Translations under genes and position numbers: made by a program
Assembly: GCA_905234665.1 (NCBI GenBank)
Contig: CAJOIV010000006.1
Span: 1-64,000 of the forward strand
Direction: 5' to 3'
Length of the DNA: 64,000 nucleotides
From: an uncultured Bacteroidales bacterium
GTDB lineage: Bacteria; Bacteroidota; Bacteroidia; Bacteroidales; P3
Shown: positions 1 to 64,000 of the stretch, in pieces
Layout of the letters: each line of letters opens with the position of its first letter
Numbering within the stretch: position 1 is the stretch's first letter
The notes under the pieces: model-generated
Seen by the model: the letters and a program-made list of their open reading frames with translations, nothing else
The model's database searches: none
What the model was told of the DNA's origin: nothing

Positions 1-560
1 CCGTACTTCTTCACGTCGACGGGACGGCTCATGATGTCGGAGCTCATGTCGGCGACGAGCATCACGTTGTTGATCTCGTTGGCGGCGAAGTCCTTGCGGA
101 TCTCGGTGCCGTAGATGGTGTTGTTGGTGGTGATGTGGAAATAGTCGGCGTCGGCGGGGACGGTCCAGCCCTTGGGGATGTAGCTGTAGGTCTTGTCCTC
201 AGAGGAGGCGACGATCACGGTCTCACCGAAGTTCTTGGCCTCTTTGGCGGCCTTCTTGGCCCACACGCCGGTCTGCAGGTAGGCAGCCTTCTTGTTGAGC
301 AGGTTGGCGGGGACATCCATGAAGCCGGTGCTGGCACCGCCACCGAGGAAGAGGATTTCGTATTCGGCGGGGATGTTCAGCAGGTCGCGCCAGAGCTGGC
401 GGGTTTCTTCCATGGTGCGCTCCCAACCGGGGGTGCGGTGAGAGATTTCGAGCAGACCGATACCGGTGTTGTCGAAGTCGCGGATGGCATTGATGGTGGA
501 CTCAATGGCCTCTTTGGGCAGGACGCAAGGGCCTGCATTGAAGTTATAAGCTGTTTTCAT
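1..560 (-). CDS. serC: Phosphoserine aminotransferase SerC (5' part, cut by window edge)
   Basis: SerC converts 3-phosphohydroxypyruvate and glutamate to phosphoserine and 2-oxoglutarate, the second step of serine synthesis in the cytosol. The visible 186 codons begin [15 protein letters not shown], the family's signature N-terminus, followed by [10 protein letters not shown] and [18 protein letters not shown], which line the PLP and substrate site. The window ends just before the expected PLP lysine (near residue 195), so catalytic integrity cannot be judged. The start is the ATG at 560, directly before the conserved NFNAGP motif. It is divergent from dnaA. A serA partner would be expected beyond the left edge, but this cannot be seen. 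Confidence 0.95.
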
Positions 561-623
561 CTTGTTTGATATTAAGAGTTTTACAATGAATTTTCTCCTC
601 CAGTCAAGGGGGAAATGCGACTA

Positions 624-631
624 CAAAGATA
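624..631 (-). promoter_or_regulatory. Predicted -7 box for serC
   Basis: The minus strand reads TATCTTTG here, a perfect match to the Bacteroidetes -7 consensus TAnnTTTG, 63 bases upstream of the serC ATG. No good TTTG -33 box lies 19-21 bases further upstream. The call therefore rests on the -7 element and its position. Confidence 0.55.
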
Positions 632-802
632 GGCTTTTTATTTGATATATTGAACATTTCTATTAAAAATATTTTTTCCGCGCGCCCGCGATTCAAAGAA
701 AATAGTTCCAGAACGGCACCCGGCATCTCCCCCGAGCCCCTGATGGGGGATTTTTCTAACCCGGAAAAGGCTCTTCCGGAAATAAAATTTTGCACCGTTT
801 TC

Positions 803-1220
803 TGTGGATAAAAGTAGTGGTTTTTGAGTATTAACCACTTAGCGAAACACCCCCTCCCGAGCCCCGTGTGATAATCAGTGGATTATGCACAATCTACTGT
901 TGTGTAGGTGTTTATGTGGGTTATGATTGGGTATAAAGCACTTTTTCAGAGGCTTGTGAGGGTTATCAACAAAGTGCCGCTCCACCCCATGAAGAATAGA
1001 AGATTTTTTTCGGACATTGGAGAATTTTTCGTATATTTGAAGGGCCGGAAAAATGGCTTAGAATAAAAATGGGTTATTTCTCAGCCCTTTGACGAAAAAG
1101 GGGGTATGGGGAAGGTGTCATCGCTGCAGCCCGCTTTACAAAAAAAAATAGATATATGCAAATATTTTTTTTCATCGCATGGGTGATATTTTTGTTGCAC
1201 TTTTGCATTGTAGACAAGCA
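803..1220. other. Candidate replication origin (DnaA boxes and AT-rich tract) upstream of dnaA
   Basis: The 715-base gap between serC and dnaA has no plausible gene. It contains TGTGGATAA at 803-811 (the reverse of the perfect DnaA box TTATCCACA), TTATGCACA at 883-891 (a perfect TTATNCACA match) and TTATCAACA at 963-971 (one mismatch). A strongly AT-rich stretch, about 1141-1220, could be the unwinding element. DnaA binds such 9-mers to open the origin and to regulate its own gene. Three boxes are fewer than in many origins, so dnaA autoregulation alone is also possible. Confidence 0.55.
1007..1039 (+). promoter_or_regulatory. Predicted dnaA promoter
   Basis: TATATTTG at 1032-1039 matches the Bacteroidetes -7 consensus TAnnTTTG, with a T-run about 21 bases upstream in place of the TTTG -33 box. 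Transcription from here would give a leader of about 230 bases before dnaA. A weaker CACTTTTG at 1198-1205 lies closer to the gene and could be a second start. Confidence 0.4.
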
Positions 1221-1275
1221 ATAGTGAAAAGTATATAACCAGTTAAACGACAACAATAAGAGAGGAAAAATCATA

Positions 1276-2724
1276 ATGGAGAAAACCTACAAGACAGTAT
1301 GGGACGAGTGTCTGGCGTTCATCAAGGACAACATGACAGGTAAGGAGAATGAGAAGGCTTTCAGCACCTGGTTCGAGCCTATTGTGCCGGTGAAACTGGA
1401 GGGCAGCACGCTGACCATTCAGGTGCCCAGCCAGTTCTTTTATGAGTGGTTGGAGTTGAACTACGTCGGTCTGTTGAAAGATGCCATCCGTCTCGCCTTG
1501 GGAAACCAAGCCCGTTTACAATATAGTATTATTATGGACACGAGCATCTCGGAGTCGCCGTTGACCACCAGCATCCCGTCGGTGGGGCATCCGTCGACGG
1601 TGAACCGTGCGAAGGACGTGCCTGTCAACCTGAACCGTGACGGCTGGCGCGAACTGCCCAACCCCTTTGTGCTGCCTGGTATCCAGAAGATGCGCATCAA
1701 CTCGCAGTTGAGCGATTCCTACACGCTTCACAACTTCATCGAGGGCGAGTGCAACCGTCTGGCGCGTGCCGCGGGCTATGCCCTGGCCGAGAACCCCGGC
1801 AGGACCGCCTTCAACCCCTTGATGCTTTATGGCGGCGTGGGACTCGGAAAGACCCATCTGGCCAATGCCATCGGATTGAAGACGAAAGAACTGCATCCCG
1901 AGATAACGGTCCTCTACGTCACCTCCGAGCAGTTCCTCCAGCAGTTTGCCGACGCCGGCCGCAATGGTACCACGTCCGACTTCATTCATTTCTATGAGAT
2001 GGTGGACGTACTCATCATCGACGACATCCAGTTCTGGGCCAACAAGGCCACCAGGACGCAGGAAGCCTTCTTCCATATCTTCAACACCCTCCATCAGGCC
2101 AACAAGCAGATAATCATCACCAGCGACAAGGCACCTTCCGAGCTGCAGGGGCTGGAGAGCCGCCTTGTGTCGCGCCTCAAGTGGGGTCTGGCCGCCGAAC
2201 TGCAGGCGCCCGATGTAGAGACGCGCATGCGCATTCTGCACCAGAAACTGGCCAACGACGGTGTGGAAATGCCCGACGACGTGATAGAGTACATTGCCTA
2301 TAACATCAACACTAATGTCCGCGAGCTTGAGGGAGCCCTCATCTCCCTCATTGCCCAGTCGTCGCTTAACCACCGCGACATCACCCTCGACCTGGCCCGC
2401 CAGATGGTGGACAAGTTTGTCAAAAGCACCAACCGCGAAGTCACCATCGACTACATCCAGAAGGTTGTCTGCGACTACTTCAATATCCCCATCGACAGCA
2501 TCCAGTCGCGTACCCGCAAGCGCGAGATTGTCCAGGCCCGCCAGCTCACGATGTACTTTGCCAAGAAGATGACCAAGTCGTCGCTCGCCATCATCGGCCT
2601 GCAGTGTGGCAACAAAGACCACGCCACCGTGCTGCATGCCTGCAAGACCGTGGCCAACCTGGCCGAGACCGACAAGCAGTTCCGGTTCTGGATAGAGGAT
2701 CTCGAGAAAAAGTTCAAGGAGTAG
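1276..2724 (+). CDS. dnaA: Chromosomal replication initiator DnaA
   Basis: DnaA binds origin 9-mers as an ATP complex and melts oriC. The 482-residue product has the family layout: an N-terminal domain I (VWDECLAFIKDN, FSTWFEPIVP), a short linker, an AAA+ domain with Walker A GGVGLGKTH at 186-194 and Walker B VDVLIIDDIQF near 243-253, then the C-terminal DNA-binding domain with the signature NKDHATVLHACKTV. The length is normal. The ATG at 1276 is chosen because MEKTYKTVWDECL aligns with domain I and an A-rich purine stretch precedes it. The DnaA boxes sit in the gap upstream. The flavin reductase gene follows six bases after the stop. Confidence 0.98.
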   Translation: MEKTYKTVWDECLAFIKDNMTGKENEKAFSTWFEPIVPVKLEGSTLTIQVPSQFFYEWLELNYVGLLKDAIRLALGNQARLQYSIIMDTSISESPLTTSIPSVGHPSTVNRAKDVPVNLNRDGWRELPNPFVLPGIQKMRINSQLSDSYTLHNFIEGECNRLARAAGYALAENPGRTAFNPLMLYGGVGLGKTHLANAIGLKTKELHPEITVLYVTSEQFLQQFADAGRNGTTSDFIHFYEMVDVLIIDDIQFWANKATRTQEAFFHIFNTLHQANKQIIITSDKAPSELQGLESRLVSRLKWGLAAELQAPDVETRMRILHQKLANDGVEMPDDVIEYIAYNINTNVRELEGALISLIAQSSLNHRDITLDLARQMVDKFVKSTNREVTIDYIQKVVCDYFNIPIDSIQSRTRKREIVQARQLTMYFAKKMTKSSLAIIGLQCGNKDHATVLHACKTVANLAETDKQFRFWIEDLEKKFKE

Positions 2725-2730
2725 CCAACC

Positions 2731-3300
2731 ATGAAGGTACCGTTCAAGCCCGGCACACTCATCTACCCCCTGCCCGCTGTCATGGTGAGTTGCGGGGACA
2801 GTCCCGAGAACTACAATATCATCACCGTTGCATGGACGGGCACTGTATGCAGTGACCCGCCCATGTGCTATATATCCCTGCGTCCCGAGAGGCATTCCTA
2901 CCCCATCATCCAGCGCACCGGCGAGTATGTCATCAACCTCACCACCCAGGACCTGGCCGAAGCCACCGACTGGTGCGGTGTGCGCAGCGGGCGTGACTAC
3001 AACAAGTTCCGCCAGATGCATCTCACTCCCGAAGCGGGACAGGTGGTCAAGGCGCCCCTCATCGCCGAAAGCCCGTTGAACATCGAGTGCCGTGTGGTTG
3101 ACATCCGTCCCCTCGGCTCGCACGATATGTTCCTCTCCGAGGTGGTGGCCATCGATGCCGACGAGAGCCTCATAGACCGTTCCACCGGCGCTTTCCAGTT
3201 GAACCATGCCCGCCCTCTGGCCTATTCGCACGGCCGCTACTATGGTCTTGGCGACCGTCTGGGTTCCTTCGGATTCAGTGTTAAAAAGAAGGGGAAGTAA
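2731..3300 (+). CDS. Flavin reductase family protein (FMN-binding split barrel)
   Basis: This 189-residue protein belongs to the flavin reductase-like/DIM6-NTAB fold, small cytosolic FMN-binding proteins that reduce flavin with NAD(P)H or act as flavoprotein oxidoreductases. The sequence shows the family pattern: PLPAVMVSCG near residue 15, NIITVAWTGTVCSDPPMCYISLRPERHSY (positions 29-57) as the FMN-binding strand and loop, and EYVINLTTQDLAEATDWCG after it. Its substrate cannot be read from sequence. It starts six bases after dnaA and may be cotranscribed with it. Such proteins are often next to unrelated housekeeping genes in Bacteroidales. Confidence 0.88.
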   Translation: MKVPFKPGTLIYPLPAVMVSCGDSPENYNIITVAWTGTVCSDPPMCYISLRPERHSYPIIQRTGEYVINLTTQDLAEATDWCGVRSGRDYNKFRQMHLTPEAGQVVKAPLIAESPLNIECRVVDIRPLGSHDMFLSEVVAIDADESLIDRSTGAFQLNHARPLAYSHGRYYGLGDRLGSFGFSVKKKGK

Positions 3301-3361
3301 AAGTTTTCCGCCCCGACGGATACTAAAACACAATAAAAAAACTCCACTGCTTCACCCACTC

Positions 3362-3393
3362 ACACATTTACACATTCACACACTCAAACATTA
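3362..3393. repeat. Four 8-base tandem units before the hydroxyacid dehydrogenase gene
   Basis: The units read ACACATTT, ACACATTC, ACACACTC and AAACATTA, directly abutting the ATG at 3400. The array is imperfect. It is part of the untranslated leader if the gene is transcribed from upstream, and no promoter is obvious inside it. Confidence 0.6.
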
Positions 3394-3399
3394 ATACCA

Positions 3400-4338
3400 A
3401 TGAACATCGTCTGTGTCGAGCCTCTGGGCATCTCCGAGGCCAAATTTGAAGAATTGAAGGCCGAGTTTGCCTCGCAAGGGCACGCTTTCACCTATTATAT
3501 GGACCGCCGTGAAGATGCCGGCACCCTTGTCGACCGTATGCACGACGCCCACATTGCCGTGATTTCCAATATTCCGCTGCCGGCCACTGTCCTCGGCCAG
3601 TGTCCCGACCTGAAATACCTCTCGGTAGCCTTCACGGGACTCGACCATATCGACCAGGCTTATTGCCATGAGCACGGCGTTCAAGTGCAGAATGCCGCAG
3701 GCTATTCCACCGTGGCGGTCAGCGAGCTGGCTGTGGGCTTGATGCTCGACCTGCTTCGCCTCATCACCGCCCTCGATGCCGTCACCCGTGCCGGCCAGGG
3801 CCGTGGAGCCTTCCTGGGTCGTGAGTTGCATGGCAAGACTGTCGGTGTGGTGGGTACCGGAGCCATCGGCACCGCCACCATCCGCCTGTTAAAGGCTTTC
3901 GGCTGCAAGGTGCTGGCCTACAACCGTACCCGACATCATGAAGTGGAGGGCCTTGGGGCCATCTATACGGACCTTGATACCCTCATGCGCGAGAGCGACC
4001 TTGTCACCCTCCATCTGCCGCTCACTGCCGAGACGAGGCATCTTATCAGTCGTGAGCGGCTGGCCCTCATGAAGCCTACAGCCTTGCTGGTCAACACCGC
4101 CCGCGGTCCAGTGGTTGATATCCCCGCCCTCGCCGAGGCCCTTGCAGAGGGTCGCCTTGCGGGAGCCGCCGTCGATGTCTACGAGCAGGAGCCACCCCTT
4201 CCGTCCGGTCATCCGCTGCTGGCAGCACCCAACTGTATCTGCCTGCCTCATGTGGGCTTTGCCACCCGCGAGGCATTTGATATCCGCGCAGGTATAGTCT
4301 TCGACCATGTGCGCGCCTACCTTGCATCCATCAAATAG
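3400..4338 (+). CDS. D-isomer-specific 2-hydroxyacid dehydrogenase
   Basis: This NAD-dependent enzyme of 312 residues interconverts a D-2-hydroxyacid and its 2-oxo acid. The Rossmann motif GTGAIG is at 152-157 in VGVVGTGAIGTATIRLL. The catalytic triad of the family is present: Arg235 in VNTARGPVVD, Glu264 in the VYEQEPP motif and His284 in LPHVGFAT. It has no ACT domain, so it is not a long SerA, and the substrate is unclear (lactate, glycerate or another hydroxyacid). It is followed at 35 bases by the C10 protease gene on the same strand. A second, unrelated-branch hydroxyacid dehydrogenase lies at 59798. Confidence 0.9.
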   Translation: MNIVCVEPLGISEAKFEELKAEFASQGHAFTYYMDRREDAGTLVDRMHDAHIAVISNIPLPATVLGQCPDLKYLSVAFTGLDHIDQAYCHEHGVQVQNAAGYSTVAVSELAVGLMLDLLRLITALDAVTRAGQGRGAFLGRELHGKTVGVVGTGAIGTATIRLLKAFGCKVLAYNRTRHHEVEGLGAIYTDLDTLMRESDLVTLHLPLTAETRHLISRERLALMKPTALLVNTARGPVVDIPALAEALAEGRLAGAAVDVYEQEPPLPSGHPLLAAPNCICLPHVGFATREAFDIRAGIVFDHVRAYLASIK

Positions 4339-4372
4339 TAATAACCTTTATACATTAATATATATAATATAT

Positions 4373-6742
4373 ATGCGACGCCTTACCCTTTTCCTGATTG
4401 CTCTGCTGCTCGGGACAGCTCTCTCGGCACAAACCGTCGATGTCGCCACCGCGCAGAAAGCAGGAACATCATTCCTTCTCTCCAAAGGGTTGATAAAACC
4501 GGCCGACACCCTCGACTTGGTCATGACCTACAGTTCGTCCGATGGGCGGTTCGACTGTTTCTATGTCTTCAATGTCGGTGAAGGATTCGTCCTCGTGTCT
4601 GCCGACACCCGCAGCGTCCCCATTCTGGGATATTCGTTCAACGGGAACTTCAGAAAGCAGGAGCTGCCCGAAAATGTAGCCGCATGGTTCGAGGATTATC
4701 GTGCTGAAATAGAACGCGGGATCCGTTCCCAAGCACCCGTCAACGATTCGTTGACCCATGTGTGGAAGACCCTTCTCGACGGCACCGTCAAACCTGCGCC
4801 TGCCGCCAAAGCGGACACCTACCTCTTGACCTCCACCTGGGAACAGGGGTCGGGCTACAACAACTACTGCCCCGTCATGGACGGCAATCATGTTGTCGTA
4901 GGCTGTGTGGCTACCGCCATGGCACAGATTATCCATTATTGGGAATACCCACACCGAGGCTTCGGCAGCTATAGTTATCGTCATTCCACTTATGGTATTC
5001 AAGCTGTTAACTTTGATACGGTGGATTATGACTACAGTCTTATGCCCGACCATCTCTCGCGCCGCTCCACCGCTGCCCAGCGCGACATGGTGTCACGACT
5101 CTGCTACCATTGCGGTGTCACCGTCCAGATGAACTACCAGAATCCGGACCATACCAGCGGCAGTGGCGCCCACTCGTCCAAGGTGCCTGACGCTTTGCGT
5201 CATTTCGGCTACACAGATGTGGAATACTACTTGCGTTCGTCCGTCAACAACGATACCCGTTGGATGGCGCTTATCCGTCAGGAAATCGACGCCCAGCGAC
5301 CCATTTACTACTCCGGATCCAGCACTGCATACGGACACGCATTTGTCCTCGATGGGTATAACAGCCAGAATAAATTCCACTTCAATTGGGGTTGGGGTGG
5401 ACAATCCGACGGCTTCTATACACTCAATACCATGCAGGGATTCACGGAAGCCAACGATATGGTTATAGGCATCCAACCCTCCGGCTGGGAAGGGACGCTG
5501 GAGCGTTTCCATGTCTCGCCCGATGGCAGAGGCGACGGCACCTCCTGGTCCAGCACCAACAGCAATCTTAGTGCGGCTCAGAAGCTCGCATCTCTTGTCG
5601 ACCGTGAAATCTGGATGCTTGAAGGTCTCTATACGGGTGACACCACAGCCGATTATGCCTACACCCTCACGGGTGAGGGGACCATCTATGGTGGTTTTGC
5701 AGGCACAGAGACCGCCCTCAATCAGCGCAATGTCTCGCAGCACCCCACCATTCTCTCCGGCAGTGGCAGTAAGGGTATACTCAAGGCTATCGGACCGTCG
5801 CGCTCGAAGTTGACCATCAGCGATATTGTTTTGCAGGACGGCTATAGCTCCAGCGGCGACTGCATCTCTCTCCTCGGATCCAGCGTCCGTGCTGACCATA
5901 TCACCGTGCGCCAGTGTCTGAGTGACAGTGGTTGCGTGGCTGTCTTTTCCAACAGTCTGGTACGCTATGCCCGATTTGAGGACAACAGCGCACCCGTAGT
6001 CTGTCGGCTCGACGGGGGCATACTGCGTCAGGCGATTGTGGCGCAGAACGATGGCGACGCTCTCCGCCTCGAAGATGGGGGTCGTGTGGTCAACAGCACC
6101 ATTGTCAGCAACGCCGGTCGCGGTATTGTCCTTGCACACAAACGTAGCACTGCTATCAATAATATTGTATGGAATAACGACACAGATATCGTTGTGGATG
6201 CCGTTCTCTCCGACACCTCACTGCGCAGCTGTGCATACGTCTCGGACACCCTTATCGGCGACTCGTTATGCTTCCTCCTTTCGCCCGCAAACAACGACCC
6301 GCAGGGACCTCGTTTTGTTTCGGCCCCGTCAGGCCGTGGACGCGAGAGTATCGTTTGTGGGGCGGACTGGCATCTTGCGCGCGGATCGGTCTGCATCAAT
6401 GTGGGAGAACGTCTTCGCGAGAGCATGCAGGATGGTGATTTCGATGCCACCCTCCGTTGCCGTCAAGGGGTCATCGACCTCGGCTGCTACGAGTCGAATT
6501 ATCCCGTAGGCATTGATCCTGTGGATGTCGAAAGGCTTAGTGCCTATCCGAATCCTGCCACCACGAGTCTGCACCTTACAGGATGCCAGACGGGGTCGGT
6601 CACGCTGTTTGATGCCACAGGTCGTTCCGTCCGGACCTACACCCTCCGGGGCTCCGAAGCCACGCTCAGCCTTGAAGGCATCCCTGCAGGTGTCTATTTC
6701 CTGCAGGCCCAGGGCACCGTTCTCAAGGTTGTGAAGCGGTAA
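4373..6742 (+). CDS. Secreted C10 (streptopain-type) cysteine protease with beta-helix-like region and T9SS sorting domain
   Basis: The 789-residue product begins MRRLTLFLIALLLGTALSAQ, a signal peptide. A Spi-like propeptide follows (FYVFNVGEGFVLVSADTRSVPILGYS). The C10 protease domain has catalytic Cys178 in VVGCVATAMAQ and His322 in GHAFVLDG, followed by FHFNWGWGG. After about residue 380, repeated short strands (VSPDGRGDGTSW, then NSTIVSNAGRGIVL, AINNIVWNND) look like a parallel beta-helix. The last 70 residues match a type A T9SS domain: YPNPATTSLHL, then VTLFDATGRSV, then IPAGVYFLQ and VVKR. It is predicted to be exported by Sec and then by T9SS to the surface. The start is the ATG of the signal peptide; an upstream in-frame start at 4307 would spoil it. 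Confidence 0.93.
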   Translation: MRRLTLFLIALLLGTALSAQTVDVATAQKAGTSFLLSKGLIKPADTLDLVMTYSSSDGRFDCFYVFNVGEGFVLVSADTRSVPILGYSFNGNFRKQELPENVAAWFEDYRAEIERGIRSQAPVNDSLTHVWKTLLDGTVKPAPAAKADTYLLTSTWEQGSGYNNYCPVMDGNHVVVGCVATAMAQIIHYWEYPHRGFGSYSYRHSTYGIQAVNFDTVDYDYSLMPDHLSRRSTAAQRDMVSRLCYHCGVTVQMNYQNPDHTSGSGAHSSKVPDALRHFGYTDVEYYLRSSVNNDTRWMALIRQEIDAQRPIYYSGSSTAYGHAFVLDGYNSQNKFHFNWGWGGQSDGFYTLNTMQGFTEANDMVIGIQPSGWEGTLERFHVSPDGRGDGTSWSSTNSNLSAAQKLASLVDREIWMLEGLYTGDTTADYAYTLTGEGTIYGGFAGTETALNQRNVSQHPTILSGSGSKGILKAIGPSRSKLTISDIVLQDGYSSSGDCISLLGSSVRADHITVRQCLSDSGCVAVFSNSLVRYARFEDNSAPVVCRLDGGILRQAIVAQNDGDALRLEDGGRVVNSTIVSNAGRGIVLAHKRSTAINNIVWNNDTDIVVDAVLSDTSLRSCAYVSDTLIGDSLCFLLSPANNDPQGPRFVSAPSGRGRESIVCGADWHLARGSVCINVGERLRESMQDGDFDATLRCRQGVIDLGCYESNYPVGIDPVDVERLSAYPNPATTSLHLTGCQTGSVTLFDATGRSVRTYTLRGSEATLSLEGIPAGVYFLQAQGTVLKVVKR

Positions 6743-6753
6743 AGAATGATAGA

Positions 6754-6798
6754 AAAGAGAAACGCCATGCAGACGTCGTCTGCATGGCGTTTCTCTTT
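6754..6798. terminator. Bidirectional hairpin terminator
   Basis: A perfect inverted repeat of 21-22 base pairs centred near 6776 has arms AAAGAGAAACGCCATGCAGA and its complement, with a loop of one to three bases. It sits between two convergent genes, the C10 protease and the aminotransferase. It has A-rich and T-rich flanks on each side, so it can end transcription in both directions. Confidence 0.85.
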
Positions 6799-6812
6799 GT
6801 GGATTGACCGAC

Positions 6813-8129
6813 TTACTTGATGGGATGGTCGGCGTGGAATTTCTCGAGACGCTCTTTGAGGTCGGGGAACTGGTCGCGTTTGACGAGGGCCACGCAGGCG
6901 CGGATACCTTGTTTGAGGCTGCCGGTGATGTCGAGGACGATGGCGCTGATGCCATAGCGCAGAAGCTCGTTGAGGAGGTCGACACCCTGATATCCAGGAT
7001 AGCAGAAGGTGAAATAGAATCCGTCGCCAATATCCTCGCCCATATCCTTATCATAGACGATATAGAAGCCGTTGTCGGTGAAGAGTTTCTTCATGATGTT
7101 GGCTTTCTCGCCGTATTCCTTGATGTCCTTCACGAAATTGAAGGTGCCGTCGTTGGCGCCTTTGAGCATGGCGGCCATGGCGTACTGGACACTGTGGGCG
7201 GTGCCGCTGCTGAGGCAATAGAGGGTGCCGAAGATGAGGGCGCGGCCGAGCTGTGTCTGGCTGTAGTAACGGGCCAGGTCGGGGCACTCCATGTTGAACA
7301 GTTTGGGCGAGCATACCATCATGGCGATACGTTCACCGGCATAGCTGAAGCTCTTGGAGCCGGAAATCATGATGACATAAAGGTCGGTGTACTTGGCCAC
7401 GGTGGGCTGGAACGGAGCCTTGCCAGGGACGCTGTAGTCCTTGCGGAAATCCATGAGGAAGTAGGCCGAGTCTTCCATCACCACCACACCGTACTTGTTG
7501 GCCATCTCGCCGATGATTTGTAATTCGTGGTCGGTGAAGCAGAACCATGCGGGATTGTTGGGGCTGCTGAAAATCATGCAGGCCACGTCGCCGTCGCGGA
7601 GTTCCTCCTCCAGTTTGTCGCGCAGCTTGTCGCCACGGTATTCATAGACATCGAAAGCCTTCATGGGGATGCCGAGGACGCGGCACTGCTGTTTCTGTAC
7701 GGGGAATCCGGGGTCGATGAAGAGCACCTTGGTCTTCTTGGCATCGTAGCGAGTGAGGGTCAGGAACGAGGCAAATCCAGCCTGCATGGATCCCACAGTG
7801 GGAACGCAGCATTCGGGGGTGACATCGATGTCGAGGAAGTTCTTGACAAAGCGGGCGGCTTCGTTTTTGAAGTCGGCGGTACCATAGATTTCGGGGTAGA
7901 TGGAGGCGACGCCGCTTTTGAGGGCTTCAATCTGGGCGTTGACACCCACTTGCGGGGCGGGGAGGCCAGGGATGCCCATCTCCATCTTCACGAAACGGAC
8001 TCCCGTCTCTTTCTCCACATCCTGGACCATCTTGCGCATCTCGCGGATGCTGGCCTTGCCGGGATTGGCTATCTTGTTTTCGCTGGCAATCCTGTCGATT
8101 ACCTCTTTCTGTATGGGGATTTGTGTCAT
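6813..8129 (-). CDS. PLP-dependent aminotransferase, class I/II fold
   Basis: A 438-residue fold-type I aminotransferase of the AspC/aromatic type. Visible features are SSPNNPAW near 188-195, the PLP-binding aspartate region VVVMEDSAYF, and the Schiff-base lysine Lys259 in SGSKSFSYAGERIA, where the downstream Arg binds the PLP phosphate. There is no signal peptide. The substrate is not evident; homologues in Bacteroidales are simply annotated as pyridoxal phosphate-dependent aminotransferases. It lies 56 bases downstream of the DUF4835 gene on the same strand and may share its transcript. It ends at the bidirectional terminator. Confidence 0.9.
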   Translation of the reverse strand: MTQIPIQKEVIDRIASENKIANPGKASIREMRKMVQDVEKETGVRFVKMEMGIPGLPAPQVGVNAQIEALKSGVASIYPEIYGTADFKNEAARFVKNFLDIDVTPECCVPTVGSMQAGFASFLTLTRYDAKKTKVLFIDPGFPVQKQQCRVLGIPMKAFDVYEYRGDKLRDKLEEELRDGDVACMIFSSPNNPAWFCFTDHELQIIGEMANKYGVVVMEDSAYFLMDFRKDYSVPGKAPFQPTVAKYTDLYVIMISGSKSFSYAGERIAMMVCSPKLFNMECPDLARYYSQTQLGRALIFGTLYCLSSGTAHSVQYAMAAMLKGANDGTFNFVKDIKEYGEKANIMKKLFTDNGFYIVYDKDMGEDIGDGFYFTFCYPGYQGVDLLNELLRYGISAIVLDITGSLKQGIRACVALVKRDQFPDLKERLEKFHADHPIK

Positions 8130-8185
8130 GATAGTATGTGTTTGATTGGTATACGTTGTCTACTATTATAATATATTGTATGGGT

Positions 8186-9109
8186 TCACTTTTGTGCGAA
8201 ATTCTTGAGTTTGGGTGCGTTGACGGGACTGATTTCTTTGACGAGTTGGTATACCTGCTGTTGCTCCTCGGCTGGGGCAGGGGTGAAGATGCTGTTGATT
8301 TCGGCAATCTTCACATCCATGAACTGCTGCACAGAGAGGAGGTTGGCGCGGGCCTTGTGCACCTGTTCGATGGCCTGCAGGGCGGCGATGATATTCTGAC
8401 GTGCCTGGGGCTGGTCTTTGGTCATCATGTCAAGACCCATGCGGTGGTATAGGTAGTAGGCTTGATGCAGGCCGACGTAAGCCGAGTTGGTATGATTCTC
8501 CATGAACCAGTAACGTGCCTTCTGGCTCTCTGTCGAACGCCACCCTTTGAATCCCGAGTTTTCTGCCGTCTGGCAGATGGTGCGCGCCATATCGAAGAAG
8601 GGTTCTCCGCCGTTGGGGGCAAAGCTGTCGAAATAGAGGCCCAGCATGACGTGCAGGTAATATGCCACAGTCGACGAGAGGTTGCCATAAAACGTGTTGG
8701 GGTCAAAGTCGAGGGGTTGGCTATCATTGTAAGAGAAGGCGAAATCGTTCGACTCGATGTAATTGAACAAGCCGGAGGTGTAGTTCGAGTTGAATACAGG
8801 GCGGCGCAGTTGAATGGAAATCTGGCCTTTGAAGTCTGTCGCTGAGGTGCGCTCGTTGAGGATGATACTCATGCTGCAATCAAGCCGTTCCTGCTGTGCG
8901 ATGTCAAGGGCTGTCCATTTGCGCGAGTTGATGAAGTCTTCCAACGCCTGCTTCATATTGTCGAAAACCTTCTTGTCCGATGATTCATATGACTGAGTGG
9001 TTGTCATCAGTTTCTGGTAATTGACAGACACCGCACAACGGAATTCCTGAGCCACGGCCGTGCTCAAGAACATGAACGACAATAATATGGCTAAGAAACA
9101 CTTCTTCAT
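8186..9109 (-). CDS. DUF4835 family protein, PorD-like T9SS accessory candidate
   Basis: A 307-residue exported protein with signal peptide MKKCFLAILLSFMFLSTAVAQ. The body (FRCAVSVNYQKLMTTTQSYE, then FEDFINSRKW-like text and LDCSMSIILNE) matches my memory of DUF4835, a Bacteroidetes-specific periplasmic or outer-membrane-associated family whose members have been labelled PorD, a T9SS component. The PorD link is recalled, not shown here. It fits the T9SS-sorted protease nearby. In-frame starts exist at 9121 (TTG) and 9115 (ATG), but MKK at 9109 gives the clean signal peptide. Confidence 0.75.
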   Translation of the reverse strand: MKKCFLAILLSFMFLSTAVAQEFRCAVSVNYQKLMTTTQSYESSDKKVFDNMKQALEDFINSRKWTALDIAQQERLDCSMSIILNERTSATDFKGQISIQLRRPVFNSNYTSGLFNYIESNDFAFSYNDSQPLDFDPNTFYGNLSSTVAYYLHVMLGLYFDSFAPNGGEPFFDMARTICQTAENSGFKGWRSTESQKARYWFMENHTNSAYVGLHQAYYLYHRMGLDMMTKDQPQARQNIIAALQAIEQVHKARANLLSVQQFMDVKIAEINSIFTPAPAEEQQQVYQLVKEISPVNAPKLKNFAQK

Positions 9110-9118
9110 AGTCATTTG

Positions 9119-9126
9119 CAAATATA
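9119..9126 (-). promoter_or_regulatory. Predicted -7 box for the DUF4835 gene
   Basis: The minus strand reads TATATTTG, a consensus TAnnTTTG, only nine bases before the ATG at 9109. If used, the transcript would be almost leaderless, so this box may be fortuitous. Confidence 0.35.
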
Positions 9127-9384
9127 CACATTTTTTCTCAATCCTCGAAAATAATCCATCTCCCCCATAAGAAAACCCGCCATTGTCGAAGTCGCAGACC
9201 TCTGTTTTTGGTGCCTTTTTGTGAAAATAAAAAGTCCAATATGTTTTCTGTGTCCCTCTTTTGTTATGGTTTTATCTCTTAGAAATTTGCAATTTAACAC
9301 TCGTATAATATTATGTAAATACTTGTGAATTATTGCTATTAAAGAATGAATAAATATTTGTTGAAGAAAAATGTTGTTAAAATA

Positions 9385-9415
9385 TTTGTGAAGTGAGAAA
9401 ATATTTGTACTTTTG
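9385..9415 (+). promoter_or_regulatory. Promoter of the polysaccharide locus
   Basis: TTTG at 9385-9388, 19 bases, then TACTTTTG at 9408-9415 is a textbook Bacteroidetes promoter. It lies about 110 bases before the Wza-like gene, the first gene of the locus. The rest of the 9110-9526 gap is AT-rich and shows no gene. No UpxY/NusG-like antiterminator gene is adjacent. Confidence 0.8.
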
Positions 9416-9526
9416 CATAACAAAAATATTGCCATAAAGGCCCTAAATTAAAGATTCGTCTCAGAGGGTTCCTTTTCAAATCATAGTAAGGTTTCCTGTG
9501 ACTGACGAAAGCGTAGCTTTTACCCC

Positions 9527-10378
9527 ATGCGCCATATTATCATCACATCCCTTCCGCTGATTCTCCTTCTCGCCGCCTGCGGGACGAGCCGCGAGTATGC
9601 CTACATCAGCGATGCCGAGCGCGACTCAGCCCAGGCAATCATCATCACTTTCTCCTCCACTATTCATCCTGGCGACCAGCTTTACATCTACGTTGCCTCC
9701 CAGACCCCCGAGAGTGTCATCCCCTTCAACGAAGAGACCAACAAAGCCGCAGCAAGCCTGGCAGGTGTCTCCCATGCCACGAACCCCAGTGGCGAAAATC
9801 TCGTCGACGGCTACCGTGTCTCGCAGACCGGCTCGATATCCTTCCCGGTCCTTGGCACCATACCTGCGGCAGGCATGACACGCGACAGCCTGGCACGCGA
9901 GATTAAGGAGCGTCTTCGCGACGGCGGCTATGTCAATGACCCCATAGTCACAATCAGTTTGATGAACTTCCGTGTGGCCGTCGTCGGTGAGGTGAAGTAT
10001 CCGCAGGAACTGCATGTCACCGGCGAGCGCCTCACCATCTTTGAGGCCTTGGCCATGTGTGGCGACGTGACCATCCATGGCCTCCGAAGCAATGTCGCCG
10101 TCATCCGCCAGTCCGCTACGCCCGATGACTCCGCCGCCGTAGAGGTCGGTCGGATAGACCTCACAAGCAGGGATCTTTTCAGCTCCCCATACTACTACCT
10201 TTGCCAAGGTGACATTGTCTACATCGAGCCCGATGTGGCTCAAAAGCGCCTCGCCTCCCGCGATCCTAATATCCCATCATACGTTTCCATTTCTGTTTCC
10301 ACGGCTCGATTCCTTACCACCCTCTATAGACTCTTCATTTTCGACCCCATTAGGAGCCCAAGAAGATATAGCTATTGA
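9527..10378 (+). CDS. Polysaccharide export lipoprotein (Wza/BexD-like)
   Basis: This 283-residue lipoprotein should form the outer-membrane or periplasmic part of a polysaccharide exporter. It has a signal peptide with lipobox LAAC (Cys18). The Poly_export domain follows (HPGDQLYIYV near 47-56, then GYRVSQTGSISFPVLGTI, DSLAREIKERL and DPIVTISLMNFRVAVVGEV). A SLBB-type segment (ERLTIFEALAMCGDVTIHGL) and a C-terminal segment (STARFLTTLYRLF) complete it. It is first in the locus behind a strong promoter. Such genes are usually followed by a Wzc-type copolymerase; here wecB follows instead. Confidence 0.9.
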   Translation: MRHIIITSLPLILLLAACGTSREYAYISDAERDSAQAIIITFSSTIHPGDQLYIYVASQTPESVIPFNEETNKAAASLAGVSHATNPSGENLVDGYRVSQTGSISFPVLGTIPAAGMTRDSLAREIKERLRDGGYVNDPIVTISLMNFRVAVVGEVKYPQELHVTGERLTIFEALAMCGDVTIHGLRSNVAVIRQSATPDDSAAVEVGRIDLTSRDLFSSPYYYLCQGDIVYIEPDVAQKRLASRDPNIPSYVSISVSTARFLTTLYRLFIFDPIRSPRRYSY

Positions 10379-10490
10379 CATTACAGACTTGTCCTTGTCC
10401 CTTCTTGGGAGTAAATAGGATGGGGTCCGTTGTAAACATTATTTTAAAATTTTAGCATACGAGAATACAATATATTAAGAAATCCATTCC

Positions 10491-11666
10491 ATGAAAACAG
10501 TAATGCTTGTTTTTGGGACACGCCCTGAGGCCATCAAGATGTGCCCTTTGGTGAAAGAATTCCAAAAATACCCTTCAGATTTCAATACCGTTGTCTGCGT
10601 TACTGGTCAGCACCGCGAGATGCTCGACCAAGTGCTACACATCTTTGATGTGCAGCCGGACTACGACCTCAACATCATGCAGAAAGGTCAAGATCTTTAC
10701 GATGTTACCGCTCGCGTATTAACTGGCATGAGGGATGTACTGAAGGAAGTGCATCCTGATGTCGTTTTGGTCCACGGAGACACCACCACGAGTACTGCCG
10801 CCGCCCTTGCCTCTTTCTATCAGCAGATACCTGTGGGCCATGTGGAGGCTGGTCTCCGGACCCACAACATCTATAGTCCTTGGCCGGAAGAAATGAACCG
10901 CCAGATAACAGGCCGCATCGCTACCTATAACTTCTCACCGACCCCACTCTCTGAAAGCAACCTGAAAGAGGAGAATGCCCAAGGACAAATCTTTGTCACA
11001 GGAAATACCGTTATTGATGCTTTGCACATGGTGGTAGATAAGTTGAAAACCAATAAGGCATTGGCAGATGAACAAATCGGAGTGTTGAGAGATGCTGGAT
11101 ATGATGTGAATCGTTTGAATGGTGGCAAGCGTCTCGTTCTTATTACCGGACATCGTCGCGAGAATTTCGGTGATGGCTTTATCAGCATGGTCACCGCCAT
11201 GAAAGACCTCAGCGAAAAGTATCCTAACGTAGACTTTGTTTATCCTATGCACCTCAACCCCAATGTACGCAAGCCTATACATGAGGTGTTTGGCGAGGAT
11301 TTGACATCTTATAATAACTTCTTCTTTATCGAGCCTTTGCAGTATCTGGAGTTCGTCTACCTGATGGAGAAGTCCACCCTCGTCCTCACCGACAGTGGCG
11401 GCATCCAGGAAGAGGCTCCCGGACTCGGTAAGCCCGTCCTTGTGATGCGCGACACCACCGAACGTCCTGAAGCCCTCAAGAGTGGAACCGTGCATTTGGT
11501 GGGTACCAACCATGACCTCATCGTTAATGAGGTAAGCACATTGTTAGATGATGCGAATGCCTATGAACGAATGAGCAAAGCAGTAAATCCTTATGGTGAT
11601 GGCAAGGCGTGTAATCGTATAGTACGTGCTTTGAAAGATGAACAAGTAGAAAGATACGAGATATAA
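10491..11666 (+). CDS. wecB: UDP-N-acetylglucosamine 2-epimerase (non-hydrolysing)
   Basis: Converts UDP-GlcNAc to UDP-ManNAc in the cytosol. The 391-residue sequence has the family landmarks: FGTRPEAIKMCPL at the N-terminus, VHGDTTTSTAAALASFY near 85-101, VGHVEAGLRT, ITGHRRENFG and the nucleotide site TDSGGIQEEAPGLGKPVLVM followed by RDTTERPE. The length is normal. It lies 25 bases upstream of a nucleotide-sugar dehydrogenase, the usual wecB-wecC pair that makes UDP-ManNAcA for surface polysaccharides. Confidence 0.95.
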   Translation: MKTVMLVFGTRPEAIKMCPLVKEFQKYPSDFNTVVCVTGQHREMLDQVLHIFDVQPDYDLNIMQKGQDLYDVTARVLTGMRDVLKEVHPDVVLVHGDTTTSTAAALASFYQQIPVGHVEAGLRTHNIYSPWPEEMNRQITGRIATYNFSPTPLSESNLKEENAQGQIFVTGNTVIDALHMVVDKLKTNKALADEQIGVLRDAGYDVNRLNGGKRLVLITGHRRENFGDGFISMVTAMKDLSEKYPNVDFVYPMHLNPNVRKPIHEVFGEDLTSYNNFFFIEPLQYLEFVYLMEKSTLVLTDSGGIQEEAPGLGKPVLVMRDTTERPEALKSGTVHLVGTNHDLIVNEVSTLLDDANAYERMSKAVNPYGDGKACNRIVRALKDEQVERYEI

Positions 11667-11691
11667 TAAACAATCAAATATAATAAAAACA

Positions 11692-12915
11692 ATGATTAAC
11701 GTAATTGGCTTAGGCTACATCGGGCTTCCCACAGCCCTCATGATGGCTTCTCATGGTGTGGAGGTCATCGGAACTGACTACAACAAAGAACTAGTGGCAA
11801 CCCTCAACGCGGGCAAGACCACCTTCAAGGAGGACGGCCTTGATGAGTTGTTCCATGCCGCACTCGCCAAGGGCATCAAGTTCACCACCGATTATCAGAA
11901 GACAGACATGTATATCGTCAGCGTCCCCACGCCTTACGATAAGTTCAGCAAGAAGGTGGATGCATGCTATGTGGTGGCTGCCGTGAAAGACGTGATGAAA
12001 GTGTGTCCAAAAGGTGCCACAGTAGTGGTAGAGAGCACCGTCAGTCCCGGAACTATCGACAAGTTTGTCCGCCCCGTTATCGAGGCCAACGGCTTCACAA
12101 TTGGAGAGGATATCCATCTTGTCCATGCCCCCGAACGTATCATCCCAGGCAACATGGTCTATGAGTTGCTGCACAATAACCGCACTATCGGTGCCGACAA
12201 CAAAGAAATCGGCGAGAAGGTAAAGAAGTACTACGCTTCCTTCTGTCAGGGTGAAATCGTGGTTACCGACATCCGTACCGCTGAGATGACCAAGGTAGTG
12301 GAAAACACCTACCGTGCTGTCAACATCGCTTTTGCCAACGAACTCTCTCGCATCTGCCGTCACGATAACATGGATGTGTACGAAATCATCCGAATCTGCA
12401 ATATGCATCCAAGAGTCAACATCCTGCAGCCCGGCCCCGGTGTCGGCGGACACTGCATTTCGGTCGACCCTTGGTTCCTCGTGGGTGACTATCCCCAACT
12501 GGCCAAGGTGATTGACGAGAGTATGAAAACCAACGATACGCAACCTGTCTTTGTGCTGGAGCGCATCTACGAGATTATGAAGGAGCACAACATCATCGAC
12601 AACCGCCGTGTAGGCCTGTATGGCATCACCTACAAGGAAAATGTCGATGATGTCCGCGAGAGCCCGACCCTCCAGATGCTCGACATCCAGGAGCGCCATC
12701 TAGCACGTCCCCTCAAGAGTTTCGACCCCTTCTTCACCGACAAGGAGATTGTCCCCAACCAGATTCTCGACTTTGACCAGTTCTTGAATGAAGTGGACAT
12801 GGTGGTTGTTATGGTTAAGCATGACCATATCAAGCAGAACTGGGACAAGCTCAAAGGCAAGGTCATTCTCGACTGCCACAATATCTGTCCCCTCGAAGGC
12901 GTATACCATATTTAG
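11692..12915 (+). CDS. wecC: UDP-N-acetyl-D-mannosamine dehydrogenase
   Basis: Oxidises UDP-ManNAc to UDP-ManNAcA with two NAD+. The 407-residue protein has the Rossmann motif GLGYIGLP at 6-13, VESTVSPGT, HAPERIIPGN, and the catalytic Cys255 in GPGVGGHCISVDPW. The C-terminal UDP-binding domain has YGITYKENVDDVRESPTL. The UDP-ManNAc assignment, rather than UDP-glucose, rests on the adjacent wecB and on similarity to the WecC branch. It provides a uronic acid for the polymer. Confidence 0.9.
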   Translation: MINVIGLGYIGLPTALMMASHGVEVIGTDYNKELVATLNAGKTTFKEDGLDELFHAALAKGIKFTTDYQKTDMYIVSVPTPYDKFSKKVDACYVVAAVKDVMKVCPKGATVVVESTVSPGTIDKFVRPVIEANGFTIGEDIHLVHAPERIIPGNMVYELLHNNRTIGADNKEIGEKVKKYYASFCQGEIVVTDIRTAEMTKVVENTYRAVNIAFANELSRICRHDNMDVYEIIRICNMHPRVNILQPGPGVGGHCISVDPWFLVGDYPQLAKVIDESMKTNDTQPVFVLERIYEIMKEHNIIDNRRVGLYGITYKENVDDVRESPTLQMLDIQERHLARPLKSFDPFFTDKEIVPNQILDFDQFLNEVDMVVVMVKHDHIKQNWDKLKGKVILDCHNICPLEGVYHI

Positions 12916-13007
12916 CGGAATATTTATTCCGACCATTGCGGAAATACTACAACGAACCACTACCATTCCCAAGACTCCCTAGAGCCGAAGGGGCGACGAC
13001 GGTCGCT

Positions 13008-13051
13008 ACGCATCCTTTACGCACCCTTTATGTACCATTTACGCACCCCAG
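13008..13051. repeat. Four 11-base tandem units between wecC and rfbA
   Basis: The units read ACGCATCCTTT, ACGCACCCTTT, ATGTACCATTT and ACGCACCCCAG. They lie in a 254-base gap with no gene and no recognised promoter. Further on, near 13099-13128, are two similar GACGT/GACACGTCAATGACG pieces. Two other gaps in the window carry arrays of the same unit length but different sequence. Confidence 0.65.
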
Positions 13052-13169
13052 GGGTAGATAAATAAAGTGTAGTGAAGGGGTAGAAAACGAGATTTGTCAA
13101 TGCGACGTCTCTGCGACACGTCAATGACGTAATAAATATTATATAACCGATAAATCATAATATTATCTC

Positions 13170-14057
13170 ATGAAAGGCATCGTTCTCGCCGGAGGCTCCG
13201 GCACGCGTCTCTATCCCATCACCAAGGGTGTGAGCAAGCAACTGCTCCCCATCTACGATAAGCCGATGGTTTATTATCCCATCAGCGTGCTGATGCTGGC
13301 AGGCATCCGCGACATCCTCATCATTTCCACGCCCTACGACCTCCCGGGCTTCAAGCGCCTGTTGGGCGACGGGAGCGACTACGGCGTCCGTTTCGAGTAT
13401 GCCGAACAACCCTCCCCCGACGGGCTCGCACAGGCTTTCATCATTGGCGAGAAGTTCATCGGCGACGATTCTGCATGCCTTGTCCTCGGCGACAACATCT
13501 TCTATGGTAGTTATTTTACTCCCATGCTGAAAGAGGCGGTACGCGCGGCCGAGCAGGATGGGAGAGCTACCGTTTTCGGCTATTGGGTCGACGACCCCGA
13601 GCGCTACGGCGTGGCGGAGATAGACAAGGTCGGAAACGTCCTCAGCATTGAGGAGAAACCGAAGCAGCCTAAGAGCAACTACGCCGTCACCGGCCTGTAC
13701 TTCTATCCCAACAAGGTGGTCGGCGTGGCGAAGACCATCAAGCCTTCCGCCCGCGGGGAACTGGAGATCACCACCGTCAACCAGCGTTTCCTCGAGGACG
13801 GCGAGCTGAAACTCCAGCGTCTCGGACGCGGTTTCGCATGGCTGGACACGGGCACGCACGACTCCCTGGCCGAGGCCTCCACTTTCGTCGAGGTCATCGA
13901 GAAACGCCAGGGACTGAAGATCGCCTGCCTCGAGGGCATCGCCTACCGTCACGGATGGATAAACGAGGAAAGGATGCGCGCGCTTGCACAGCCCATGATA
14001 AAGAACCAGTACGGCCAGTACCTGCTGAAAGTCATCGATGAACTGAAAGAGAAATAA
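13170..14057 (+). CDS. rfbA: Glucose-1-phosphate thymidylyltransferase
   Basis: Forms dTDP-glucose from dTTP and glucose-1-phosphate, the first step to dTDP-L-rhamnose. The 295 residues start [18 protein letters not shown], the nucleotidyltransferase signature, then [27 protein letters not shown] and [11 protein letters not shown]. Length and motifs are those of short RmlA. It is GC-rich, like the backbone, and lies six bases upstream of rfbB. Confidence 0.97.
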
Positions 14058-14063
14058 CATACC

Positions 14064-15200
14064 ATGAAGAGAAACATCATAATCACAGGCGGAGCGGGCT
14101 TCATCGGAAGCCATGTGGTGCGCCTTTTTGTGAACAAATATCCCGACTATCACATCTTCAACGTCGACAAATTGACCTACGCCGGCAATCTCGCCAACCT
14201 GAAGGATATCGAGGACAGGCCCAACTACACTTTCGTGAAAGCCGACATCTGCGACTTCGAAACCATCTACGCCCTGATGCAGCGCGAACACATCGACGGC
14301 ATCATCCATCTGGCCGCCGAGAGCCACGTGGACCGCAGCATCAAAGACCCCTTCACCTTTGCACAGACCAATGTCATGGGCACCCTGAGCATGCTCCAGG
14401 CCGCCAAGCTCTACTGGGAAAGCCTGCCAGAGAAATACGAAGGCAAGCGGTTCTACCATATCTCCACCGACGAGGTATACGGCTCGCTGGAGCTGACCGA
14501 TCCCGACGGCGTGGAGCCTCCCTTCACCACCGTGGCCTCCAGCGGCAAGCACCATCTGGCCTACGGCACCAAGTTCTTCACCGAAGACCTGAAATACCAG
14601 CCCCACAGCCCCTACAGTGCCGCCAAGGCCTCCAGCGACCATTTCGTGCGCGCCTTCCACGACACCTACGGCCTCCCCTCGGTGGTGACCAACTGCTCGA
14701 ACAACTACGGTCCCTACCAGTTTCCCGAGAAGCTCATTCCCCTATTCATCAACAACATCCGTCACCGCAAGCCGCTGCCTGTCTACGGCAAGGGGCTCAA
14801 CGTGCGCGACTGGCTGTATGTCGAGGACCACGCGAGGGCTATCGACATCATCTTCCACAGCGGGAAGGTCGCGGAGACATACAACATCGGAGGCTTCAAC
14901 GAGTGGAAGAACATCGACATCGTCAAGGTGCTCATCACCACCGTCGACCGTCTCTTGGGACGCGAAGAGGGCGAGGACATGGACCTCATCACCTATGTCA
15001 CCGACCGTGCGGGGCACGACATGCGCTACGCCATCGACAGTCGCAAGCTGCAGCGTGAGTTGGGATGGGAACCGAGCCTGCAGTTTGAGGAGGGCATCGA
15101 GAAGACCGTCCGCTGGTATCTCGACAACCAGGAGTGGGTGGACAACGTAACCTCCGGCGACTATATGAAGTATTACGAGGAAATGTATAGCAACAGATAG
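14064..15200 (+). CDS. rfbB: dTDP-glucose 4,6-dehydratase
   Basis: Makes dTDP-4-keto-6-deoxyglucose. The 378-residue extended SDR has GGAGFIGSH at 9-17, the catalytic STDEVYG (Thr135, Asp136, Glu137) and the YxxxK pair Tyr184/Lys188 in HSPYSAAKASSDH, then NNYGPYQFPEKLIPL. It is slightly longer than most RmlB because of a segment near 158-178 (SGKHHLAYGTKFF) found in Bacteroidales homologues. The composition switches from GC-rich to AT-rich immediately after its stop. Confidence 0.97.
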   Translation: MKRNIIITGGAGFIGSHVVRLFVNKYPDYHIFNVDKLTYAGNLANLKDIEDRPNYTFVKADICDFETIYALMQREHIDGIIHLAAESHVDRSIKDPFTFAQTNVMGTLSMLQAAKLYWESLPEKYEGKRFYHISTDEVYGSLELTDPDGVEPPFTTVASSGKHHLAYGTKFFTEDLKYQPHSPYSAAKASSDHFVRAFHDTYGLPSVVTNCSNNYGPYQFPEKLIPLFINNIRHRKPLPVYGKGLNVRDWLYVEDHARAIDIIFHSGKVAETYNIGGFNEWKNIDIVKVLITTVDRLLGREEGEDMDLITYVTDRAGHDMRYAIDSRKLQRELGWEPSLQFEEGIEKTVRWYLDNQEWVDNVTSGDYMKYYEEMYSNR

Positions 15201-15203
15201 AAG

Positions 15204-15773
15204 ATGGAAGTATTAAAAACAGATATAGAGGGTATTTTGATAATTGAACCTCGCGTATTTGGCGACGAGCGGGGATATTTTTTTGAGTCTTGGTCTCAGA
15301 AAAACTTTGATGAATTTGTCAGACCAATCAGATTTGTGCAGGACAATGAGAGCATGAGCACCTATGGTGTGATGCGGGGACTTCATTTCCAACGGCCACC
15401 ATTTACCCAAAGTAAGCTGGTTCGTTGTGTAAAAGGGGCCGTTCTTGATGTGGCTGTCGATATTCGCAAAGGGAGTCCTACATACGGTCAACATGTGGCA
15501 GTGGAATTGACAGAGAGCAATCACAGACAGCTTTTTGTTCCTCGAGGCTTCGCTCATGGTTTTTCTGTACTAAGTGAAACGGCAGTATTTCAGTACAAGT
15601 GTGACAACTTCTATGCACCACAGGCTGACGGGGGAATCAATATCCTTGATAATTTCTTGGGTATTGATTGGCGTATTCCTGCAGATAAGGTAATTCTCTC
15701 AGAGAAAGACACTCGGCAAGTCTGTTTGAATGATTTTGATAGCCCGTTTGACATAAATGTAAACTTGTATTGA
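15204..15773 (+). CDS. rfbC: dTDP-4-dehydrorhamnose 3,5-epimerase
   Basis: Epimerises C3 and C5 of dTDP-4-keto-6-deoxyglucose. The 189-residue cupin has EPRVFGDERGYFFESW, the catalytic His in MRGLHFQRPP and the Asp/His region VDIRKGSPTYGQHVAVELTE. It continues with FVPRGFAHGFSVLSETA. It is complete and normal in length. It starts three bases after rfbB yet has an AT-rich composition, so the two genes seem to have different recent histories. Confidence 0.96.
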   Translation: MEVLKTDIEGILIIEPRVFGDERGYFFESWSQKNFDEFVRPIRFVQDNESMSTYGVMRGLHFQRPPFTQSKLVRCVKGAVLDVAVDIRKGSPTYGQHVAVELTESNHRQLFVPRGFAHGFSVLSETAVFQYKCDNFYAPQADGGINILDNFLGIDWRIPADKVILSEKDTRQVCLNDFDSPFDINVNLY

Positions 15774-15775
15774 GT

Positions 15776-16705
15776 ATGAATATTCTTGTTACTGGTGCTA
15801 ACGGACAATTGGGGAATGAAATTCGGATAGTTTCAAAAAAAAGTACGGACAAATATGTCTTTACTGATGTTCTGGACGAGAACGAAGATTCCATTGCCAT
15901 GCTCCAAAAGTTGGCGGGGAAAGATGTGAATACAGGCACGGTGTATCTTGATATCACAAATATCGAAGCTATTCGAGAAATTGTTAAACGGGAAAAAATT
16001 GATGCCATCATTAATTGTGCTGCTTATACAAATGTGGATGCCGCTGAGGATAATTACGATTTAGCGGAGTCACTGAATACAAAAGCACCAGAGAATTTGG
16101 CTATAGTGATGAAGGAAGTGAATGGATTGCTGGTCCATATTTCTACCGATTATGTCTTTGGTAAGGAGTTATATAATACGCCCTGCAAAGAAGATCAAAT
16201 AGGAACACCAACTGGTGTATATGGACTGACCAAACTTCATGGCGAACAGGCTATCCATAAAGTTGGATGTAAACATGTTATTATTCGCACTGCATGGCTT
16301 TATAGTGAGTTCTGTAAGAACTTTGTGAAGACTATGCTCAATCTCACAACAATCAAATCGCAGTTGAAGGTAGTCTTTGATCAGGTCGGAACTCCAACAT
16401 ATGCTTATGATTTAGCAGTAGCAATTTTCGATATCATTGATGATGGAAAGTACATTGATAATACAGGTATCTATCATTTCAGCAATGAGGGTGTTTGCAG
16501 TTGGTTTGACTTCACCAAGAGAATTGCGGAATATGCGGGATGCAACAATTGTGATATTCAGCCATGTCATAGCGATGAGTTTCCCAGTCTTGTAAAGCGT
16601 CCGTTCTATTCTGTATTAGATAAAACCAAAATAAAAGAAACTTTTGGGATACGGATACCCTATTGGGAGTGTAGTTTACGCTATTGCATAATGAATTTGA
16701 AATAA
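15776..16705 (+). CDS. rfbD: dTDP-4-dehydrorhamnose reductase
   Basis: Reduces dTDP-4-keto-L-rhamnose to dTDP-L-rhamnose. It has MNILVTGANGQLGNEIR at the N-terminus, IINCAAYTNVDAAED, ISTDYVFG and the YGLTKLHGE catalytic segment. I place the start at the ATG at 15776, two bases after the rfbC stop; a TTG six bases earlier overlaps rfbC. The product is 309 residues, slightly long because of an N-terminal insertion (VFTDVLDENEDSIAML) common in Bacteroidetes. AT-rich. Confidence 0.95.
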   Translation: MNILVTGANGQLGNEIRIVSKKSTDKYVFTDVLDENEDSIAMLQKLAGKDVNTGTVYLDITNIEAIREIVKREKIDAIINCAAYTNVDAAEDNYDLAESLNTKAPENLAIVMKEVNGLLVHISTDYVFGKELYNTPCKEDQIGTPTGVYGLTKLHGEQAIHKVGCKHVIIRTAWLYSEFCKNFVKTMLNLTTIKSQLKVVFDQVGTPTYAYDLAVAIFDIIDDGKYIDNTGIYHFSNEGVCSWFDFTKRIAEYAGCNNCDIQPCHSDEFPSLVKRPFYSVLDKTKIKETFGIRIPYWECSLRYCIMNLK

Positions 16706-17859
16706 TGGTTGAAGTTTTGGCTCATGATAGGTGTACGGGGTGCGCAGCATGTTTTTCAGCATGTGCTCATCGTGCTATTTCAATGAAGTATGATAATGAG
16801 GGTTTTGAATATCCCTATATTGACACATCTCGATGTGTTGATTGTGGATTATGTCAAATTGTGTGCCCTGTAATTCAATATAGCAATAAGAATGAGTTAA
16901 GAAATGATTTTTGTGATATTCAAAGAGGGTATGCAGCTCGTAATGTAAATATTCAACAACGTGAGATAAGTTCTTCGGGGAGTATCTTTCCTCCAATAGC
17001 AGAGTGGATTATTGATAAAGGTGGAGTCGTAATAGGAACGGCGTTTGATGATTCTTTCAATGCTAAACATCAAGTGGCTAGAACAAAGGATGATATAGTA
17101 AGCCTCCAAGGCTCAAAATATCTTCAATGTAAAGCTGATAATACAACTTTTAAATTTATTAGGGATGAACTGAGAACGGGTAAATATGTTTTGTACTCAG
17201 GAATGGCCTGCCAGGTAGAGGGGTTAAAATCTTTTTTAAGAACAGATTATGATAATCTATATACGATAGACTTGGTTTGCATGGGGATTCCGTCTCCTAT
17301 GGTTTGGCAAAAATATTTGAGAACATTTTTTGGTAACGAACATATTCTGCATGTTAATTTCAAAGAAAAGAGTATTGGCTGGGATTCTTTCTGTTTTTAT
17401 ATACGGACAGATAAAAGAGAATATAAGGAACGTGGTATGAAGAATTTATATCTTCAAAGCATGTTTAAGTCTTGGAATATGCGTCCATCGTGTTTTCGGT
17501 GTCCTTTTAAGAAAAGACAACGTTTCTCAGACTTTACATTAGCAGATTGTTGGGGCGTATATAAGAAGATTCCAGAGATAAATGATAACAAAGGGTTGTC
17601 ATCCGTAATAGTCCATAGCAAGAAAGGATATAATCTTTGGCAAGAACTTGCAAATAAAATAGACTTTGTTGAGGTTGATATGGATGAGATAAGAGCGGGT
17701 AATCCTTATTTAGTCTTAAATAAACAACCCATAGGAAATCGGGAATTATTTTATAAGATATTAAATGAACACCCATATAAAGCGTTTCAAAAACTTTGTA
17801 TCCCTCAAGAAAATAATATCCAAAGTATCATAAAAAAAATTAAAAGGTTGTTTGTATGA
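16705..17859 (+). CDS. F420 hydrogenase/dehydrogenase beta-subunit-like iron-sulfur protein
   Basis: A 384-residue protein with two 4Fe-4S ferredoxin motifs: Cys10, Cys13, Cys16 and Cys20 in CTGCAACFSAC, and Cys44, Cys47, Cys50 and Cys54 in CVDCGLCQIVCP. An FrhB/FdhB-like N-terminal domain follows (YSGMACQVEGLKSFLR) and then its C-terminal domain (RCPFKKRQRFSDFTLADCWG). Proteins of this kind are common in Bacteroidetes polysaccharide loci, often with pyruvyltransferases, and probably carry out a flavin- and Fe-S-dependent redox step on a sugar; the reaction is unknown. The ATG overlaps the rfbD stop (TAATG). An upstream TTG is less likely. Confidence 0.85.
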   Translation: MVEVLAHDRCTGCAACFSACAHRAISMKYDNEGFEYPYIDTSRCVDCGLCQIVCPVIQYSNKNELRNDFCDIQRGYAARNVNIQQREISSSGSIFPPIAEWIIDKGGVVIGTAFDDSFNAKHQVARTKDDIVSLQGSKYLQCKADNTTFKFIRDELRTGKYVLYSGMACQVEGLKSFLRTDYDNLYTIDLVCMGIPSPMVWQKYLRTFFGNEHILHVNFKEKSIGWDSFCFYIRTDKREYKERGMKNLYLQSMFKSWNMRPSCFRCPFKKRQRFSDFTLADCWGVYKKIPEINDNKGLSSVIVHSKKGYNLWQELANKIDFVEVDMDEIRAGNPYLVLNKQPIGNRELFYKILNEHPYKAFQKLCIPQENNIQSIIKKIKRLFV

Positions 17860-18461
17860 ACTTTAAAACCGTATTTTCCTTAAGTTTCTGGTCGTTGAAT
17901 TTGAAGGAATTCCGAAAGAGGTATAACTATGATTTGGCATTTAATGCGAGCTTTCGTGGCGTTAATGTTCTTCCTCGGCGAATTTTGAAAACAAACGAAT
18001 TCAAATATTTGCGTTGCTATCGTATCGCACAAGCGACAAAAGGTTCATTATGGTTTAGATTGTGGTTTTATCCGAGATTAGTTAGATTTAGTATAAGAAC
18101 GGGGATCGGATTATATGAGAATTTAAATATTCCCCAGGGACTAATTATAGGACATTCTGGTACAATTGTAATAAATTCTAATGCTGTGTTTGGGGGGAAT
18201 CTCATGTTGACTCACAATGTTACTATAGGTCGTGATGTTAGAGGTAAAAGAAAAGGTGCTCCATCATTTGGAAAAAATGTATGTATAAGATGTAATTCCA
18301 CAGTGGTTGGAAGAGTAACAATAGGAGATGATGTGCTAATCGCTCCAAATACATTTGTGAATTTTGATGTTCCATCACATTCGGTAGTAGTTGGTAATCC
18401 TGGAATAATACATCCTCGCGACAATGCAACAGAAGGACATTTAGGTAAAGTGAATGAGTAG
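17856..18461 (+). CDS. Serine acetyltransferase-like hexapeptide-repeat O-acetyltransferase
   Basis: A 201-residue left-handed beta-helix acyltransferase. The C-terminal half has the hexapeptide pattern: GHSGTIVINSNAVFGGNLMLTHNVTIG (positions 103-129), then GKNVCIRCNSTVVGRVTIGDDVLIAPN and VVVGNPG. The likely catalytic His is in LTHNVTIG. Such enzymes in polysaccharide loci acetylate sugar residues from acetyl-CoA. The gene overlaps the previous one by ATGA, indicating translational coupling. Confidence 0.85.
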   Translation: MNFKTVFSLSFWSLNLKEFRKRYNYDLAFNASFRGVNVLPRRILKTNEFKYLRCYRIAQATKGSLWFRLWFYPRLVRFSIRTGIGLYENLNIPQGLIIGHSGTIVINSNAVFGGNLMLTHNVTIGRDVRGKRKGAPSFGKNVCIRCNSTVVGRVTIGDDVLIAPNTFVNFDVPSHSVVVGNPGIIHPRDNATEGHLGKVNE

Positions 18462-18500
18462 ATGTTCTGAGAAAGGTTGATTGGTGTAACAAGATGCTTT

Positions 18501-20042
18501 ATGGAACAAGGTACAAATAGGCGTATAGCGAAAAATACTATTCTTCTGTACATGAGGATGCTGATAACAATGGGGGTATCATTGTATACTTCTCGTATTA
18601 TTTTGAATGTTATTGGAATAGAGGATTTTGGTATATATCAATCAGTGTCGGGGGTTGTTGGTATGTTTTCATTCCTTAATGGGGCGTTAGCAACAGGAAC
18701 ATCTAGGTTTATTACCTTTGCATTAGGTGAAAAAAAACAAGACAACTTGAAACGAACATTTAGCGTTTCTGTTTTGCTTCATGTATGTATTGCTATTTTA
18801 TTTGTAGTACTTGCGGAGACCATAGGCTTGTATTTCCTGTATAATAAATTGGTACTTCCAAATGATAGAATTGATATTCTTTTTTGGGTGTACCAGTTTA
18901 CCATTTTGGCTAGTGTGGTTTCAATTGTTCAAGTTCCATATACAGCCGATATCATTTCACATGAGCATATGGGATTCTATGCTTATTTAAGTATACTTGA
19001 AGTACTTTTAAAGTTAGCGATAGTTTTTTTGTTGGCAATTGGTAATATTGACAAAGTATTATTATATTCTTGTTTGTTATTGATAGTTCAAATCCTTATT
19101 TCCCTTGTCTATATACTATATTGTAAGAAGAAGTTTGATGAAACAAGGGTGCTGTCGATAAACTTGAAACGGGATAAAATGTTTATTAAAGATATTGGCG
19201 AATTTTCAGGATGGAGTTTATTGTCTGTCTCATCATCAATGCTTGCCAATCAAGGTGTAATAGTATTGTTAAATATGTTTTTTTCACCAGTAATTGTGTC
19301 TGCAAGGGCTATATCGAATCAAGTTAACAATGTTGTTACTCATTTCGTTCAAAATTTTAGGACAGCTGTTAATCCTCAAATAGTAAAAAGCTATGCTCAG
19401 AATGACTTTACACAGTCGTCGTTTTTGGTGTTAATATCAACTAAAATATCTTTCTATCTGGTCCTTATTATAGGTATACCAATCATAATGAATGCAGAGT
19501 ATCTTCTAAGGGTATGGTTGGTTGATGTTCCTGATTATTGCACCGTGTTCCTGCAATTGATAATAATTCAATCGTTTATACAGACCATAGATAATTCTCT
19601 GTACTATGGCTTATATGCTTGTGGAAAAATAAAGCAAAATGCCATTGTCAGTCCGATCATTGCATTAATGGGATTTCCGCTATGCTATTTATTGTTTAAA
19701 TTGGGATATTCTCCAATAGCAATGTCTTGGTGCTATATTGGGGTATACGCTATTATAGGCTTTTTTGTTAAACCGATATTGCTAAAAAGATATGCTAATT
19801 ATTCATATAAAAAAATGGCATATACCATGCAGCAATGTTTATTTGTATTTCTTCCTGTTATTGCTCTATTTTATGCATTTGATAACTATGTCAAGCCGGT
19901 GCTACATCCTTTAGGTTATTTATTCTTGTCATTTTTTGCATCTACATTGACTATAGTTCTTTGTGTGTATTTGTGGGGGCTCGAGAAGAATCTTAGAGAT
20001 AAAATTGTTTATATCATATTACATAAAATCAAAACGAAATGA
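18501..20042 (+). CDS. Polysaccharide flippase (Wzx/MATE-like)
   Basis: A 513-residue multi-pass membrane protein with about 12-14 hydrophobic segments, starting NRRIAKNTILLYMRMLITMGVSLYTSRIIL. This matches the Wzx/PST family that moves lipid-linked repeat units across the inner membrane. The start is taken as ATG at 18501 (MEQGTNRRIAKN); the open frame begins earlier at a TTG (18477). Very AT-rich. Its presence with a Wzy-like gene points to a Wzx/Wzy-dependent pathway. Confidence 0.88.
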   Translation: MEQGTNRRIAKNTILLYMRMLITMGVSLYTSRIILNVIGIEDFGIYQSVSGVVGMFSFLNGALATGTSRFITFALGEKKQDNLKRTFSVSVLLHVCIAILFVVLAETIGLYFLYNKLVLPNDRIDILFWVYQFTILASVVSIVQVPYTADIISHEHMGFYAYLSILEVLLKLAIVFLLAIGNIDKVLLYSCLLLIVQILISLVYILYCKKKFDETRVLSINLKRDKMFIKDIGEFSGWSLLSVSSSMLANQGVIVLLNMFFSPVIVSARAISNQVNNVVTHFVQNFRTAVNPQIVKSYAQNDFTQSSFLVLISTKISFYLVLIIGIPIIMNAEYLLRVWLVDVPDYCTVFLQLIIIQSFIQTIDNSLYYGLYACGKIKQNAIVSPIIALMGFPLCYLLFKLGYSPIAMSWCYIGVYAIIGFFVKPILLKRYANYSYKKMAYTMQQCLFVFLPVIALFYAFDNYVKPVLHPLGYLFLSFFASTLTIVLCVYLWGLEKNLRDKIVYIILHKIKTK

Positions 20043-21175
20043 ATATTCTTATAATTGGAGGAACGGGAATTCTGAGCACTTCCGTTGTTAATGCATGCGT
20101 AAATCGAAAATACAAAGTTACCATGATTAACAGAGGGAGAAGGGGTGCTTTTATTAATCCCAGCGTAGAATTAATAAAGTGCGATATCCGAATGAAAAAT
20201 CAACTGGATTTTTTATTGAATGATAGACATTTTGATGCCGTGATAGATTTTTTATGTTTTAATGAAGAGCAAATCGCAGATTCAATTTCTATATATGGCC
20301 ATAGAGTGAAGCAATATATCTTTATTTCAAGTGCACAAGTTTATAATACCTCGCTAAATAAGATATTTAAAGAAGATGACGAAAAGCCACAACCCTTGTG
20401 GTCATATAGTGTAAATAAATATGCAGCAGAAAAGTTGGTGAAAGAGTTGTGTACGTCTAATGGAATAATATATACAATAATCCGACCGGGTGTCAATTAT
20501 GATAACACAAGAATCCCGTATGGAATTTATCCTCCGATGGGGCAACATTGGACACTATGTAATCGAATATTAAAAGATAAACCCATTATTACTTGGAATA
20601 ATGGAATGAATAAGTTAAATCTTACCAGAGCTGAAGATTTCGCATGTGGCGTGGTGGGCCTTTTAGATAATGAAATGGCATATAATGAAACTTTTAATGT
20701 TGTGGGGGATTATGTGTATTCATGGCGTGAAGTTTTAGAAGTAGTTGGTCAATATTTAAATCACAAAGTTGAATTTATAGATATTCCTGTAGACTTCTAT
20801 GCGAATGAACTAAAGTATGACAATGAGGCACTCCGAGGTGGTAGGGCAAATAATCTGGTCTGTTCTAATGAAAAGTTGAAAAAGGCATACCCTGAGTTCC
20901 ACACTCAATATGATTTAGAGAGTGGTATAAGATTAACTTTAAATTATTATAAAGAGAATGGTTTTTTTAAAGGGTATTCTTGTTCTTTTGATGCAGAAAC
21001 GGACAGAATAATAAATAAATATTTGAGTTTTATGGGCAAGGAGAAATTAGCACTTAAGTATTCCCCATTTGGAGAAATTGGTACTAAAGAGAGTGTTAGG
21101 AATCGTTTAAAATATTATTGTATTGTCAATAAAGAAAAATCAATAATCAATTTATTATTGAGAGGTAAGATATAG
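20039..21175 (+). CDS. NAD-dependent epimerase/dehydratase family protein (SDR)
   Basis: A 378-residue extended SDR. The N-terminus MNILIIGGTGILSTSVV carries the GxxGxxx nucleotide motif, followed by FISSAQVYN and the YSVNKYAAEKL catalytic Tyr/Lys segment near 127-137. It overlaps the flippase stop by ATGA. It is unlike RmlB and looks closer to the reductase/epimerase group with NDUFA9-like members. The substrate is probably a nucleotide sugar, but it cannot be named. Confidence 0.82.
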   Translation: MNILIIGGTGILSTSVVNACVNRKYKVTMINRGRRGAFINPSVELIKCDIRMKNQLDFLLNDRHFDAVIDFLCFNEEQIADSISIYGHRVKQYIFISSAQVYNTSLNKIFKEDDEKPQPLWSYSVNKYAAEKLVKELCTSNGIIYTIIRPGVNYDNTRIPYGIYPPMGQHWTLCNRILKDKPIITWNNGMNKLNLTRAEDFACGVVGLLDNEMAYNETFNVVGDYVYSWREVLEVVGQYLNHKVEFIDIPVDFYANELKYDNEALRGGRANNLVCSNEKLKKAYPEFHTQYDLESGIRLTLNYYKENGFFKGYSCSFDAETDRIINKYLSFMGKEKLALKYSPFGEIGTKESVRNRLKYYCIVNKEKSIINLLLRGKI

Positions 21176-21333
21176 AATCTTAGAAATCTTAAGTATCCGT
21201 CGAATACTTTTCTTTAAATATTTTTCAAAACCAGTAGAGATTTAAGAGAGGAGGGATAATGTTAACTCCATAAATTTCTTTAAATCTGATTTTTATTTAA
21301 TTTTGTATAATACATACATCTATAAAAAGACAC

Positions 21334-22554
21334 ATGAAAATATTAATAATAAATCAACCTCTCAATAATAGAGGTGATGAGTCTGCCCACAAAGCTTTAG
21401 TTCGTTCTCTTGTGAGAGCGTTTCCTGATTCTATTATAAAAATTTTATGGTTGAATGCTAATCCGGATAGTATTAGGCAGTTTTCAATAGGAAATTCAAA
21501 TGTGATTTATATCAACATGCAAGGCAGAAGAGGAGTCTCTCGTATTTCTAAGATTGCTATGCAAAAAGGATTAGATTATCTGTTTTGGATGCATCCAACG
21601 ATTAATAGAATGCTTAAGATATACAAAGATTCTGATTGGATAGTTTGTGCTCCTGGAGGAATCTGTATGGGCGGGTTTCAGGATTGGAATCATATGCTAT
21701 TTTTGCAGTTGGCAAGAGTCGTACATAAAAAGATAGCATATTATGGCAGGTCTTTGGGACCATTCCCAACCATAACTCCAGATAACAGATGTTTTAAGAG
21801 ATTAAGCATACAGATGCTTAAGTATTTTTCTTTTTTATCAATACGTGATTCTAAAAGCGAACAGATGGTACGAGAATTAGGTATCCCGTATGTTTCTACA
21901 GTGGACACTGCATTTCTTGATTCTCCAAAAGTAGAAATTCCTGTAGAGGTTTTATCGCAAATAGGCGAAGATGACTATGTCGTATTTGTGCCCAATCTAC
22001 TAATTTGGCATTATGAATTTGAGAAGAGATTGACGAAAGAATCTGTTTTACAATTTTATGAACAGGTATTCCAGATTATAACAACTACATATAGGAATCA
22101 TAAGGTGGTTATGCTTCCTCAGACTTTTAACTATGGTACATATTGTGGAGATGATATACACTTTTTTTATGATATAAAGAAACGCCTTAACGATGAAAAA
22201 TTAGTCGTTATTCCAGATAAATATAGTTCTGATGTCCAGCAAACAATTATTGGAGGAGCAAAGTGTGTTGTTGGTGCTAGATATCATTCTGTGGTTTTTG
22301 CAATTAACAATGGCGTTCCGATTATTGCGATGAGTTATGAACATAAGATCTCAGGCCTTTTAGAAAATTTAGGTATGCAAAATTGTATGGTGGATATATC
22401 AAAAGGATTAGATACTATTGAAGGAAGAAATATGATTATTTCTGATTTTGAACACAAAATTAAGAATGCTCATCCGTGTAAGAGTGAACAAAATACCGCA
22501 AAATCTATAGCTTTAAGAAGCTTTCAAGCGATGGAGAAGGTCATAAAGTCTTAA
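21334..22554 (+). CDS. Polysaccharide pyruvyl transferase family protein
   Basis: A 406-residue member of the PS_pyruv_trans family, which adds a ketal pyruvate from PEP to sugar hydroxyls, giving the polymer negative charge. The family's N-terminal NRGDESAHKALV appears at residues 12-23 (INQPLNNRGDES). The conserved C-terminal segment VVGARYHSVVFAINNGVPIIAMSYEHKISGL is at 310-340. No membrane segments. A 158-base AT-rich gap precedes it. The F420-dehydrogenase-like gene in the same locus is a frequent companion. Confidence 0.86.
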   Translation: MKILIINQPLNNRGDESAHKALVRSLVRAFPDSIIKILWLNANPDSIRQFSIGNSNVIYINMQGRRGVSRISKIAMQKGLDYLFWMHPTINRMLKIYKDSDWIVCAPGGICMGGFQDWNHMLFLQLARVVHKKIAYYGRSLGPFPTITPDNRCFKRLSIQMLKYFSFLSIRDSKSEQMVRELGIPYVSTVDTAFLDSPKVEIPVEVLSQIGEDDYVVFVPNLLIWHYEFEKRLTKESVLQFYEQVFQIITTTYRNHKVVMLPQTFNYGTYCGDDIHFFYDIKKRLNDEKLVVIPDKYSSDVQQTIIGGAKCVVGARYHSVVFAINNGVPIIAMSYEHKISGLLENLGMQNCMVDISKGLDTIEGRNMIISDFEHKIKNAHPCKSEQNTAKSIALRSFQAMEKVIKS

Positions 22555-22670
22555 TATACTGACATGGTAAGAATTGATATTTATAAATGACTTCTTGGGA
22601 TGCCTTTTCAATGGGATGATTGATAGGCGCTAAAGTGAAAATTGAGTCAGAACCTCAACTCGATTAACGA

Positions 22671-23624
22671 ATGATTTATAGTCCGATATTTAGTATACTA
22701 GTTCCTGCATACAAAGCATGTTTTTTGTCAGAATGTATTGAAAGCATTCTAGGACAGACTTATAAAGAATTTCAGCTTGTTATAGTTAATGATAATTCTC
22801 CAGAAGACCTTGATTCAATTGTGGGAAAATACAATGACCCGAGATTATTATATTATAAGAATGAGAAGGGTTATGGTGCAATAAATGTTGTTGATAATTG
22901 GAATCAATGTTTAGCATACGCTAATGGCGATTTTGTAATTTGTATGGGTGATGATGATAAATTAACGCCGACTTGCCTTGAACAATATATAAAGATAATA
23001 AAGAAATATCCAACATTAGATGTTTATCATGCACGGTTTGAGTTGATAGATGAGACATCAAATGTCCATCGTATTAATTACATTGATCAAAGAGAGGAAT
23101 ATGAATCCACATTCACACTACTAATGAAGAGATATGAGAATCGTTTGCAATATATTGGTGATCATCTATTTCGCACATCTTCTCTGCGGGCTCGGCATGG
23201 ATTTGTAAAATTTCCATGTGCATGGTTCTCTGACGAGGTTAGTGTTGCCATGATGGCAGGAGAAAAAGGAATTGCGTCAACAGAAGGGATTGCATTTCAA
23301 TATAGAATTAGTAATAAGAACATCACAAATAATACTAATTTGACAAAATATAAATTGGATGCTTCCGACAAGGCTCGAGAATGGTACTTGAGTTTTATTA
23401 ATAATAATGAAAGTTTCAGTGATACACAGCGTAGAAGTCTTAGATCAATGATGGAGGTCCGTATTAATCAAACAAAGAATAGCTGTATTGCCTTTGATAT
23501 GAGTTTCCATCCAATAGCGGGCCTTATCAAATGGCATGGGATTTGTTCTGACGGGCAACTGTTTATTAATTTCATACACGGAATTCGTGGAAAGGTTTCC
23601 AGATATTTCCATCGTATTTTTTAA
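22671..23624 (+). CDS. Glycosyltransferase family 2
   Basis: A 317-residue GT-A fold enzyme. It starts FSILVPAYKACFLSECIESILGQTYKEFQLVIVNDNSPED, the canonical GT2 N-terminus. The nucleotide/metal-binding acidic motif is in CMGDDDKLTP near residues 98-107. It likely adds one sugar to the lipid-linked repeat unit at the inner face of the membrane. The donor and linkage cannot be predicted. AT-rich. Confidence 0.9.
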   Translation: MIYSPIFSILVPAYKACFLSECIESILGQTYKEFQLVIVNDNSPEDLDSIVGKYNDPRLLYYKNEKGYGAINVVDNWNQCLAYANGDFVICMGDDDKLTPTCLEQYIKIIKKYPTLDVYHARFELIDETSNVHRINYIDQREEYESTFTLLMKRYENRLQYIGDHLFRTSSLRARHGFVKFPCAWFSDEVSVAMMAGEKGIASTEGIAFQYRISNKNITNNTNLTKYKLDASDKAREWYLSFINNNESFSDTQRRSLRSMMEVRINQTKNSCIAFDMSFHPIAGLIKWHGICSDGQLFINFIHGIRGKVSRYFHRIF

Positions 23625-23639
23625 CAAAAAAGCAAAGCA

Positions 23640-24977
23640 ATGGGATATTTCAGGGTACTATTAATTTTGACATTTCTCGGATCCATTCTCCTCAATAAAA
23701 TATCCGTTGTAGACATTGTATTGCAAGCACTCTCATTGATATTAATGTGGGTAATAACAAAACGTTATAGCATATTGGAACATATAGGAAAGTATGTAGT
23801 GCTTTTGACATTTTGGTTCTCGCTTATATTTATGCCCTCGTTCCATTTGGTAAGGATAGGGGTAGAATATGTTATGTCACATATTGATTATAACCGTATT
23901 CTTTCATTTGGGTCAATCGTCTTATTGATAACGTGTATTACTTGGTTTGTATTCTGTTCTCAGGATAATAAGAAACTAATTGTTAAACCACAATTTAAAT
24001 ATAAGCCAGTGTCATTGTCAAAAAACGTAATTTTAGTATTATTCTTAGTTATGTTCGCGTTAGGGCTATTTAGTTTTCGGGGGGCTATTGGGAGAATGGG
24101 AAGTGGCAGTGTGTCTTTTATACCAACCCAGATAGCTGGTATTATTATCTTGATTAGAATCGTCTTATTCCCGACGGTTTTTGCTATCATTATTGAAAAT
24201 TTTATACTGAGGAATAAACAAATACCTAAGTTTTTTTTCGCATTGTTTCTGATTTGGTCATTATCTGAGGTTTTTATTCGGTCTAGTAAAGGAGCATTAA
24301 TAAATTCGTTACTAATGCCGGGAATTATATTGTTTGTATATTATCGTCCGAATGTTAGAACCGTATTACAATATGTTACTCCAATAATATTATTGTCTTT
24401 GTTTCTATATCCTATCGTGGAGACGATGAGGGGCATGGAAGGTTCGGATATTGTCAATGATTTCATCATGGCGAATAAAGCTGTGCAAAGTAACGAGACA
24501 AAAGATAATTCGATTTTGAAGCCTATGAATAGAACGTTTATGATACCTGAGCGTTATGTGAAAGATTACGACTGGGTAAATCATGAAAGTTTGTTTGATT
24601 TCTCTAAAGCACCATTGATTATGTCGTTAGAAGGCACCCCGCGTTATCAAACCTTAATTATAGATGGATATTCATCCGACATTGTGCATTCATCAGGAAC
24701 AACAGCTTTACAGGATCCCTTACTATTCGGAGGATATGGCCTATGTTATATAGTCGTAATATTGTTGGTATTAATGGCGCAATTCATTGATAAAACAGTT
24801 GACAAAAGGATGTATTCTATCTACTTCACATGGATTATCATTTTATGGGGATTTTGTAATTCACAAAACATATCATCTTTGGTTAGCCATACTGGTAGAA
24901 TGTATTTATTTATGAGGATCTTTGCTATATGGTTGGCCTATCAACTGAATTTTAGAAGAAGAATTAATGTGCAATAA
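23640..24977 (+). CDS. Putative O-antigen/repeat-unit polymerase (Wzy-like)
   Basis: A 445-residue protein with about ten to twelve hydrophobic segments and a long loop around 270-370 containing RGMEGSDIV, PERYVKDYDW and EGTPRYQTLIIDGYS. This layout is that of oligosaccharide repeat-unit polymerases such as Wzy/EpsG. Sequence conservation in this family is low, so the assignment rests on topology and on position next to glycosyltransferases and downstream of a flippase. It is the only candidate polymerase in the locus. Confidence 0.72.
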   Translation: MGYFRVLLILTFLGSILLNKISVVDIVLQALSLILMWVITKRYSILEHIGKYVVLLTFWFSLIFMPSFHLVRIGVEYVMSHIDYNRILSFGSIVLLITCITWFVFCSQDNKKLIVKPQFKYKPVSLSKNVILVLFLVMFALGLFSFRGAIGRMGSGSVSFIPTQIAGIIILIRIVLFPTVFAIIIENFILRNKQIPKFFFALFLIWSLSEVFIRSSKGALINSLLMPGIILFVYYRPNVRTVLQYVTPIILLSLFLYPIVETMRGMEGSDIVNDFIMANKAVQSNETKDNSILKPMNRTFMIPERYVKDYDWVNHESLFDFSKAPLIMSLEGTPRYQTLIIDGYSSDIVHSSGTTALQDPLLFGGYGLCYIVVILLVLMAQFIDKTVDKRMYSIYFTWIIILWGFCNSQNISSLVSHTGRMYLFMRIFAIWLAYQLNFRRRINVQ

Positions 24978-24992
24978 TAAATATAAAGACTG

Positions 24993-26000
24993 ATGAAAAT
25001 TGCAATCTATTCTCACCCGACCAGTTCTTATGGAATACTTGTGATTGTAAATCATATTATAGAGATGGGGAGACTGCGTGATATCGAATGTAGACATATT
25101 ACGTCATTGGGAGATGCGTTGAAAGAGGAAATAGTAATACCATACGGACTTCTTGAGACGATTGAGATGATTAACATGAAGTATAATCATCCAATATCAC
25201 TATTAATTGATGTGATTTCTATCGGTGCATGGAACAAATTATGTTGGTATACACGCGTAGGGCACATTTTTCATCGCGATTATATTTATACATTTCTACA
25301 TTTTTTAAAATGGCAACGGTTGGATAAGATTGTGTCCAAGGAAGTTGCGAATATTGTATTGGTGTCTGACTATGATGGCGATTATTTGAAACAGTTCAAT
25401 CGTAATGTGAATATTTTTGTTTGTCGAAATGGCGCTCTGAAACCATCGGTAAAGCCCCATGTACCATCAGATAAAGTGCGAATGGGCATTTTGTCAAGTT
25501 GGTCGTCTGTTGGAGCATATGAGGAAAATAATTGGTTTATAAGAAAATATTTTTTAAGATATGCAAAGAAAAATCCCAATATTGAACTTGTTGTTGCAGG
25601 TCGAGGAGTTTTTATAGAGAAGTTGCGAGGACTTCCTAATGTAAAAGTGTTAGGTGAGGTTGTGGATTTGGCGGATTTTTTCTGTAATATAGATTTGTTT
25701 ATTGCCCCTAATCCAAAAGGGTGCGGGATATTGAATAGATGTCTTGATGCCTTTGCCTATAAAGTGCCAGTTGTTGGCCATAAAAATGCATTCTCAGGGT
25801 TTGGATATATGAAGGATTCGTATATTCCCTTTGAAGGATATGAACAATTTGTTGCGGCAATTGAGAAATTGAAAAATGATACAACGTTAAAGCAGCAGTT
25901 GGTATCTAATGCATCCGAAACAATAGAAAAATACAACAATTGGGATTGTAATATAGGAATCTTATTGGATCAATTGAAGGAGATTGTGTCAAAGAAATAG
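24993..26000 (+). CDS. Glycosyltransferase, GT-B fold (GT1/GT4-like)
   Basis: A 335-residue cytosolic protein that starts MKIAIYSHPTSSYGILVIVNHI. The C-terminal half has LVVAGRGVFIEKLRGLPNVKVLGEVVDLADFFCNIDLFIAPNPKGCG (188-234), the usual beta-alpha-beta and donor-site segment of GT-B enzymes, with RCLDAFAYKVPVVGHKNAF after it. The N-terminal half is weakly conserved. The donor is unknown. It starts 15 bases after the polymerase candidate. Confidence 0.8.
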   Translation: MKIAIYSHPTSSYGILVIVNHIIEMGRLRDIECRHITSLGDALKEEIVIPYGLLETIEMINMKYNHPISLLIDVISIGAWNKLCWYTRVGHIFHRDYIYTFLHFLKWQRLDKIVSKEVANIVLVSDYDGDYLKQFNRNVNIFVCRNGALKPSVKPHVPSDKVRMGILSSWSSVGAYEENNWFIRKYFLRYAKKNPNIELVVAGRGVFIEKLRGLPNVKVLGEVVDLADFFCNIDLFIAPNPKGCGILNRCLDAFAYKVPVVGHKNAFSGFGYMKDSYIPFEGYEQFVAAIEKLKNDTTLKQQLVSNASETIEKYNNWDCNIGILLDQLKEIVSKK

Positions 26001-26003
26001 TTT

Positions 26004-27767
26004 ATGCGCTTAAATTATCTTGACGTACTAAAGGCTTTCGCTATCATATCGGTGGTACTTTATCATGCCGGATTACTGCCCTATGGTTATCTTGGCGTGG
26101 ATTTGTTTTTGGTGATAGCAGGATACTTAACCACAATTGGACTTAAAAAGAAAATATTGTCCACTAATGTCACATTTTTATCGGGATACTTCAGGTTTGA
26201 GGTGAGTAGAGTAGTACGCCTATTGCCTCCATTGTTGATTGCTGGGATTGTGTGTATGCTGGTGGGATTCTTCGCCATGTTGCCAGATGATTATGAAAAT
26301 CTGAGTCAGAGTATAGTCGCTACAAATGTCTTTGGAAATAATATCCTTGCTGCAATCACAACGAAGAACTACTGGGATGTGGTGAATGAATACAAGCCAC
26401 TGATGCATACTTGGTATGTAGGAGTAGTGATGCAATTCTATCTCGTTTATCCGATTTTGTTTTACCTCGCAAGGCTCGACAAAAGAAATCCCAAGAATAC
26501 ATTAATGACAATGATTGCCACATTGGCAGTCGTGTCTATCTTTGTGTATTTTGGAACAACAAATACGGCGGAGCGTTTCTATTATTTACCGGCACGTTTT
26601 TTTGAATTTGCTGTAGGTGGTATAGTTGCGCTGCTTTACAATCCAGAGAAGAATAGCCCATTTGGAAGAGTTTTTTTGTATATATGCTATGCATTGCTCG
26701 CTTTATTGATAACAGTTAATATGGAGATAATGCCGGCAATGATTCGGCTTGTTGCTGTAGTTGCTCTATCTGTAGTGTTAATTTGTTCTCAAGATTTATT
26801 AGAAAATAGAGTGACAGGTAATTCTGTATTGGCAAGAATTGGAGCTGCGAGTTATAGTATTTTTATTTGGCATCAGATAGTGTTGGCATTTTGTCGTTAT
26901 CTGTGGACCGATGAATTTACCCCCGTGGTCTATTTGGTCTTAGTGGTCTCGACAGTTTTGTTATCATGGGTTTCTTATCGATTTGTTGAACGGGGAATAA
27001 CATTAGCACTGAATTCAAACAAAGGAAAAGTGTGGCTATACACATTGATAATAACTATTTTCATTGCATTGACCTCGTTTGCTGGCTATGTTTACATAAA
27101 TGCTGGTGTGGTAAGAGATGTGCCAGAATTGTATATCAGCAAGAATAATGTACAAAGAGGAATGCACAAAGCGTATAATGATAAGATTTATAAATTGGAC
27201 AAGCCATTTGAATCCAACAAACGTCATTGGCTGGTAATAGGTAATAGTTTTGGGAGGGATTTTGCCAATGTGATATTGGAATCCCCCGTGGCAGATAGTG
27301 TAGAGGTGAGTTATATATTCATTGACAATTATAAGAAATCAAACTACGCTGAACGGTTTGCATCTGCCGACAGGATTTTTCTTTCTTCGCTTGGTACAAG
27401 TGAAGAGTCTGTGAATGAATTGGAGCTGGTCTGTAAAACTAATGGATTTAATACCGGTAATTTGGTAATTGTCGGAACAAAGAATTTTGGTACATCCAAT
27501 GGACGGTTCTATAGGAAACGCAATGCACCTGATTATTTCAAGCAACGTACAGACATGGAGGAAGGCTACGAAGAACGTAATGATAGGATGAAATCAATAT
27601 ATGGAGACCGCTATTTGGATTTGATAGGTCTGGTAATCGATGAGAATCATACGATGCCAGTGTTTACCCCAGACCATAAATTCGTTAGTCAGGATTGCCG
27701 TCATTTCAGTATGGGTGGGGCTAAGTGGTTTGCCATATTAATAGACTGGGATAAATATCTACATTAA
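26004..27767 (+). CDS. Acyltransferase 3 family protein with C-terminal SGNH-like domain (OafA-type)
   Basis: A 587-residue O-acyltransferase. The N-terminal 340 residues form about ten membrane helices with the family's YLDVLKAFAIISVVLYHAG opening (catalytic His near 21) and GYLGVDLFLVIAGYL, followed by FLSGYFRFEVSRVVRLLPPLL. After a last helix near 350-370 a periplasmic domain begins, with HWLVIGNSFGRDF (GNS block) and a late HFSMGGAKWF segment, as in OafA-like fusions. It should acetylate or otherwise acylate the glycan at the periplasmic face. Confidence 0.88.
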   Translation: MRLNYLDVLKAFAIISVVLYHAGLLPYGYLGVDLFLVIAGYLTTIGLKKKILSTNVTFLSGYFRFEVSRVVRLLPPLLIAGIVCMLVGFFAMLPDDYENLSQSIVATNVFGNNILAAITTKNYWDVVNEYKPLMHTWYVGVVMQFYLVYPILFYLARLDKRNPKNTLMTMIATLAVVSIFVYFGTTNTAERFYYLPARFFEFAVGGIVALLYNPEKNSPFGRVFLYICYALLALLITVNMEIMPAMIRLVAVVALSVVLICSQDLLENRVTGNSVLARIGAASYSIFIWHQIVLAFCRYLWTDEFTPVVYLVLVVSTVLLSWVSYRFVERGITLALNSNKGKVWLYTLIITIFIALTSFAGYVYINAGVVRDVPELYISKNNVQRGMHKAYNDKIYKLDKPFESNKRHWLVIGNSFGRDFANVILESPVADSVEVSYIFIDNYKKSNYAERFASADRIFLSSLGTSEESVNELELVCKTNGFNTGNLVIVGTKNFGTSNGRFYRKRNAPDYFKQRTDMEEGYEERNDRMKSIYGDRYLDLIGLVIDENHTMPVFTPDHKFVSQDCRHFSMGGAKWFAILIDWDKYLH

Positions 27768-27769
27768 TA

Positions 27770-28909
27770 ATGAGAATACTGATTAATGCCTCGAACCTAA
27801 AAAAAGGAGGGGGGGTACAAGTGGGAGATTCAATTTGCAGGGAACTTAATCGTTTTCAACAGCATGAGTTTACCGTGGTATTATCATCTTCGATGCAGGA
27901 CACATATAATGAGATTAAGAAAATGCCAAATATAGCAGTCTGTTTGTATGACTTGAAAAATGATTGGAGGACCGTATTGTTTGGCTATGACGAATTTCTT
28001 GATGGGGTAGTAAAAGAAAAGAAAATAGAAGCGGTATTGACAATTTTTGGCCCTTCGGTATGGATACCAAAGTGTCCACATCTATGTGGATTTGCGCGAG
28101 CTCAATTGATAATGCCGGAATCGCCATATTATACCCAAATGAATGGGTATAAGTTAATAATTAATAGGTTGAAGTATGGTATTAGAGAGCGGGCATTTAA
28201 ACGGTGTTCAAATAGCTTTTATACAGAAAATCCTTATACGACAGAAAGACTTGCGAAAAAATGGTCCAATAAAAAGGTGTTTACAGTTACGAACTACTAT
28301 AATCAAGTGTTTGACCAGCCAGAGAAATGGAGAGAGAAGAAATTGGTTGATTTTGAGGGAATAACATTGCTTACGGTGACGGCCTCCTATCCGCATAAGA
28401 ACTTAGGAATTGCTGTTGAAGTGGCCAAAGTGCTGAGAAGTAAATATCCAGAATTTCGGTTCAGGTTTGTTATTACCATTGACAAGGATGAATATCCGGC
28501 TAACATACATCATGTAGAAGATTGTTTTGAGTTTGTCGGAAAGGTTAATATTGCAGAGTGTCCGTCCCTGTATCAACAGTGCGACATCGTCTTTCAACCA
28601 ACTTTGATGGAGTGTTTTACGGCCTCATATCCTGAGGCTATGCGTATGGAACGGCCGATAGTTACGACTGATTTAGAGTTTGCGCATAAATTGTGTGGAG
28701 AGGCTGCAGAGTATTATTCGGCAGTAGATGCTGATGCATGTGCGGAAGCCATTTATAAGGTGGCTACGGATGGCTCTCTGAGAGAAAGGTTAAAAGTTCA
28801 GGGGAAGATACAACTGGAGAGTTTTGACAACTATAACGAGCGGGCAAGGAAATTAATTGAACTGACAGCAGGAGAATCAAGAAATTTAGAAAGCACAAAT
28901 ATTATTTGA
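27770..28909 (+). CDS. Glycosyltransferase family 4 (GT-B)
   Basis: A 379-residue glycosyltransferase starting MRILINASNLKKGGGVQVGDSI, the glycine-rich acceptor loop of GT4 enzymes. It has TVTASYPHKNLGIAVEVAKVL mid-protein and the donor-site signature FQPTLMECFTASYPEAMRMERPIVTTDL near 282-310, the E(x7)E-type motif. It starts two bases after the acyltransferase stop and its own stop overlaps the next ATG. Confidence 0.87.
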   Translation: MRILINASNLKKGGGVQVGDSICRELNRFQQHEFTVVLSSSMQDTYNEIKKMPNIAVCLYDLKNDWRTVLFGYDEFLDGVVKEKKIEAVLTIFGPSVWIPKCPHLCGFARAQLIMPESPYYTQMNGYKLIINRLKYGIRERAFKRCSNSFYTENPYTTERLAKKWSNKKVFTVTNYYNQVFDQPEKWREKKLVDFEGITLLTVTASYPHKNLGIAVEVAKVLRSKYPEFRFRFVITIDKDEYPANIHHVEDCFEFVGKVNIAECPSLYQQCDIVFQPTLMECFTASYPEAMRMERPIVTTDLEFAHKLCGEAAEYYSAVDADACAEAIYKVATDGSLRERLKVQGKIQLESFDNYNERARKLIELTAGESRNLESTNII

Positions 28910-31038
28910 TGATGAAACAGATTATTCAAGATTTGAAATCGGGGGAAACTGTATTGGAAGAAGTACCAATGCCTCAGACCAAAGCAGGCTATGTCCTAAT
29001 TAAGACAACCCGCACACTGGTATCTTTGGGAACAGAGCGTATGCTCGTAGAGTTCGGTAAAGCAAATCTTGTCGACAAGGCGCGCCAGCAACCGGATAAG
29101 GTAAAACAGGTGCTTGACAAAATCAAGACTGATGGTTTGCAGCCTACATTGGAAGCAGTCTTCAATAAGCTTGGTCAGCCGTTACCTCTCGGATATTGTA
29201 ACGTGGGAAAGGTAATCGCTGTCGGACGTGGAGTAACTGAGTTTTCGGTAGGTGACCGGGTGGCTTCAAATGGCAATCATGCTGAATTTGTCTGTGTCCC
29301 GCAGAACCTTTGTGCTAAAGTACCAGAGAATATATCAGATGAAGAAGCGGCTTTTACGGTTATTGGGTCTATCGGCTTACAAGGTATCCGCAATTTGAAT
29401 CCACAATTAGGCGAGACGATTGTAGTTGTAGGTTTAGGTCTGATAGGATTGATTACGGCTCAATTGCTGGAATCCAACGGCTGTCGGGTGATTGGTACAG
29501 ATTTTGATCAGCAGAAGGTAAATCTTGCAAAAACTTTTGGTGTGGATGCCATAAATCCAGGGCAAGGTACCGATGCGGTGAAGTATGTTATGGATGCGAC
29601 AGGGAATGTCGGCGCGGATGGTGTGTTGATTACTGCCGCTTCCAAGAGCGATGATATTATCCATGAGGCTTGCGAAATGAGTCGCAAGCGTGGCCGGATT
29701 GTGTTGGTAGGTGTTATCGGGTTGAATATTCGCCGTGATGACATGTACAAAAAAGAACTTTCGTTCCAGGTGTCTTGCTCGTACGGTGCTGGCCGCTACG
29801 ATGACGATTATGAAAACAAGGGCATTGATTATCCGCTGCCGTATGTCCGCTGGACAGAGAAACGCAATTTTGAGACCATCTTGATGGCTATCAGTACTGG
29901 AGGTCTTGATGTGAAGTCGCTTATCACGGAAGAAGTCGATTTGGAAAACTACAATGAGATTTATGGTGATATGCGAAAGGGAGGTTCTATAGCATCAATT
30001 ATAAAATATGATGAAGCTTCCACGCAGTGTTCTACCGTGCTTGTTGTGGACAAGAAGATGGAGGGAGGGGAAGGTATATTTGGTATTATTGGTGCTGGTA
30101 ACTATACAGGTGCTACGGTTATACCCAACTTGAAGAAATGCGGTGCACATGTGAAATATGTGGCAGCACGCACAAATGGTCTGGAAGCCAAAACAATGGC
30201 AAAAAAGATTGGCGCAGAGTTTGCCACCACAAACTATATGGATATATTGAATGACCAGGAGGTTGATATGGTTATCTGCACAACCCGTCATGATAGTCAT
30301 TGCAAGATGATTCTTGATTCTTTGAACGCGGGAAAAAGTATCTTTGTTGAGAAGCCATTGTGTTTGAATCAAGAAGAGCTGGATACCATCATTGAAACAT
30401 ATAAAAAGGCTCCAGAGGGTATTACTATCAATGCTGGTTTCAATCGCCGTTTTTCTCCCTTTGCGGTAAAAATGAAACAATTGCTCGGTGATGGACCGAA
30501 GAATATTGTTGCTACCATGAATGCGGGATTTATTCCCAAAGAGGTTTGGGTTCACGATATGTTGATTGGTGGCGGTCGCATCATTGGAGAAGGTTGCCAT
30601 TTTATAGATTTGTGTTCATTCCTTGCCGGTGGTAAAGTGACTTCTGTCTGTGTGAATGCTTTGGGCAAGGCCCCCGAAGAGAATAGTGATAACATGAGTA
30701 TTCTGCTGCGCTATGATAATGGTTCAAATGCTGTAGTCAATTACTTCGGCAATGGTTCAAAAGCTTATCCGAAAGAGCGAGTGGAGGTGTTCTATCAAGA
30801 GAAGGTGTTGGTTCTTGATAATTGGCGTAAATTAGAAGGTTACGGCTTTAAGGGTTTCAACAAGATGAAAGGCAATATGGACAAGGGTCATGCTGCGGAG
30901 TTTGCTATGCTTAATGAGCGTACTAAAACAGGTGGCGAACCATTGATTCCGTTTGAGGAGTTGGTGAATGCTACCAAAGCTTCTTTCGCATGTATTACCA
31001 GTTTGAAAGAAAAACGCTGGGTAAACCTTGATGAATAA
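28909..31038 (+). CDS. Bi-domain oxidoreductase: zinc-type alcohol dehydrogenase fused to Gfo/Idh/MocA domain
   Basis: A 709-residue fusion. Residues 1-360 are an MDR-type alcohol dehydrogenase: LVSLGTERMLVEFGKANL, PLPLGYCNVGKVIAVG, then the Rossmann segment VVVGLGLIGLITAQLL. Residues from about 375 are a Gfo/Idh/MocA oxidoreductase: GIIGAGNYTGATVIPNLKKCG, then FVEKPLCLNQEEL (the EKP motif) and INAGFNRRFSPFA. Such fusions recur in exopolysaccharide loci beside heparinase-like proteins, as here, and probably make or modify a keto- or uronic-type sugar. The first ATG after the overlapping TGA is used. Confidence 0.88.
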   Translation: MMKQIIQDLKSGETVLEEVPMPQTKAGYVLIKTTRTLVSLGTERMLVEFGKANLVDKARQQPDKVKQVLDKIKTDGLQPTLEAVFNKLGQPLPLGYCNVGKVIAVGRGVTEFSVGDRVASNGNHAEFVCVPQNLCAKVPENISDEEAAFTVIGSIGLQGIRNLNPQLGETIVVVGLGLIGLITAQLLESNGCRVIGTDFDQQKVNLAKTFGVDAINPGQGTDAVKYVMDATGNVGADGVLITAASKSDDIIHEACEMSRKRGRIVLVGVIGLNIRRDDMYKKELSFQVSCSYGAGRYDDDYENKGIDYPLPYVRWTEKRNFETILMAISTGGLDVKSLITEEVDLENYNEIYGDMRKGGSIASIIKYDEASTQCSTVLVVDKKMEGGEGIFGIIGAGNYTGATVIPNLKKCGAHVKYVAARTNGLEAKTMAKKIGAEFATTNYMDILNDQEVDMVICTTRHDSHCKMILDSLNAGKSIFVEKPLCLNQEELDTIIETYKKAPEGITINAGFNRRFSPFAVKMKQLLGDGPKNIVATMNAGFIPKEVWVHDMLIGGGRIIGEGCHFIDLCSFLAGGKVTSVCVNALGKAPEENSDNMSILLRYDNGSNAVVNYFGNGSKAYPKERVEVFYQEKVLVLDNWRKLEGYGFKGFNKMKGNMDKGHAAEFAMLNERTKTGGEPLIPFEELVNATKASFACITSLKEKRWVNLDE

Positions 31039-32908
31039 GCTACAGCAGATATCACAATTGTACCAGAATATGGGAGGCAAGTATTTCGCCTTCCGTGCGT
31101 GGTATGAATTCAGGAGAATGATTGGACTTTTGAAAAAGCAGTATCCAGTGAATCCTGAGTTCAAAAGTTATATATCCTTATCCCAATGGCGCAAGGAGGC
31201 GGCTCCTTTTTTCTTTGAATCGCGAGAGACTTTGAGAATAGTCAAAGCAAAAGACGAGCATCTGAGAGAAGATGCCCATAGAGTATTGGATGGTGAGATT
31301 CAGTTCTTCAGCCACGAATGGAAACGGTTGGGTAAGAACTATGACTGGTTGACCAATCCAGATACAGGTTACAATTATGATGTACGAAAACACTGGACGG
31401 AGGTTGCCGATTTAAGCAAGGAGGCAGGCGATATAAAGTTCACTTGGGAAAAATCACGTTTTTCATATCTCTATACAATTATCCGTTATGATTATCACTT
31501 TGATGAGGATCATTCAGATTTTGTTTTTGGAGAGATTGCAGACTGGATAGAAAAAAATCCAATCAATCAAGGACCCAACTACAAATGTAGTCAAGAGATA
31601 TCACTTAGAGTGTTGAACTGGACTTTTGCTTTGTATTTTTACCGGAATTCACAATTCCTTACAGAAGAAGTGTTTGAACGGATGATGCATAGCATTTATT
31701 GGCAGATATGCCACGTTCAGAGTAATATCCATTTCTCACGCATATCCGTCCGGAACAACCATGCTATTACGGAAACGCTGACACTTTTCTTAACATCACT
31801 CCTCTACCCGTTTTTCCCCGGGGCTCAGAATCGTAAGGAAGAAGGTAAAGCTTGGTTTGAAGAGGAAATAGCTTATCAGGTGTACGAAGATGGAACCTTC
31901 TTGCAGTTTAGTATGAACTATCATAGGGTGGTGATACAACTTCTGACATGGGCTATTGGACTGGCTGAATTGAACAAAGAGAAGTATTCTGATTTGGTGT
32001 ATGAGAGAGCAAATAAGTCTGTCGATTTCCTATATCAGTGCCAAGAAGATAGTAATGGATGGTTACCGAATTATGGCTCCAACGATGGGGCATTATTCTT
32101 TAAGTTGTCTCAAAATGACTATCGAGACTATAGACCGCAATTGGATGCATTGCACCAAATGCTAACAGGCAAATGTCTATACGATAAAGACTATGAGGAT
32201 AAGAATTGGTATGGCGTGGCTTTACCGAGGTACCCTGCCATAAAAAAGAAATATGGTTGTGTTTCATATCCAGTTAGTGGCTATTATCTAATAAGGGAGA
32301 AGGATACTCTTACCTTTATTCATTGCGGTAATTATAGAGATCGTCCAGCGCAAGCTGACAATATGCATGTGGATGTGTGGTATAAAGGTGAGAATGTATT
32401 GCTTGATGGAGGATCATATAAGTATAACACAACGCTGGAATTGTCAAAGTATTTCACAGGAACGGAATCGCATAATACTGTCATGTTGAATGAATATGAC
32501 CAGATGCTGAAAGGTGGAAGGTTTATATGGTATTATTGGTCCCAAAAGGCTAAGGGTGGATTGAGCGAAACAAATGATACTTTTGTGTTCGATGGACATG
32601 TGAACGTGTTCAGGCAGTTGGGGAAAGACATCGTGCATTGCCGAAAAGTGGTGAAGGCCAAGGAAATGCCGACATGGACGATTTCTGATGAAATAAAACA
32701 GAAACCTTACGGATTGATATTTCGTCAATTATGGCATACGGGCGGAGAAATAATGGTATCATCCAGTTGTGAAAGGCATGAATCTGAAGGATGGGTGTCT
32801 GATTATTATGGGGAAAAACGAATTATTAAGGAAATAGAGTTTAGCACAAAAGAAAACAGAATCGAAACGAAAATAACAGTCAATAATGAAAGTCATTTAT
32901 TTTGCTGA
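31031..32908 (+). CDS. Heparinase II/III-like (alginate lyase-type) protein without signal peptide
   Basis: A 625-residue protein. An alpha-toroid N-terminal half includes EISLRVLNWTFALYFYR, VQSNIHFSRISVRNNHAITET and YEDGTFLQFSMNYHRVV. A beta-sandwich half begins around 430 with the Hepar_II_III signature HCGNYRDRPAQADNMHVDVWYKGENVLLDGG (from about 436). In secreted relatives the NNH and HxD/Y residues cleave uronic-acid glycans. This protein has no signal peptide. It overlaps the bi-domain oxidoreductase by 8 bases and the next glycosyltransferase by 23, so it is tied to biosynthesis and may epimerise rather than degrade. Confidence 0.84.
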   Translation: MNKLQQISQLYQNMGGKYFAFRAWYEFRRMIGLLKKQYPVNPEFKSYISLSQWRKEAAPFFFESRETLRIVKAKDEHLREDAHRVLDGEIQFFSHEWKRLGKNYDWLTNPDTGYNYDVRKHWTEVADLSKEAGDIKFTWEKSRFSYLYTIIRYDYHFDEDHSDFVFGEIADWIEKNPINQGPNYKCSQEISLRVLNWTFALYFYRNSQFLTEEVFERMMHSIYWQICHVQSNIHFSRISVRNNHAITETLTLFLTSLLYPFFPGAQNRKEEGKAWFEEEIAYQVYEDGTFLQFSMNYHRVVIQLLTWAIGLAELNKEKYSDLVYERANKSVDFLYQCQEDSNGWLPNYGSNDGALFFKLSQNDYRDYRPQLDALHQMLTGKCLYDKDYEDKNWYGVALPRYPAIKKKYGCVSYPVSGYYLIREKDTLTFIHCGNYRDRPAQADNMHVDVWYKGENVLLDGGSYKYNTTLELSKYFTGTESHNTVMLNEYDQMLKGGRFIWYYWSQKAKGGLSETNDTFVFDGHVNVFRQLGKDIVHCRKVVKAKEMPTWTISDEIKQKPYGLIFRQLWHTGGEIMVSSSCERHESEGWVSDYYGEKRIIKEIEFSTKENRIETKITVNNESHLFC

Positions 32909-34106
32909 GCATTTTGATACTCCGATTACAGGAGGTGCACTCCGCCCGTATCAAATGGCAAAACGTCTGCTTCAAAAAGGTCATCGAGTGACGATGGTGT
33001 GTGGAGGTGATCACAAAAGGCTGGGCTTGCTTGAAACAAGCAAGAAGAACGTTTACCGTGGTGACATTGATGGAATAGATGTCATACAAATATCGTTACC
33101 ATATTCCAATAACGATAGTGTGGGCAAGCGGGCTATTATTTTTTTGAAGTTTGCTCAAAAGGCGATGGGTCTGGCACTGAAAGAGGATTATGATTTGCTA
33201 TTCGCCACCAGCACTCCTCTCACGGATGGTCTGCCGGGGATTGTAGCCAAGTGGTTTCGAGGAAAGAAATTTGTGTTTGAAGTCAGAGACTTATGGCCTG
33301 AACTTCCCAAAGCATTGGGAATGAAGAATCCATTATTCTTATGGGGAATGAGTGTGTTGGAAAAGTGCAGCTACCATGCTGCAGACACTTGCATAGGTCT
33401 CTCTCCCGGAATCTGTGAGGGCATACGCCGTCGCAGTCAAAAAGGAAAGACCATCGCGATGATTCCCAATGGTTGTGATTTGGATTTGTTCTCGCCTTCA
33501 AATGAAAAACCGGATGTTATACCTGGAGTGAAATCAACAGATACCGTAGCTGTGTTTACGGGAGCTCATGGTATTGCCAATGGTCTGGATGCAGTGTTGG
33601 ATATGGCTGCTGTTTTGAAAGAGCGGGGCCGAGATGATGTGAAACTTGTATTTGTGGGAGAGGGTAAGATGAAGCGGCATTTGGTGGAACGGGCTCAAAA
33701 TAAGCAACTCGACAATTGTATATTCTTAGGCCACATGCCGAAGAAAGAATTGAACGAAGTGATGAAACGAGCCGATATAGGTTTGATGATATTGGCAAAT
33801 GTGCCAGCATTCTATTATGGTACATCGCCGAATAAGTTTTTTGATTATATTGCCTCGGGGTTGCCCGTGGTGAATAACTATCCGGGATGGTTGGCCGATA
33901 TGATTAATGAGAGCCATTGCGGTATTGCTGTAGAACCAGAAAATGCGAAAGTATTTGCTGACGCAGTGATGAAGTTGGCCGACAATCCAGAACTAAGGGC
34001 CGAGTATGGTAAGAACGGGCGTTCACTTGCGGAGCGAGAGTTCGCACGAGACTTGTTAGGAACACAATTTGTCGGTTTCCTTGAACAAACATATCAAACT
34101 AAGTAG
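32886..34106 (+). CDS. Glycosyltransferase family 4 (WbuB-like)
   Basis: A 406-residue GT-B enzyme starting MKVIYFAEHFDTPITGGALRPYQMAKRLLQKGHRVTMVCGGD. It has the WbuB-type middle KFVFEVRDLWPELPKALGM and ADTCIGLSPGICEGI, followed by VAVFTGAHGIANGLDAVLD and the donor segment YYGTSPNKFFDYIASGLPVVNN. WbuB relatives add an amino sugar to the first lipid-linked sugar. It sits directly before the initiating transferase, consistent with acting second in repeat-unit assembly. Confidence 0.9.
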   Translation: MKVIYFAEHFDTPITGGALRPYQMAKRLLQKGHRVTMVCGGDHKRLGLLETSKKNVYRGDIDGIDVIQISLPYSNNDSVGKRAIIFLKFAQKAMGLALKEDYDLLFATSTPLTDGLPGIVAKWFRGKKFVFEVRDLWPELPKALGMKNPLFLWGMSVLEKCSYHAADTCIGLSPGICEGIRRRSQKGKTIAMIPNGCDLDLFSPSNEKPDVIPGVKSTDTVAVFTGAHGIANGLDAVLDMAAVLKERGRDDVKLVFVGEGKMKRHLVERAQNKQLDNCIFLGHMPKKELNEVMKRADIGLMILANVPAFYYGTSPNKFFDYIASGLPVVNNYPGWLADMINESHCGIAVEPENAKVFADAVMKLADNPELRAEYGKNGRSLAEREFARDLLGTQFVGFLEQTYQTK

Positions 34107-34114
34107 TACTTTGT

Positions 34115-34723
34115 ATGTATAAACACTTCATAAAAAGATTGTTTGATTTTATTATTTCCCTTCTCGCACTCATATGTATAAGCCCAATACTGCTGGTTGT
34201 GACTTTATGGTTGCACTTCGCCAATAAAGGAGCTGGTGCGTTTTTCTTTCAAGAACGCCCTGGTAAAGATGCGAAGATATTCAAGGTTATAAAGTTCAAG
34301 ACGATGACAGATGAACGGGATTCAGATGGGAATCTTCTTCCCGATGAGCAGCGGTTGACAAAGGTCGGCAGATTTGTGCGTAGTACCAGTATTGACGAGT
34401 TGCCACAACTGATTAATGTTCTCAAGGGTGATATGGCCTTGATTGGTCCTCGACCCCTCTTGCCCCAGTATCTTTCTCTATATAGTCCAGAGCAGGCTCG
34501 ACGACATGAGGTCAGGCCTGGAATCAGTGGTTGGGCGCAGTGCCACGGGCGCAACGCTATCAGTTGGACAGAAAAGCTTAAATTAGATGTATGGTATGTA
34601 GACCATTGCACACTATGGACTGACATACAAGTTATATTTATCACTATCAAGAATGTGCTGATGCGGAAAGACATTAACTCTGCAACGGCAGCCACCATGG
34701 AGTATTTTAACGGAAACAATTAA
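34115..34723 (+). CDS. Initiating sugar transferase (PglC-like monotopic phosphoglycosyl transferase)
   Basis: A 202-residue bacterial sugar transferase that puts a phosphosugar on undecaprenyl phosphate. It has one N-terminal re-entrant membrane segment (RLFDFIISLLALICISPILLVVTLWL), then FFQERPGKDAKIFKVIKFKTM with the catalytic Asp-Glu region following in DERDSDGNLLPDE. The conserved tail has LPQLINVLKGDMALIGPRPLL and RRHEVRPGISGWAQCHGRN. This is the minimal PglC-size form. With PglD- and PglE-like genes nearby, a diacetamido-type amino sugar is the likely first residue. Confidence 0.93.
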   Translation: MYKHFIKRLFDFIISLLALICISPILLVVTLWLHFANKGAGAFFFQERPGKDAKIFKVIKFKTMTDERDSDGNLLPDEQRLTKVGRFVRSTSIDELPQLINVLKGDMALIGPRPLLPQYLSLYSPEQARRHEVRPGISGWAQCHGRNAISWTEKLKLDVWYVDHCTLWTDIQVIFITIKNVLMRKDINSATAATMEYFNGNN

Positions 34724-34725
34724 CT

Positions 34726-35352
34726 ATGTATCTATATGGAGCAAGTGGTCACGGGAAAGTGATCAAAGATATAGCAGAAGCTCAGGGTAGTTCTGTAGAT
34801 GGGTTTGTGGATGACAACCCCAATCTATCACTATATTGCGATAAGAAGGTTTATCATCAATCTGACAATTTATCACCAATAATTGTAAGTATTGGTGTCA
34901 ATAAGACCAGAAAGGCTATTGTTGAGAGAATGAAATGCCAGTATGCCACTGCCATTCATCCAACAGCGATCGTTTCCCCTTCGGCTAAAATAGGAGAAGG
35001 ATCAGTGGTGATGCCAGGTGCAATCATCAATGCAGATGCAGTGATTGGTAAACATTGTATCATTAATACTGGCGCATCTGTTGACCATGAGTGTGTTGTG
35101 GGCGACTATTGCCACATTGCACCTCATGCTTCGCTTTGCGGGCAGGTTCGTGTCGGAGAAGGAACGTTGATTGGAGTTGGTGCATCTGTGATTCCTTGTG
35201 TTGAAATCGGCAAGTGGTGTATTGTTGGTGCAGGCTCCACGGTGGTTAATAATATCCCTGATGGTAAAACTGTTGTTGGCGTTCCTGCTAAATCTCTGGG
35301 CAAGAAAGATTTGTCCAGCCCGATGAGTGAGGCGGGGGGGGCAATTGCTTAG
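34726..35352 (+). CDS. PglD-like sugar O/N-acetyltransferase (first copy)
   Basis: A 208-residue NeuD/PglD-family enzyme. It opens with YLYGASGHGKVIKDIAEAQG, the PglB N-terminal domain, then the hexapeptide helix: ATAIHPTAIVSPSAKIGEGSVVMPGAIINADAVIG (from 82), HCIINTGASVDHECVVGDYCHIAPHASLCG and VVNNIPDGKTVVGVPAK. The catalytic His is expected in SVDHECVVGDYCHIAP. It acetylates a UDP-4-amino-6-deoxy sugar in bacillosamine-type pathways. It is two bases after the PglC-like gene. A second, divergent copy follows. Confidence 0.88.
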   Translation: MYLYGASGHGKVIKDIAEAQGSSVDGFVDDNPNLSLYCDKKVYHQSDNLSPIIVSIGVNKTRKAIVERMKCQYATAIHPTAIVSPSAKIGEGSVVMPGAIINADAVIGKHCIINTGASVDHECVVGDYCHIAPHASLCGQVRVGEGTLIGVGASVIPCVEIGKWCIVGAGSTVVNNIPDGKTVVGVPAKSLGKKDLSSPMSEAGGAIA

Positions 35353-35394
35353 TAATTAGTTTGTTACAAGTGCCCATGGCGGAAAGGAGTGGCC

Positions 35395-36045
35395 ATGCGG
35401 CTTAAGGACATTGCGATATTCGGAGTTGGTGGTTTCGGGCGTGAAGTGTTAGCCTTGATTAAAGATATAAATAAGGTTTCACCAACATATAATATTGTGG
35501 GCTTTTTTGATGATGGATATGAAAAGGGGATAATGGTCAACGGGTATCCAAATTTGGGGAAGACGGAAGATTTGAACAAATGGGAAACATCCATTAGTTT
35601 GGCGATATCAATAGGGAGTCCTGTCATCAAGAAGAAGATTCTGGACAAGATAACTAATCCGCTGGTGGACTATCCAACGTTGATACATCCAACTGCATGG
35701 ATTGGAGATGAAGAGTTTGTTGAGATTGGTAAGGGCTGTATCATTTGTGCAGGGAATATGATAACCACTAATATTAAAATGGGTGATTTTGTGATTTTGA
35801 ATCTGGAATGTACGGTTGGGCATGACACGATCATTAAAGACTATGCTGCCTTTATGCCATCGGTCAATATCTCAGGAGAGGTCACCATCGGCGAAGGGGT
35901 TTATGTGGGGACGGGCGCTAAGATAATTAACCAATTGGAAATAGGAGAATATACTATAGTGGGTGCTGGCGCTGTTGTTTCGAAAACACTACCTGCTCAT
36001 TGCACAGCGGTTGGAGTCCCAGCTAAGGTTATAAAGTTCAGGTAG
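35395..36045 (+). CDS. PglD/NeuD-like acetyltransferase (second copy)
   Basis: A 216-residue paralogue of the preceding gene: MRLKDIAIFGVGGFGREVLALIKDI, then LIHPTAWIGDEEFVEIGKGCIICAGNMITTNIKMG, VILNLECTVGHDTIIKDYAAFMPSVNISG and YTIVGAGAVVSKTLPAHCTAVGVPAK. The ATG at 35395 follows a GGAG five bases upstream; a GTG at 35389 is possible. The two copies share the fold but not close sequence, suggesting two different acetylated sugars. It is the last AT-rich gene of the locus. The 221 bases after it hold no gene. Confidence 0.86.
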   Translation: MRLKDIAIFGVGGFGREVLALIKDINKVSPTYNIVGFFDDGYEKGIMVNGYPNLGKTEDLNKWETSISLAISIGSPVIKKKILDKITNPLVDYPTLIHPTAWIGDEEFVEIGKGCIICAGNMITTNIKMGDFVILNLECTVGHDTIIKDYAAFMPSVNISGEVTIGEGVYVGTGAKIINQLEIGEYTIVGAGAVVSKTLPAHCTAVGVPAKVIKFR

Positions 36046-36266
36046 CAATTATTATCTGTAATTATTTTTATAGAACCGTAGGTATATGTTCGCAACTCTG
36101 GAAATCCAGAAATCAACCATTTATAGTGGGATATATGAGCAGTCATGAGACAGTTAAAGTGAACGAGCTAATGGAAATAATAAGTAAGAGACATCCTCTC
36201 GCAATCTCAATAGAGGTCCCAATGATGATTCCGACAAACTGGCATTTTATGCAAAATCCCTAATAT

Positions 36267-37427
36267 ATGGCATTTGATTCTTTTCTGCAGTTGGTAAGAC
36301 TTGGGATGGGGAATAATGGGGTTCAGGGTTCGGAATTCGACTCACAAGAGGTAGTGGACTGGGATGCTGTTGAAGAGTTGGCTGTGAGGCATGGACTGCT
36401 GGCGGTGGTCCTCGACGGAGTGGAAAGGTTAAAAGGGTTAAGAGGACAAGTCGTTCAAGAGGTTAAAGGACCGTCGCAGGTAATGTGGCTGCGGTGGATT
36501 GGTCAGGTGATGCAGGGGTATGAAGAACGTTATGAGGCGTACTGCAAGGCGGTTTCGGAGTTGGCAAGGGTGTACAACGACCACGGATACCGTATGATGG
36601 TACTGAAAGGTATCGCCTGTGGCATGGATTGGCCTAATCCAGCTCACCGCCCGTATGGCGATATAGACATCTGGCTGTTTGGGAAACAGAAGGAGGCGGA
36701 TGCAGCGATGGTGCAGTGGTTTCAGAATTCAGGATCCAAGTTTCAGGTTGATAACAGTCACCATCACCATACAGTCTTCAACTGGATGGGCTTTACGGTG
36801 GAGAATCACTACGACTTTGTGAATACGTATGTGCATAAAACAAGCAAGGAACTGGAAGGGATTTTTAAGAGGTTAGCATCTGGATTTGATTGTTTAGAGT
36901 CGATTGACAGTGAGAAGTTGAAGGTTTTAAGTTCCCGTGTGTATTTTCCGTCGGCAAATTTGCATGGATTGTTCTTGATTCGGCACATGGTGAGCCATTT
37001 TGCTGCTGCGGAGATTACGCTTAGGCAGGTGCTTGACTGGGGTTTCTTTGTGGAGAAGCATGGTAGGGAAGTTGACTGGAAGTGGTTGGTTGGGCTGATA
37101 GATAAGTATCATATGAAGGAGTTTTTTGACTGCGTGAATGCGATTTGCGTTTCCGACCTGGGGTTCAGTCACACGGGTTTCAATGATATTATTTCTGTGC
37201 ACATAAATGACAATGACTTTGCAGATTTAAAGGCGAGGGTGCTGGCCGACATCATTACTCCGTCATACAGAGCGGCGGCCCCCAAGAGATTATTACCTCG
37301 TCTCGTTTACAAATATCAACGATGGCAAGGAAATGCTTGGAAGCAGAGACTCTGTTACCCTGAATCACGTTTACAAATGTTCGTGAGAGGAGCCTGGAGC
37401 CATCTTCTGAAGCCTGCGGGAATTTGA
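36267..37427 (+). CDS. Nucleotidyltransferase family protein (NTP_transf_5)
   Basis: A 386-residue cytosolic protein. The core MMVLKGIACGMDWPNPAHRPYGDIDIWLF (residues 110-138) carries the G-D-I-D acidic pair of the polymerase-beta-type nucleotidyltransferase fold. SHHHHTVFNWMGFTVENHYDFVN follows at 170-192, as in the uncharacterised nucleotidyltransferase family PF14907. Members are frequent at the ends of Bacteroidetes polysaccharide loci, but their substrate is unknown. Composition is intermediate between the AT-rich cassette and the GC-rich backbone. Confidence 0.82.
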   Translation: MAFDSFLQLVRLGMGNNGVQGSEFDSQEVVDWDAVEELAVRHGLLAVVLDGVERLKGLRGQVVQEVKGPSQVMWLRWIGQVMQGYEERYEAYCKAVSELARVYNDHGYRMMVLKGIACGMDWPNPAHRPYGDIDIWLFGKQKEADAAMVQWFQNSGSKFQVDNSHHHHTVFNWMGFTVENHYDFVNTYVHKTSKELEGIFKRLASGFDCLESIDSEKLKVLSSRVYFPSANLHGLFLIRHMVSHFAAAEITLRQVLDWGFFVEKHGREVDWKWLVGLIDKYHMKEFFDCVNAICVSDLGFSHTGFNDIISVHINDNDFADLKARVLADIITPSYRAAAPKRLLPRLVYKYQRWQGNAWKQRLCYPESRLQMFVRGAWSHLLKPAGI

Positions 37428-37622
37428 TGGAACGATTTTTTTTGAAAAATCATACGACCTATGCAAGATGACTGAGGATAACTCATCTCAGTGTTGAGTA
37501 TGCTTGATGGGCTCAGGGTTCAAGGGTTTGTGAAACAGGTTTGGAGCCTCGTCTCGCATGAATACGAGAGACGGAGGGGAATAGAATGGGATGCGAGGGG
37601 GAAACGAGGAGGATGTGTTAAA

Positions 37623-37677
37623 AAGTAGGAGTTAGATAGGAGTTAGGCAGGAGTTGGGTAGGGGCTATGTAGGAGTT
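37623..37677. repeat. Five 11-base tandem units
   Basis: The units read AAGTAGGAGTT, AGATAGGAGTT, AGGCAGGAGTT, GGGTAGGGGCT and ATGTAGGAGTT. They sit in the 303-base gap 37428-37730, which has no gene. The remainder of the gap is G-rich on this strand with no clear promoter. A GGAG seven bases before the next ATG can serve as ribosome-binding site. Confidence 0.75.
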
Positions 37678-37730
37678 TGGAATAAAAAAAAGAAATAACG
37701 CTTTGAGAGAATACTGAAAGGAGAATTAAT

Positions 37731-38981
37731 ATGAACAATAAAAGGATTTATCTTTGTCTTGCGCACATGTCGGAGGACGGCATGGAGCAGAAATACATCA
37801 AAGAGGCTTTCGACACCAACTGGGTGGTGCCTCTGGGACCGAATGTGAACGGGTTCGAGAAGGATCTGGAGGAGTTTGTCGGGGAAGGCAAGCGCGTGGT
37901 GGCGCTGTCGGCCGGGACGGCTGCGGTGCATCTGGCCTTAATCGCTGCCGGGGTGAAAGCCGGGGACGAGGTGCTGGTGCAGAGTTTCACTTTCTGCGCG
38001 TCGTCGCATCCTATCACATACCTGGGAGCCACGCCGGTGTTTGTGGACTCGGAGAAGGATTCGTGGAATATGGATTCCGACCTGCTGGAGGAGGCAATCA
38101 AGGACCGTATCGCCAAGACGGGCAGGAAGCCGAAGGCTATCGTGCCTGTGGCTCTGTATGGTATGCCGTATCAGATTGACCGTATCATGGAGATTGCCAA
38201 CCGCTATGACATCCCCGTCATCGAGGATGCGGCGGAGGGCTTCGGCAGCCGCTGGAACGGACAGGTGCTGGGGACGTTCGGGGAATATGGTGTGCTGTCG
38301 TTCAACGGCAACAAGATGATCACGACCTCGGGAGGCGGTGCCTTGGTGTGTCCCGACGACGAGGCCTGGCAGCGCATCATGTGGCTGGCGACACAGGCAC
38401 GTGAGGCGTACCCTTACTACCAGCACGAGGCAATCGGATATAATTACCGCATGAGCAATATCTGCGCAGGTATCGGCCGCGGGCAGATGACCATTGTGGA
38501 TGAGCATATCGCCCATCACAAGCATATACAGAGGCTTTATGAAGAGGCTTTCGCCAATGTGAATGGAATAGAGATGCACAGAGCACCTGACGAGAGGTTC
38601 GACAGCAACTACTGGTTGTGCACCGTCCTTTTGGACGAAAGCCTGCGTGTGAAAGGACAAGAGGCGGCTTACGGCACGCAGGTGCAAGGCGCTGTGGGTG
38701 GCGCTGGCGGTGTGGTGCATCTCTCGGACAGCCTGCACACTGACTGCGAGCCCAACGCCAATGTGGAAGCTATGCGGGTCTGGCTGGATAAGAAAGGTGT
38801 TGAGGCGCGCCCGTTGTGGAAGCCCATGCACAGACAGCCTGTCTACCAAGGTGCTCCTGCCTATGTGAACGGTGTGAGCGAGGCCGTCTTCAAGTGCGGC
38901 ATGTGTCTGCCGAGCGGACCGTGTGTGACAGATGACGATGTGCGGTACATTGTCGAGAGTGTCCGCGAGGCGATGGAATGA
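37731..38981 (+). CDS. DegT/DnrJ/EryC1/StrS-family sugar aminotransferase (PglE-like)
   Basis: A 416-residue PLP enzyme that transaminates a 4-keto-6-deoxy nucleotide sugar, typically with glutamate. It shows WVVPLGPNVNGFEKDLEEFVG, LSAGTAAVHLALIAAGVKAGDEV, SFTFCASSHPITYLGATPVFVD, IEDAAEGFGS and the PLP lysine Lys195 in SFNGNKMITTSGGG. Near 310-330 is an extra loop (GTQVQGAVGGAGG). Together with the PglC- and PglD-like genes it suggests a UDP-bacillosamine-type sugar. GC-rich again, unlike the preceding cassette. It is the last gene before the locus terminator. Confidence 0.92.
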   Translation: MNNKRIYLCLAHMSEDGMEQKYIKEAFDTNWVVPLGPNVNGFEKDLEEFVGEGKRVVALSAGTAAVHLALIAAGVKAGDEVLVQSFTFCASSHPITYLGATPVFVDSEKDSWNMDSDLLEEAIKDRIAKTGRKPKAIVPVALYGMPYQIDRIMEIANRYDIPVIEDAAEGFGSRWNGQVLGTFGEYGVLSFNGNKMITTSGGGALVCPDDEAWQRIMWLATQAREAYPYYQHEAIGYNYRMSNICAGIGRGQMTIVDEHIAHHKHIQRLYEEAFANVNGIEMHRAPDERFDSNYWLCTVLLDESLRVKGQEAAYGTQVQGAVGGAGGVVHLSDSLHTDCEPNANVEAMRVWLDKKGVEARPLWKPMHRQPVYQGAPAYVNGVSEAVFKCGMCLPSGPCVTDDDVRYIVESVREAME

Positions 38982-39002
38982 AAGAAAGAGATGAAGAGAT
39001 GT

Positions 39003-39039
39003 GCGATGGGCGGTCCCAAGACCGCCCATCGCTTTTTTT
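39003..39039 (+). terminator. Rho-independent terminator ending the polysaccharide locus
   Basis: A perfect 13-base-pair stem (GCGATGGGCGGTC, 39003-39015, with its complement at 39020-39032), a CCAA loop and a run of seven T form a textbook intrinsic terminator. It lies 21 bases after the aminotransferase stop. Confidence 0.92.
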
Positions 39040-39069
39040 ATTGTATATGGTTATTTTTTTGTATTTTTG
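39040..39069 (+). promoter_or_regulatory. trkA promoter
   Basis: TATTTTTG at 39062-39069 fits the -7 consensus TAnnTTTG, with ATTG at 39040-39043, 18 bases upstream, as a near-match to the TTTG -33 box. It falls just after the terminator and 25 bases before the trkA ATG. Confidence 0.65.
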
Positions 39070-39094
39070 CAGCCGCAAATTTGAATAGTAGACT

Positions 39095-40438
39095 ATGAAT
39101 ATCATCATTGCAGGCGACGGCGAGGTGGGCTTCTATCTGGCTAAGTCTCTGACAGATTTGAACCATAATATCACGGTGGTGGACCCCAACTCCGAGTTGC
39201 TGAAGCGGCTGGAGTCGGAGAACGACTTGCTCACTATCGTTGGCTCCTCTATGTCGCCACAGGTGCTGGCGGATGCCAATGTGAGTGACTGCGACCTTTT
39301 TCTGGCGGTCTTGCATGACGAGAGCGTCAATTTGATGTCTTGTGTGCTGGCCAAGAAGTTGAAGGCGAAGAAGACCGTGGCGCGTATCACGAATGCCGAG
39401 CTTCTCACCCCCAAGCACCGAGATATGTTCCGCGACCTCGGTGTCGATGAGATGGTCTGTCCCGAGCGCATCGCTGCCAAGGAGATCACCAATCTCCTCA
39501 ATAATTCCGTGGCTACCGAGTTTTTCGACTTTTCGGGAGGGCTTCTGACCATGTATCTTATCCGTCTGGAGCCCGACTCGCCTGTCGTGCAGCACAGCGT
39601 CCAGGAGCTTACCCAGCTCTATACCAAGCTTGAGGCGCGCATCGTGGCTATCCTGCGCAACGGCATGACGGTCATTCCCCATGCCGACACAATCCTCCAG
39701 CAGGGCGACCTGGTCTATATCATCAGTCGGCCCAACCAGGTGGAGAGCATCAAACAGGCCACGGGCAACAGCCAGCAAGCCGAGGTAAAGAAGGTGATGA
39801 TTGTCGGTGCAGGCCGTGTGGGCCGTTATGCCGCCATGACCCTTGAGGACCGCATGCGCATCACCCTTTTCGAGGAGTCCCGTACCCGTTGTGAGGAGGT
39901 GGCGTCCCTGCTCAAGAACACCCTCATCATCAATGGCGATGCCACCGACATAGAGCTCCTCAAAGACGAAGGGCTCCAGAATATGGACGCTTTTATCGCC
40001 GTCACCAACTCGTCGGAGACCAACGTGCTCTCCTGTCTCCATGCCAAGCGGCTGGGAGTTCGGCGCACCATCGCCCTGGTGGAGAACACGGGCTTCATCA
40101 GCATCTCTCAGGATATCGGCATCGATACCATCATCAACAAGAAACTCATCACCGCCAGTTACATCTCGCGCTTCATCGTCAAAGGCGATGCCGTGCGCAG
40201 CAAATGGCTCAGCGGCACCAATGCCGAGCTCATGGAATTCAGTGTCGGCAAGTGGGCTCCTGCCACGCGTAAGCCTATCCGAGATCTTGATCTGCCGCAG
40301 GGTTCGACCATTGGTGGCATTATCCGAGGCCAGCAGACCCTCTTCCCGACACGCGACACCGAAATCAAGGCCAAGGACAGGGTTGTCGTCTTCGCCCTGC
40401 CCAAAGTGATGGAGCAGGTGGCGCGTTTGTTTAGTTGA
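39095..40438 (+). CDS. trkA: Trk potassium uptake regulatory subunit TrkA
   Basis: A 447-residue cytosolic NAD(H)-binding gating protein for TrkH channels. It has the duplicated RCK layout: first Rossmann domain MNIIIAGDGEVGFYLAKSL, a first RCK-C domain (residues 135-220), second Rossmann domain KKVMIVGAGRVGRYAAMTL from about 230, and a second RCK-C domain ending QGSTIGGIIRGQQTLFPTRDTEI. The length is that of the four-domain TrkA. Its stop codon merges into a 7-base repeat array that separates it from trkH. Confidence 0.95.
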   Translation: MNIIIAGDGEVGFYLAKSLTDLNHNITVVDPNSELLKRLESENDLLTIVGSSMSPQVLADANVSDCDLFLAVLHDESVNLMSCVLAKKLKAKKTVARITNAELLTPKHRDMFRDLGVDEMVCPERIAAKEITNLLNNSVATEFFDFSGGLLTMYLIRLEPDSPVVQHSVQELTQLYTKLEARIVAILRNGMTVIPHADTILQQGDLVYIISRPNQVESIKQATGNSQQAEVKKVMIVGAGRVGRYAAMTLEDRMRITLFEESRTRCEEVASLLKNTLIINGDATDIELLKDEGLQNMDAFIAVTNSSETNVLSCLHAKRLGVRRTIALVENTGFISISQDIGIDTIINKKLITASYISRFIVKGDAVRSKWLSGTNAELMEFSVGKWAPATRKPIRDLDLPQGSTIGGIIRGQQTLFPTRDTEIKAKDRVVVFALPKVMEQVARLFS

Positions 40439-40464
40439 GAATTGAAAATTGAGAATTGAAAATT
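40436..40464. repeat. 7-base repeat array at the trkA-trkH junction
   Basis: Alternating units GAGAATT and GAAAATT occur four times, beginning within the trkA stop codon and ending 13 bases before the trkH ATG. Closely similar arrays occur at 58788-58820, and a related AATTAGG/AATGAGG type lies inside two genes (54697 and 61096). Confidence 0.8.
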
Positions 40465-40477
40465 GGCTGGCGCGGGG

Positions 40478-41953
40478 ATGAGAAAATTCAACTATCGTTT
40501 GGTTGCACGGCTTACGGGCATGCTGCTCATCTATCTGGCGGTAGGGATGGTGGTCCCCATCGGGGTGTCGCTCTATGCCGCCGATGGTGCTCAGTTCTCC
40601 CTGACGGTCTCTGCGCTGATTGTCCTGATGGTCGGACTCCTGCTACGCAATATTTTCGGGCGTCATGCCGAGTACGATATCCGTGAGCGTGAGAGTATCT
40701 GGATGACCGTCATCATCTGGCTGATGGTGCCGTTGTGCGGCACGCTGCCATACCTTTTTGTCGGAGGGACGGGCGCCCACATGTTTGTGGATGCCCTTTT
40801 CGAGTCGTTCAGTGGATTCACCACCACGGGCTCGTCGGTCATTGTCCATCCCGAAGGACTGCCCGCAAGTCTGCTTGTCTATCGTTCCATGACCCAGTGG
40901 ATTGGAGGGTTAGGGCTGCTGCTTTTCGTCGTGGCTACACTCCGCAAGTTGGGCGTCGCGGCTGGGGGATTGTATAGCGCCGAGTTCTCCGGCACCCAGC
41001 AGCGCAAGCTCCATCCCCGGCTGGCCCGCAGCGTCTCCCGGATGTGGCGCATATACATCCTAGTCACCCTTGCCATGATTGTCCTCCTGATGGTGCAGGG
41101 TGCCTCTGTGGTTGATTCCATCGCCCTGGCCTTCAGTACTGTCTCCACCGGTGGATTTGTCACCCATAGTGCCGGCGTGGCGACTCTCGGGTCGGGGGTG
41201 ATGACGGTGCTGGTGGTCTTTATGGTCCTCAGCGGTGTCAATGTGGCCTTGCTTTACCGCCTCTTCACCTTCCGATGGCGTCGGCCGGTGCCGTTGTGGC
41301 GCGACGAGGAGTTGCGCATCTACCTGCTGATTTTCATTGTCTCTGTGGCGGCATGTTCTGTGTCGTTCCTCTCCGAGGGCAACGACCTCCGCCACTCGGT
41401 CTCCTATAGCGTCTTCCATATCGCCTCGACCATGTCGACATGTGGCTACTACCTTCCCTCGCTGCCTCGTTGGTCGCTGTTGGTCAGTGTGCTGACCTTC
41501 GCCCTCATCGTCGTGGGTGCCTCGGCAGGTTCCACAGGCGGAGGTATCAAGCTGCGTCGCATCATCATCCTGGCCAAGTATATCGGCAACTACTTCACCC
41601 GCATGATGCATCCGGGAGCCGTCTTCCGTGTCAAGGTGAATGGCGAAGTGGTCGAGGACAGCTACATCCACAAGGTTTTTGCTTTTGTGTTCCTTTATAT
41701 GGCCTTCATCGTGGCGGGGGCTTTCGTGCTGACCCTCTGTGGCACCAGCATTCCCGAGGCCGTCTGCATGGCCGCCGCCAATGTCAGCAATCTGGGCCCG
41801 TCACCGCTTATCAACAATCTGGGAGGCAGTCTCGACTACTCTCTTCTGCCCGTTGTGGGGAAACTCACCCTTGTCGTCCTCATGCTGGCCGGCCGACTGG
41901 AGATTTTCGCCCTTGTGGCCGTCTTTTCACCATCATATTGGAGGAGGAGTTGA
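40478..41953 (+). CDS. trkH: TrkH-family potassium transporter (first copy)
   Basis: A 491-residue membrane channel made of four M1-P-M2 units. The pore loops with their filter glycines are visible: SGFTTTGSSVI, FSTVSTGGFV, HIASTMSTCGYYL and ANVSNLGPS. The start is taken as ATG 40478 (MRKFNYRLVAR); the open frame extends upstream through the repeat to a TTG. It works with TrkA in K+ uptake. The second trkH begins directly after its stop codon. Confidence 0.93.
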   Translation: MRKFNYRLVARLTGMLLIYLAVGMVVPIGVSLYAADGAQFSLTVSALIVLMVGLLLRNIFGRHAEYDIRERESIWMTVIIWLMVPLCGTLPYLFVGGTGAHMFVDALFESFSGFTTTGSSVIVHPEGLPASLLVYRSMTQWIGGLGLLLFVVATLRKLGVAAGGLYSAEFSGTQQRKLHPRLARSVSRMWRIYILVTLAMIVLLMVQGASVVDSIALAFSTVSTGGFVTHSAGVATLGSGVMTVLVVFMVLSGVNVALLYRLFTFRWRRPVPLWRDEELRIYLLIFIVSVAACSVSFLSEGNDLRHSVSYSVFHIASTMSTCGYYLPSLPRWSLLVSVLTFALIVVGASAGSTGGGIKLRRIIILAKYIGNYFTRMMHPGAVFRVKVNGEVVEDSYIHKVFAFVFLYMAFIVAGAFVLTLCGTSIPEAVCMAAANVSNLGPSPLINNLGGSLDYSLLPVVGKLTLVVLMLAGRLEIFALVAVFSPSYWRRS

Positions 41954-43399
41954 ATGAAGTATATCCTGCGTGTCATAGGAATCCTGCTGATGGTCGAGGG
42001 CGTGCTGATGCTCTCCTGCCTTATTCCGGCATTGCATTTTGGCGATGGCACCTGGCCTGCCGTCACTGCCTCGGGCCTCTTCACCTTCAATGTGGGGTTG
42101 CTGTTGCTGGTGTCGTTCCGCAAAGCCCGCACCCTGTCCGACCGCCGTATGGCATTCCTTCTGGTGGTGCTTCTGTGGGTCGTTTTGGCCCTTTTCGGCA
42201 CGCTCCCGTTCCTTGCCACGGGCACTGTGCGCACCTTCACCGACGCCTTTTTTGAGTCCATGTCGGGTGTCGCCTCCACGGGTGCCACCATTCTTCCCGC
42301 CGTCGAGCATCTCCCTTCGTCGGTGCTTCTGTGGCGCAGCATGACGCAGTGGTTCGGTGGCTTTGGTATCGTGCTGTTGGTTCTGGCCATTGTTCCCACT
42401 TTGGGCATCAATAAATACAGCCTTTATACCGCCGAGGCCTCGGGGGCCGACAATACGGGCAAGCAGGCCACGTCGATGGCCTCGACGTTGCGGCAGACCC
42501 TGGGCGTCTACATCCTCCTCACGGGCGTGTTTATCTTCGTCCTGTGGAAGACGGGCATGCATATCTGGGACGCTGTCAACCTGACTTTCACCAACATCTC
42601 CTCGGGCGGTTTCTCCATTTACAACGACAGCCTCGAGAGTCTCACATCTGTCCAGCAATATGTCATTGCTCTGGCCATGCTGCTGAGTGGTGTCAATTTC
42701 GCCTTGCTGTACAATTTCCTCACCTTCCAGTGGGAGCGGCTGCGCCACAAGGTCGAGCAGCTCCTTTTCTATCTCATCGTCACAGGTTTGTCCATTCTCT
42801 TTGTGGTTTTCTCCCTGAGGTGGCAGATGGACTATACGTGGGGCGAATCCATCCGCTGCGGTGTGGTGCAGACCATCAGTCTCATCACCACCACGGGTTC
42901 TTTGGCCACCGACACTTCGGGCTGGTGGGTGCCCATCACCTTCCTTGGTGTCCTGCTGTCACTTTGTGGCGGCATGGCGGGGTCCACTACAGGTGGTCTG
43001 AAGGCCATGCGTGTCATTATCCTGGTGCGCAATGTGCGCAAGATTCTCCGCGACCGGCTCCATCCCCATGCCGTCAACCCCGTGCGCCTCAATGGGCAGC
43101 CGGTGGCTGTGCATATCGTCAACAACGTCATGGTCATTTTCCTGGTTTATGTGGCCGTGGTCATGGTGGGCATTCTCTTGTTGATGCTTAGCGGCATCAA
43201 CGCCACCGAGTCCATCGGCGCCACGATTGCCTGTATCACGGGCTATGGCCCTGGCCTCGGCACCAGTGGCGGCTTTGGATGCTATGCCGCCTTCACGCCC
43301 GCGGCCAAGTGGATATGCTCGTTTCTCATGCTCATGGGCCGTCTGGAGTGCATGACGGTTCTCGTGTTGCTTTTGCCCTCATTCTGGCGCCGCGCCTGA
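41954..43399 (+). CDS. trkH: TrkH-family potassium transporter (second copy)
   Basis: A 481-residue paralogue of the preceding protein. Its pore-loop segments are MSGVASTGATIL, FTNISSGGFSIY, ISLITTTGSLAT and ACITGYGPGLG. The ATG directly abuts the upstream TGA, so translation is probably coupled. The filter-flanking residues differ from the first copy at every pore loop (TTGSS versus STGAT, TGGF versus SGGF), so the two may differ in ion selectivity or gating. One trkA may serve both. Confidence 0.92.
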   Translation: MKYILRVIGILLMVEGVLMLSCLIPALHFGDGTWPAVTASGLFTFNVGLLLLVSFRKARTLSDRRMAFLLVVLLWVVLALFGTLPFLATGTVRTFTDAFFESMSGVASTGATILPAVEHLPSSVLLWRSMTQWFGGFGIVLLVLAIVPTLGINKYSLYTAEASGADNTGKQATSMASTLRQTLGVYILLTGVFIFVLWKTGMHIWDAVNLTFTNISSGGFSIYNDSLESLTSVQQYVIALAMLLSGVNFALLYNFLTFQWERLRHKVEQLLFYLIVTGLSILFVVFSLRWQMDYTWGESIRCGVVQTISLITTTGSLATDTSGWWVPITFLGVLLSLCGGMAGSTTGGLKAMRVIILVRNVRKILRDRLHPHAVNPVRLNGQPVAVHIVNNVMVIFLVYVAVVMVGILLLMLSGINATESIGATIACITGYGPGLGTSGGFGCYAAFTPAAKWICSFLMLMGRLECMTVLVLLLPSFWRRA

Positions 43400-43474
43400 C
43401 GCTGCTGGCCCGCGCTAACAAGTGGGCGTGAAAAAAAATATCTCCGTGTATGTCTCTATAACGGAAAAAAGTAG

Positions 43475-43482
43475 TATTTTTG
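43475..43482 (+). promoter_or_regulatory. Predicted -7 box for ftsE
   Basis: TATTTTTG matches TAnnTTTG, 27 bases before the ftsE ATG. The -33 region is not recognisable. Confidence 0.5.
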
Positions 43483-43509
43483 CATCCTCAATCTGAAGCA
43501 ATCATATAC

Positions 43510-44199
43510 ATGGAGAATACTCCCATTATTGAACTCAAAGGCGTGACCATCAGTCACGAACAGGGCTCCCTGCTGTCGGACGTGAATGTCCGTGTGATGC
43601 CCGGCGAGTTCGTCTATCTCATAGGTAAGAGCGGCGCGGGCAAGACAACTCTGCTGCGCACCCTCTATGGCGACCACGACATCGACGCGGGCGAGGCCTG
43701 CGTCTGTGGTTTCGAACTCACCAGACTGCGCCGCCGTCAGGTGCCCATGCTGCGCCGCAAGGTGGGCATCGTATTCCAGAATTTCCGTCTTTTGAAGGAC
43801 CGCAATGTCTACGACAACCTTGCCTTCGTGCTCCAGGCCACGGGATGGAAGCGCGCCGACATGGACAAGCGGATTGTCGACACCCTGCGTGCTGTGGGCA
43901 TTGCCGACAAGGCCGATGCCTCCATCTATCACCTCTCCGAAGGTGAGCAGCAGCGTGTTGGCATTGCCCGTGCCCTCATCAACAATCCCGACCTGATTCT
44001 GGCCGACGAGCCCACGGGCAACCTCGACCCTGCCACCTCGTCCGAGATTATGCAGCTTCTGGTCGACATCAACCACAGCACCGGCACCACCATGCTCATC
44101 TCCAGTCACGACTTCATGATGATCGACAAGTTCCAGTCGCGCATGCTCGTATGCGAGAACGGCACCGTCGTCGACCCCTCGGCGGATGATGGAAAATAA
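43510..44199 (+). CDS. ftsE: Cell division ATP-binding protein FtsE
   Basis: A 229-residue ABC ATPase. Walker A is GKSGAGKTT near 38-46, the Q-loop region [18 protein letters not shown] follows, then the signature [15 protein letters not shown] and Walker [14 protein letters not shown]. The [11 protein letters not shown] text and short length fit FtsE, which with FtsX signals to peptidoglycan hydrolases at the division site. No ftsX is adjacent; in Bacteroidetes the two are usually at separate loci. The start is ATG 43510, after the -7 box; the upstream TTG would place the promoter inside the gene. Confidence 0.9.
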
Positions 44200-44256
44200 T
44201 TGTCCCTCCATACAATAATAGACATCCATCCTCGTTATACCCAAAAACACACCCCG

Positions 44257-45333
44257 ATGAAAAGATACATCCCCATACTCCTGCTGGCGGCTCTCATCGC
44301 ACTTCCCGACACCCATCTGCAGGCCCAGTACCGCAAGAAAGTGCCCGCCACCCAAATTATAAAGGAAGGCCAGAACAAGCGCCAATGGCTGCGCAGCAAG
44401 GCCGACACCTCATGGCATCCCACCCCAGGCGGCCTCTATGACCAGTTGACCAATCCCGAGGCCAATGTCAAGAAGGGTAAGAAGACCGAGCCTGTCATCG
44501 ATCCCTCCGGCAAACACAAAGTGCGCGAGACGGCATACGACACGGTCTTTAAGTTCACCGAATTCGACGGCAAGAAGACCTACTACATCAACTACGACTA
44601 CAACAAGTTCCGTCAAGTGCGCTGGCAGTCCGGCGACGACCGCGACTTCGAGAACTTCGACCCTGTGTGGGACTATCTCTGCTCTGCAGGCCGTATCGCC
44701 ATGCACATTTGTGCCGTCTATGCCATCAACCCCAATGTCACCGACGCCGACCAGCGTGCGGAGCTGAAGGAGCGTGCCGAGATGGAAGCCCTCATCTCGC
44801 TCGACTACTTCCGCGACATCCTCATGGAGGAGGAGATGAAGAACAAGATCAGCTATAAGGTTGTCGAGGTTGACTACCGTTACTGGAAGGGCGAGAGCTA
44901 CTTCATCGACCCCCAGCCCACGAGCGACATCATCCGTGTGGGCGTGGTGTGCGACTTCACCACCAAGAAGGCCAACCTCTTCCCCAGCGCCGCCGCCAAT
45001 GCCAAGACCTATGCCGACATCAAGTTCTTCCCCAACGATGCCACCATCCAGCCCTCCTTCCTTCCCGAGGTGGAGGACCTGGCGCAGTATCTGAAGGACA
45101 ACCCCGACTATGAGGTCCTCCTCACAGGCCATTGCGACAATGTGGGCACCGAGGTCTACAATATGGGCCTTTCGCGCCAGCGCGCCATCGAGGTGAAGAA
45201 AGCCCTCATGCGCCGTGGTATCCAGGATTTCCGCATCGAGATTATTGCCAAGGGGGACACCGAGCCCGTGGGCGACAACACCACCCTTGCAGGCCGCACG
45301 GCCAACAACCGAGTCAATGTCGTTATCCAATAA
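44257..45333 (+). CDS. OmpA-family protein of unknown N-terminal domain
   Basis: A 358-residue exported protein with signal peptide MKRYIPILLLAALIALPDTHLQAQ. Residues 30-250 form a domain I do not recognise (WYLRSKAD-like start, then YYINYDYNKFRQVRWQSGDDRDFENFDPVWDYL at about 110-142). The last 110 residues are an OmpA-like peptidoglycan-binding domain: FFPNDATIQPSFLPEVEDLAQYL, TGHCDNVGTEVYNMGLSRQRA and GDTEPVGDN. It should bridge the outer membrane and cell wall. It follows ftsE at 57 bases, which suggests an envelope role, but nothing more specific can be said. Confidence 0.82.
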   Translation: MKRYIPILLLAALIALPDTHLQAQYRKKVPATQIIKEGQNKRQWLRSKADTSWHPTPGGLYDQLTNPEANVKKGKKTEPVIDPSGKHKVRETAYDTVFKFTEFDGKKTYYINYDYNKFRQVRWQSGDDRDFENFDPVWDYLCSAGRIAMHICAVYAINPNVTDADQRAELKERAEMEALISLDYFRDILMEEEMKNKISYKVVEVDYRYWKGESYFIDPQPTSDIIRVGVVCDFTTKKANLFPSAAANAKTYADIKFFPNDATIQPSFLPEVEDLAQYLKDNPDYEVLLTGHCDNVGTEVYNMGLSRQRAIEVKKALMRRGIQDFRIEIIAKGDTEPVGDNTTLAGRTANNRVNVVIQ

Positions 45334-45354
45334 CCCGGTGTCGGGCAGCCATTC

Positions 45355-46257
45355 ATGATTGCCAAGGAGCAATACAAAGCACTATGCGAAACAGAGGGGT
45401 CGGCGATTCCTCTGTTTTTGCAATATTGGTGGATGGAGGCCGTCTGCGAGGGCAAGCGGTGGGATGTCCTCCTTGTCCACGACAGGCAGGGGAATCCCAT
45501 GGCGGCCATGCCCTACCTTATCGGCAGCAAGATGGGACTCCGCTATGTCCTCCAGCCCCAGTTGACCCAGTTCAACGGCCCGTGGTACTCCACCGCGGTC
45601 GACTCGCTGGAGGCCGAGATGGAGGCCGGACGGCAGCTGGTGGAACAGGTCAGGGGGCTGCGCCTCGTCTACTTCCAGCAGAACTTCTCGCCTCTGGTCA
45701 CCAACTGGCTTCCTTTCTACTGGGCCGGTTTCCGGCAGACCACGCGCTACACCTACCGCATCGACGATATCTCCGACCCGCAGCGGGTTTTCGACTCCTT
45801 CGACCCCTCACGCCGCCAGCGGCAGATACGCCGCACCGAAGGGGTGCTGCACCCTGTGGAGATCACGCCGGAGCGCTTCGTGGAGTTCCACGCCGCCTAT
45901 TGGGCCCGCCGGGGGCAGAAAGACATCCTGTCGGGTCCGTTCATGACCCGGCTGGTCAATGCCTCCCTTGAGCGCCGTCAAGGGCTGATCCTTGGACTGA
46001 AGGATGCGCAGGGGACACTCCAGGGGGCGCGTTTTGTGGTCTACGACGACCGTTGTGCCTACTCTCTGCTCTCCGCCTTGGGCGAGAATCATCCCAATGG
46101 CACCTCGGCCCGGCTTTTCTTCGAGATAATCAAACGCCTTGCGGGCAGCACCCGGGCCTTCGACTTCGAAGGCAGTATGGACCCCGGCATCGAGCAGTCC
46201 TACCGTCTCTATGGCGCCCGTCAGGTGCCTTATTTCCGTGTCTCCAAGATTCTATGA
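45355..46257 (+). CDS. GNAT/FemAB-superfamily acetyltransferase-like protein
   Basis: A 300-residue cytosolic protein. The pattern LFLQYWWMEAVCEGKRWDVLLVHD, then MAAMPYLIGSKMGLRYVLQPQLTQFNGPWY, and the C-terminal FEIIKRLAGSTRAFDFEGSMDPGIEQSYRLYGARQVPYF matches the Acetyltransf_6/BioF2-like branch, related to FemAB. These transfer acyl or aminoacyl groups; the substrate is unknown. It overlaps rlmH by four bases (ATGA). Confidence 0.78.
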   Translation: MIAKEQYKALCETEGSAIPLFLQYWWMEAVCEGKRWDVLLVHDRQGNPMAAMPYLIGSKMGLRYVLQPQLTQFNGPWYSTAVDSLEAEMEAGRQLVEQVRGLRLVYFQQNFSPLVTNWLPFYWAGFRQTTRYTYRIDDISDPQRVFDSFDPSRRQRQIRRTEGVLHPVEITPERFVEFHAAYWARRGQKDILSGPFMTRLVNASLERRQGLILGLKDAQGTLQGARFVVYDDRCAYSLLSALGENHPNGTSARLFFEIIKRLAGSTRAFDFEGSMDPGIEQSYRLYGARQVPYFRVSKIL

Positions 46258-46727
46258 ATATCAAGCTCATCGTTGTCGGGAAGACCGATGTCGCCTTTGT
46301 GCGCGAGGGACTGGAGGAGTACCTGGGTCGCCTGAAGCATTATGTGCCGTTCTCCTACGAGGAAATCCCCGCCCTCAAAGACCAGAAAGGAGCTTCGCCA
46401 GCGACGATAAAGGAGCGCGAGGCAGCATTGATACTGAAGAGAATCGAAGGGGCCGACCGAGTCGTCCTGCTCGACGAGCATGGCAAAGAACAGACCTCCA
46501 TGGGCTTCTCAGAATACCTGCAGAAGCAGATGAACGCGGGTGTCCGCACGCTGGCCTTCGTCGTCGGCGGGGCCTTTGGCTTTGCCCCTGAAGTCTATGC
46601 CGCAGCCGCCGACAGGCTTTCCCTCTCACAGATGACCTTCAATCACCAGATGGTGAGGCTCTTCTTTGCCGAACAGCTCTACCGTGCCTTCACCATCCTG
46701 CGGCACGAACCGTACCATAATGCTTAA
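46254..46727 (+). CDS. rlmH: 23S rRNA (pseudouridine1915-N3)-methyltransferase RlmH
   Basis: A 157-residue SPOUT methyltransferase that methylates pseudouridine 1915 in helix 69 of 23S rRNA. It starts MNIKLIVVGKTDVAFVREGLEEYLGRL. It has VVLLDEHGKEQTSMGFSEYL, the SAM-binding knot segment LAFVVGGAFGFAPEV, and ends MTFNHQMVRLFFAEQLYRAFTILRHEPYHNA-like text, the family tail. The start is ATG 46254 in ATGA overlap with the upstream gene. The open frame is longer upstream, but that part is only a shadow of the neighbour. Confidence 0.96.
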   Translation: MNIKLIVVGKTDVAFVREGLEEYLGRLKHYVPFSYEEIPALKDQKGASPATIKEREAALILKRIEGADRVVLLDEHGKEQTSMGFSEYLQKQMNAGVRTLAFVVGGAFGFAPEVYAAAADRLSLSQMTFNHQMVRLFFAEQLYRAFTILRHEPYHNA

Positions 46728-46730
46728 ATG

Positions 46731-46911
46731 GACACACTCCTCCGCCCCTTTGGGGCACCTCCCCTAACTTAGGGGAGGAGTGGCTGGCTCCACTATCGGT
46801 CGCCGAACTACGGTTGCCGCAGTCATTAGCAGTGTCAGAAGCAAGTTGCATTCTTGGCTGCTCCCCTAAGTTAGGGGAGCTGTCAGCTTTGCTGACTGAG
46901 GAGTGTGTTCT
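46731..46911. repeat. MITE-like element with inverted ends and two palindromes
   Basis: The 187-base gap between rlmH and the PHP gene is almost filled by an element whose ends are inverted copies: GACACACTCCTC at the left and GAGGAGTGTGTTC at the right. Each end carries a palindrome of the CTCCCCTAA/TTAGGGGAG type (46758-46778 and 46861-46879), and the left one has an additional GCCCCTTTGGGGC hairpin. A near-copy of the left end, inverted, is at 60728-60777. No transposase gene is present. The palindromes may also terminate transcription from both sides. Confidence 0.75.
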
Positions 46912-46914
46912 CAA

Positions 46915-47682
46915 TCACCTCGGCAGCGGGGCGTCGCGGAAGGCCATGGTGTCGATATATCGGCCCTCTTTGCCAGCCAGTGCCAGGGCGAACTCGCCGA
47001 AGGTGCGGTGCTCCATGTGGATGACGTTGTACACGTCGCCCACGTTGTCGATGAAGTGGGCGTCGCTGTCGGTGATGAAGTTGAACCGCTTGAGGTAGGC
47101 GAATTTCTTGAGCATCTCCTCGCGGGTGGTGAATCGGTTTATCTCCAGCCCGTCGGCCTTCAGGTCGGGCGGGATGAATCCCAGCTGGCTGGTGAGCGAC
47201 GTGGTGCCCTTGTTCACGTGGGCAGGCACGAAGAGTCCGCCGAGGCGGTGAGCCTCTTCATATATGCCGTCGATGTCCACGTCGATGGCGTTGAGCAGGT
47301 GGTAGGGAGCCTCGTCCACAATCTCGTCGTTTTCGTCCACCACCAGCTGGTAGCCGAAACGTTCCTCGTCATTGGGGATGGGGGGGAGGTGCTCGTCAAG
47401 GAAGACCTGGAAGGCGTCCAGTTGCTCGTCGGTCTCGAAATAGCAGAGGCAGTGGGCCTCTTCCTGCGAGGTGACCTCCACACCGCCGAGCACAAATAGG
47501 CCGCGCTCGCGTCCCACCTTCTGGGTCACTTTGACCTGTCGGGTGGTATTGTGGTCGGAGATGGCAATCATATCCAGCCCGCGTGCCAAAGCGCGTTCCA
47601 CGATGGCCGTGGGGCTCATCTCCAGATCGCCGCACGGTGAGAGTACCGTGTGGATGTGTAGGTCGGCCTTGAAGGGTGTCAT
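46915..47682 (-). CDS. PHP-domain metal-dependent phosphoesterase
   Basis: A 255-residue PHP (polymerase and histidinol phosphatase) domain protein. The metal ligands are visible: DLHIHTVLSPCGD at 6-18, MIAISDHNTTRQ (HN ligand), GVEVTSQEEAHCLCYF, PAHVNKGTTS and NFITDSDAHFIDNVGD. Such proteins hydrolyse nucleotides or phosphates. The start ATG 47682 overlaps the DRTGG gene stop by four bases. In other anaerobes the DRTGG-PHP pair sits in [FeFe]-hydrogenase or Hyd operons; here no hydrogenase genes are adjacent. Confidence 0.88.
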   Translation of the reverse strand: MTPFKADLHIHTVLSPCGDLEMSPTAIVERALARGLDMIAISDHNTTRQVKVTQKVGRERGLFVLGGVEVTSQEEAHCLCYFETDEQLDAFQVFLDEHLPPIPNDEERFGYQLVVDENDEIVDEAPYHLLNAIDVDIDGIYEEAHRLGGLFVPAHVNKGTTSLTSQLGFIPPDLKADGLEINRFTTREEMLKKFAYLKRFNFITDSDAHFIDNVGDVYNVIHMEHRTFGEFALALAGKEGRYIDTMAFRDAPLPR

Positions 47683-48014
47683 GCTTTCAGCAGGTCGTAT
47701 ATCTTGCCTGCAGTCTCGAAGGTCTCCATGGGGGTGCTGAGGAAGGGGATGCCCTCCTCGTTGCTCTGCTCGAGGGTCTCGTCGGCAGCCGTCTGGCCTT
47801 TCACCAGGATGACGCATGCCAGCTCCTTGAGCGAGGCGATGGCCATCACGTTCTTATGCACCTGCAGGGTGACCCAGATATTGCCCATCTCGGCGTTGCC
47901 CATCACGTCGCTGAGGAGGTCGGAGACATAGCATCCGTCGATGTCGCGGTCCAGACCGCTTTCGCCGGATAAGACTTTCAGATTGAGTGCTTCAACAAGT
48001 TCTTTGACTTTCAT
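47679..48014 (-). CDS. DRTGG-domain protein
   Basis: A 111-residue stand-alone DRTGG domain: MKVKELVEALNLKVLSG, then DIDGCYVSDLLSDVMGNAE, GNIWVTLQVHKNVMAIASLKEL and FLSTPMETFETAGKIYDLL. The domain is known as a probable ligand-binding module in Pta and CBS proteins. It is upstream of the PHP gene and shares its transcript. A -7 box TATCTTTG lies 21 bases upstream of the ATG. Confidence 0.85.
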   Translation of the reverse strand: MKVKELVEALNLKVLSGESGLDRDIDGCYVSDLLSDVMGNAEMGNIWVTLQVHKNVMAIASLKELACVILVKGQTAADETLEQSNEEGIPFLSTPMETFETAGKIYDLLKA

Positions 48015-48034
48015 GGTATCGGTGTTTTTGTTTG

Positions 48035-48042
48035 CAAAGATA
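48035..48042 (-). promoter_or_regulatory. -7 box of the DRTGG-PHP operon
   Basis: Minus strand TATCTTTG, preceded by AAAAAGTTG. The same AAAAGTTG-TAnnTTTGCA context recurs at 50351 and 53801. Confidence 0.65.
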
Positions 48043-48074
48043 CAACTTTTTTCTCAACTATGAACTTTTTTCCC

Positions 48075-48082
48075 TATCTTTG
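48075..48082 (+). promoter_or_regulatory. -7 box of the small unknown gene
   Basis: Plus strand TATCTTTG followed by CA, 31 bases before ATG 48113. It lies only 32 bases from the divergent -7 box at 48035, so the two promoters overlap. It decides the start: an upstream TTG/ATG-type frame from 48032 would begin before the promoter. Confidence 0.65.
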
Positions 48083-48112
48083 CAACTCCAAATACAAACA
48101 AATCTCACTCCT

Positions 48113-48517
48113 ATGCAACTGAAACTGACTTTCGACGAGATAGGTAAACTCATCTATGAGAAGACCGGCAAAGAACTCCCCCTCATGTATGGCGGGCCGC
48201 ACACCGTGCGCGTCTCCTACAAGGTGCCCCTCATGGGTCCCGTGGGCCTCGATATCAATGTCGACCGCATCGACGGGGGCGATATCTATCTCTCCTATGG
48301 TGGCGGCAAGGCCATCGAGTTCATGGTGCGCACCGCCTTCAAGCAGTTGGAGGGGCGTCCCGAGGCCGAGATGCTGCAATTGCTCGACGACAACCGTCTT
48401 GTCCTGTTGCTGGGCAAGAGTCCTCAAATGGCGCAAATCTTCGAGCGTGTCGACCTGCAGGACATCCACTTCGACGAGCGTTCCGCTATGATCGACTTTG
48501 CCCCGAAGGGTATGTAG
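48113..48517 (+). CDS. Small cytosolic protein of unknown function
   Basis: A 134-residue protein that I do not recognise. It starts MQLKLTFDEIGKLIYEKTGKEL and has no signal peptide or membrane segment. Its middle (VRVSYKVPLMGPVGLDINVDRIDGGDIYLSYGGGKAIEFMV) alternates hydrophobic and polar residues like beta-strands. The C-terminal third looks helical with a final strand. It has its own promoter, divergent from the DRTGG-PHP operon, and converges on the outer-membrane gene at 48529. Codon use is like the neighbours. A structure-based search would be the only way to place it. Confidence 0.75.
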   Translation: MQLKLTFDEIGKLIYEKTGKELPLMYGGPHTVRVSYKVPLMGPVGLDINVDRIDGGDIYLSYGGGKAIEFMVRTAFKQLEGRPEAEMLQLLDDNRLVLLLGKSPQMAQIFERVDLQDIHFDERSAMIDFAPKGM

Positions 48518-48528
48518 CCCGAGGGGTG

Positions 48529-49467
48529 TTAGAAAGTGTAGCTGAAACCGACGCGCACCCACGTGGCGTAGTTTCTGTTGGCCATGGGGGCGGCGTTCAG
48601 GTCGAACCCGATGTTGGTGCTTTCGGAGGTGACGGTGGTGGTTGTGCGGCGTGAGAGGACGCGCGGCGAGGCTGTCTCGTCGTACTCGTCCACCACGGTG
48701 ACGGCGACATCCTTAATCTTGCGGTATCCCAGGGCCAGGCAGTCAAAATAGAGGTCGACCAGGCAATTGGGACTCACCTGCCAGCTGAGGCCGGGGGTGA
48801 CGAGGGCGCCAAAGGAGGTGGTGGAGTGGTCGATGTCGAAGGCGGTGTCGATGGTGCCGTGCATCTCGCGGTAGGTCCAGTCGAGGTAGTCGTGGTGGTG
48901 GGGCTTGTTGACTTTCGAGAAGAAGCCGTTGGCCTCGACGAAGAGGGCCAGGTCGCCGGCCTGGACCAACTCGTAGCGCACGTAGGGGGCGATGCTCCAG
49001 GAGGTGCAGTATTCCTTGAACCAGCCTACATAGTCCTCGAGGATGGACGAGTCGGGGAAGGCGGCCTGCGTCTTCAGTACGCGGACGTCGCAGTAGGGGT
49101 TGTTCGACATGTAGCGTGCCGCGTCCTGGTCGGCCGAGGTGTGGTGCCAGTTGAAGGAGCCGGAGATGCCGAACTGCAGGCGTTGTATCTGGTAGCCTAT
49201 CTTCGCGCCTCCGCCGAGGGCGAGGTATTTGTCGCTCTCGAACTGCTCCTGGTCGGTGGCGGTGGAGTCGGTGTAGCCGATAAAGCGGTAGGTGACACCC
49301 GCGGGGGTGTTCTCAATCTCATAATTGTACTGGCGGTAGAGGGTGCTGTAGTCCGTTGTCGAGGAGGCGGTGGGCTTCGACCCGTTCAGGTACATGCTGA
49401 CCACGAATTGCGCCTGCCCCGTAACAGCACATGCCAGCAATGCGATGGTGAGGAGAGTCTTTTTCAT
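48529..49467 (-). CDS. Outer-membrane beta-barrel-like protein (paralogue A)
   Basis: A 312-residue exported protein with signal peptide MKKTLLTIALLACAVTGQAQ. Alternating strands (KIGYQIQRLQFGISGSFNWHHTS, APYVRYELVQAGDLALFVEANGFF and LVTPGLSWQVSPNCLVDLYFDCLALGYRKI) and the terminal aromatic VRVGFSYTF indicate an outer-membrane barrel of about ten strands. It is two bases downstream of a shorter paralogue and shares the ...RYxLVxAGDxxLFxExNxF and LTPxxxVDLYxDxLxxxY patterns. Function unknown. Confidence 0.78.
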   Translation of the reverse strand: MKKTLLTIALLACAVTGQAQFVVSMYLNGSKPTASSTTDYSTLYRQYNYEIENTPAGVTYRFIGYTDSTATDQEQFESDKYLALGGGAKIGYQIQRLQFGISGSFNWHHTSADQDAARYMSNNPYCDVRVLKTQAAFPDSSILEDYVGWFKEYCTSWSIAPYVRYELVQAGDLALFVEANGFFSKVNKPHHHDYLDWTYREMHGTIDTAFDIDHSTTSFGALVTPGLSWQVSPNCLVDLYFDCLALGYRKIKDVAVTVVDEYDETASPRVLSRRTTTTVTSESTNIGFDLNAAPMANRNYATWVRVGFSYTF

Positions 49468-49469
49468 GG

Positions 49470-50318
49470 TTAGAAGCAGATGTTAAGACCTACACGGACG
49501 AAATTGCCGGGGTTGGAGGAGCCCCAGTTGGGAGTGCCGAAGATGCCGAGGTCTATGTCGGAGCTCTTCTCGGTGACGGTGGTGGTCAGCGTTTCCTCCT
49601 GGTTGACGACGAAGTAGGTGCCGATGCTGGTGGGCCGGATGGTGAAGTTGTAGTATTCGGAGGTGCGGGTGTAAGAGGCGTAGGCGATGGAGAGGAAGTC
49701 GAGGTAAAGGTCGATTGAGACGTTGGGCGTCAGCATCCAGTTGAGGCCGGGGGTGATGCGGGCGCCGAACCCCGTGGCGTTTCTGGTCTGGGTGAAGGTG
49801 GTGTCGAAGTCGCGCAGGGGGGTGGGGACGCCGTCCTTGATGTAAGTCTGGTGGGCGGTGACCGTGGGGTTCTGCTCCATGGCGTAGAAGGCGTTGAGCT
49901 CGGCGAAGAGGGAGATGTCGCCCGCCTTGACGATATCATAGCGGAAGAAGGGTACCACAGTGATGGTGGTGCTCTTGGTGTCCATGGTGCCTTTTGTAAT
50001 CCACATCGTCTCGGGACAGATGGGGATGAGGCTGGGGTCCAGCGGCTGGTTCTTGACGGTGGTCATGGTATAGTTGGCCCCGATGCCGAACATGAGCTTT
50101 CCGGTCTTGTATCCAAAGCGGAAGCCACCCTCGAACGAAGTGGCCCCTACGTTGGGGACGTCGGCGGAGTAGGTGGTGTCGTCGGTTACGGTGATTTGGG
50201 TGAGCGTGGTGGTGTTGCCCGAAGAAATGTAACCGCCCGCGTTGAGGCTCACAAATATCTGGGACTGGGCCATGAAGGCGCACAGGACCAGAACGATAGA
50301 GAGGAATAATCTTTTCAT
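49470..50318 (-). CDS. Outer-membrane beta-barrel-like protein (paralogue B)
   Basis: A 282-residue exported protein with signal peptide MKRLFLSIVLVLCAFMAQSQ. Strand-like segments include GFRFGYKTGKLMFGIGANYTM, FFRYDIVKAGDISLFAELNAFYAM and RITPGLNWMLTPNVSIDLYLDFLSIAY, ending VRVGLNICF with a terminal Phe. It is paralogous to the next gene downstream and probably arose with it by tandem duplication. A -7 box TATCTTTG lies at 50351-50358. Confidence 0.78.
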   Translation of the reverse strand: MKRLFLSIVLVLCAFMAQSQIFVSLNAGGYISSGNTTTLTQITVTDDTTYSADVPNVGATSFEGGFRFGYKTGKLMFGIGANYTMTTVKNQPLDPSLIPICPETMWITKGTMDTKSTTITVVPFFRYDIVKAGDISLFAELNAFYAMEQNPTVTAHQTYIKDGVPTPLRDFDTTFTQTRNATGFGARITPGLNWMLTPNVSIDLYLDFLSIAYASYTRTSEYYNFTIRPTSIGTYFVVNQEETLTTTVTEKSSDIDLGIFGTPNWGSSNPGNFVRVGLNICF

Positions 50319-50350
50319 TTCTGTTGTACTTCTTATGAGATTTCAATCTG

Positions 50351-50358
50351 CAAAGATA
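50351..50358 (-). promoter_or_regulatory. -7 box for the outer-membrane protein pair
   Basis: Minus strand TATCTTTG preceded by AAAAAAAGTTG, 33 bases before the ATG at 50318. It means that the pair need not depend on readthrough from btuG. Confidence 0.65.
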
Positions 50359-50391
50359 CAACTTTTTTTTGATATGGAAAGAAAAAGATGC

Positions 50392-51465
50392 TCAGAAGAC
50401 CACTTTCTTGCAGAAGAAACCTGCCTCGACCTGCCAGCGGAGGGTGCCGTCGGGCGAGTAGCAGTAGACGTCGCCGGTCGAGGTGTAGGGGCTGTTGCAG
50501 AGGTAGATGTCGCCAGTGGTGCGGTCTATGCTGATGCCGTAGGCGTAGGGCATGCTGACGGAGGTGAAGATGGGTGTGGTCTCGAGCGTCGTCATGTCGG
50601 TGCGGAAGAAGAGGGCGGCGGGGTTCCACTGGGCGTCGTAGGTGGTGATGTAGTGGTAGAGGGTGCCGTCGTGGAGGTCCATGGCTGTGGCTGCCTGGGC
50701 GAGGGACGTGAGCTCTTGGGTGGTGAGGTCGAGGACTTTGGCACTGGCCTCCTCCACGCCGTAGTTGCCGGCGCAGGCCACGACACAGCGGTTCTCGTCG
50801 AGGGCCTGGATACGGGTGGGGTTGATGCCCACGACAATCTTGTCTGTCTCGGTGAAGGTGGCGAGGTCGACCACGGAGACGGAGTTGTCGTAGAGGGTGG
50901 TCGTGCCGTCGGAGGCATACTCCCACGAGTTGCATACGACGAGGTTCTCCCCGCAGAGGCACATCTGTTCGGGCTGCATGCCACTGAGGGGGCAGGTGGC
51001 CTCGATTTCGAGGCTGACGGTGTCGATGCGCACCACGCTGCGGTCGTAGCAGCTGACGTACACCTTGCCCTCGTGGCAGACGATGTAGCGCGGTCCGCGT
51101 CCGGCGAAGCCTATCTGCTTGATGCTGCGTCCGGTGGTGGGGTCGATGACTTCGACGATGCCCGAATTCCAGACGGTGCAGTAGAGGCGCGAGCCGTAGA
51201 GGACGAGATCCTGTGCCACGTCGCCGAGGCCGCGGCCGTTGACGCGCGAGAACCATTCAGGGTCGATGGTGCCCTGGGTGATGTTGATGCGGCTGATTTC
51301 GGCGTTGTTGCCGCTCCACGAGCCTTCGTTCAGGAGGTAGGCGATGCGGTCGGTGACGGCCGGCGGGGTGGTGTCGGTGGTGTCTGTGGGGGCTGGTCTT
51401 TCGGGTTCGCAGGCGGCGAAGAGAAGTAAGAGGGCAAGAGTCCAAATGGGAAAGGTCTTTTTCAT
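50392..51465 (-). CDS. btuG: BtuG-like surface cobalamin-binding beta-propeller lipoprotein
   Basis: A 357-residue lipoprotein with lipobox FAAC (Cys19) followed by acidic residues. The body is a YVTN/DUF5074-type seven-bladed propeller: IAYLLNEGSWSGNNAEISRIN, SRLYCTVWNSGIVEVIDPTTG, YVSCYDRSVVRIDTVSL and DNSVSVVDLATFTETDKIVVG are successive blades. BtuG of Bacteroides caps BtuB and captures B12 with very high affinity. The assignment rests on this fold and on its position directly after a riboswitch-controlled btuB. The in-frame open frame is longer upstream (to 52395) but the MKK signal peptide marks the true start. Confidence 0.82.
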   Translation of the reverse strand: MKKTFPIWTLALLLLFAACEPERPAPTDTTDTTPPAVTDRIAYLLNEGSWSGNNAEISRINITQGTIDPEWFSRVNGRGLGDVAQDLVLYGSRLYCTVWNSGIVEVIDPTTGRSIKQIGFAGRGPRYIVCHEGKVYVSCYDRSVVRIDTVSLEIEATCPLSGMQPEQMCLCGENLVVCNSWEYASDGTTTLYDNSVSVVDLATFTETDKIVVGINPTRIQALDENRCVVACAGNYGVEEASAKVLDLTTQELTSLAQAATAMDLHDGTLYHYITTYDAQWNPAALFFRTDMTTLETTPIFTSVSMPYAYGISIDRTTGDIYLCNSPYTSTGDVYCYSPDGTLRWQVEAGFFCKKVVF

Positions 51466-51466
51466 G

Positions 51467-51544
51467 GGGTTTGTGGGTTTAATGGGTTTATAGGTTTCTA
51501 GTGGCACTAGTAGCTCTGGTAGTACTAGTGGCACTATGGGTACT
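51467..51544. repeat. 9-base tandem arrays between btuB and btuG
   Basis: At 51500-51544 five 9-base units read AGTGGCACT, AGTAGCTCT, GGTAGTACT, AGTGGCACT and ATGGGTACT. Next to them (51467-51498) a GGGTTTnnn pattern repeats with the same period. The btuB stop codon (TAG on the minus strand) is formed by the last unit. The array fills the gap between the two genes. Confidence 0.75.
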
Positions 51545-53588
51545 AGGTTTCTATTGTTATTCCTATTCTGTAGTTGCGGCCCATCATGGGGTAGCTCTGG
51601 ACCACCTCGTATTGGGTGTCGAGGAGGTTGAGCACCTGGGCTTTGAGGCGCAGGGTGGCTTTCCCGAGGTCGAAGTCGTGGCTGAGGGTGATGCCGTGGT
51701 CGGCGTAGGGCTCCATCCAGGTGCTGTAGGTGTTCTGTTCGCGGCTGTAGCGGACGCCCACGAGGGTGAGGGTGTATCCGACCGTCACCCAGGGGGTTGT
51801 GGCCAGCAGTGAGGCGCCGCCGCTGTGGCGGGGGGTGTAGGGTATCTGGTGGCCGTAGGTCTTGCTCTGCGGGTCGGTGATGTCGACGGCCTTCTGCCAG
51901 GTGTAGCTTGCCGAGGCGTCGAGGCGGAAGTCCTGGCGGCGTGCATGGTAGAGGGTGTAACTGGCGGTGAGGTCGAGGCCGATGATGGAGACCTCGCCGA
52001 GGTTGCGCATCGACCAGATGAACATATTCTGTGTGGGGACGGCGATAATCTTGTCGCTCACGCGGTTGCGGTAGAAGTCGGCGGTGGCCTCGATGCGGTG
52101 GCGCAGGTGTGTCGAGAGCTTCTGCGTACCGGTGTGGAACGAGACTCCGGCATTGTACTGGCGGCCCTTCTCGGGGCGCAGGGCACGGCCCACGGTGAAG
52201 TAGTAGAGCTCGTTGAAGTTGGGCACTCGGTAGGTGTCCTTGTAGAAGGCGCGGAAGGTGAACATGCCGCGTGTCAGCGTCGCGCCGAGGTAAGGCGATG
52301 CATGGACGTAGGGGCGTACTCCCGTGTACGCCCGCTCGTGGTCTTGGACAAAGGTGCCTAGCACATGGGCGTTCAGCTGGAGCCCTCTGAGCCATTCCCA
52401 GAGGTGCACCTCGTATTGTGCCGTCAGCACTCCCTGGAGGCTCTCGCGGGTGACGTCGTTGTGGGTGGAGAGGTTGCTGAGGAGGCGGCTCACCGACTCG
52501 TCGGCCGAGGCGGTGATGCTGAGCCAGTCGCCGTAGTCGTTGCCCGTGTGGAAGCGCGCGCCCTGCGAGAGGTAGGCCTCCTGCTGGGTGTAGAGGTTGA
52601 GGATGAGGCCGGCGTTGTTGGCGGTGTCCTCGTAGAGGTCGTGGGCGTACTGGTATTTGCCCAGCAGCTGCCAGTCCCAGTGGGTGCCCGTCTGGCGGTA
52701 GCGGGTCTGCGTGAAGAAGAGCCGCTCCTCCGTGTGTTCCCCGCTGGGGACCACGCGGTAGAAGATGACGGGGCCCGGCAGCTGGTGGTAGCCCTGCATG
52801 TAGTGGGCCTTGACCTGCAGCCGTTTGCGGGGCGCGAAGCTGTAGAAGAAGTTGGCGTCCAGGGTGGCGGTCTTCACCGCCGAGTTCTCGCGTCGCTCGC
52901 GCGAGCTGCTGTCCTCCTTGCTGCCCGTGTAGTAGAGCGTGAAGGGGTAGTTGCCGTCGGTGCGCATATAGTTGCCCGAGAGCGAGAGGGCGCCGCGGGT
53001 GCCGATCTGGCGCTCGACGCCGAGGGTGGGGGAGAAGTAGCCGAAGGAGCCTCCCTCGGCGCCTGCCCGCAGGTGCCAGGGCAGCGAGTCGAACTCCGGC
53101 TCGCGTGTCTCCATTGTCATCACGCTGCCCGAGGCGTAGGCCCGCGCGGCCTGCAGGGGGGTGGTGCTCTGGCCGTTGCTGAGGCTGAAGAAGCTGGCAC
53201 CAGCCAGCGAGTAGCGGCTCAGGTCCACCTGCCCGTTCTGGCAGTCGTTGACGGCCACGCCGTCGATGGTGAGGGTGCTGAACTGGCTCCCCATGCCGCG
53301 GACGGAGACGGTCTTGATGCCGCCCACGCCGCCGTAGTCCTTGATTGTGGCGCCGGCCATCTGGCGCAGCGCGTCGGCCACCTGTGTGCTCCCGAGGCGC
53401 TCCAGCCGTTCCACGTCGGCCACCTGGGTGGGGGTCTGTGTGAGGGTGCTGTTGGGGCGCGGGTTCTTCTCGGTGATGACCACCTCGGGGAGTGTCACAC
53501 GGACGCGCGAGGTGTCCTGTGCCGCGCCGTGAACCACGGGCAACAAGAGCAGAAGCGTGAGCGTTATGAGCCTTTTTGTTCTTTCCAT
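51543..53588 (-). CDS. btuB: TonB-dependent vitamin B12 receptor BtuB
   Basis: A 681-residue outer-membrane receptor with signal peptide MERTKRLITLTLLLLLPVVHGAAQ. The plug domain reads LPEVVITEKNPRPNST, then VADALRQMAGATIKDYGGVGGIKTVSVRGMGSQFSTLTIDGVAVND. A 22-strand barrel follows (YSLAGASFFSLSNGQ to the end, GRNYRIGITIET). The cobalamin substrate is inferred from the riboswitch in its leader and from the BtuG-like gene downstream. The leader from riboswitch to ATG is 37 bases. GC-rich, backbone-like. Confidence 0.92.
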   Translation of the reverse strand: MERTKRLITLTLLLLLPVVHGAAQDTSRVRVTLPEVVITEKNPRPNSTLTQTPTQVADVERLERLGSTQVADALRQMAGATIKDYGGVGGIKTVSVRGMGSQFSTLTIDGVAVNDCQNGQVDLSRYSLAGASFFSLSNGQSTTPLQAARAYASGSVMTMETREPEFDSLPWHLRAGAEGGSFGYFSPTLGVERQIGTRGALSLSGNYMRTDGNYPFTLYYTGSKEDSSSRERRENSAVKTATLDANFFYSFAPRKRLQVKAHYMQGYHQLPGPVIFYRVVPSGEHTEERLFFTQTRYRQTGTHWDWQLLGKYQYAHDLYEDTANNAGLILNLYTQQEAYLSQGARFHTGNDYGDWLSITASADESVSRLLSNLSTHNDVTRESLQGVLTAQYEVHLWEWLRGLQLNAHVLGTFVQDHERAYTGVRPYVHASPYLGATLTRGMFTFRAFYKDTYRVPNFNELYYFTVGRALRPEKGRQYNAGVSFHTGTQKLSTHLRHRIEATADFYRNRVSDKIIAVPTQNMFIWSMRNLGEVSIIGLDLTASYTLYHARRQDFRLDASASYTWQKAVDITDPQSKTYGHQIPYTPRHSGGASLLATTPWVTVGYTLTLVGVRYSREQNTYSTWMEPYADHGITLSHDFDLGKATLRLKAQVLNLLDTQYEVVQSYPMMGRNYRIGITIET

Positions 53589-53625
53589 TGTCGTTTTCTT
53601 CCCTTTCCTCGAGGGGGTGTTAAAC

Positions 53626-53797
53626 CCGGTTTGGCAGGTCTTCTGACTTGCTCCCCGTCCTCTTCCGGCCTTCCCATACGATGTTGTCGCACAGTGGCAT
53701 CCTGATGGAAGAGAACCCGCGGGAACTCACAGCAGCGGGACTGTCCGGGACTCGCACCCGGTTCCCTCTTGGCACACTCGCCGTGTGACCAAACCGG
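53626..53797 (-). promoter_or_regulatory. Cobalamin riboswitch
   Basis: On the minus strand the element has a closing stem CCGGTTTGG/CCAAACCGG (53789-53797 with 53626-53634), a GCCACTG segment, GGGAAGGCC and the B12 box AGTCAGAAGACCTGCC (53633-53648), the diagnostic of the adenosylcobalamin riboswitch family. It lies directly between the -7 box and btuB. B12 binding should switch btuB-btuG expression off, most likely by hiding the start region, as no terminator hairpin with a U-run is seen before the ATG. Confidence 0.95.
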
Positions 53798-53800
53798 CTG

Positions 53801-53808
53801 CAAAAGTA
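53801..53808 (-). promoter_or_regulatory. -7 box of the btuB operon
   Basis: Minus strand TACTTTTG followed by CAGCC, immediately upstream of the riboswitch stem, so the riboswitch begins at the transcript 5' end. The upstream AAAAAGTTG context is shared with 48035 and 50351. Confidence 0.7.
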
Positions 53809-53866
53809 CAACTTTTTCCCGACATGGAAAGAAAAAAATCCCACCACCCCCTGAGCTGTCTGTACA

Positions 53867-53968
53867 CTTATATTACAGTTATATTGTAGTTATATTATAG
53901 TTATACGTAGACTCATGGTATAACTATAGTATAACTACAATATAACTATGGTATAACTATAATATAAG
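53867..53968. repeat. Inverted array of 11-base AT-rich units
   Basis: The right arm is GTATAACTATA, GTATAACTACA, ATATAACTATG, GTATAACTATA, ATATAAG; the left arm is its inverse (CTTATAT, TACAGTTATAT, TGTAGTTATAT, TATAGTTATAC) around an 11-base centre. The arms match for about 30 bases with one mismatch and the right arm has one extra unit. It lies in the divergent gap between btuB and the M16 protease gene, 53589-54057. Nothing else in that gap but the riboswitch and its promoter is recognised. Confidence 0.85.
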
Positions 53969-54057
53969 TAAGCAGGGCGTGGGGAGGGCGGGACGAGGGC
54001 GAGGAAAAAATGCGGGGCAATACAATAAAAGGTGTATATATGCGTTTTTGTTTAGTT

Positions 54058-55395
54058 ATGGTGGAATATTCGCGACATACACTGCCCAACGGGCTGCGGG
54101 TCCTGCTGCACAGGGATGCGACGACTCCGCTGGTGACGGTCAATATGCTGTACCAGGCGGGGTCGCGCGACGAGCGTCCCGACCGCACGGGCTTTGCCCA
54201 CCTCTTCGAGCATCTGATGTTAGGCGGCACACGCCGTCACCCCGACTTCGACGCCGAGCTGGACGCCTTGGCGGGCGAGAGCAACGCCTTCACCACGGCC
54301 GACTACACCAACTACTACATGACCCTTCCCGCCGACGGGCTGGAGCAGGCGCTGGCGCTGGAGGCCGACCGCATGACGGGCGACTGGGCCATCGAGGGCG
54401 AGCACTGGCGGGTGCTGGATGTGCAGAAGAAGGTGGTGACGGAGGAGTATCACCAGCGCTATATGAACCAGCCCTATGGCGACGACTGGCTGCTGCTGCG
54501 CCCCCTGTGCTACAAAGTGCACCCCTACCGATGGTGCACCATCGGGGCCGACATACGCCATGTGCAGGAGTCGACGCTGGCCGACGTGAGGGATTTCTTT
54601 GCCCGCTACTACCGGCCGGACAACGCCATCCTCTGCGTGGCGGGGAACCTCGACGAGGAGGAGACGCTACGCATGGTGGAGAGGGAGTTTGGTGCAGTAA
54701 TTAGGAATGAGGAATTAGGAATCAGGAATGGGGCGCGGCGCTATCCCGCCGAGCCGGAGCAAAAGGAGGCGAGGCTGCTGGAGGTGCGGCGCGATGTGCC
54801 CAACGCGGCGTTCTACATGGCATGGGTGATGTGCGACCGCTACACCCCTGACTTTTATGCCTACGACACGCTGAGCGACGTGCTGGCATCGGGTCATTCG
54901 AGCCGGCTGTACCGCCGCATGGTGCAGGACGAAGGGCTCCTGACGGAGGTCAACGCCTTCATCACCGGCGACCTGGGTCCGGGACTGTTCGTTGTCAACG
55001 GCAAGCTGCGGCCCGGGGTGGACTATGCCGCCGCCTCGGCGGCGGTGCGTGACGAGCTGGACCGCCTGGCGGCCGAGCCGCTGCCCGATCGGGAGCTGGA
55101 GAAGGTGGCCAACAGGTTCGAGAACACCTTCGTCTATTCGCAATACAAGGCCTCGGACAGGGCCTACAGCCTCTGCTACTATGAGATGGCGGGCGACGTG
55201 GAGCTCGCCAACCGCGAGCCGGAACGCTACCGTGCCCTGCGGGCGGCGGACCTGCAACGGGTGGCGGCGGCATTGACCCCGCAGCGGTGCAACACGCTGA
55301 GGGTGACCCCCTCGGACGGCACACCCGTCGCTCCTGCGGGCGACAGCCCTGACGCAGGGGTGGCACAAGAACCGAAAATGGAAACTGATATATGA
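54058..55395 (+). CDS. M16-family zinc metalloprotease (pitrilysin type), with an in-frame repeat
   Basis: A 445-residue peptidase. The inverted zinc motif HxxEH is HLFEH at 48-52 in GFAHLFEHLMLGG, and the third ligand is expected in the downstream EYHQRYMN-containing helix. It has the two M16 halves: TLPADGLEQALALEADRM and then ALYxAW-like FYMAWVMCDRYTPDFYAYDTLSDVLASGHSSRLYRRMVQDE. No signal peptide, so it is likely cytosolic. Codons 213-225 are formed by a 7-base repeat array (IRNEELGIRN). The start at 54058 is chosen from homologous text; upstream in-frame ATGs exist at 54010 and 54040. It overlaps the next gene by ATGA. Confidence 0.88.
   Translation: MVEYSRHTLPNGLRVLLHRDATTPLVTVNMLYQAGSRDERPDRTGFAHLFEHLMLGGTRRHPDFDAELDALAGESNAFTTADYTNYYMTLPADGLEQALALEADRMTGDWAIEGEHWRVLDVQKKVVTEEYHQRYMNQPYGDDWLLLRPLCYKVHPYRWCTIGADIRHVQESTLADVRDFFARYYRPDNAILCVAGNLDEEETLRMVEREFGAVIRNEELGIRNGARRYPAEPEQKEARLLEVRRDVPNAAFYMAWVMCDRYTPDFYAYDTLSDVLASGHSSRLYRRMVQDEGLLTEVNAFITGDLGPGLFVVNGKLRPGVDYAAASAAVRDELDRLAAEPLPDRELEKVANRFENTFVYSQYKASDRAYSLCYYEMAGDVELANREPERYRALRAADLQRVAAALTPQRCNTLRVTPSDGTPVAPAGDSPDAGVAQEPKMETDI
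54697..54731. repeat. Intragenic 7-base repeat array in the M16 gene
   Basis: Units AATTAGG, AATGAGG, AATTAGG, AATCAGG and AATGGGG follow in tandem (35 bases) and are read in frame. Each unit is not a multiple of three, so gain or loss of one would shift the frame. Confidence 0.8.
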
Positions 55396-56375
55396 TAAAG
55401 AAACTGTTACGACAAATAAGAGCATGCCTGCAAGCCTTCGGGCGGGGGTTGGCGAGAATCCCCTACCGCCAGCTCTTCCTCGGGATAGCGAAATTCATCG
55501 GCGACGTGCTGCACCGCGCCCTCTTCACCGTGCTGCTGCCCAAGCGTTACCGCAAGCTGACCAAGCAGGAGATTTTCTCCATCATCTTCAAGTCGGACAC
55601 CCCCGCGGGCAAGAAGTTCGACATCTGGCTGCTGATAATGATTGCCGCCAACATCCTGGTCATCATCCTGGAGAGCCTCGACGGCCCCGCGCGGTGGTTC
55701 TCGCTGACCATGCGTGGCCTTGGATGGGTGTTCACCCTGATGTTCACCTTCGAATACTACCTGCGCATCTACTGCCTGAAGAAGCCCGCGCGCTATCTCT
55801 TCTCGTTCTACGGCATCATCGACTTCCTCTCGATAGCACCGGCCTACCTGAGCCTCTTCTTCCCTGCGCTGTCGTCGCTGTCGGTGCTGCGGTTGATGAG
55901 GATGCTGCGCATCTTCCGCATCTTCAAGATGCAGCGTTTCCTCGACGAGGGCCACTTCCTGTTGGAGTCCCTGCGGCGGAGCCTGGTGAAGATAGCCATC
56001 TTCATGATGTTCGTTTTCCTGGCGGCCGTGGTGCTGGGGGCTGTGATGTATGGCATCGAGGGCGACAAGAACCCCGCGATGAACTCCATCCCCAAGGGAA
56101 TCTACTGGGCTGTGGTGACCATCACGACGGTGGGCTATGGCGACATCGCGCCGGTGACGCCGCTGGGACAGTGGGTCTCGATGCTTGTCATGCTGCTGGG
56201 CTACTCCATCATCGCCGTGCCCACGGGCATCGTGGCGGGAGAGACCATCAACGAGCACAAGCGCCAGCGGAACAAGCGGCACCGCCGTCGCCGGATGACG
56301 GAACTGATTGGCGAGGAGCCCGATATGGGCGAGGACGACCCAGGGGCACGCGCCGACGAGGAGGACTTGATGTGA
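55392..56375 (+). CDS. Voltage-gated-type potassium channel (ion transporter family)
   Basis: A 327-residue six-helix channel. Hydrophobic segments begin near residue 75 (IWLLIMIAANILVIILE). The S4 voltage sensor is LSVLRLMRMLRIFRIFKMQRF (about 158-178), with arginines every third position. The pore helix and filter are TITTVGYGDIAPVTPLG with TVGYGD at 246-251, the K+ selectivity signature. The N-terminal 65 residues and C-terminal tail are cytosolic. It is translationally coupled to the M16 protease gene by ATGA. Confidence 0.93.
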   Translation: MIKKLLRQIRACLQAFGRGLARIPYRQLFLGIAKFIGDVLHRALFTVLLPKRYRKLTKQEIFSIIFKSDTPAGKKFDIWLLIMIAANILVIILESLDGPARWFSLTMRGLGWVFTLMFTFEYYLRIYCLKKPARYLFSFYGIIDFLSIAPAYLSLFFPALSSLSVLRLMRMLRIFRIFKMQRFLDEGHFLLESLRRSLVKIAIFMMFVFLAAVVLGAVMYGIEGDKNPAMNSIPKGIYWAVVTITTVGYGDIAPVTPLGQWVSMLVMLLGYSIIAVPTGIVAGETINEHKRQRNKRHRRRRMTELIGEEPDMGEDDPGARADEEDLM

Positions 56376-56408
56376 ATCGGGGACAGAAAACCGGAAATTG
56401 ACAACACT

Positions 56409-58787
56409 ATGATAAAAAGGACAATACTGCTGCTGTTGCTTGCCGCTTTCGGGGCGGGGGCGATGGCGCAGCACACCATCAGCGGCACGGTGACGGACGC
56501 CCAGACCGGCGAGACACTCATCGGGGCGACGGTCTACGACACCGTCAGCCGCAAAGGCACCACCACCAACCAGCACGGCCGCTACAGCCTGACGCTGAAA
56601 AACGAGAATGCCGTGGTGCGAGTCTCCTTCGTGGGGTACGAGACCCAGTTCTTTGCCCTCACCCTCAAGGCCGACCACCGCATGGACGTGCAGCTGAAGA
56701 GCTCCTACACCCTCCGCGAGGTGGTCATCAAAGGCGAGCGCATCCAGCATCTGGAGAGTTCGCAGCCCAGTGTCGTGGAGGTGCCCGTGGAGCAGGTGAA
56801 GGCCATCCCGATGCTCTTTGGCGAGACCGACGTGGTGAAGGCCGTGCAGCTGCTGCCGGGCGTGCAGAACGGCTCGGAAGGCACGGCGGGCATGTATGTG
56901 CGCGGCGGCGGTCCCGACGAGAACCTCTTCCTGCTGGACGGCGTGCCGATGTACAACGTGAACCATCTGGGCGGCTTCTTCTCGGCCTTCAATTCGGACG
57001 CCGTCAAGAACATCAACCTCTACAAAGGTTCCTTCCCCGCGCGCTTCGGCAGCCGCCTGTCGAGCGTGCTCGACATCACCACCAACAACGGCAACGACAA
57101 GGAATACCACGGCGGTGTGGGCATAGGCCTCATCTCGGCCAAGGTGAACGTGGAGGGGCCCATCATCAAAGAGAAGACCACCTTCAGCTTCTCGGGTCGC
57201 CGCACCTACGGCGACATCCTGCTGCAGCCCCTCCTCGCCAATATCGCCGCCGCCGAGGGGTCGAACTCCAAAATCAACGCGGGCTACTATTTCTACGACC
57301 TCAACGCCAAGGTGACGCACCGCTTCAGCGACCGCAGCCGCCTCTACGCCAGCTACTACATGGGCGACGACGCCCTCTATGCCCGCATCAAGGTCATGGA
57401 CGGCTACGACTTCCAGGAGTACATGAAACTCAGCTACCGCTGGGGCAACATCGTGGGCAGCGTGCGCTGGAACTACGAGCTGACTCCCAAGCTGTTCCTC
57501 AACCTCAGCGGCGCCTACACCCGCTACCGCAGCAAGCTGTCCATCGGCATGGATTACGAGGACAAGCAGGATCAGCTGACAGAGAGCCTGGAGGCGGGAT
57601 TCCGCTCGGGCATCCGCGACTATCTGGCCTGTGCCGACTTTGACTGGGCGCCCGCGCCCGACCATTCCGCCAAATTCGGCACCCACTACACTTTTCACTA
57701 CTTCACCCCTGAGACCCAGAGCGTCCACATGAAAGAAAACGAGGAGACCTTCGACACCGTCATCGGGCAGAACACCGTGGGCGCCCACGAGATAATGCTC
57801 TATGCCGAGGACGACTGGCGGATCAATGACATCTTCAAGGTGAACCTGGGCCTCAACGTGACGGGCTTCTCCGTGCAGGGGAAATTCTACCCCAGCCTGC
57901 AGCCGCGCGTCAGTGGCCGCTGGTTGGTGAACGACCGCCTGTCGGTGAAGGCGGGATACGCCCGCATGACGCAATACCTTCATCTGCTGAGCACCAGCAC
58001 CATCTCGCTGCCCACCGACCTGTGGGTGCCCGTCACGGCACACATCACCCCCATGACCTCCAACCAGGTGGCCCTGGGCGTGTTCTACAACCTGATGGAC
58101 TCCCTCAACCTGTCGGTGGAAGGATACTACAAGAATATGGACAACCTGTTGGAATACAAGGACGGCGCCTCCTTCTGGGGCAGCTCGGCGGGCTGGGAGC
58201 AGAAGGTCTGCATGGGCCGAGGCTGGGCCTACGGCATCGAGTTCCTGGCGCAGAAGACCGTCGGCAGGTGGACCGGCTGGGTGGGATACACCTGGAGCCA
58301 CACCGACCGCGTCTTCGACCGCCCGGGGATGACGCTGAACGACGGCAAACCCTTCCCCGCCAAATACGACCGCCGACACGACATCAGCATCGTGCTGACC
58401 TACAAGTTCAACGAGCGCTTCGACGCCAGCCTGACGTGGGTGTATGCCACCGGCAACGCCGCCACCCTGGCGCTGCAGCAGTTCGACCCCGAGGTCGAAC
58501 CCGCAGAGGGGTCGGAATACTACTATTATTACCAGTCCAGCGCCGACTATGTGTCGTCGCGCAACAACTACCGCATGCCCGCCTACCACCGCATGGACAT
58601 CAGCCTCAACTGGCACAAGGACTTGCGCTTCGGCAAGGGAACCATCAACGTGAGTGTCTACAACCTCTATAACCGCCAGAACCCCTACATGCTCTACACC
58701 GAGACCACCTACTCCGGCAACCGAAGCCTCAACCAGCTGTCGCTCTTCCCCTTCCTGCCCTCGGTGAGTTACATCTGGACGTTCTGA
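56409..58787 (+). CDS. TonB-dependent receptor with N-terminal carboxypeptidase-regulatory-like domain
   Basis: A 792-residue outer-membrane receptor. Signal peptide MIKRTILLLLLAAFGAGAMAQ, then a CarboxypepD_reg domain (HTISGTVTDAQTGETLIGATVYD, residues 22-44) and a plug domain (VVKAVQLLPGVQNGSEGTAGMYVRGGGPDENLFLLDGVPMYN). The barrel runs to the end (VSYIWTF). The partner downstream is a DUF4249 lipoprotein, a pairing seen widely in Bacteroidetes and thought to be a non-SusD uptake or sensing pair. The ligand is not known. It does not show the SusC signature. Confidence 0.92.
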   Translation: MIKRTILLLLLAAFGAGAMAQHTISGTVTDAQTGETLIGATVYDTVSRKGTTTNQHGRYSLTLKNENAVVRVSFVGYETQFFALTLKADHRMDVQLKSSYTLREVVIKGERIQHLESSQPSVVEVPVEQVKAIPMLFGETDVVKAVQLLPGVQNGSEGTAGMYVRGGGPDENLFLLDGVPMYNVNHLGGFFSAFNSDAVKNINLYKGSFPARFGSRLSSVLDITTNNGNDKEYHGGVGIGLISAKVNVEGPIIKEKTTFSFSGRRTYGDILLQPLLANIAAAEGSNSKINAGYYFYDLNAKVTHRFSDRSRLYASYYMGDDALYARIKVMDGYDFQEYMKLSYRWGNIVGSVRWNYELTPKLFLNLSGAYTRYRSKLSIGMDYEDKQDQLTESLEAGFRSGIRDYLACADFDWAPAPDHSAKFGTHYTFHYFTPETQSVHMKENEETFDTVIGQNTVGAHEIMLYAEDDWRINDIFKVNLGLNVTGFSVQGKFYPSLQPRVSGRWLVNDRLSVKAGYARMTQYLHLLSTSTISLPTDLWVPVTAHITPMTSNQVALGVFYNLMDSLNLSVEGYYKNMDNLLEYKDGASFWGSSAGWEQKVCMGRGWAYGIEFLAQKTVGRWTGWVGYTWSHTDRVFDRPGMTLNDGKPFPAKYDRRHDISIVLTYKFNERFDASLTWVYATGNAATLALQQFDPEVEPAEGSEYYYYYQSSADYVSSRNNYRMPAYHRMDISLNWHKDLRFGKGTINVSVYNLYNRQNPYMLYTETTYSGNRSLNQLSLFPFLPSVSYIWTF

Positions 58788-58820
58788 TAATTGACAATTG
58801 AGAATTGAAAATTGAGAATT
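58788..58820. repeat. 7-base repeat array at the TonB receptor-DUF4249 junction
   Basis: Units TAATTGA, CAATTGA, GAATTGA, AAATTGA and GAATTAT run from just after the receptor stop to the ATG of the next gene. It is closely related to the array at 40436-40464. Confidence 0.8.
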
Positions 58821-59801
58821 ATGAAACACCCCTTTCCCTTCTTGGTTCTTACCTCTTACCTCTTACTTCACTTCTCCGCCTGCACGAAGCAGATTGAGTT
58901 TGACGGCGACGAGACTGACCCGATTCCCGTCATGGTGTCGTATGTGGAGGCCGACAGCGCCTTCCATGTCAAGATGTCCCTCAGCCGTTTCTTCCTCAGC
59001 GGGGGCAACTTCAAGTATGTCAACGATGCCTCCTTCCGCGCCGAAGTCAACGGCATCGCCTCCGGCATGACGTTCCAACGGGTAGGGGAGGGCTACTATC
59101 TCTCCGACATGTCGCTGCGTGCCGGCGACACGATGACGCTGCATGTGTCGGTGCCGGGGCATGGCGATGTCACCGCCGGCTGCCGGCTGCCCGAAGTGCC
59201 CGTGGTGACGGACGTGAAGGCCACGCCGAAATACTCCATCGATTCCGAATACTGGGACGACCCATACTACCGCTATCCTTCCTATATGTACTTCGATGTG
59301 GACTTCAGCTTTGTGCTGCACGAGCCCGCTACGCGGGGCAACTATTACATGCTGAAGGCGTTTGTTGTCGACAGCGCGACAGGGCAGAGAGAACCGCTGG
59401 TGCTGCAGATTGACGACGACGTCATCTACGATGTCGATGTTTCGGGCGAGGTGATTGACTTGGAGTCGGGGACGGATTACTCCTACGGTTGGCAGGTGCT
59501 CTTTACCGATGAACGCATTGGCGGCCAGCGTCATACCATAAAGGGCTCTATCCAGTCTGTCTCACTTGGGTCGACAGCCACCATCGAGCTGCAGGTTTGC
59601 GGCGTGAGTCGCGATACCTACCTTTATATGGCCACCCTCAGGGCCCAGCAGAATTCTGGCGACGGCATCACCTTCATCGAGGAGCCGGTGCAGATACACA
59701 CCAACGTCGAGGGCGGTATCGGCATCCTCGGCGCCGTCAGTTCCAAGCACGAAGAACTCGTCACTATCTCCGTCCAACCCTTTGATTACGACGAGAAATG
59801 A
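58821..59801 (+). CDS. DUF4249 lipoprotein
   Basis: A 326-residue exported lipoprotein. The signal peptide ends in FSAC (Cys21). The body shows the DUF4249 pattern: PIPVMVSYVEADSAFHVKMSLSRFFLSGG, LRAGDTMTLHVSVPGHGDVTAGCRLPEVPVV and the later IELQVCGVSRDTYLYMATL. DUF4249 proteins are encoded next to CarboxypepD_reg-type TonB receptors and probably sit on the cell surface with them. The ATG is preceded directly by the 7-base array, and the stop overlaps the next ATG (ATGA). Confidence 0.87.
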   Translation: MKHPFPFLVLTSYLLLHFSACTKQIEFDGDETDPIPVMVSYVEADSAFHVKMSLSRFFLSGGNFKYVNDASFRAEVNGIASGMTFQRVGEGYYLSDMSLRAGDTMTLHVSVPGHGDVTAGCRLPEVPVVTDVKATPKYSIDSEYWDDPYYRYPSYMYFDVDFSFVLHEPATRGNYYMLKAFVVDSATGQREPLVLQIDDDVIYDVDVSGEVIDLESGTDYSYGWQVLFTDERIGGQRHTIKGSIQSVSLGSTATIELQVCGVSRDTYLYMATLRAQQNSGDGITFIEEPVQIHTNVEGGIGILGAVSSKHEELVTISVQPFDYDEK

Positions 59802-60787
59802 GAATACTGGTAACCGACAAGACGCACCCCGTGCTGCCCGACATGCTGCGGGCGGCCGGACACGAGGTGACCGTGGATACCTCTCTGGACTACGACAGCC
59901 TGCTGGCCCGCGTGGGCGACTATGACGCCCTGGTGGTGCGCAGCAAGATAATTATCGACCGCAACTTCCTCGACCAAGCCCGTCATTTGAAGTGCATTGG
60001 CCGCGTGGGTGCCGGCATGGAGACCATCGACGTGGACTATGCCGAAAGCCTCGGCATCCGCTGTCTCAACTCGCCCGAAGGCAACCGCGACGCCGTGGGA
60101 GAGCATGCCGTGGGACTCCTGCTGGCATTGTTCGACCATATCGCCCGTGCCGACGCCGAGGTGCGGCAGGGCCTCTGGCAGCGCGAGGCGAACCGCGGGC
60201 TGGAGGTGAAGGGCAAGACCGTGGGCGTCATAGGCTTCGGCAACATGGGACGCGCATTCGCCCAACGACTGCGGGGGTTCGAGTGCACGGTGGTGGCCTA
60301 CGACAAGTACAAGCCCGCAGGCTACGCCCCGGAATGGGTCGAGGAGGTCACGCTGGACGAGCTGCAGCGTCGCGCCGACGTGGTGAGCCTGCATGTGCCT
60401 CTCACCGACGAGACGCACTACATGGTGGACGCCGCCTTCCTGCACGCCTTCGCAAAAGACATCTTCCTCATCAACACCGCCCGGGGCCCCGTGGTGAAGA
60501 CCGGCGACCTGGTGGCAGCATTGGAGGAGGGCAAAGTGCAGGGCGCGGCCCTCGACGTGCTGGAGTACGAGGATATGAGCAAGGACGGCCTGCAGGAATC
60601 CCTGGCCGAGCGGCTGACGTCGCTGCTGTCGCAGCGCGTGGTGCTGACGCCCCATGTGGCGGGCTGGACGGTGGAGTCGAAAGAGAAACTGGCCCGCGTA
60701 CTGGCGGAGAAAATAATAAGTGTAACTAACTCCTCCCCTAAGTTAGGGGAGGTGCCCAAAGGGCGGAGGAGTGTGTCAATATGTTAA
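59798..60787 (+). CDS. D-3-phosphoglycerate dehydrogenase-like enzyme, C-terminus encoded by a repeat
   Basis: A 329-residue NAD-dependent 2-hydroxyacid dehydrogenase: GYDALVVRSK-type start, RVGAGMETIDVDYAESLGI, Rossmann motif GFGNMG in VGVIGFGNMGRAFAQRL, catalytic Arg in INTARGPVVK, Glu in DVLEYED and His in LTPHVAGWT. It lacks the ACT domain. Residues 312-329 (SSPKLGEVPKGRRSVSIC) are the translation of a dispersed repeat at 60728-60777; the family fold ends before it. The substrate may be 3-phosphoglycerate, but other hydroxyacids fit. The end overlaps the DUF3109 start. Confidence 0.88.
   Translation: MRILVTDKTHPVLPDMLRAAGHEVTVDTSLDYDSLLARVGDYDALVVRSKIIIDRNFLDQARHLKCIGRVGAGMETIDVDYAESLGIRCLNSPEGNRDAVGEHAVGLLLALFDHIARADAEVRQGLWQREANRGLEVKGKTVGVIGFGNMGRAFAQRLRGFECTVVAYDKYKPAGYAPEWVEEVTLDELQRRADVVSLHVPLTDETHYMVDAAFLHAFAKDIFLINTARGPVVKTGDLVAALEEGKVQGAALDVLEYEDMSKDGLQESLAERLTSLLSQRVVLTPHVAGWTVESKEKLARVLAEKIISVTNSSPKLGEVPKGRRSVSIC
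60728..60777. repeat. Dispersed palindromic repeat (inverted copy of the left end of 46731-46911)
   Basis: The 50 bases match the inverted left end of the element at 46731-46783 almost base for base: an ACTCCTCCCC start, the CTCCCCTAA/TTAGGGGAG palindrome, GGTGCCCAAAGGGC and the end GGAGGAGTGTGTC. It covers the last codons of the dehydrogenase. Its GGAGGAG lies about ten bases before the DUF3109 ATG, where it could act as a Shine-Dalgarno site. Confidence 0.85.
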
Positions 60788-61413
60788 TAGTCAAAGATTG
60801 TATCGTCTCCGACCATCTGGCCGACCTCTGCTTTGCCTGCGACCTAGCGAAGTGCAAGGGGCGTTGCTGTGTGGAGGGCGACAGCGGCGCGCCGCTGCTG
60901 GAGAGCGAGGTGGCGGAGATGGAGAAGGCATTGCCCTCGGTGCTGCCCTACATGACTGAGAAAGGCCGCGAGGCCGTGAGGCTGCAGGGTGTCGCCGTGC
61001 GTGACAAGGACGGCGACCTCGGCACCCCGCTGGTCGACGGCAAGGAGTGCGCCTTCACCGTCTGGGCAGACGACGGCACGGCCCTCTGTGCTATAGAATT
61101 AGGAATGAGAAATGAGAAATTAGGAATGACCGCGGGAGCCAATTCCTCATCCCTAATTCCTAATTCCTCATTCATCAAGCCCGTCTCCTGCCACCTGTAT
61201 CCGGTGCGGGTGGAGGAATACGGCGAGTTCACGGCCGTCAACTACCACGAGTGGGATGTGTGCCGCTGCGCCGTGGCCAAGGACAACCCCAACCGCAAGC
61301 CCCTCTACGAGTATCTGAGAGAGCCTCTCGTCCGCCGCTTCGGACAGGAGTGGTACGACGAACTGGTGGCCGAAGTGGATAGAATGAAGAAAGATTCAAG
61401 AGCCAAGAAATAA
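60781..61413 (+). CDS. DUF3109 family protein (cysteine-rich), with in-frame repeat insertion
   Basis: A 210-residue cytosolic protein with the DUF3109 pattern: FACDLAKCKGRCCVEGDSGAPL near 19-40, GKECAFTVWADDGTALCAI, KPVSCHLYPVRVEEYG and DVCRCAV, which suggest a metal or Fe-S site. Between ALCAIE and KPVSCHLYP about 26 residues (positions 106-132) come from a 7-base repeat with two inverted arms; in homologues as I remember them this stretch is about a dozen unrelated residues. The frame is kept. Function unknown; the start is overlapped by the dehydrogenase stop. Confidence 0.86.
   Translation: MLIVKDCIVSDHLADLCFACDLAKCKGRCCVEGDSGAPLLESEVAEMEKALPSVLPYMTEKGREAVRLQGVAVRDKDGDLGTPLVDGKECAFTVWADDGTALCAIELGMRNEKLGMTAGANSSSLIPNSSFIKPVSCHLYPVRVEEYGEFTAVNYHEWDVCRCAVAKDNPNRKPLYEYLREPLVRRFGQEWYDELVAEVDRMKKDSRAKK
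61096..61174. repeat. Intragenic inverted 7-base repeat in the DUF3109 gene
   Basis: The left arm 61096-61129 has units AATTAGG, AATGAGA, AATGAGA, AATTAGG, AATGACC; the right arm 61141-61174 has AATTCCT, CATCCCT, AATTCCT, AATTCCT, CATTCAT. The arms are inverted with an 11-base GC-rich centre, so the mRNA can fold into a long hairpin within the coding region. Confidence 0.85.
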
Positions 61414-61425
61414 GAAGCAAGAAAT

Positions 61426-62082
61426 ATGACCATGGAGAAAAAACATCAATACAGACTGGTCTTCGGACTGATGGCGGCCATACTGGTGGTCGACCAGATT
61501 GTGAAGATATGGGTCAAGACCCACATGTATCTGGGCCAGGAGACACCCCTGATAGGTGACTGGTGTCTGCTGCATTTCGTTGAGAACGAAGGGTTCGCCT
61601 TCGGCACTACGTTCGGAGGCGCAGGCGGGAAGATTGTGCTGACGCTGTTCCGTCTTGTGGCCTCGGGCGCCATCCTGTGGTATCTGCTCCGTTCCCTGAA
61701 GAAGGGGATGCGCACCTCGTTTGCCGTGTGTGTGACGCTGGTGCTGGTGGGCGCCGTGGGGAACCTGGTGGACAGCTGCTTCTACGGGCTGCTGTTCAAC
61801 GAGAGCAACATCCATGTCGCCACCCTCTTCCCGCCCGAAGGAGGCTACGCCCCGCTGCTGAGGGGCAGGGTGGTGGATATGTTCTACTTCCCTCTCTTCG
61901 AGTTCGACTGGCCTGCATGGGTGCCTTTCATCGGCGGGAAGCATTTCCTCTTCTTCGACGCCATATTCAATGTCGCCGACGCCTCCATCACCATAGGAGC
62001 CTTCTGGTTCATCATCGACGTCATTGTGCAGGACTGCAAGAAGAAACTCGCCAAACAACAGGAGGAGGCCCCGCAGGACTGA
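61426..62082 (+). CDS. lspA: Lipoprotein signal peptidase LspA
   Basis: A 218-residue aspartic signal peptidase that removes signal peptides from diacylglyceryl prolipoproteins at the inner membrane. It has four hydrophobic segments. It carries VVDQIVKIWVKTHM, FVENEGFAFG, and the catalytic pair Asp116 (GAVGNLVDSCFYG) and Asp185 (FNVADASITIG). The loop between the last two helices is long (120-170), as is usual in Bacteroidetes. Lipoproteins in this window (Wza-like, BtuG, DUF4249) would be its substrates. The start is ATG 61426, or 61432. Confidence 0.95.
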   Translation: MTMEKKHQYRLVFGLMAAILVVDQIVKIWVKTHMYLGQETPLIGDWCLLHFVENEGFAFGTTFGGAGGKIVLTLFRLVASGAILWYLLRSLKKGMRTSFAVCVTLVLVGAVGNLVDSCFYGLLFNESNIHVATLFPPEGGYAPLLRGRVVDMFYFPLFEFDWPAWVPFIGGKHFLFFDAIFNVADASITIGAFWFIIDVIVQDCKKKLAKQQEEAPQD

Positions 62083-62141
62083 AATTTCCTGCCCCGTGCA
62101 ATAAAAAGACATCACAGCCGTTAGGACAAAAAAAATAAACC

Positions 62142-64000
62142 ATGGGAAAGACTGCTGAGAACGACTCGCCGTTGATGCGGCAGCATGCCGAACTGAAGAG
62201 GAGGTACCCCGACGCGGTGCTGCTGTTCCGCGTGGGCGACTTCTACGAGACCTTCGGCGAAGATGCCCGTCGCGCCTCGGCCATCCTCGGCCTGACGCTG
62301 ACGCGCAAGGCCAGCGGGGGTGGCGGATACACCGACCTGGCAGGCATTCCCCACCATGCCATCGACCAGTATCTCCCGCGGCTTGTGCGGGCAGGGCTGC
62401 GCGTGGCCATCTGCGAGCAACTGGAAGACCCCAAGACCGTGAAGGGCCTCGTGAAACGCGGCATCACCGAGCTGGTGACGCCGGGCGTCTCCTACACCGA
62501 CACGACGCTGGAGGTGAAGGAGAACAACTTCCTCTGCGGCCTCCACCTGACGGACAAGGTGCACGGCATCTCGTTCCTCGACATCTCCACGGGCGAGTTC
62601 TGCCTATATCGACAAACTGATGCAGAACTTCCACCCCGCCGAGGTGGTGCTGCAGCGAGGCAAGCTGCACTGGTTCCAGGATCATTTCCCCGAGAAGTAC
62701 TATACCAACACCTTCGACGACTGGGTGTTCACCTCGGACTATGCCCACGAGCTGCTGCTGAAACAGTTCGGCACGGCCTCGTTGAAGGGCTTCGGCGTAG
62801 AGGACCTGACGATGGGCATCGTGGCCGCCGGCGCGGTGCTGCAATATCTGCAGGACACCCAGCACGACCGTACCCAGCATATCTGCAAAATCAACCGCAT
62901 CGACGAGTCGCGCTATGTGTGGCTCGACAAGTTCACCGCCCGCAACCTGGAGCTAGTACACTCGCCCAACGAGCGTGCCCGCACCTTGCTCGATGTCCTG
63001 GACCAGACCTCCACCCCCATGGGGTCGCGCCTCCTGCGCCGCTGGATAGTGATGCCGCTGAAGGACCCCCAGGCCATCGAGGAGAGGCTGAAGGTGGTGG
63101 ATTACCTGGTGCGCAACCGCGATTTCGCCATCCAGCTGCTCCAGCAGATACGGGCCATCGGCGACCTGGAGCGCCTCATCTCGAAGGTGGCCGTCGGACG
63201 CATCAACCCCCGTGAACTGCTTCAGCTGCGCCGTGCGCTGGAGGCTGTGGGGAAGATACAGGCGCTATGCCAGTCCACGGGTGAAGAGACCTGGACGCGC
63301 ATCATGGGGCGGCTGAACGCCTGTAAGGAAATCAGCGACCGCATCGGGCGCGAGATACAGGAAGACCCGCCCGTCAAGGTGGAGAAGGGCAGTGTGATAG
63401 CCCCCGGCGTGAATGCCGAGCTGGACGAGCTGCGCGGCATGGCGGGGTCGGGAAAGGAATACCTCATGCGTCTCCAACAGCGCGAGGTGGAACTGACAGG
63501 CATCAGCTCGCTGAAGGTGGGCTACAACAATATCTTCGGCTACTATCTGGAGGTCACCAACACCCACAAGGACAAGGTGCCGGAGACCTGGATACGCAAG
63601 CAGACCCTGACCAACGCCGAGCGTTATATCACCCCCGAATTGAAAGAGTACGAGGCTAAAATCCTCGGTGCCGAGGAACGCATCCTGGCCCTTGAGGCCC
63701 AACTGTACGAGCAGCTGCTCTCGGCATTGATGAACTATGTGGAGCCCATCCAGTACGATGCCCAGATTGTGGCACAGACGGACTGCCTCCAGAGTTTCGC
63801 CGAGGTCTCGTTGGCCAACAACTACTGCCGTCCCGAATTGGGCGACGACCGCATTATCGATATCAGGGAAGGCCGTCACCCCGTCATCGAGACGCAGCTG
63901 CCGCTGGGCGAGCAGTATATCAGCAACGATGTGCTGCTGGATCCCGATAGTCAGCAGATTATCATCATCACCGGTCCCAACATGTCGGGTAAGTCGGCCC
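62142..64000 (+). pseudogene. mutS: DNA mismatch repair protein MutS, apparent frameshift and cut by window edge
   Basis: The gene starts [39 protein letters not shown], with the mismatch-binding F-x-E motif (FYETF), and reads normally to [11 protein letters not shown] (about residue 153, position 62600). There the frame breaks. The correct continuation ([20 protein letters not shown]) is in the +1 frame from 62602, and it stays open to the right edge through the core, lever and clamp domains to the Walker A GPNMSGKS at 63973. Compared with remembered Bacteroides MutS, about seven codons are missing at the break, so a deletion of about 20 bases fits. A sequencing or assembly error could look the same. 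Out-of-frame text from 62601 to 63215 is not real protein. Confidence 0.85.

Follow-up and report, generated by a model that had tools for sequence, protein, structure and literature searches.

Tandem repeats of seven-base units are over-represented in many bacteria and were still little studied in 2015 (PMC4692102). Repeats of TAACTGA have been described in Beggiatoaceae, Cyanobacteria and some Bacteroidetes (PMC4679880), and repeats of GGGAATC in Xanthomonas and Nostoc (PMC4692102). In the accessible sections of both papers such repeats are mainly intergenic, although mention is made of intragenic ones and of a set within a putative purC gene (PMC4679880, PMC4692102). A second kind of repeat is translated: palindromic DNA occurs in frame in unrelated protein genes of Rickettsia and Wolbachia (PMC10969869, PMC6649704, PMC4224334), and the accessible text on the Rickettsia elements (RPE) describes families whose members measure about 150 bp and share a conserved peptide (PMC10969869). 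Perfect coding palindromes, with up to 142 bp per arm, are also reported from the mitochondria of Nematomorpha (PMC6649704).

The window analysed here is a stretch of 64,000 nucleotides from an uncultured Bacteroidales bacterium, in which an inverted repeat of 7-base units is read in frame within a DUF3109 gene. As far as the accessible sections describe them, dispersed heptameric tandem repeats (PMC4679880, PMC4692102) are the closest described sequence kind to the arrays of this genome. Both consist of 7-base units dispersed over the genome, often lie near starts or stops and occasionally form inverted pairs, and both may be mostly intergenic; the traits of STRR-like heptameric repeats, namely 7-nt tandem units in many dispersed copies with periods 4-6 unenriched, are found here as well. 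Unlike the published repeats in those sections, however, many of the arrays sampled here lie in conserved genes, several heptamer sequences, or dialects, are present per genome, and the same loop carries different dialects in different species. With RPE and the corresponding Wolbachia elements (WPE), as partly accessible, the genome shares in-frame palindromes in unrelated genes whose frames are left open, namely the four mirrored copies of its RAATKAG family (in DUF3109, RNase R, DUF819 and CoaBC genes). In contrast to RPE families of about 150 bp, in which sequence and peptide are conserved, the mirrored form here is about 80 bp, the RAATKAG family is mostly unmirrored, and the arm sequence varies by species at one place. 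RPE and WPE are set apart from heptamer arrays by their descriptions, so far as accessible.

REP/BIME elements are short dispersed palindromes that occur with RAYT (Y1) transposases. A 19-bp palindrome of the window's own genome, CTCCCCTAASTTAGGGGAG, looks REP-like, whereas the heptamer arrays do not follow Y1_Tnp and show no co-occurrence with Y1 genes of the kind expected of REP sequences mobilised by RAYT. The Nematomorpha palindromes resemble the arrays in being inverted repeats translated in genes and gained or lost between species; heptamer units, unlike here, are not mentioned in the accessible text of PMC6649704. In the literature covered, mostly openly accessible papers, neither heptamer arrays nor palindromes that are coding were found described as a class in Bacteroidota; this holds for numerous heptamer arrays, some of them mirrored, in conserved genes with dialects differing at one loop.

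An in-frame inverted repeat in a DUF3109 gene

A first-pass annotation of the window had reported an inverted repeat of 7-base units translated between conserved blocks of the DUF3109 protein, and the repeat itself proved real, spanning about 61096-61177 (Table 1). The best pairing of 34-nt arms reaches 26/34 positions, whereas the highest value among 60 first-order shuffles of the DUF3109 gene was 22/34. The layout first proposed, two 34-base arms around an 11-base centre, pairs at only 8/34 positions and had to be replaced, as the real arms lie in heptamer registers: the main pairing joins 61096-61121 with 61141-61166 (26 nt, 85%, 19-nt gap), and another register joins 61106-61127 with 61156-61177 (22 nt, 86%). 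The repeat (79 nt) has a G+C content of 41%, versus 51% for the window, and its RNA fold has a z of -3.43, equal stability being reached in 2/200 shuffles. By eye, the centre GACCGCGGGAGCC is like the palindrome GGCTGACGCGTCAGCC, yet it gives no match at ≤4 mismatches; the palindrome itself is intact in the HtpG gene of a relative.

Table 1. Features of the window discussed in the text
Feature	Position	Strand	Remarks
DUF3109 (PF11307) gene, 210 aa, insert carrier	60781..61413	+	open frame; Pfam 4.3e-62, residues 1-195
First arm, purine-rich, four and a half RAATKAG heptamers	61096..61127	+	read ELGMRNEKLGM
GC-rich centre GACCGCGGGAGCC	61128..61140	no strand	
Second arm, pyrimidine-rich, heptamers on opposite strand	61141..61177	-	read NSSSLIPNSSFI
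Second coding heptamer array, VIRNEELGIRN	54699..54729	+	in M16 peptidase gene 54145-55395
AATTGAR-type array	40435..40465	+	called gene 39095-40438 ends inside array
AATTGAR-type array	58785..58820	+	at 3' end of called gene 56463-58787

The placement in frame was also upheld. The frame is open across the repeat (translation ELGMRNEKLGMTAGANSSSLIPNSSFI), the stop-free frame is the one used, and in an alignment of 56 sequences an invariant C103 precedes the insert while K133-P134 and C137, likewise invariant, follow it. The claim that about 26 residues are added is accurate as an encoded length (27 residues between CAI and KP) and fails as a net gain, which amounts to 15 residues over the 12-residue loop common elsewhere and to 10 over the 17 residues of a close relative, P0006. 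In the AlphaFold model of the protein, the first arm extends a helix to residue 113, and residues 116-130 of the insert have a pLDDT below 50 against a model mean of 84, as would be expected of a tolerated insertion. That the repeat works like a protein-coding palindromic element is supported, because other coding copies exist, the stop-free frame is used and the insert is a low-confidence stretch of the model; the other copies include three more mirrored ones of the same family, in the RNase R, DUF819 and CoaBC genes. The likeness to Rickettsia elements suggested at first thus stands for this behaviour and falls for family membership, on the grounds of size, conserved peptide and mostly unmirrored copies.

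Heptamer arrays in the genome and the genus

A query of 111 bases around the DUF3109 repeat gave 69 matches in the own genome, several of them both strands of one place. The 438 kb of DNA picked around matches to this repeat family, a sample biased for that reason and read with home-made array thresholds and gene calls, yielded 79 period-7 array calls, one of which was a masked N run, leaving 78. Periods 5, 6 and 10 had one call each (the N run), and one first-order shuffle gave one call at nearly all periods; the 47 and 16 calls at periods 14 and 21 are at multiples of 7. In 160 kb picked irrespective of matches there were 16 arrays at period 7, none at 4-6, three at 8 and two at 11. A weaker excess was seen in the 438-kb sample at period 8 (20 arrays) and period 11 (16 arrays), and two period-11 arrays occupy 53863-53948 of the window, just past a cobalamin riboswitch (Rfam RF00174, 53616-53808, - strand) that was all an Rfam search of the window returned.

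Several heptamer families coexist in the sampled genome: RAATKAG (F1), AATTGAR (F2), RAGTTGA, GAACTAA-like, TTTTTAG and GGTTAT-like. F1 arrays are in their majority single, with no partner arm, and vary in unit number. Mirrored F1 copies number four, that of DUF3109 and three at C6:92-104 kb, and all four are intragenic; two more mirrored pairs belong to the GGTTAT-like family (L063, L304), the L063 pair being intergenic. Arrays also occur at gene boundaries. Several, such as the two AATTGAR-type arrays of Table 1 and one at L056 3542-3577, start within a few bases of a gene's 3' end, so that their first unit contains or adjoins the stop codon; ten F2 arrays are of this kind. A start codon marks the end of four F1 arrays, an arrangement comparable to the TAACTGA repeats near start codons noted in the accessible part of PMC4679880.

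The arrays are abundant in the genus, a group of uncultured gut bacteria, and mostly of period 7, with several dialects per genome. The comparison covered 41 genomes (25 of the genus, 16 of other families), with 20-80 kb per genome sampled for period 7. Period-7 arrays were present in 10 of the 13 other genus genomes sampled, at 5-55 per 100 kb, and absent from 160 kb sampled from five other families. In G009, G015 and G016 no such array was found in 20-40 kb, and pattern searches there gave 10, 38 and 1 matches. Triplets of RAATKAG occur in 8/25 genus and 2/16 other-family genomes (one match each of the latter), with 119 in the own genome; triplets of AATTGAR occur in 19/25 and 1/16 (two matches), with 157 in the own genome. 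The backward control returned 0 or 1 for RAATKAG and up to 17 for AATTGAR, so that the AATTGAR counts are not clean in the genomes where it is high, namely G023 (17, versus 22 matches), G007 (13), G008 (11) and G014 (7).

Arrays inside genes and the reading frame

With a simple codon-usage gene caller, 28/88 arrays of the 438-kb sample are internal to called genes, 20 in number, of which 18 carry Pfam domains and two (L014, L060) none. The carriers, named by Pfam and in some cases also by solved structures, are DUF3109, M16 peptidase, S41 peptidase, TruA, RNase R, DUF819, CoaBC, SDH_alpha, GH2, KdtA (two arrays), PAP2, Dus, RapZ-like, BatA (three arrays), MnmE, a Por-tail protein, a GltD-like oxidoreductase and a GH94 protein. 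In the window together with own stretches picked without regard to matches, 3/20 arrays are internal while 77% of the DNA is called coding, and arrays are therefore under-represented in genes there. Other genus samples had 22/55 internal arrays, a count that includes stretch L318, which holds a DUF3109 locus already known for its array, and a called gene (L286 14985-16301) that looks spurious by eye. Coding arrays elsewhere in the genus, several mirrored by eye, occur in HtpG and MutS2 of G007, TsaD of G001, a PAD_porph protein of G012 and a 2-hydroxyacid dehydrogenase of G127.

Some of these arrays are in frame in conserved genes, where they fall in loops, in a linker or in a helical segment; their predicted translation products are protein segments that are either additional or replace the original ones. 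The MnmE segment aligns with 3gee without a gap, within the MnmE_helical match, and the TruA segment has two residues more than 1dj0. The CoaBC segment is located between its two domains by comparison with solved structures, the RNase R segment lies at the start of the OB_RNB match, and the structural alignment of KdtA picks up directly after the second array.

Three 7-nt units encode a seven-residue repeat. On the purine strand of F1, TTAG and TGAG units place stops in different frames, and mixed arrays can keep one frame open. An open frame was present in 14/14 F1 arrays marked internal and sense versus 17/32 others, 47% being expected with random T/G; the former result is partly true by construction, the internal labels were assigned by hand, and the 32 also count one antisense coding array and some of the arms that belong to coding inverted repeats. 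Arrays of AATTGAR and RAGTTGA, which have a stop in every unit, are internal in antisense only (8/8). This frame pattern matches what a survivorship filter predicts, partly by definition.

Different dialects at one place in relatives

The DUF3109 loop was excised from 139/151 loci, many of them from the same genomes, giving 109 distinct loop DNAs; 12 loci yielded none, and four distinct loops (L076, L041, L047, L185) were cut too long. Cleanly parsed loops outside the genus have 12 residues, whereas within it there are 12-residue loops, a 4-residue group and longer ones. The loop DNA of L168, from Candidatus Colimorpha merdihippi, is identical to that of L028, from G020 of the window's genus. 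Strong 7-periodicity, at 17-19/21 positions versus ≤13 elsewhere in the same genes, marks six distinct loops in two dialects: the window's own, and five 19-residue loops (G001, G004, G083, G095, G127) built from AATTTTC/AACTTTC heptamers, not RAATKAG. Long loops with no strong periodicity are those of G010 (9/21), G069 (7/21), G050 (14) and G111. The G111 loop (L121) has 33 residues of another sequence ending in FGCSGANSLLVKYHYI, and is perhaps another class of coding repeat.

Among the best 120 of 3876 protein matches, the insert is kept in P0002-P0005 (96-88% identical), of which P0002 (96%) may belong to the window's own protein cluster. P0006 lacks the insert and has EKAWREARPATPDTPF in its place, yet is identical at 104/105 positions upstream of the loop and 55/60 downstream, the upstream value for the insert-bearing P0003 being lower (91/105). 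Between P0001 and P0003, 1/27 insert residues differ, while the proteins are 89% identical overall. Further heptad-like loop peptides, known from protein alone among the same best 120 of 3876 matches, are NSQFSILNSQF, FTFHLSPFTF and KIQNSEF. On a DUF3109 tree of 125 rows with the loop removed, a quick single-gene tree with 22/122 inner branches at 95% support and arrays labelled by peptide, array presence requires at least 10 changes; the treekit group table is compatible with a single origin of the array, and the tree omits the long-array carrier P0062, whose KPLSC did not match the excision pattern. The F1 inserts fall into two groups, each adjoining insert-less rows, which implies repeated loss, two gains or recombinational exchange.

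The CoaBC linker, parsed in 24/26 loci (L244 and L246 left out), behaves likewise: in six genus genomes 15-19/21 positions are periodic, with a dialect differing by species. The own genome scores 19, with a mirrored F1 array. Three genomes score 18, namely G006 (AATTGAR-like units, mirrored), G001 (AAAATTC-like units, mirrored by eye) and G015 (AATTCCG units); G007 scores 17 with CTCTCC-like units and G002 scores 15 with AAGGTGA-like units. G004 has 14, the remaining 17 parsed loci ≤11 and any flank ≤12. At the DUF3109 loop and the CoaBC linker, different species thus carry different dialects, and many others carry none.

For the RNase R turn, 15/25 loci were parsed, the ten left out including the array-bearing L331 (an earlier parse had left out 8/25 and mis-cut L342). 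The own genome has a mirrored F1 insert of 27 residues there (18/21), while 13/15 parsed loci have 5-7 residues and G012 has 13 with no periodicity. The mirrored insert in RNase R of G001 is far longer and consists of GGGAGTGA-like units, whose length appears to be 8-10 nt, not 7. The MnmE array is found in the own genome only, and the relatives that parsed are of equal length, as would be expected if the segment had been overwritten or had converged, and not if it had been inserted.

Candidate movers and the centre motif

Y1/RAYT enzymes were rejected as the source of the arrays, since the presence of Y1_Tnp does not follow array load over the 41 genomes. The own genome has two Y1_Tnp genes; G014 (97% complete) has none, yet it shows the highest sampled array density, and G006, G008, G017 and G019 (72-88% complete) have 111, 78, 20 and 64 AATTGAR matches with no Y1_Tnp. 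No array-associated transposase was found in the search of the 41 genomes for Y1_Tnp. Reverse-transcribed repeats, DRT- or telomerase-like, were the idea behind a search of the own genome (about 90% complete) for PF00078 (RVT_1), which gave no match, and this source was set aside too.

A universal centre motif was likewise considered. In the own genome, four GGCTGACGCGTCAGCC-like sites at ≤4 mismatches lie beside arrays, against a mean of 0.2 and a maximum of 2 for shuffled palindromes (n=100); the genus gave three at ≤4 mismatches (control mean 0.19, maximum 2) and two at ≤3 (mean 0.01, maximum 1). At 5 mismatches the five genus sites are within the control maximum of 6, at 3 mismatches no own-genome site lies beside an array, and the 49 own sites genome-wide at 4 mismatches compare with 43 in controls, which is no enrichment. 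The motif, enriched at some centres, was not taken as a defining feature because its copies are few and the enrichment is absent at some thresholds.

Where neighbouring arrays are of unlike strand composition, the purine-rich one comes first in 8/8 pairs (3 own, 5 genus). This is the one count that bears on arm order, because the companion pairs of the centre comparison had been turned purine-rich first beforehand; in that set of eight turned pairs, two (L015 and L061) combine unlike heptamers, and of the four mirrored F1 copies of the own genome three fall below the threshold.

Origin and meaning of the arrays

We consider it probable that the DUF3109 insert belongs, as a coding copy, to a repeat population of 7-nt period that extends over the genome, spread by copying between arrays and then filtered by frame and fold. 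The insert is a mirrored array made of a purine-rich arm, a GC-rich centre and a pyrimidine-rich arm. Lineage-specific arrays would spread, and be gained, lost or rewritten, by recombination- or replication-coupled copying between arrays, presumably with no dedicated transposase that could be found; selection would remove most genic insertions, and the survivors would be those that are in frame, stop-free and at fold-tolerant places. Copying by recombination or replication is favoured because array load does not follow Y1 transposases and no RVT_1 was found in the own genome. A bolder version, tentative and on balance rather unlikely, is that the arrays are copied, and rewritten in place to the current dialect of the species, by a dedicated process that is indifferent to sequence and advances in fixed steps of 7 nt, leading to DNA-driven concerted evolution of protein loops, core genes included.

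The always purine-rich-first order of unlike-strand neighbours (none in reverse), the excess of GGCTGACGCGTCAGCC-like sites beside arrays over shuffled palindromes at 4 mismatches and the two Y1_Tnp genes of the own genome would suit a mobile palindrome of Rickettsia or MITE type that depends on a trans-acting transposase, such as a REP-associated Y1 enzyme, with single arrays as decayed remnants. We judge this improbable: F1 arrays mostly lack a partner arm, GGCTGACGCGTCAGCC is not enriched genome-wide and its excess beside arrays is gone at 3 (own) and 5 (genus) mismatches, Y1_Tnp is missing from the array-rich G014 and from G006, G008, G017 and G019, which have AATTGAR matches though they are 72-88% complete, and differing dialects occupy one loop. 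Ordinary replication slippage from a local AT-rich seed, with selection purging frame-breaking arrays, could account for the varying unit numbers and the many heptamer sequences; it would not lead one to expect the preference for period 7 over 4, 5 and 6, the recurrence of a few heptamers at numerous sites within a single genome or mirrored arms, and 7-nt steps break the frame in genes, so we give it little credence.

A similarly small chance is given to inserts selected for a functional heptad peptide or mRNA hairpin, serving as linker, helix or translation control. The seven-residue repeat encoded by three units, the gap-free alignment of the MnmE array peptide with 3gee, the near identity of the P0001 and P0003 inserts in proteins that are 89% identical and the stable RNA hairpin agree with it, whereas the same loop is empty, short or otherwise filled in close relatives and is partly modelled at low confidence. 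An assembly artefact or a pseudogene, both raised by the first-pass annotation, is very improbable. The genomes are metagenome-assembled and an adjacent mutS-like frame is broken; even so, the insert recurs in P0003-P0005, which come from other contigs and are 88-89% identical, the frame is open with conserved residues resuming downstream of the insert, and the same pattern appears across many genes and genomes. The mutS gene (by eye) is split over two frames, with ORFs at 62142-63215 and from 62620 onward and a change near 62600; the split (window 62142-63999) is a frameshift either in the assembly or in the organism.

If copying between arrays followed by such a filter is correct, repeat DNA is accepted into core enzymes (RNase R, CoaBC, MnmE, TsaD, HtpG) often enough to give species-specific loop repeats. 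The genus would then offer a natural experiment in the tolerance of loops to insertion and in the turning of non-coding repeats into protein, and its related genomes could serve for dating the origin of heptameric repeats and for reading their junctions. For annotation, segments such as NSQFSIL and IRNEELG are to be expected.

A second dispersed palindrome

The REP-like 19-bp palindrome CTCCCCTAASTTAGGGGAG occurs in the window at 46759-46777, 46861-46879 and 60733-60751. At ≤1 mismatch it has 135 copies in the own genome; five relatives have 1-8, and the search of the other 35 genomes gave none. Words of this palindrome are over-represented close to heptamer arrays. The C-terminus of a 2-hydroxyacid dehydrogenase gene (59798-60787) runs into the copy at 60733, and inspection by eye places further coding copies in the BatA and L014 genes.
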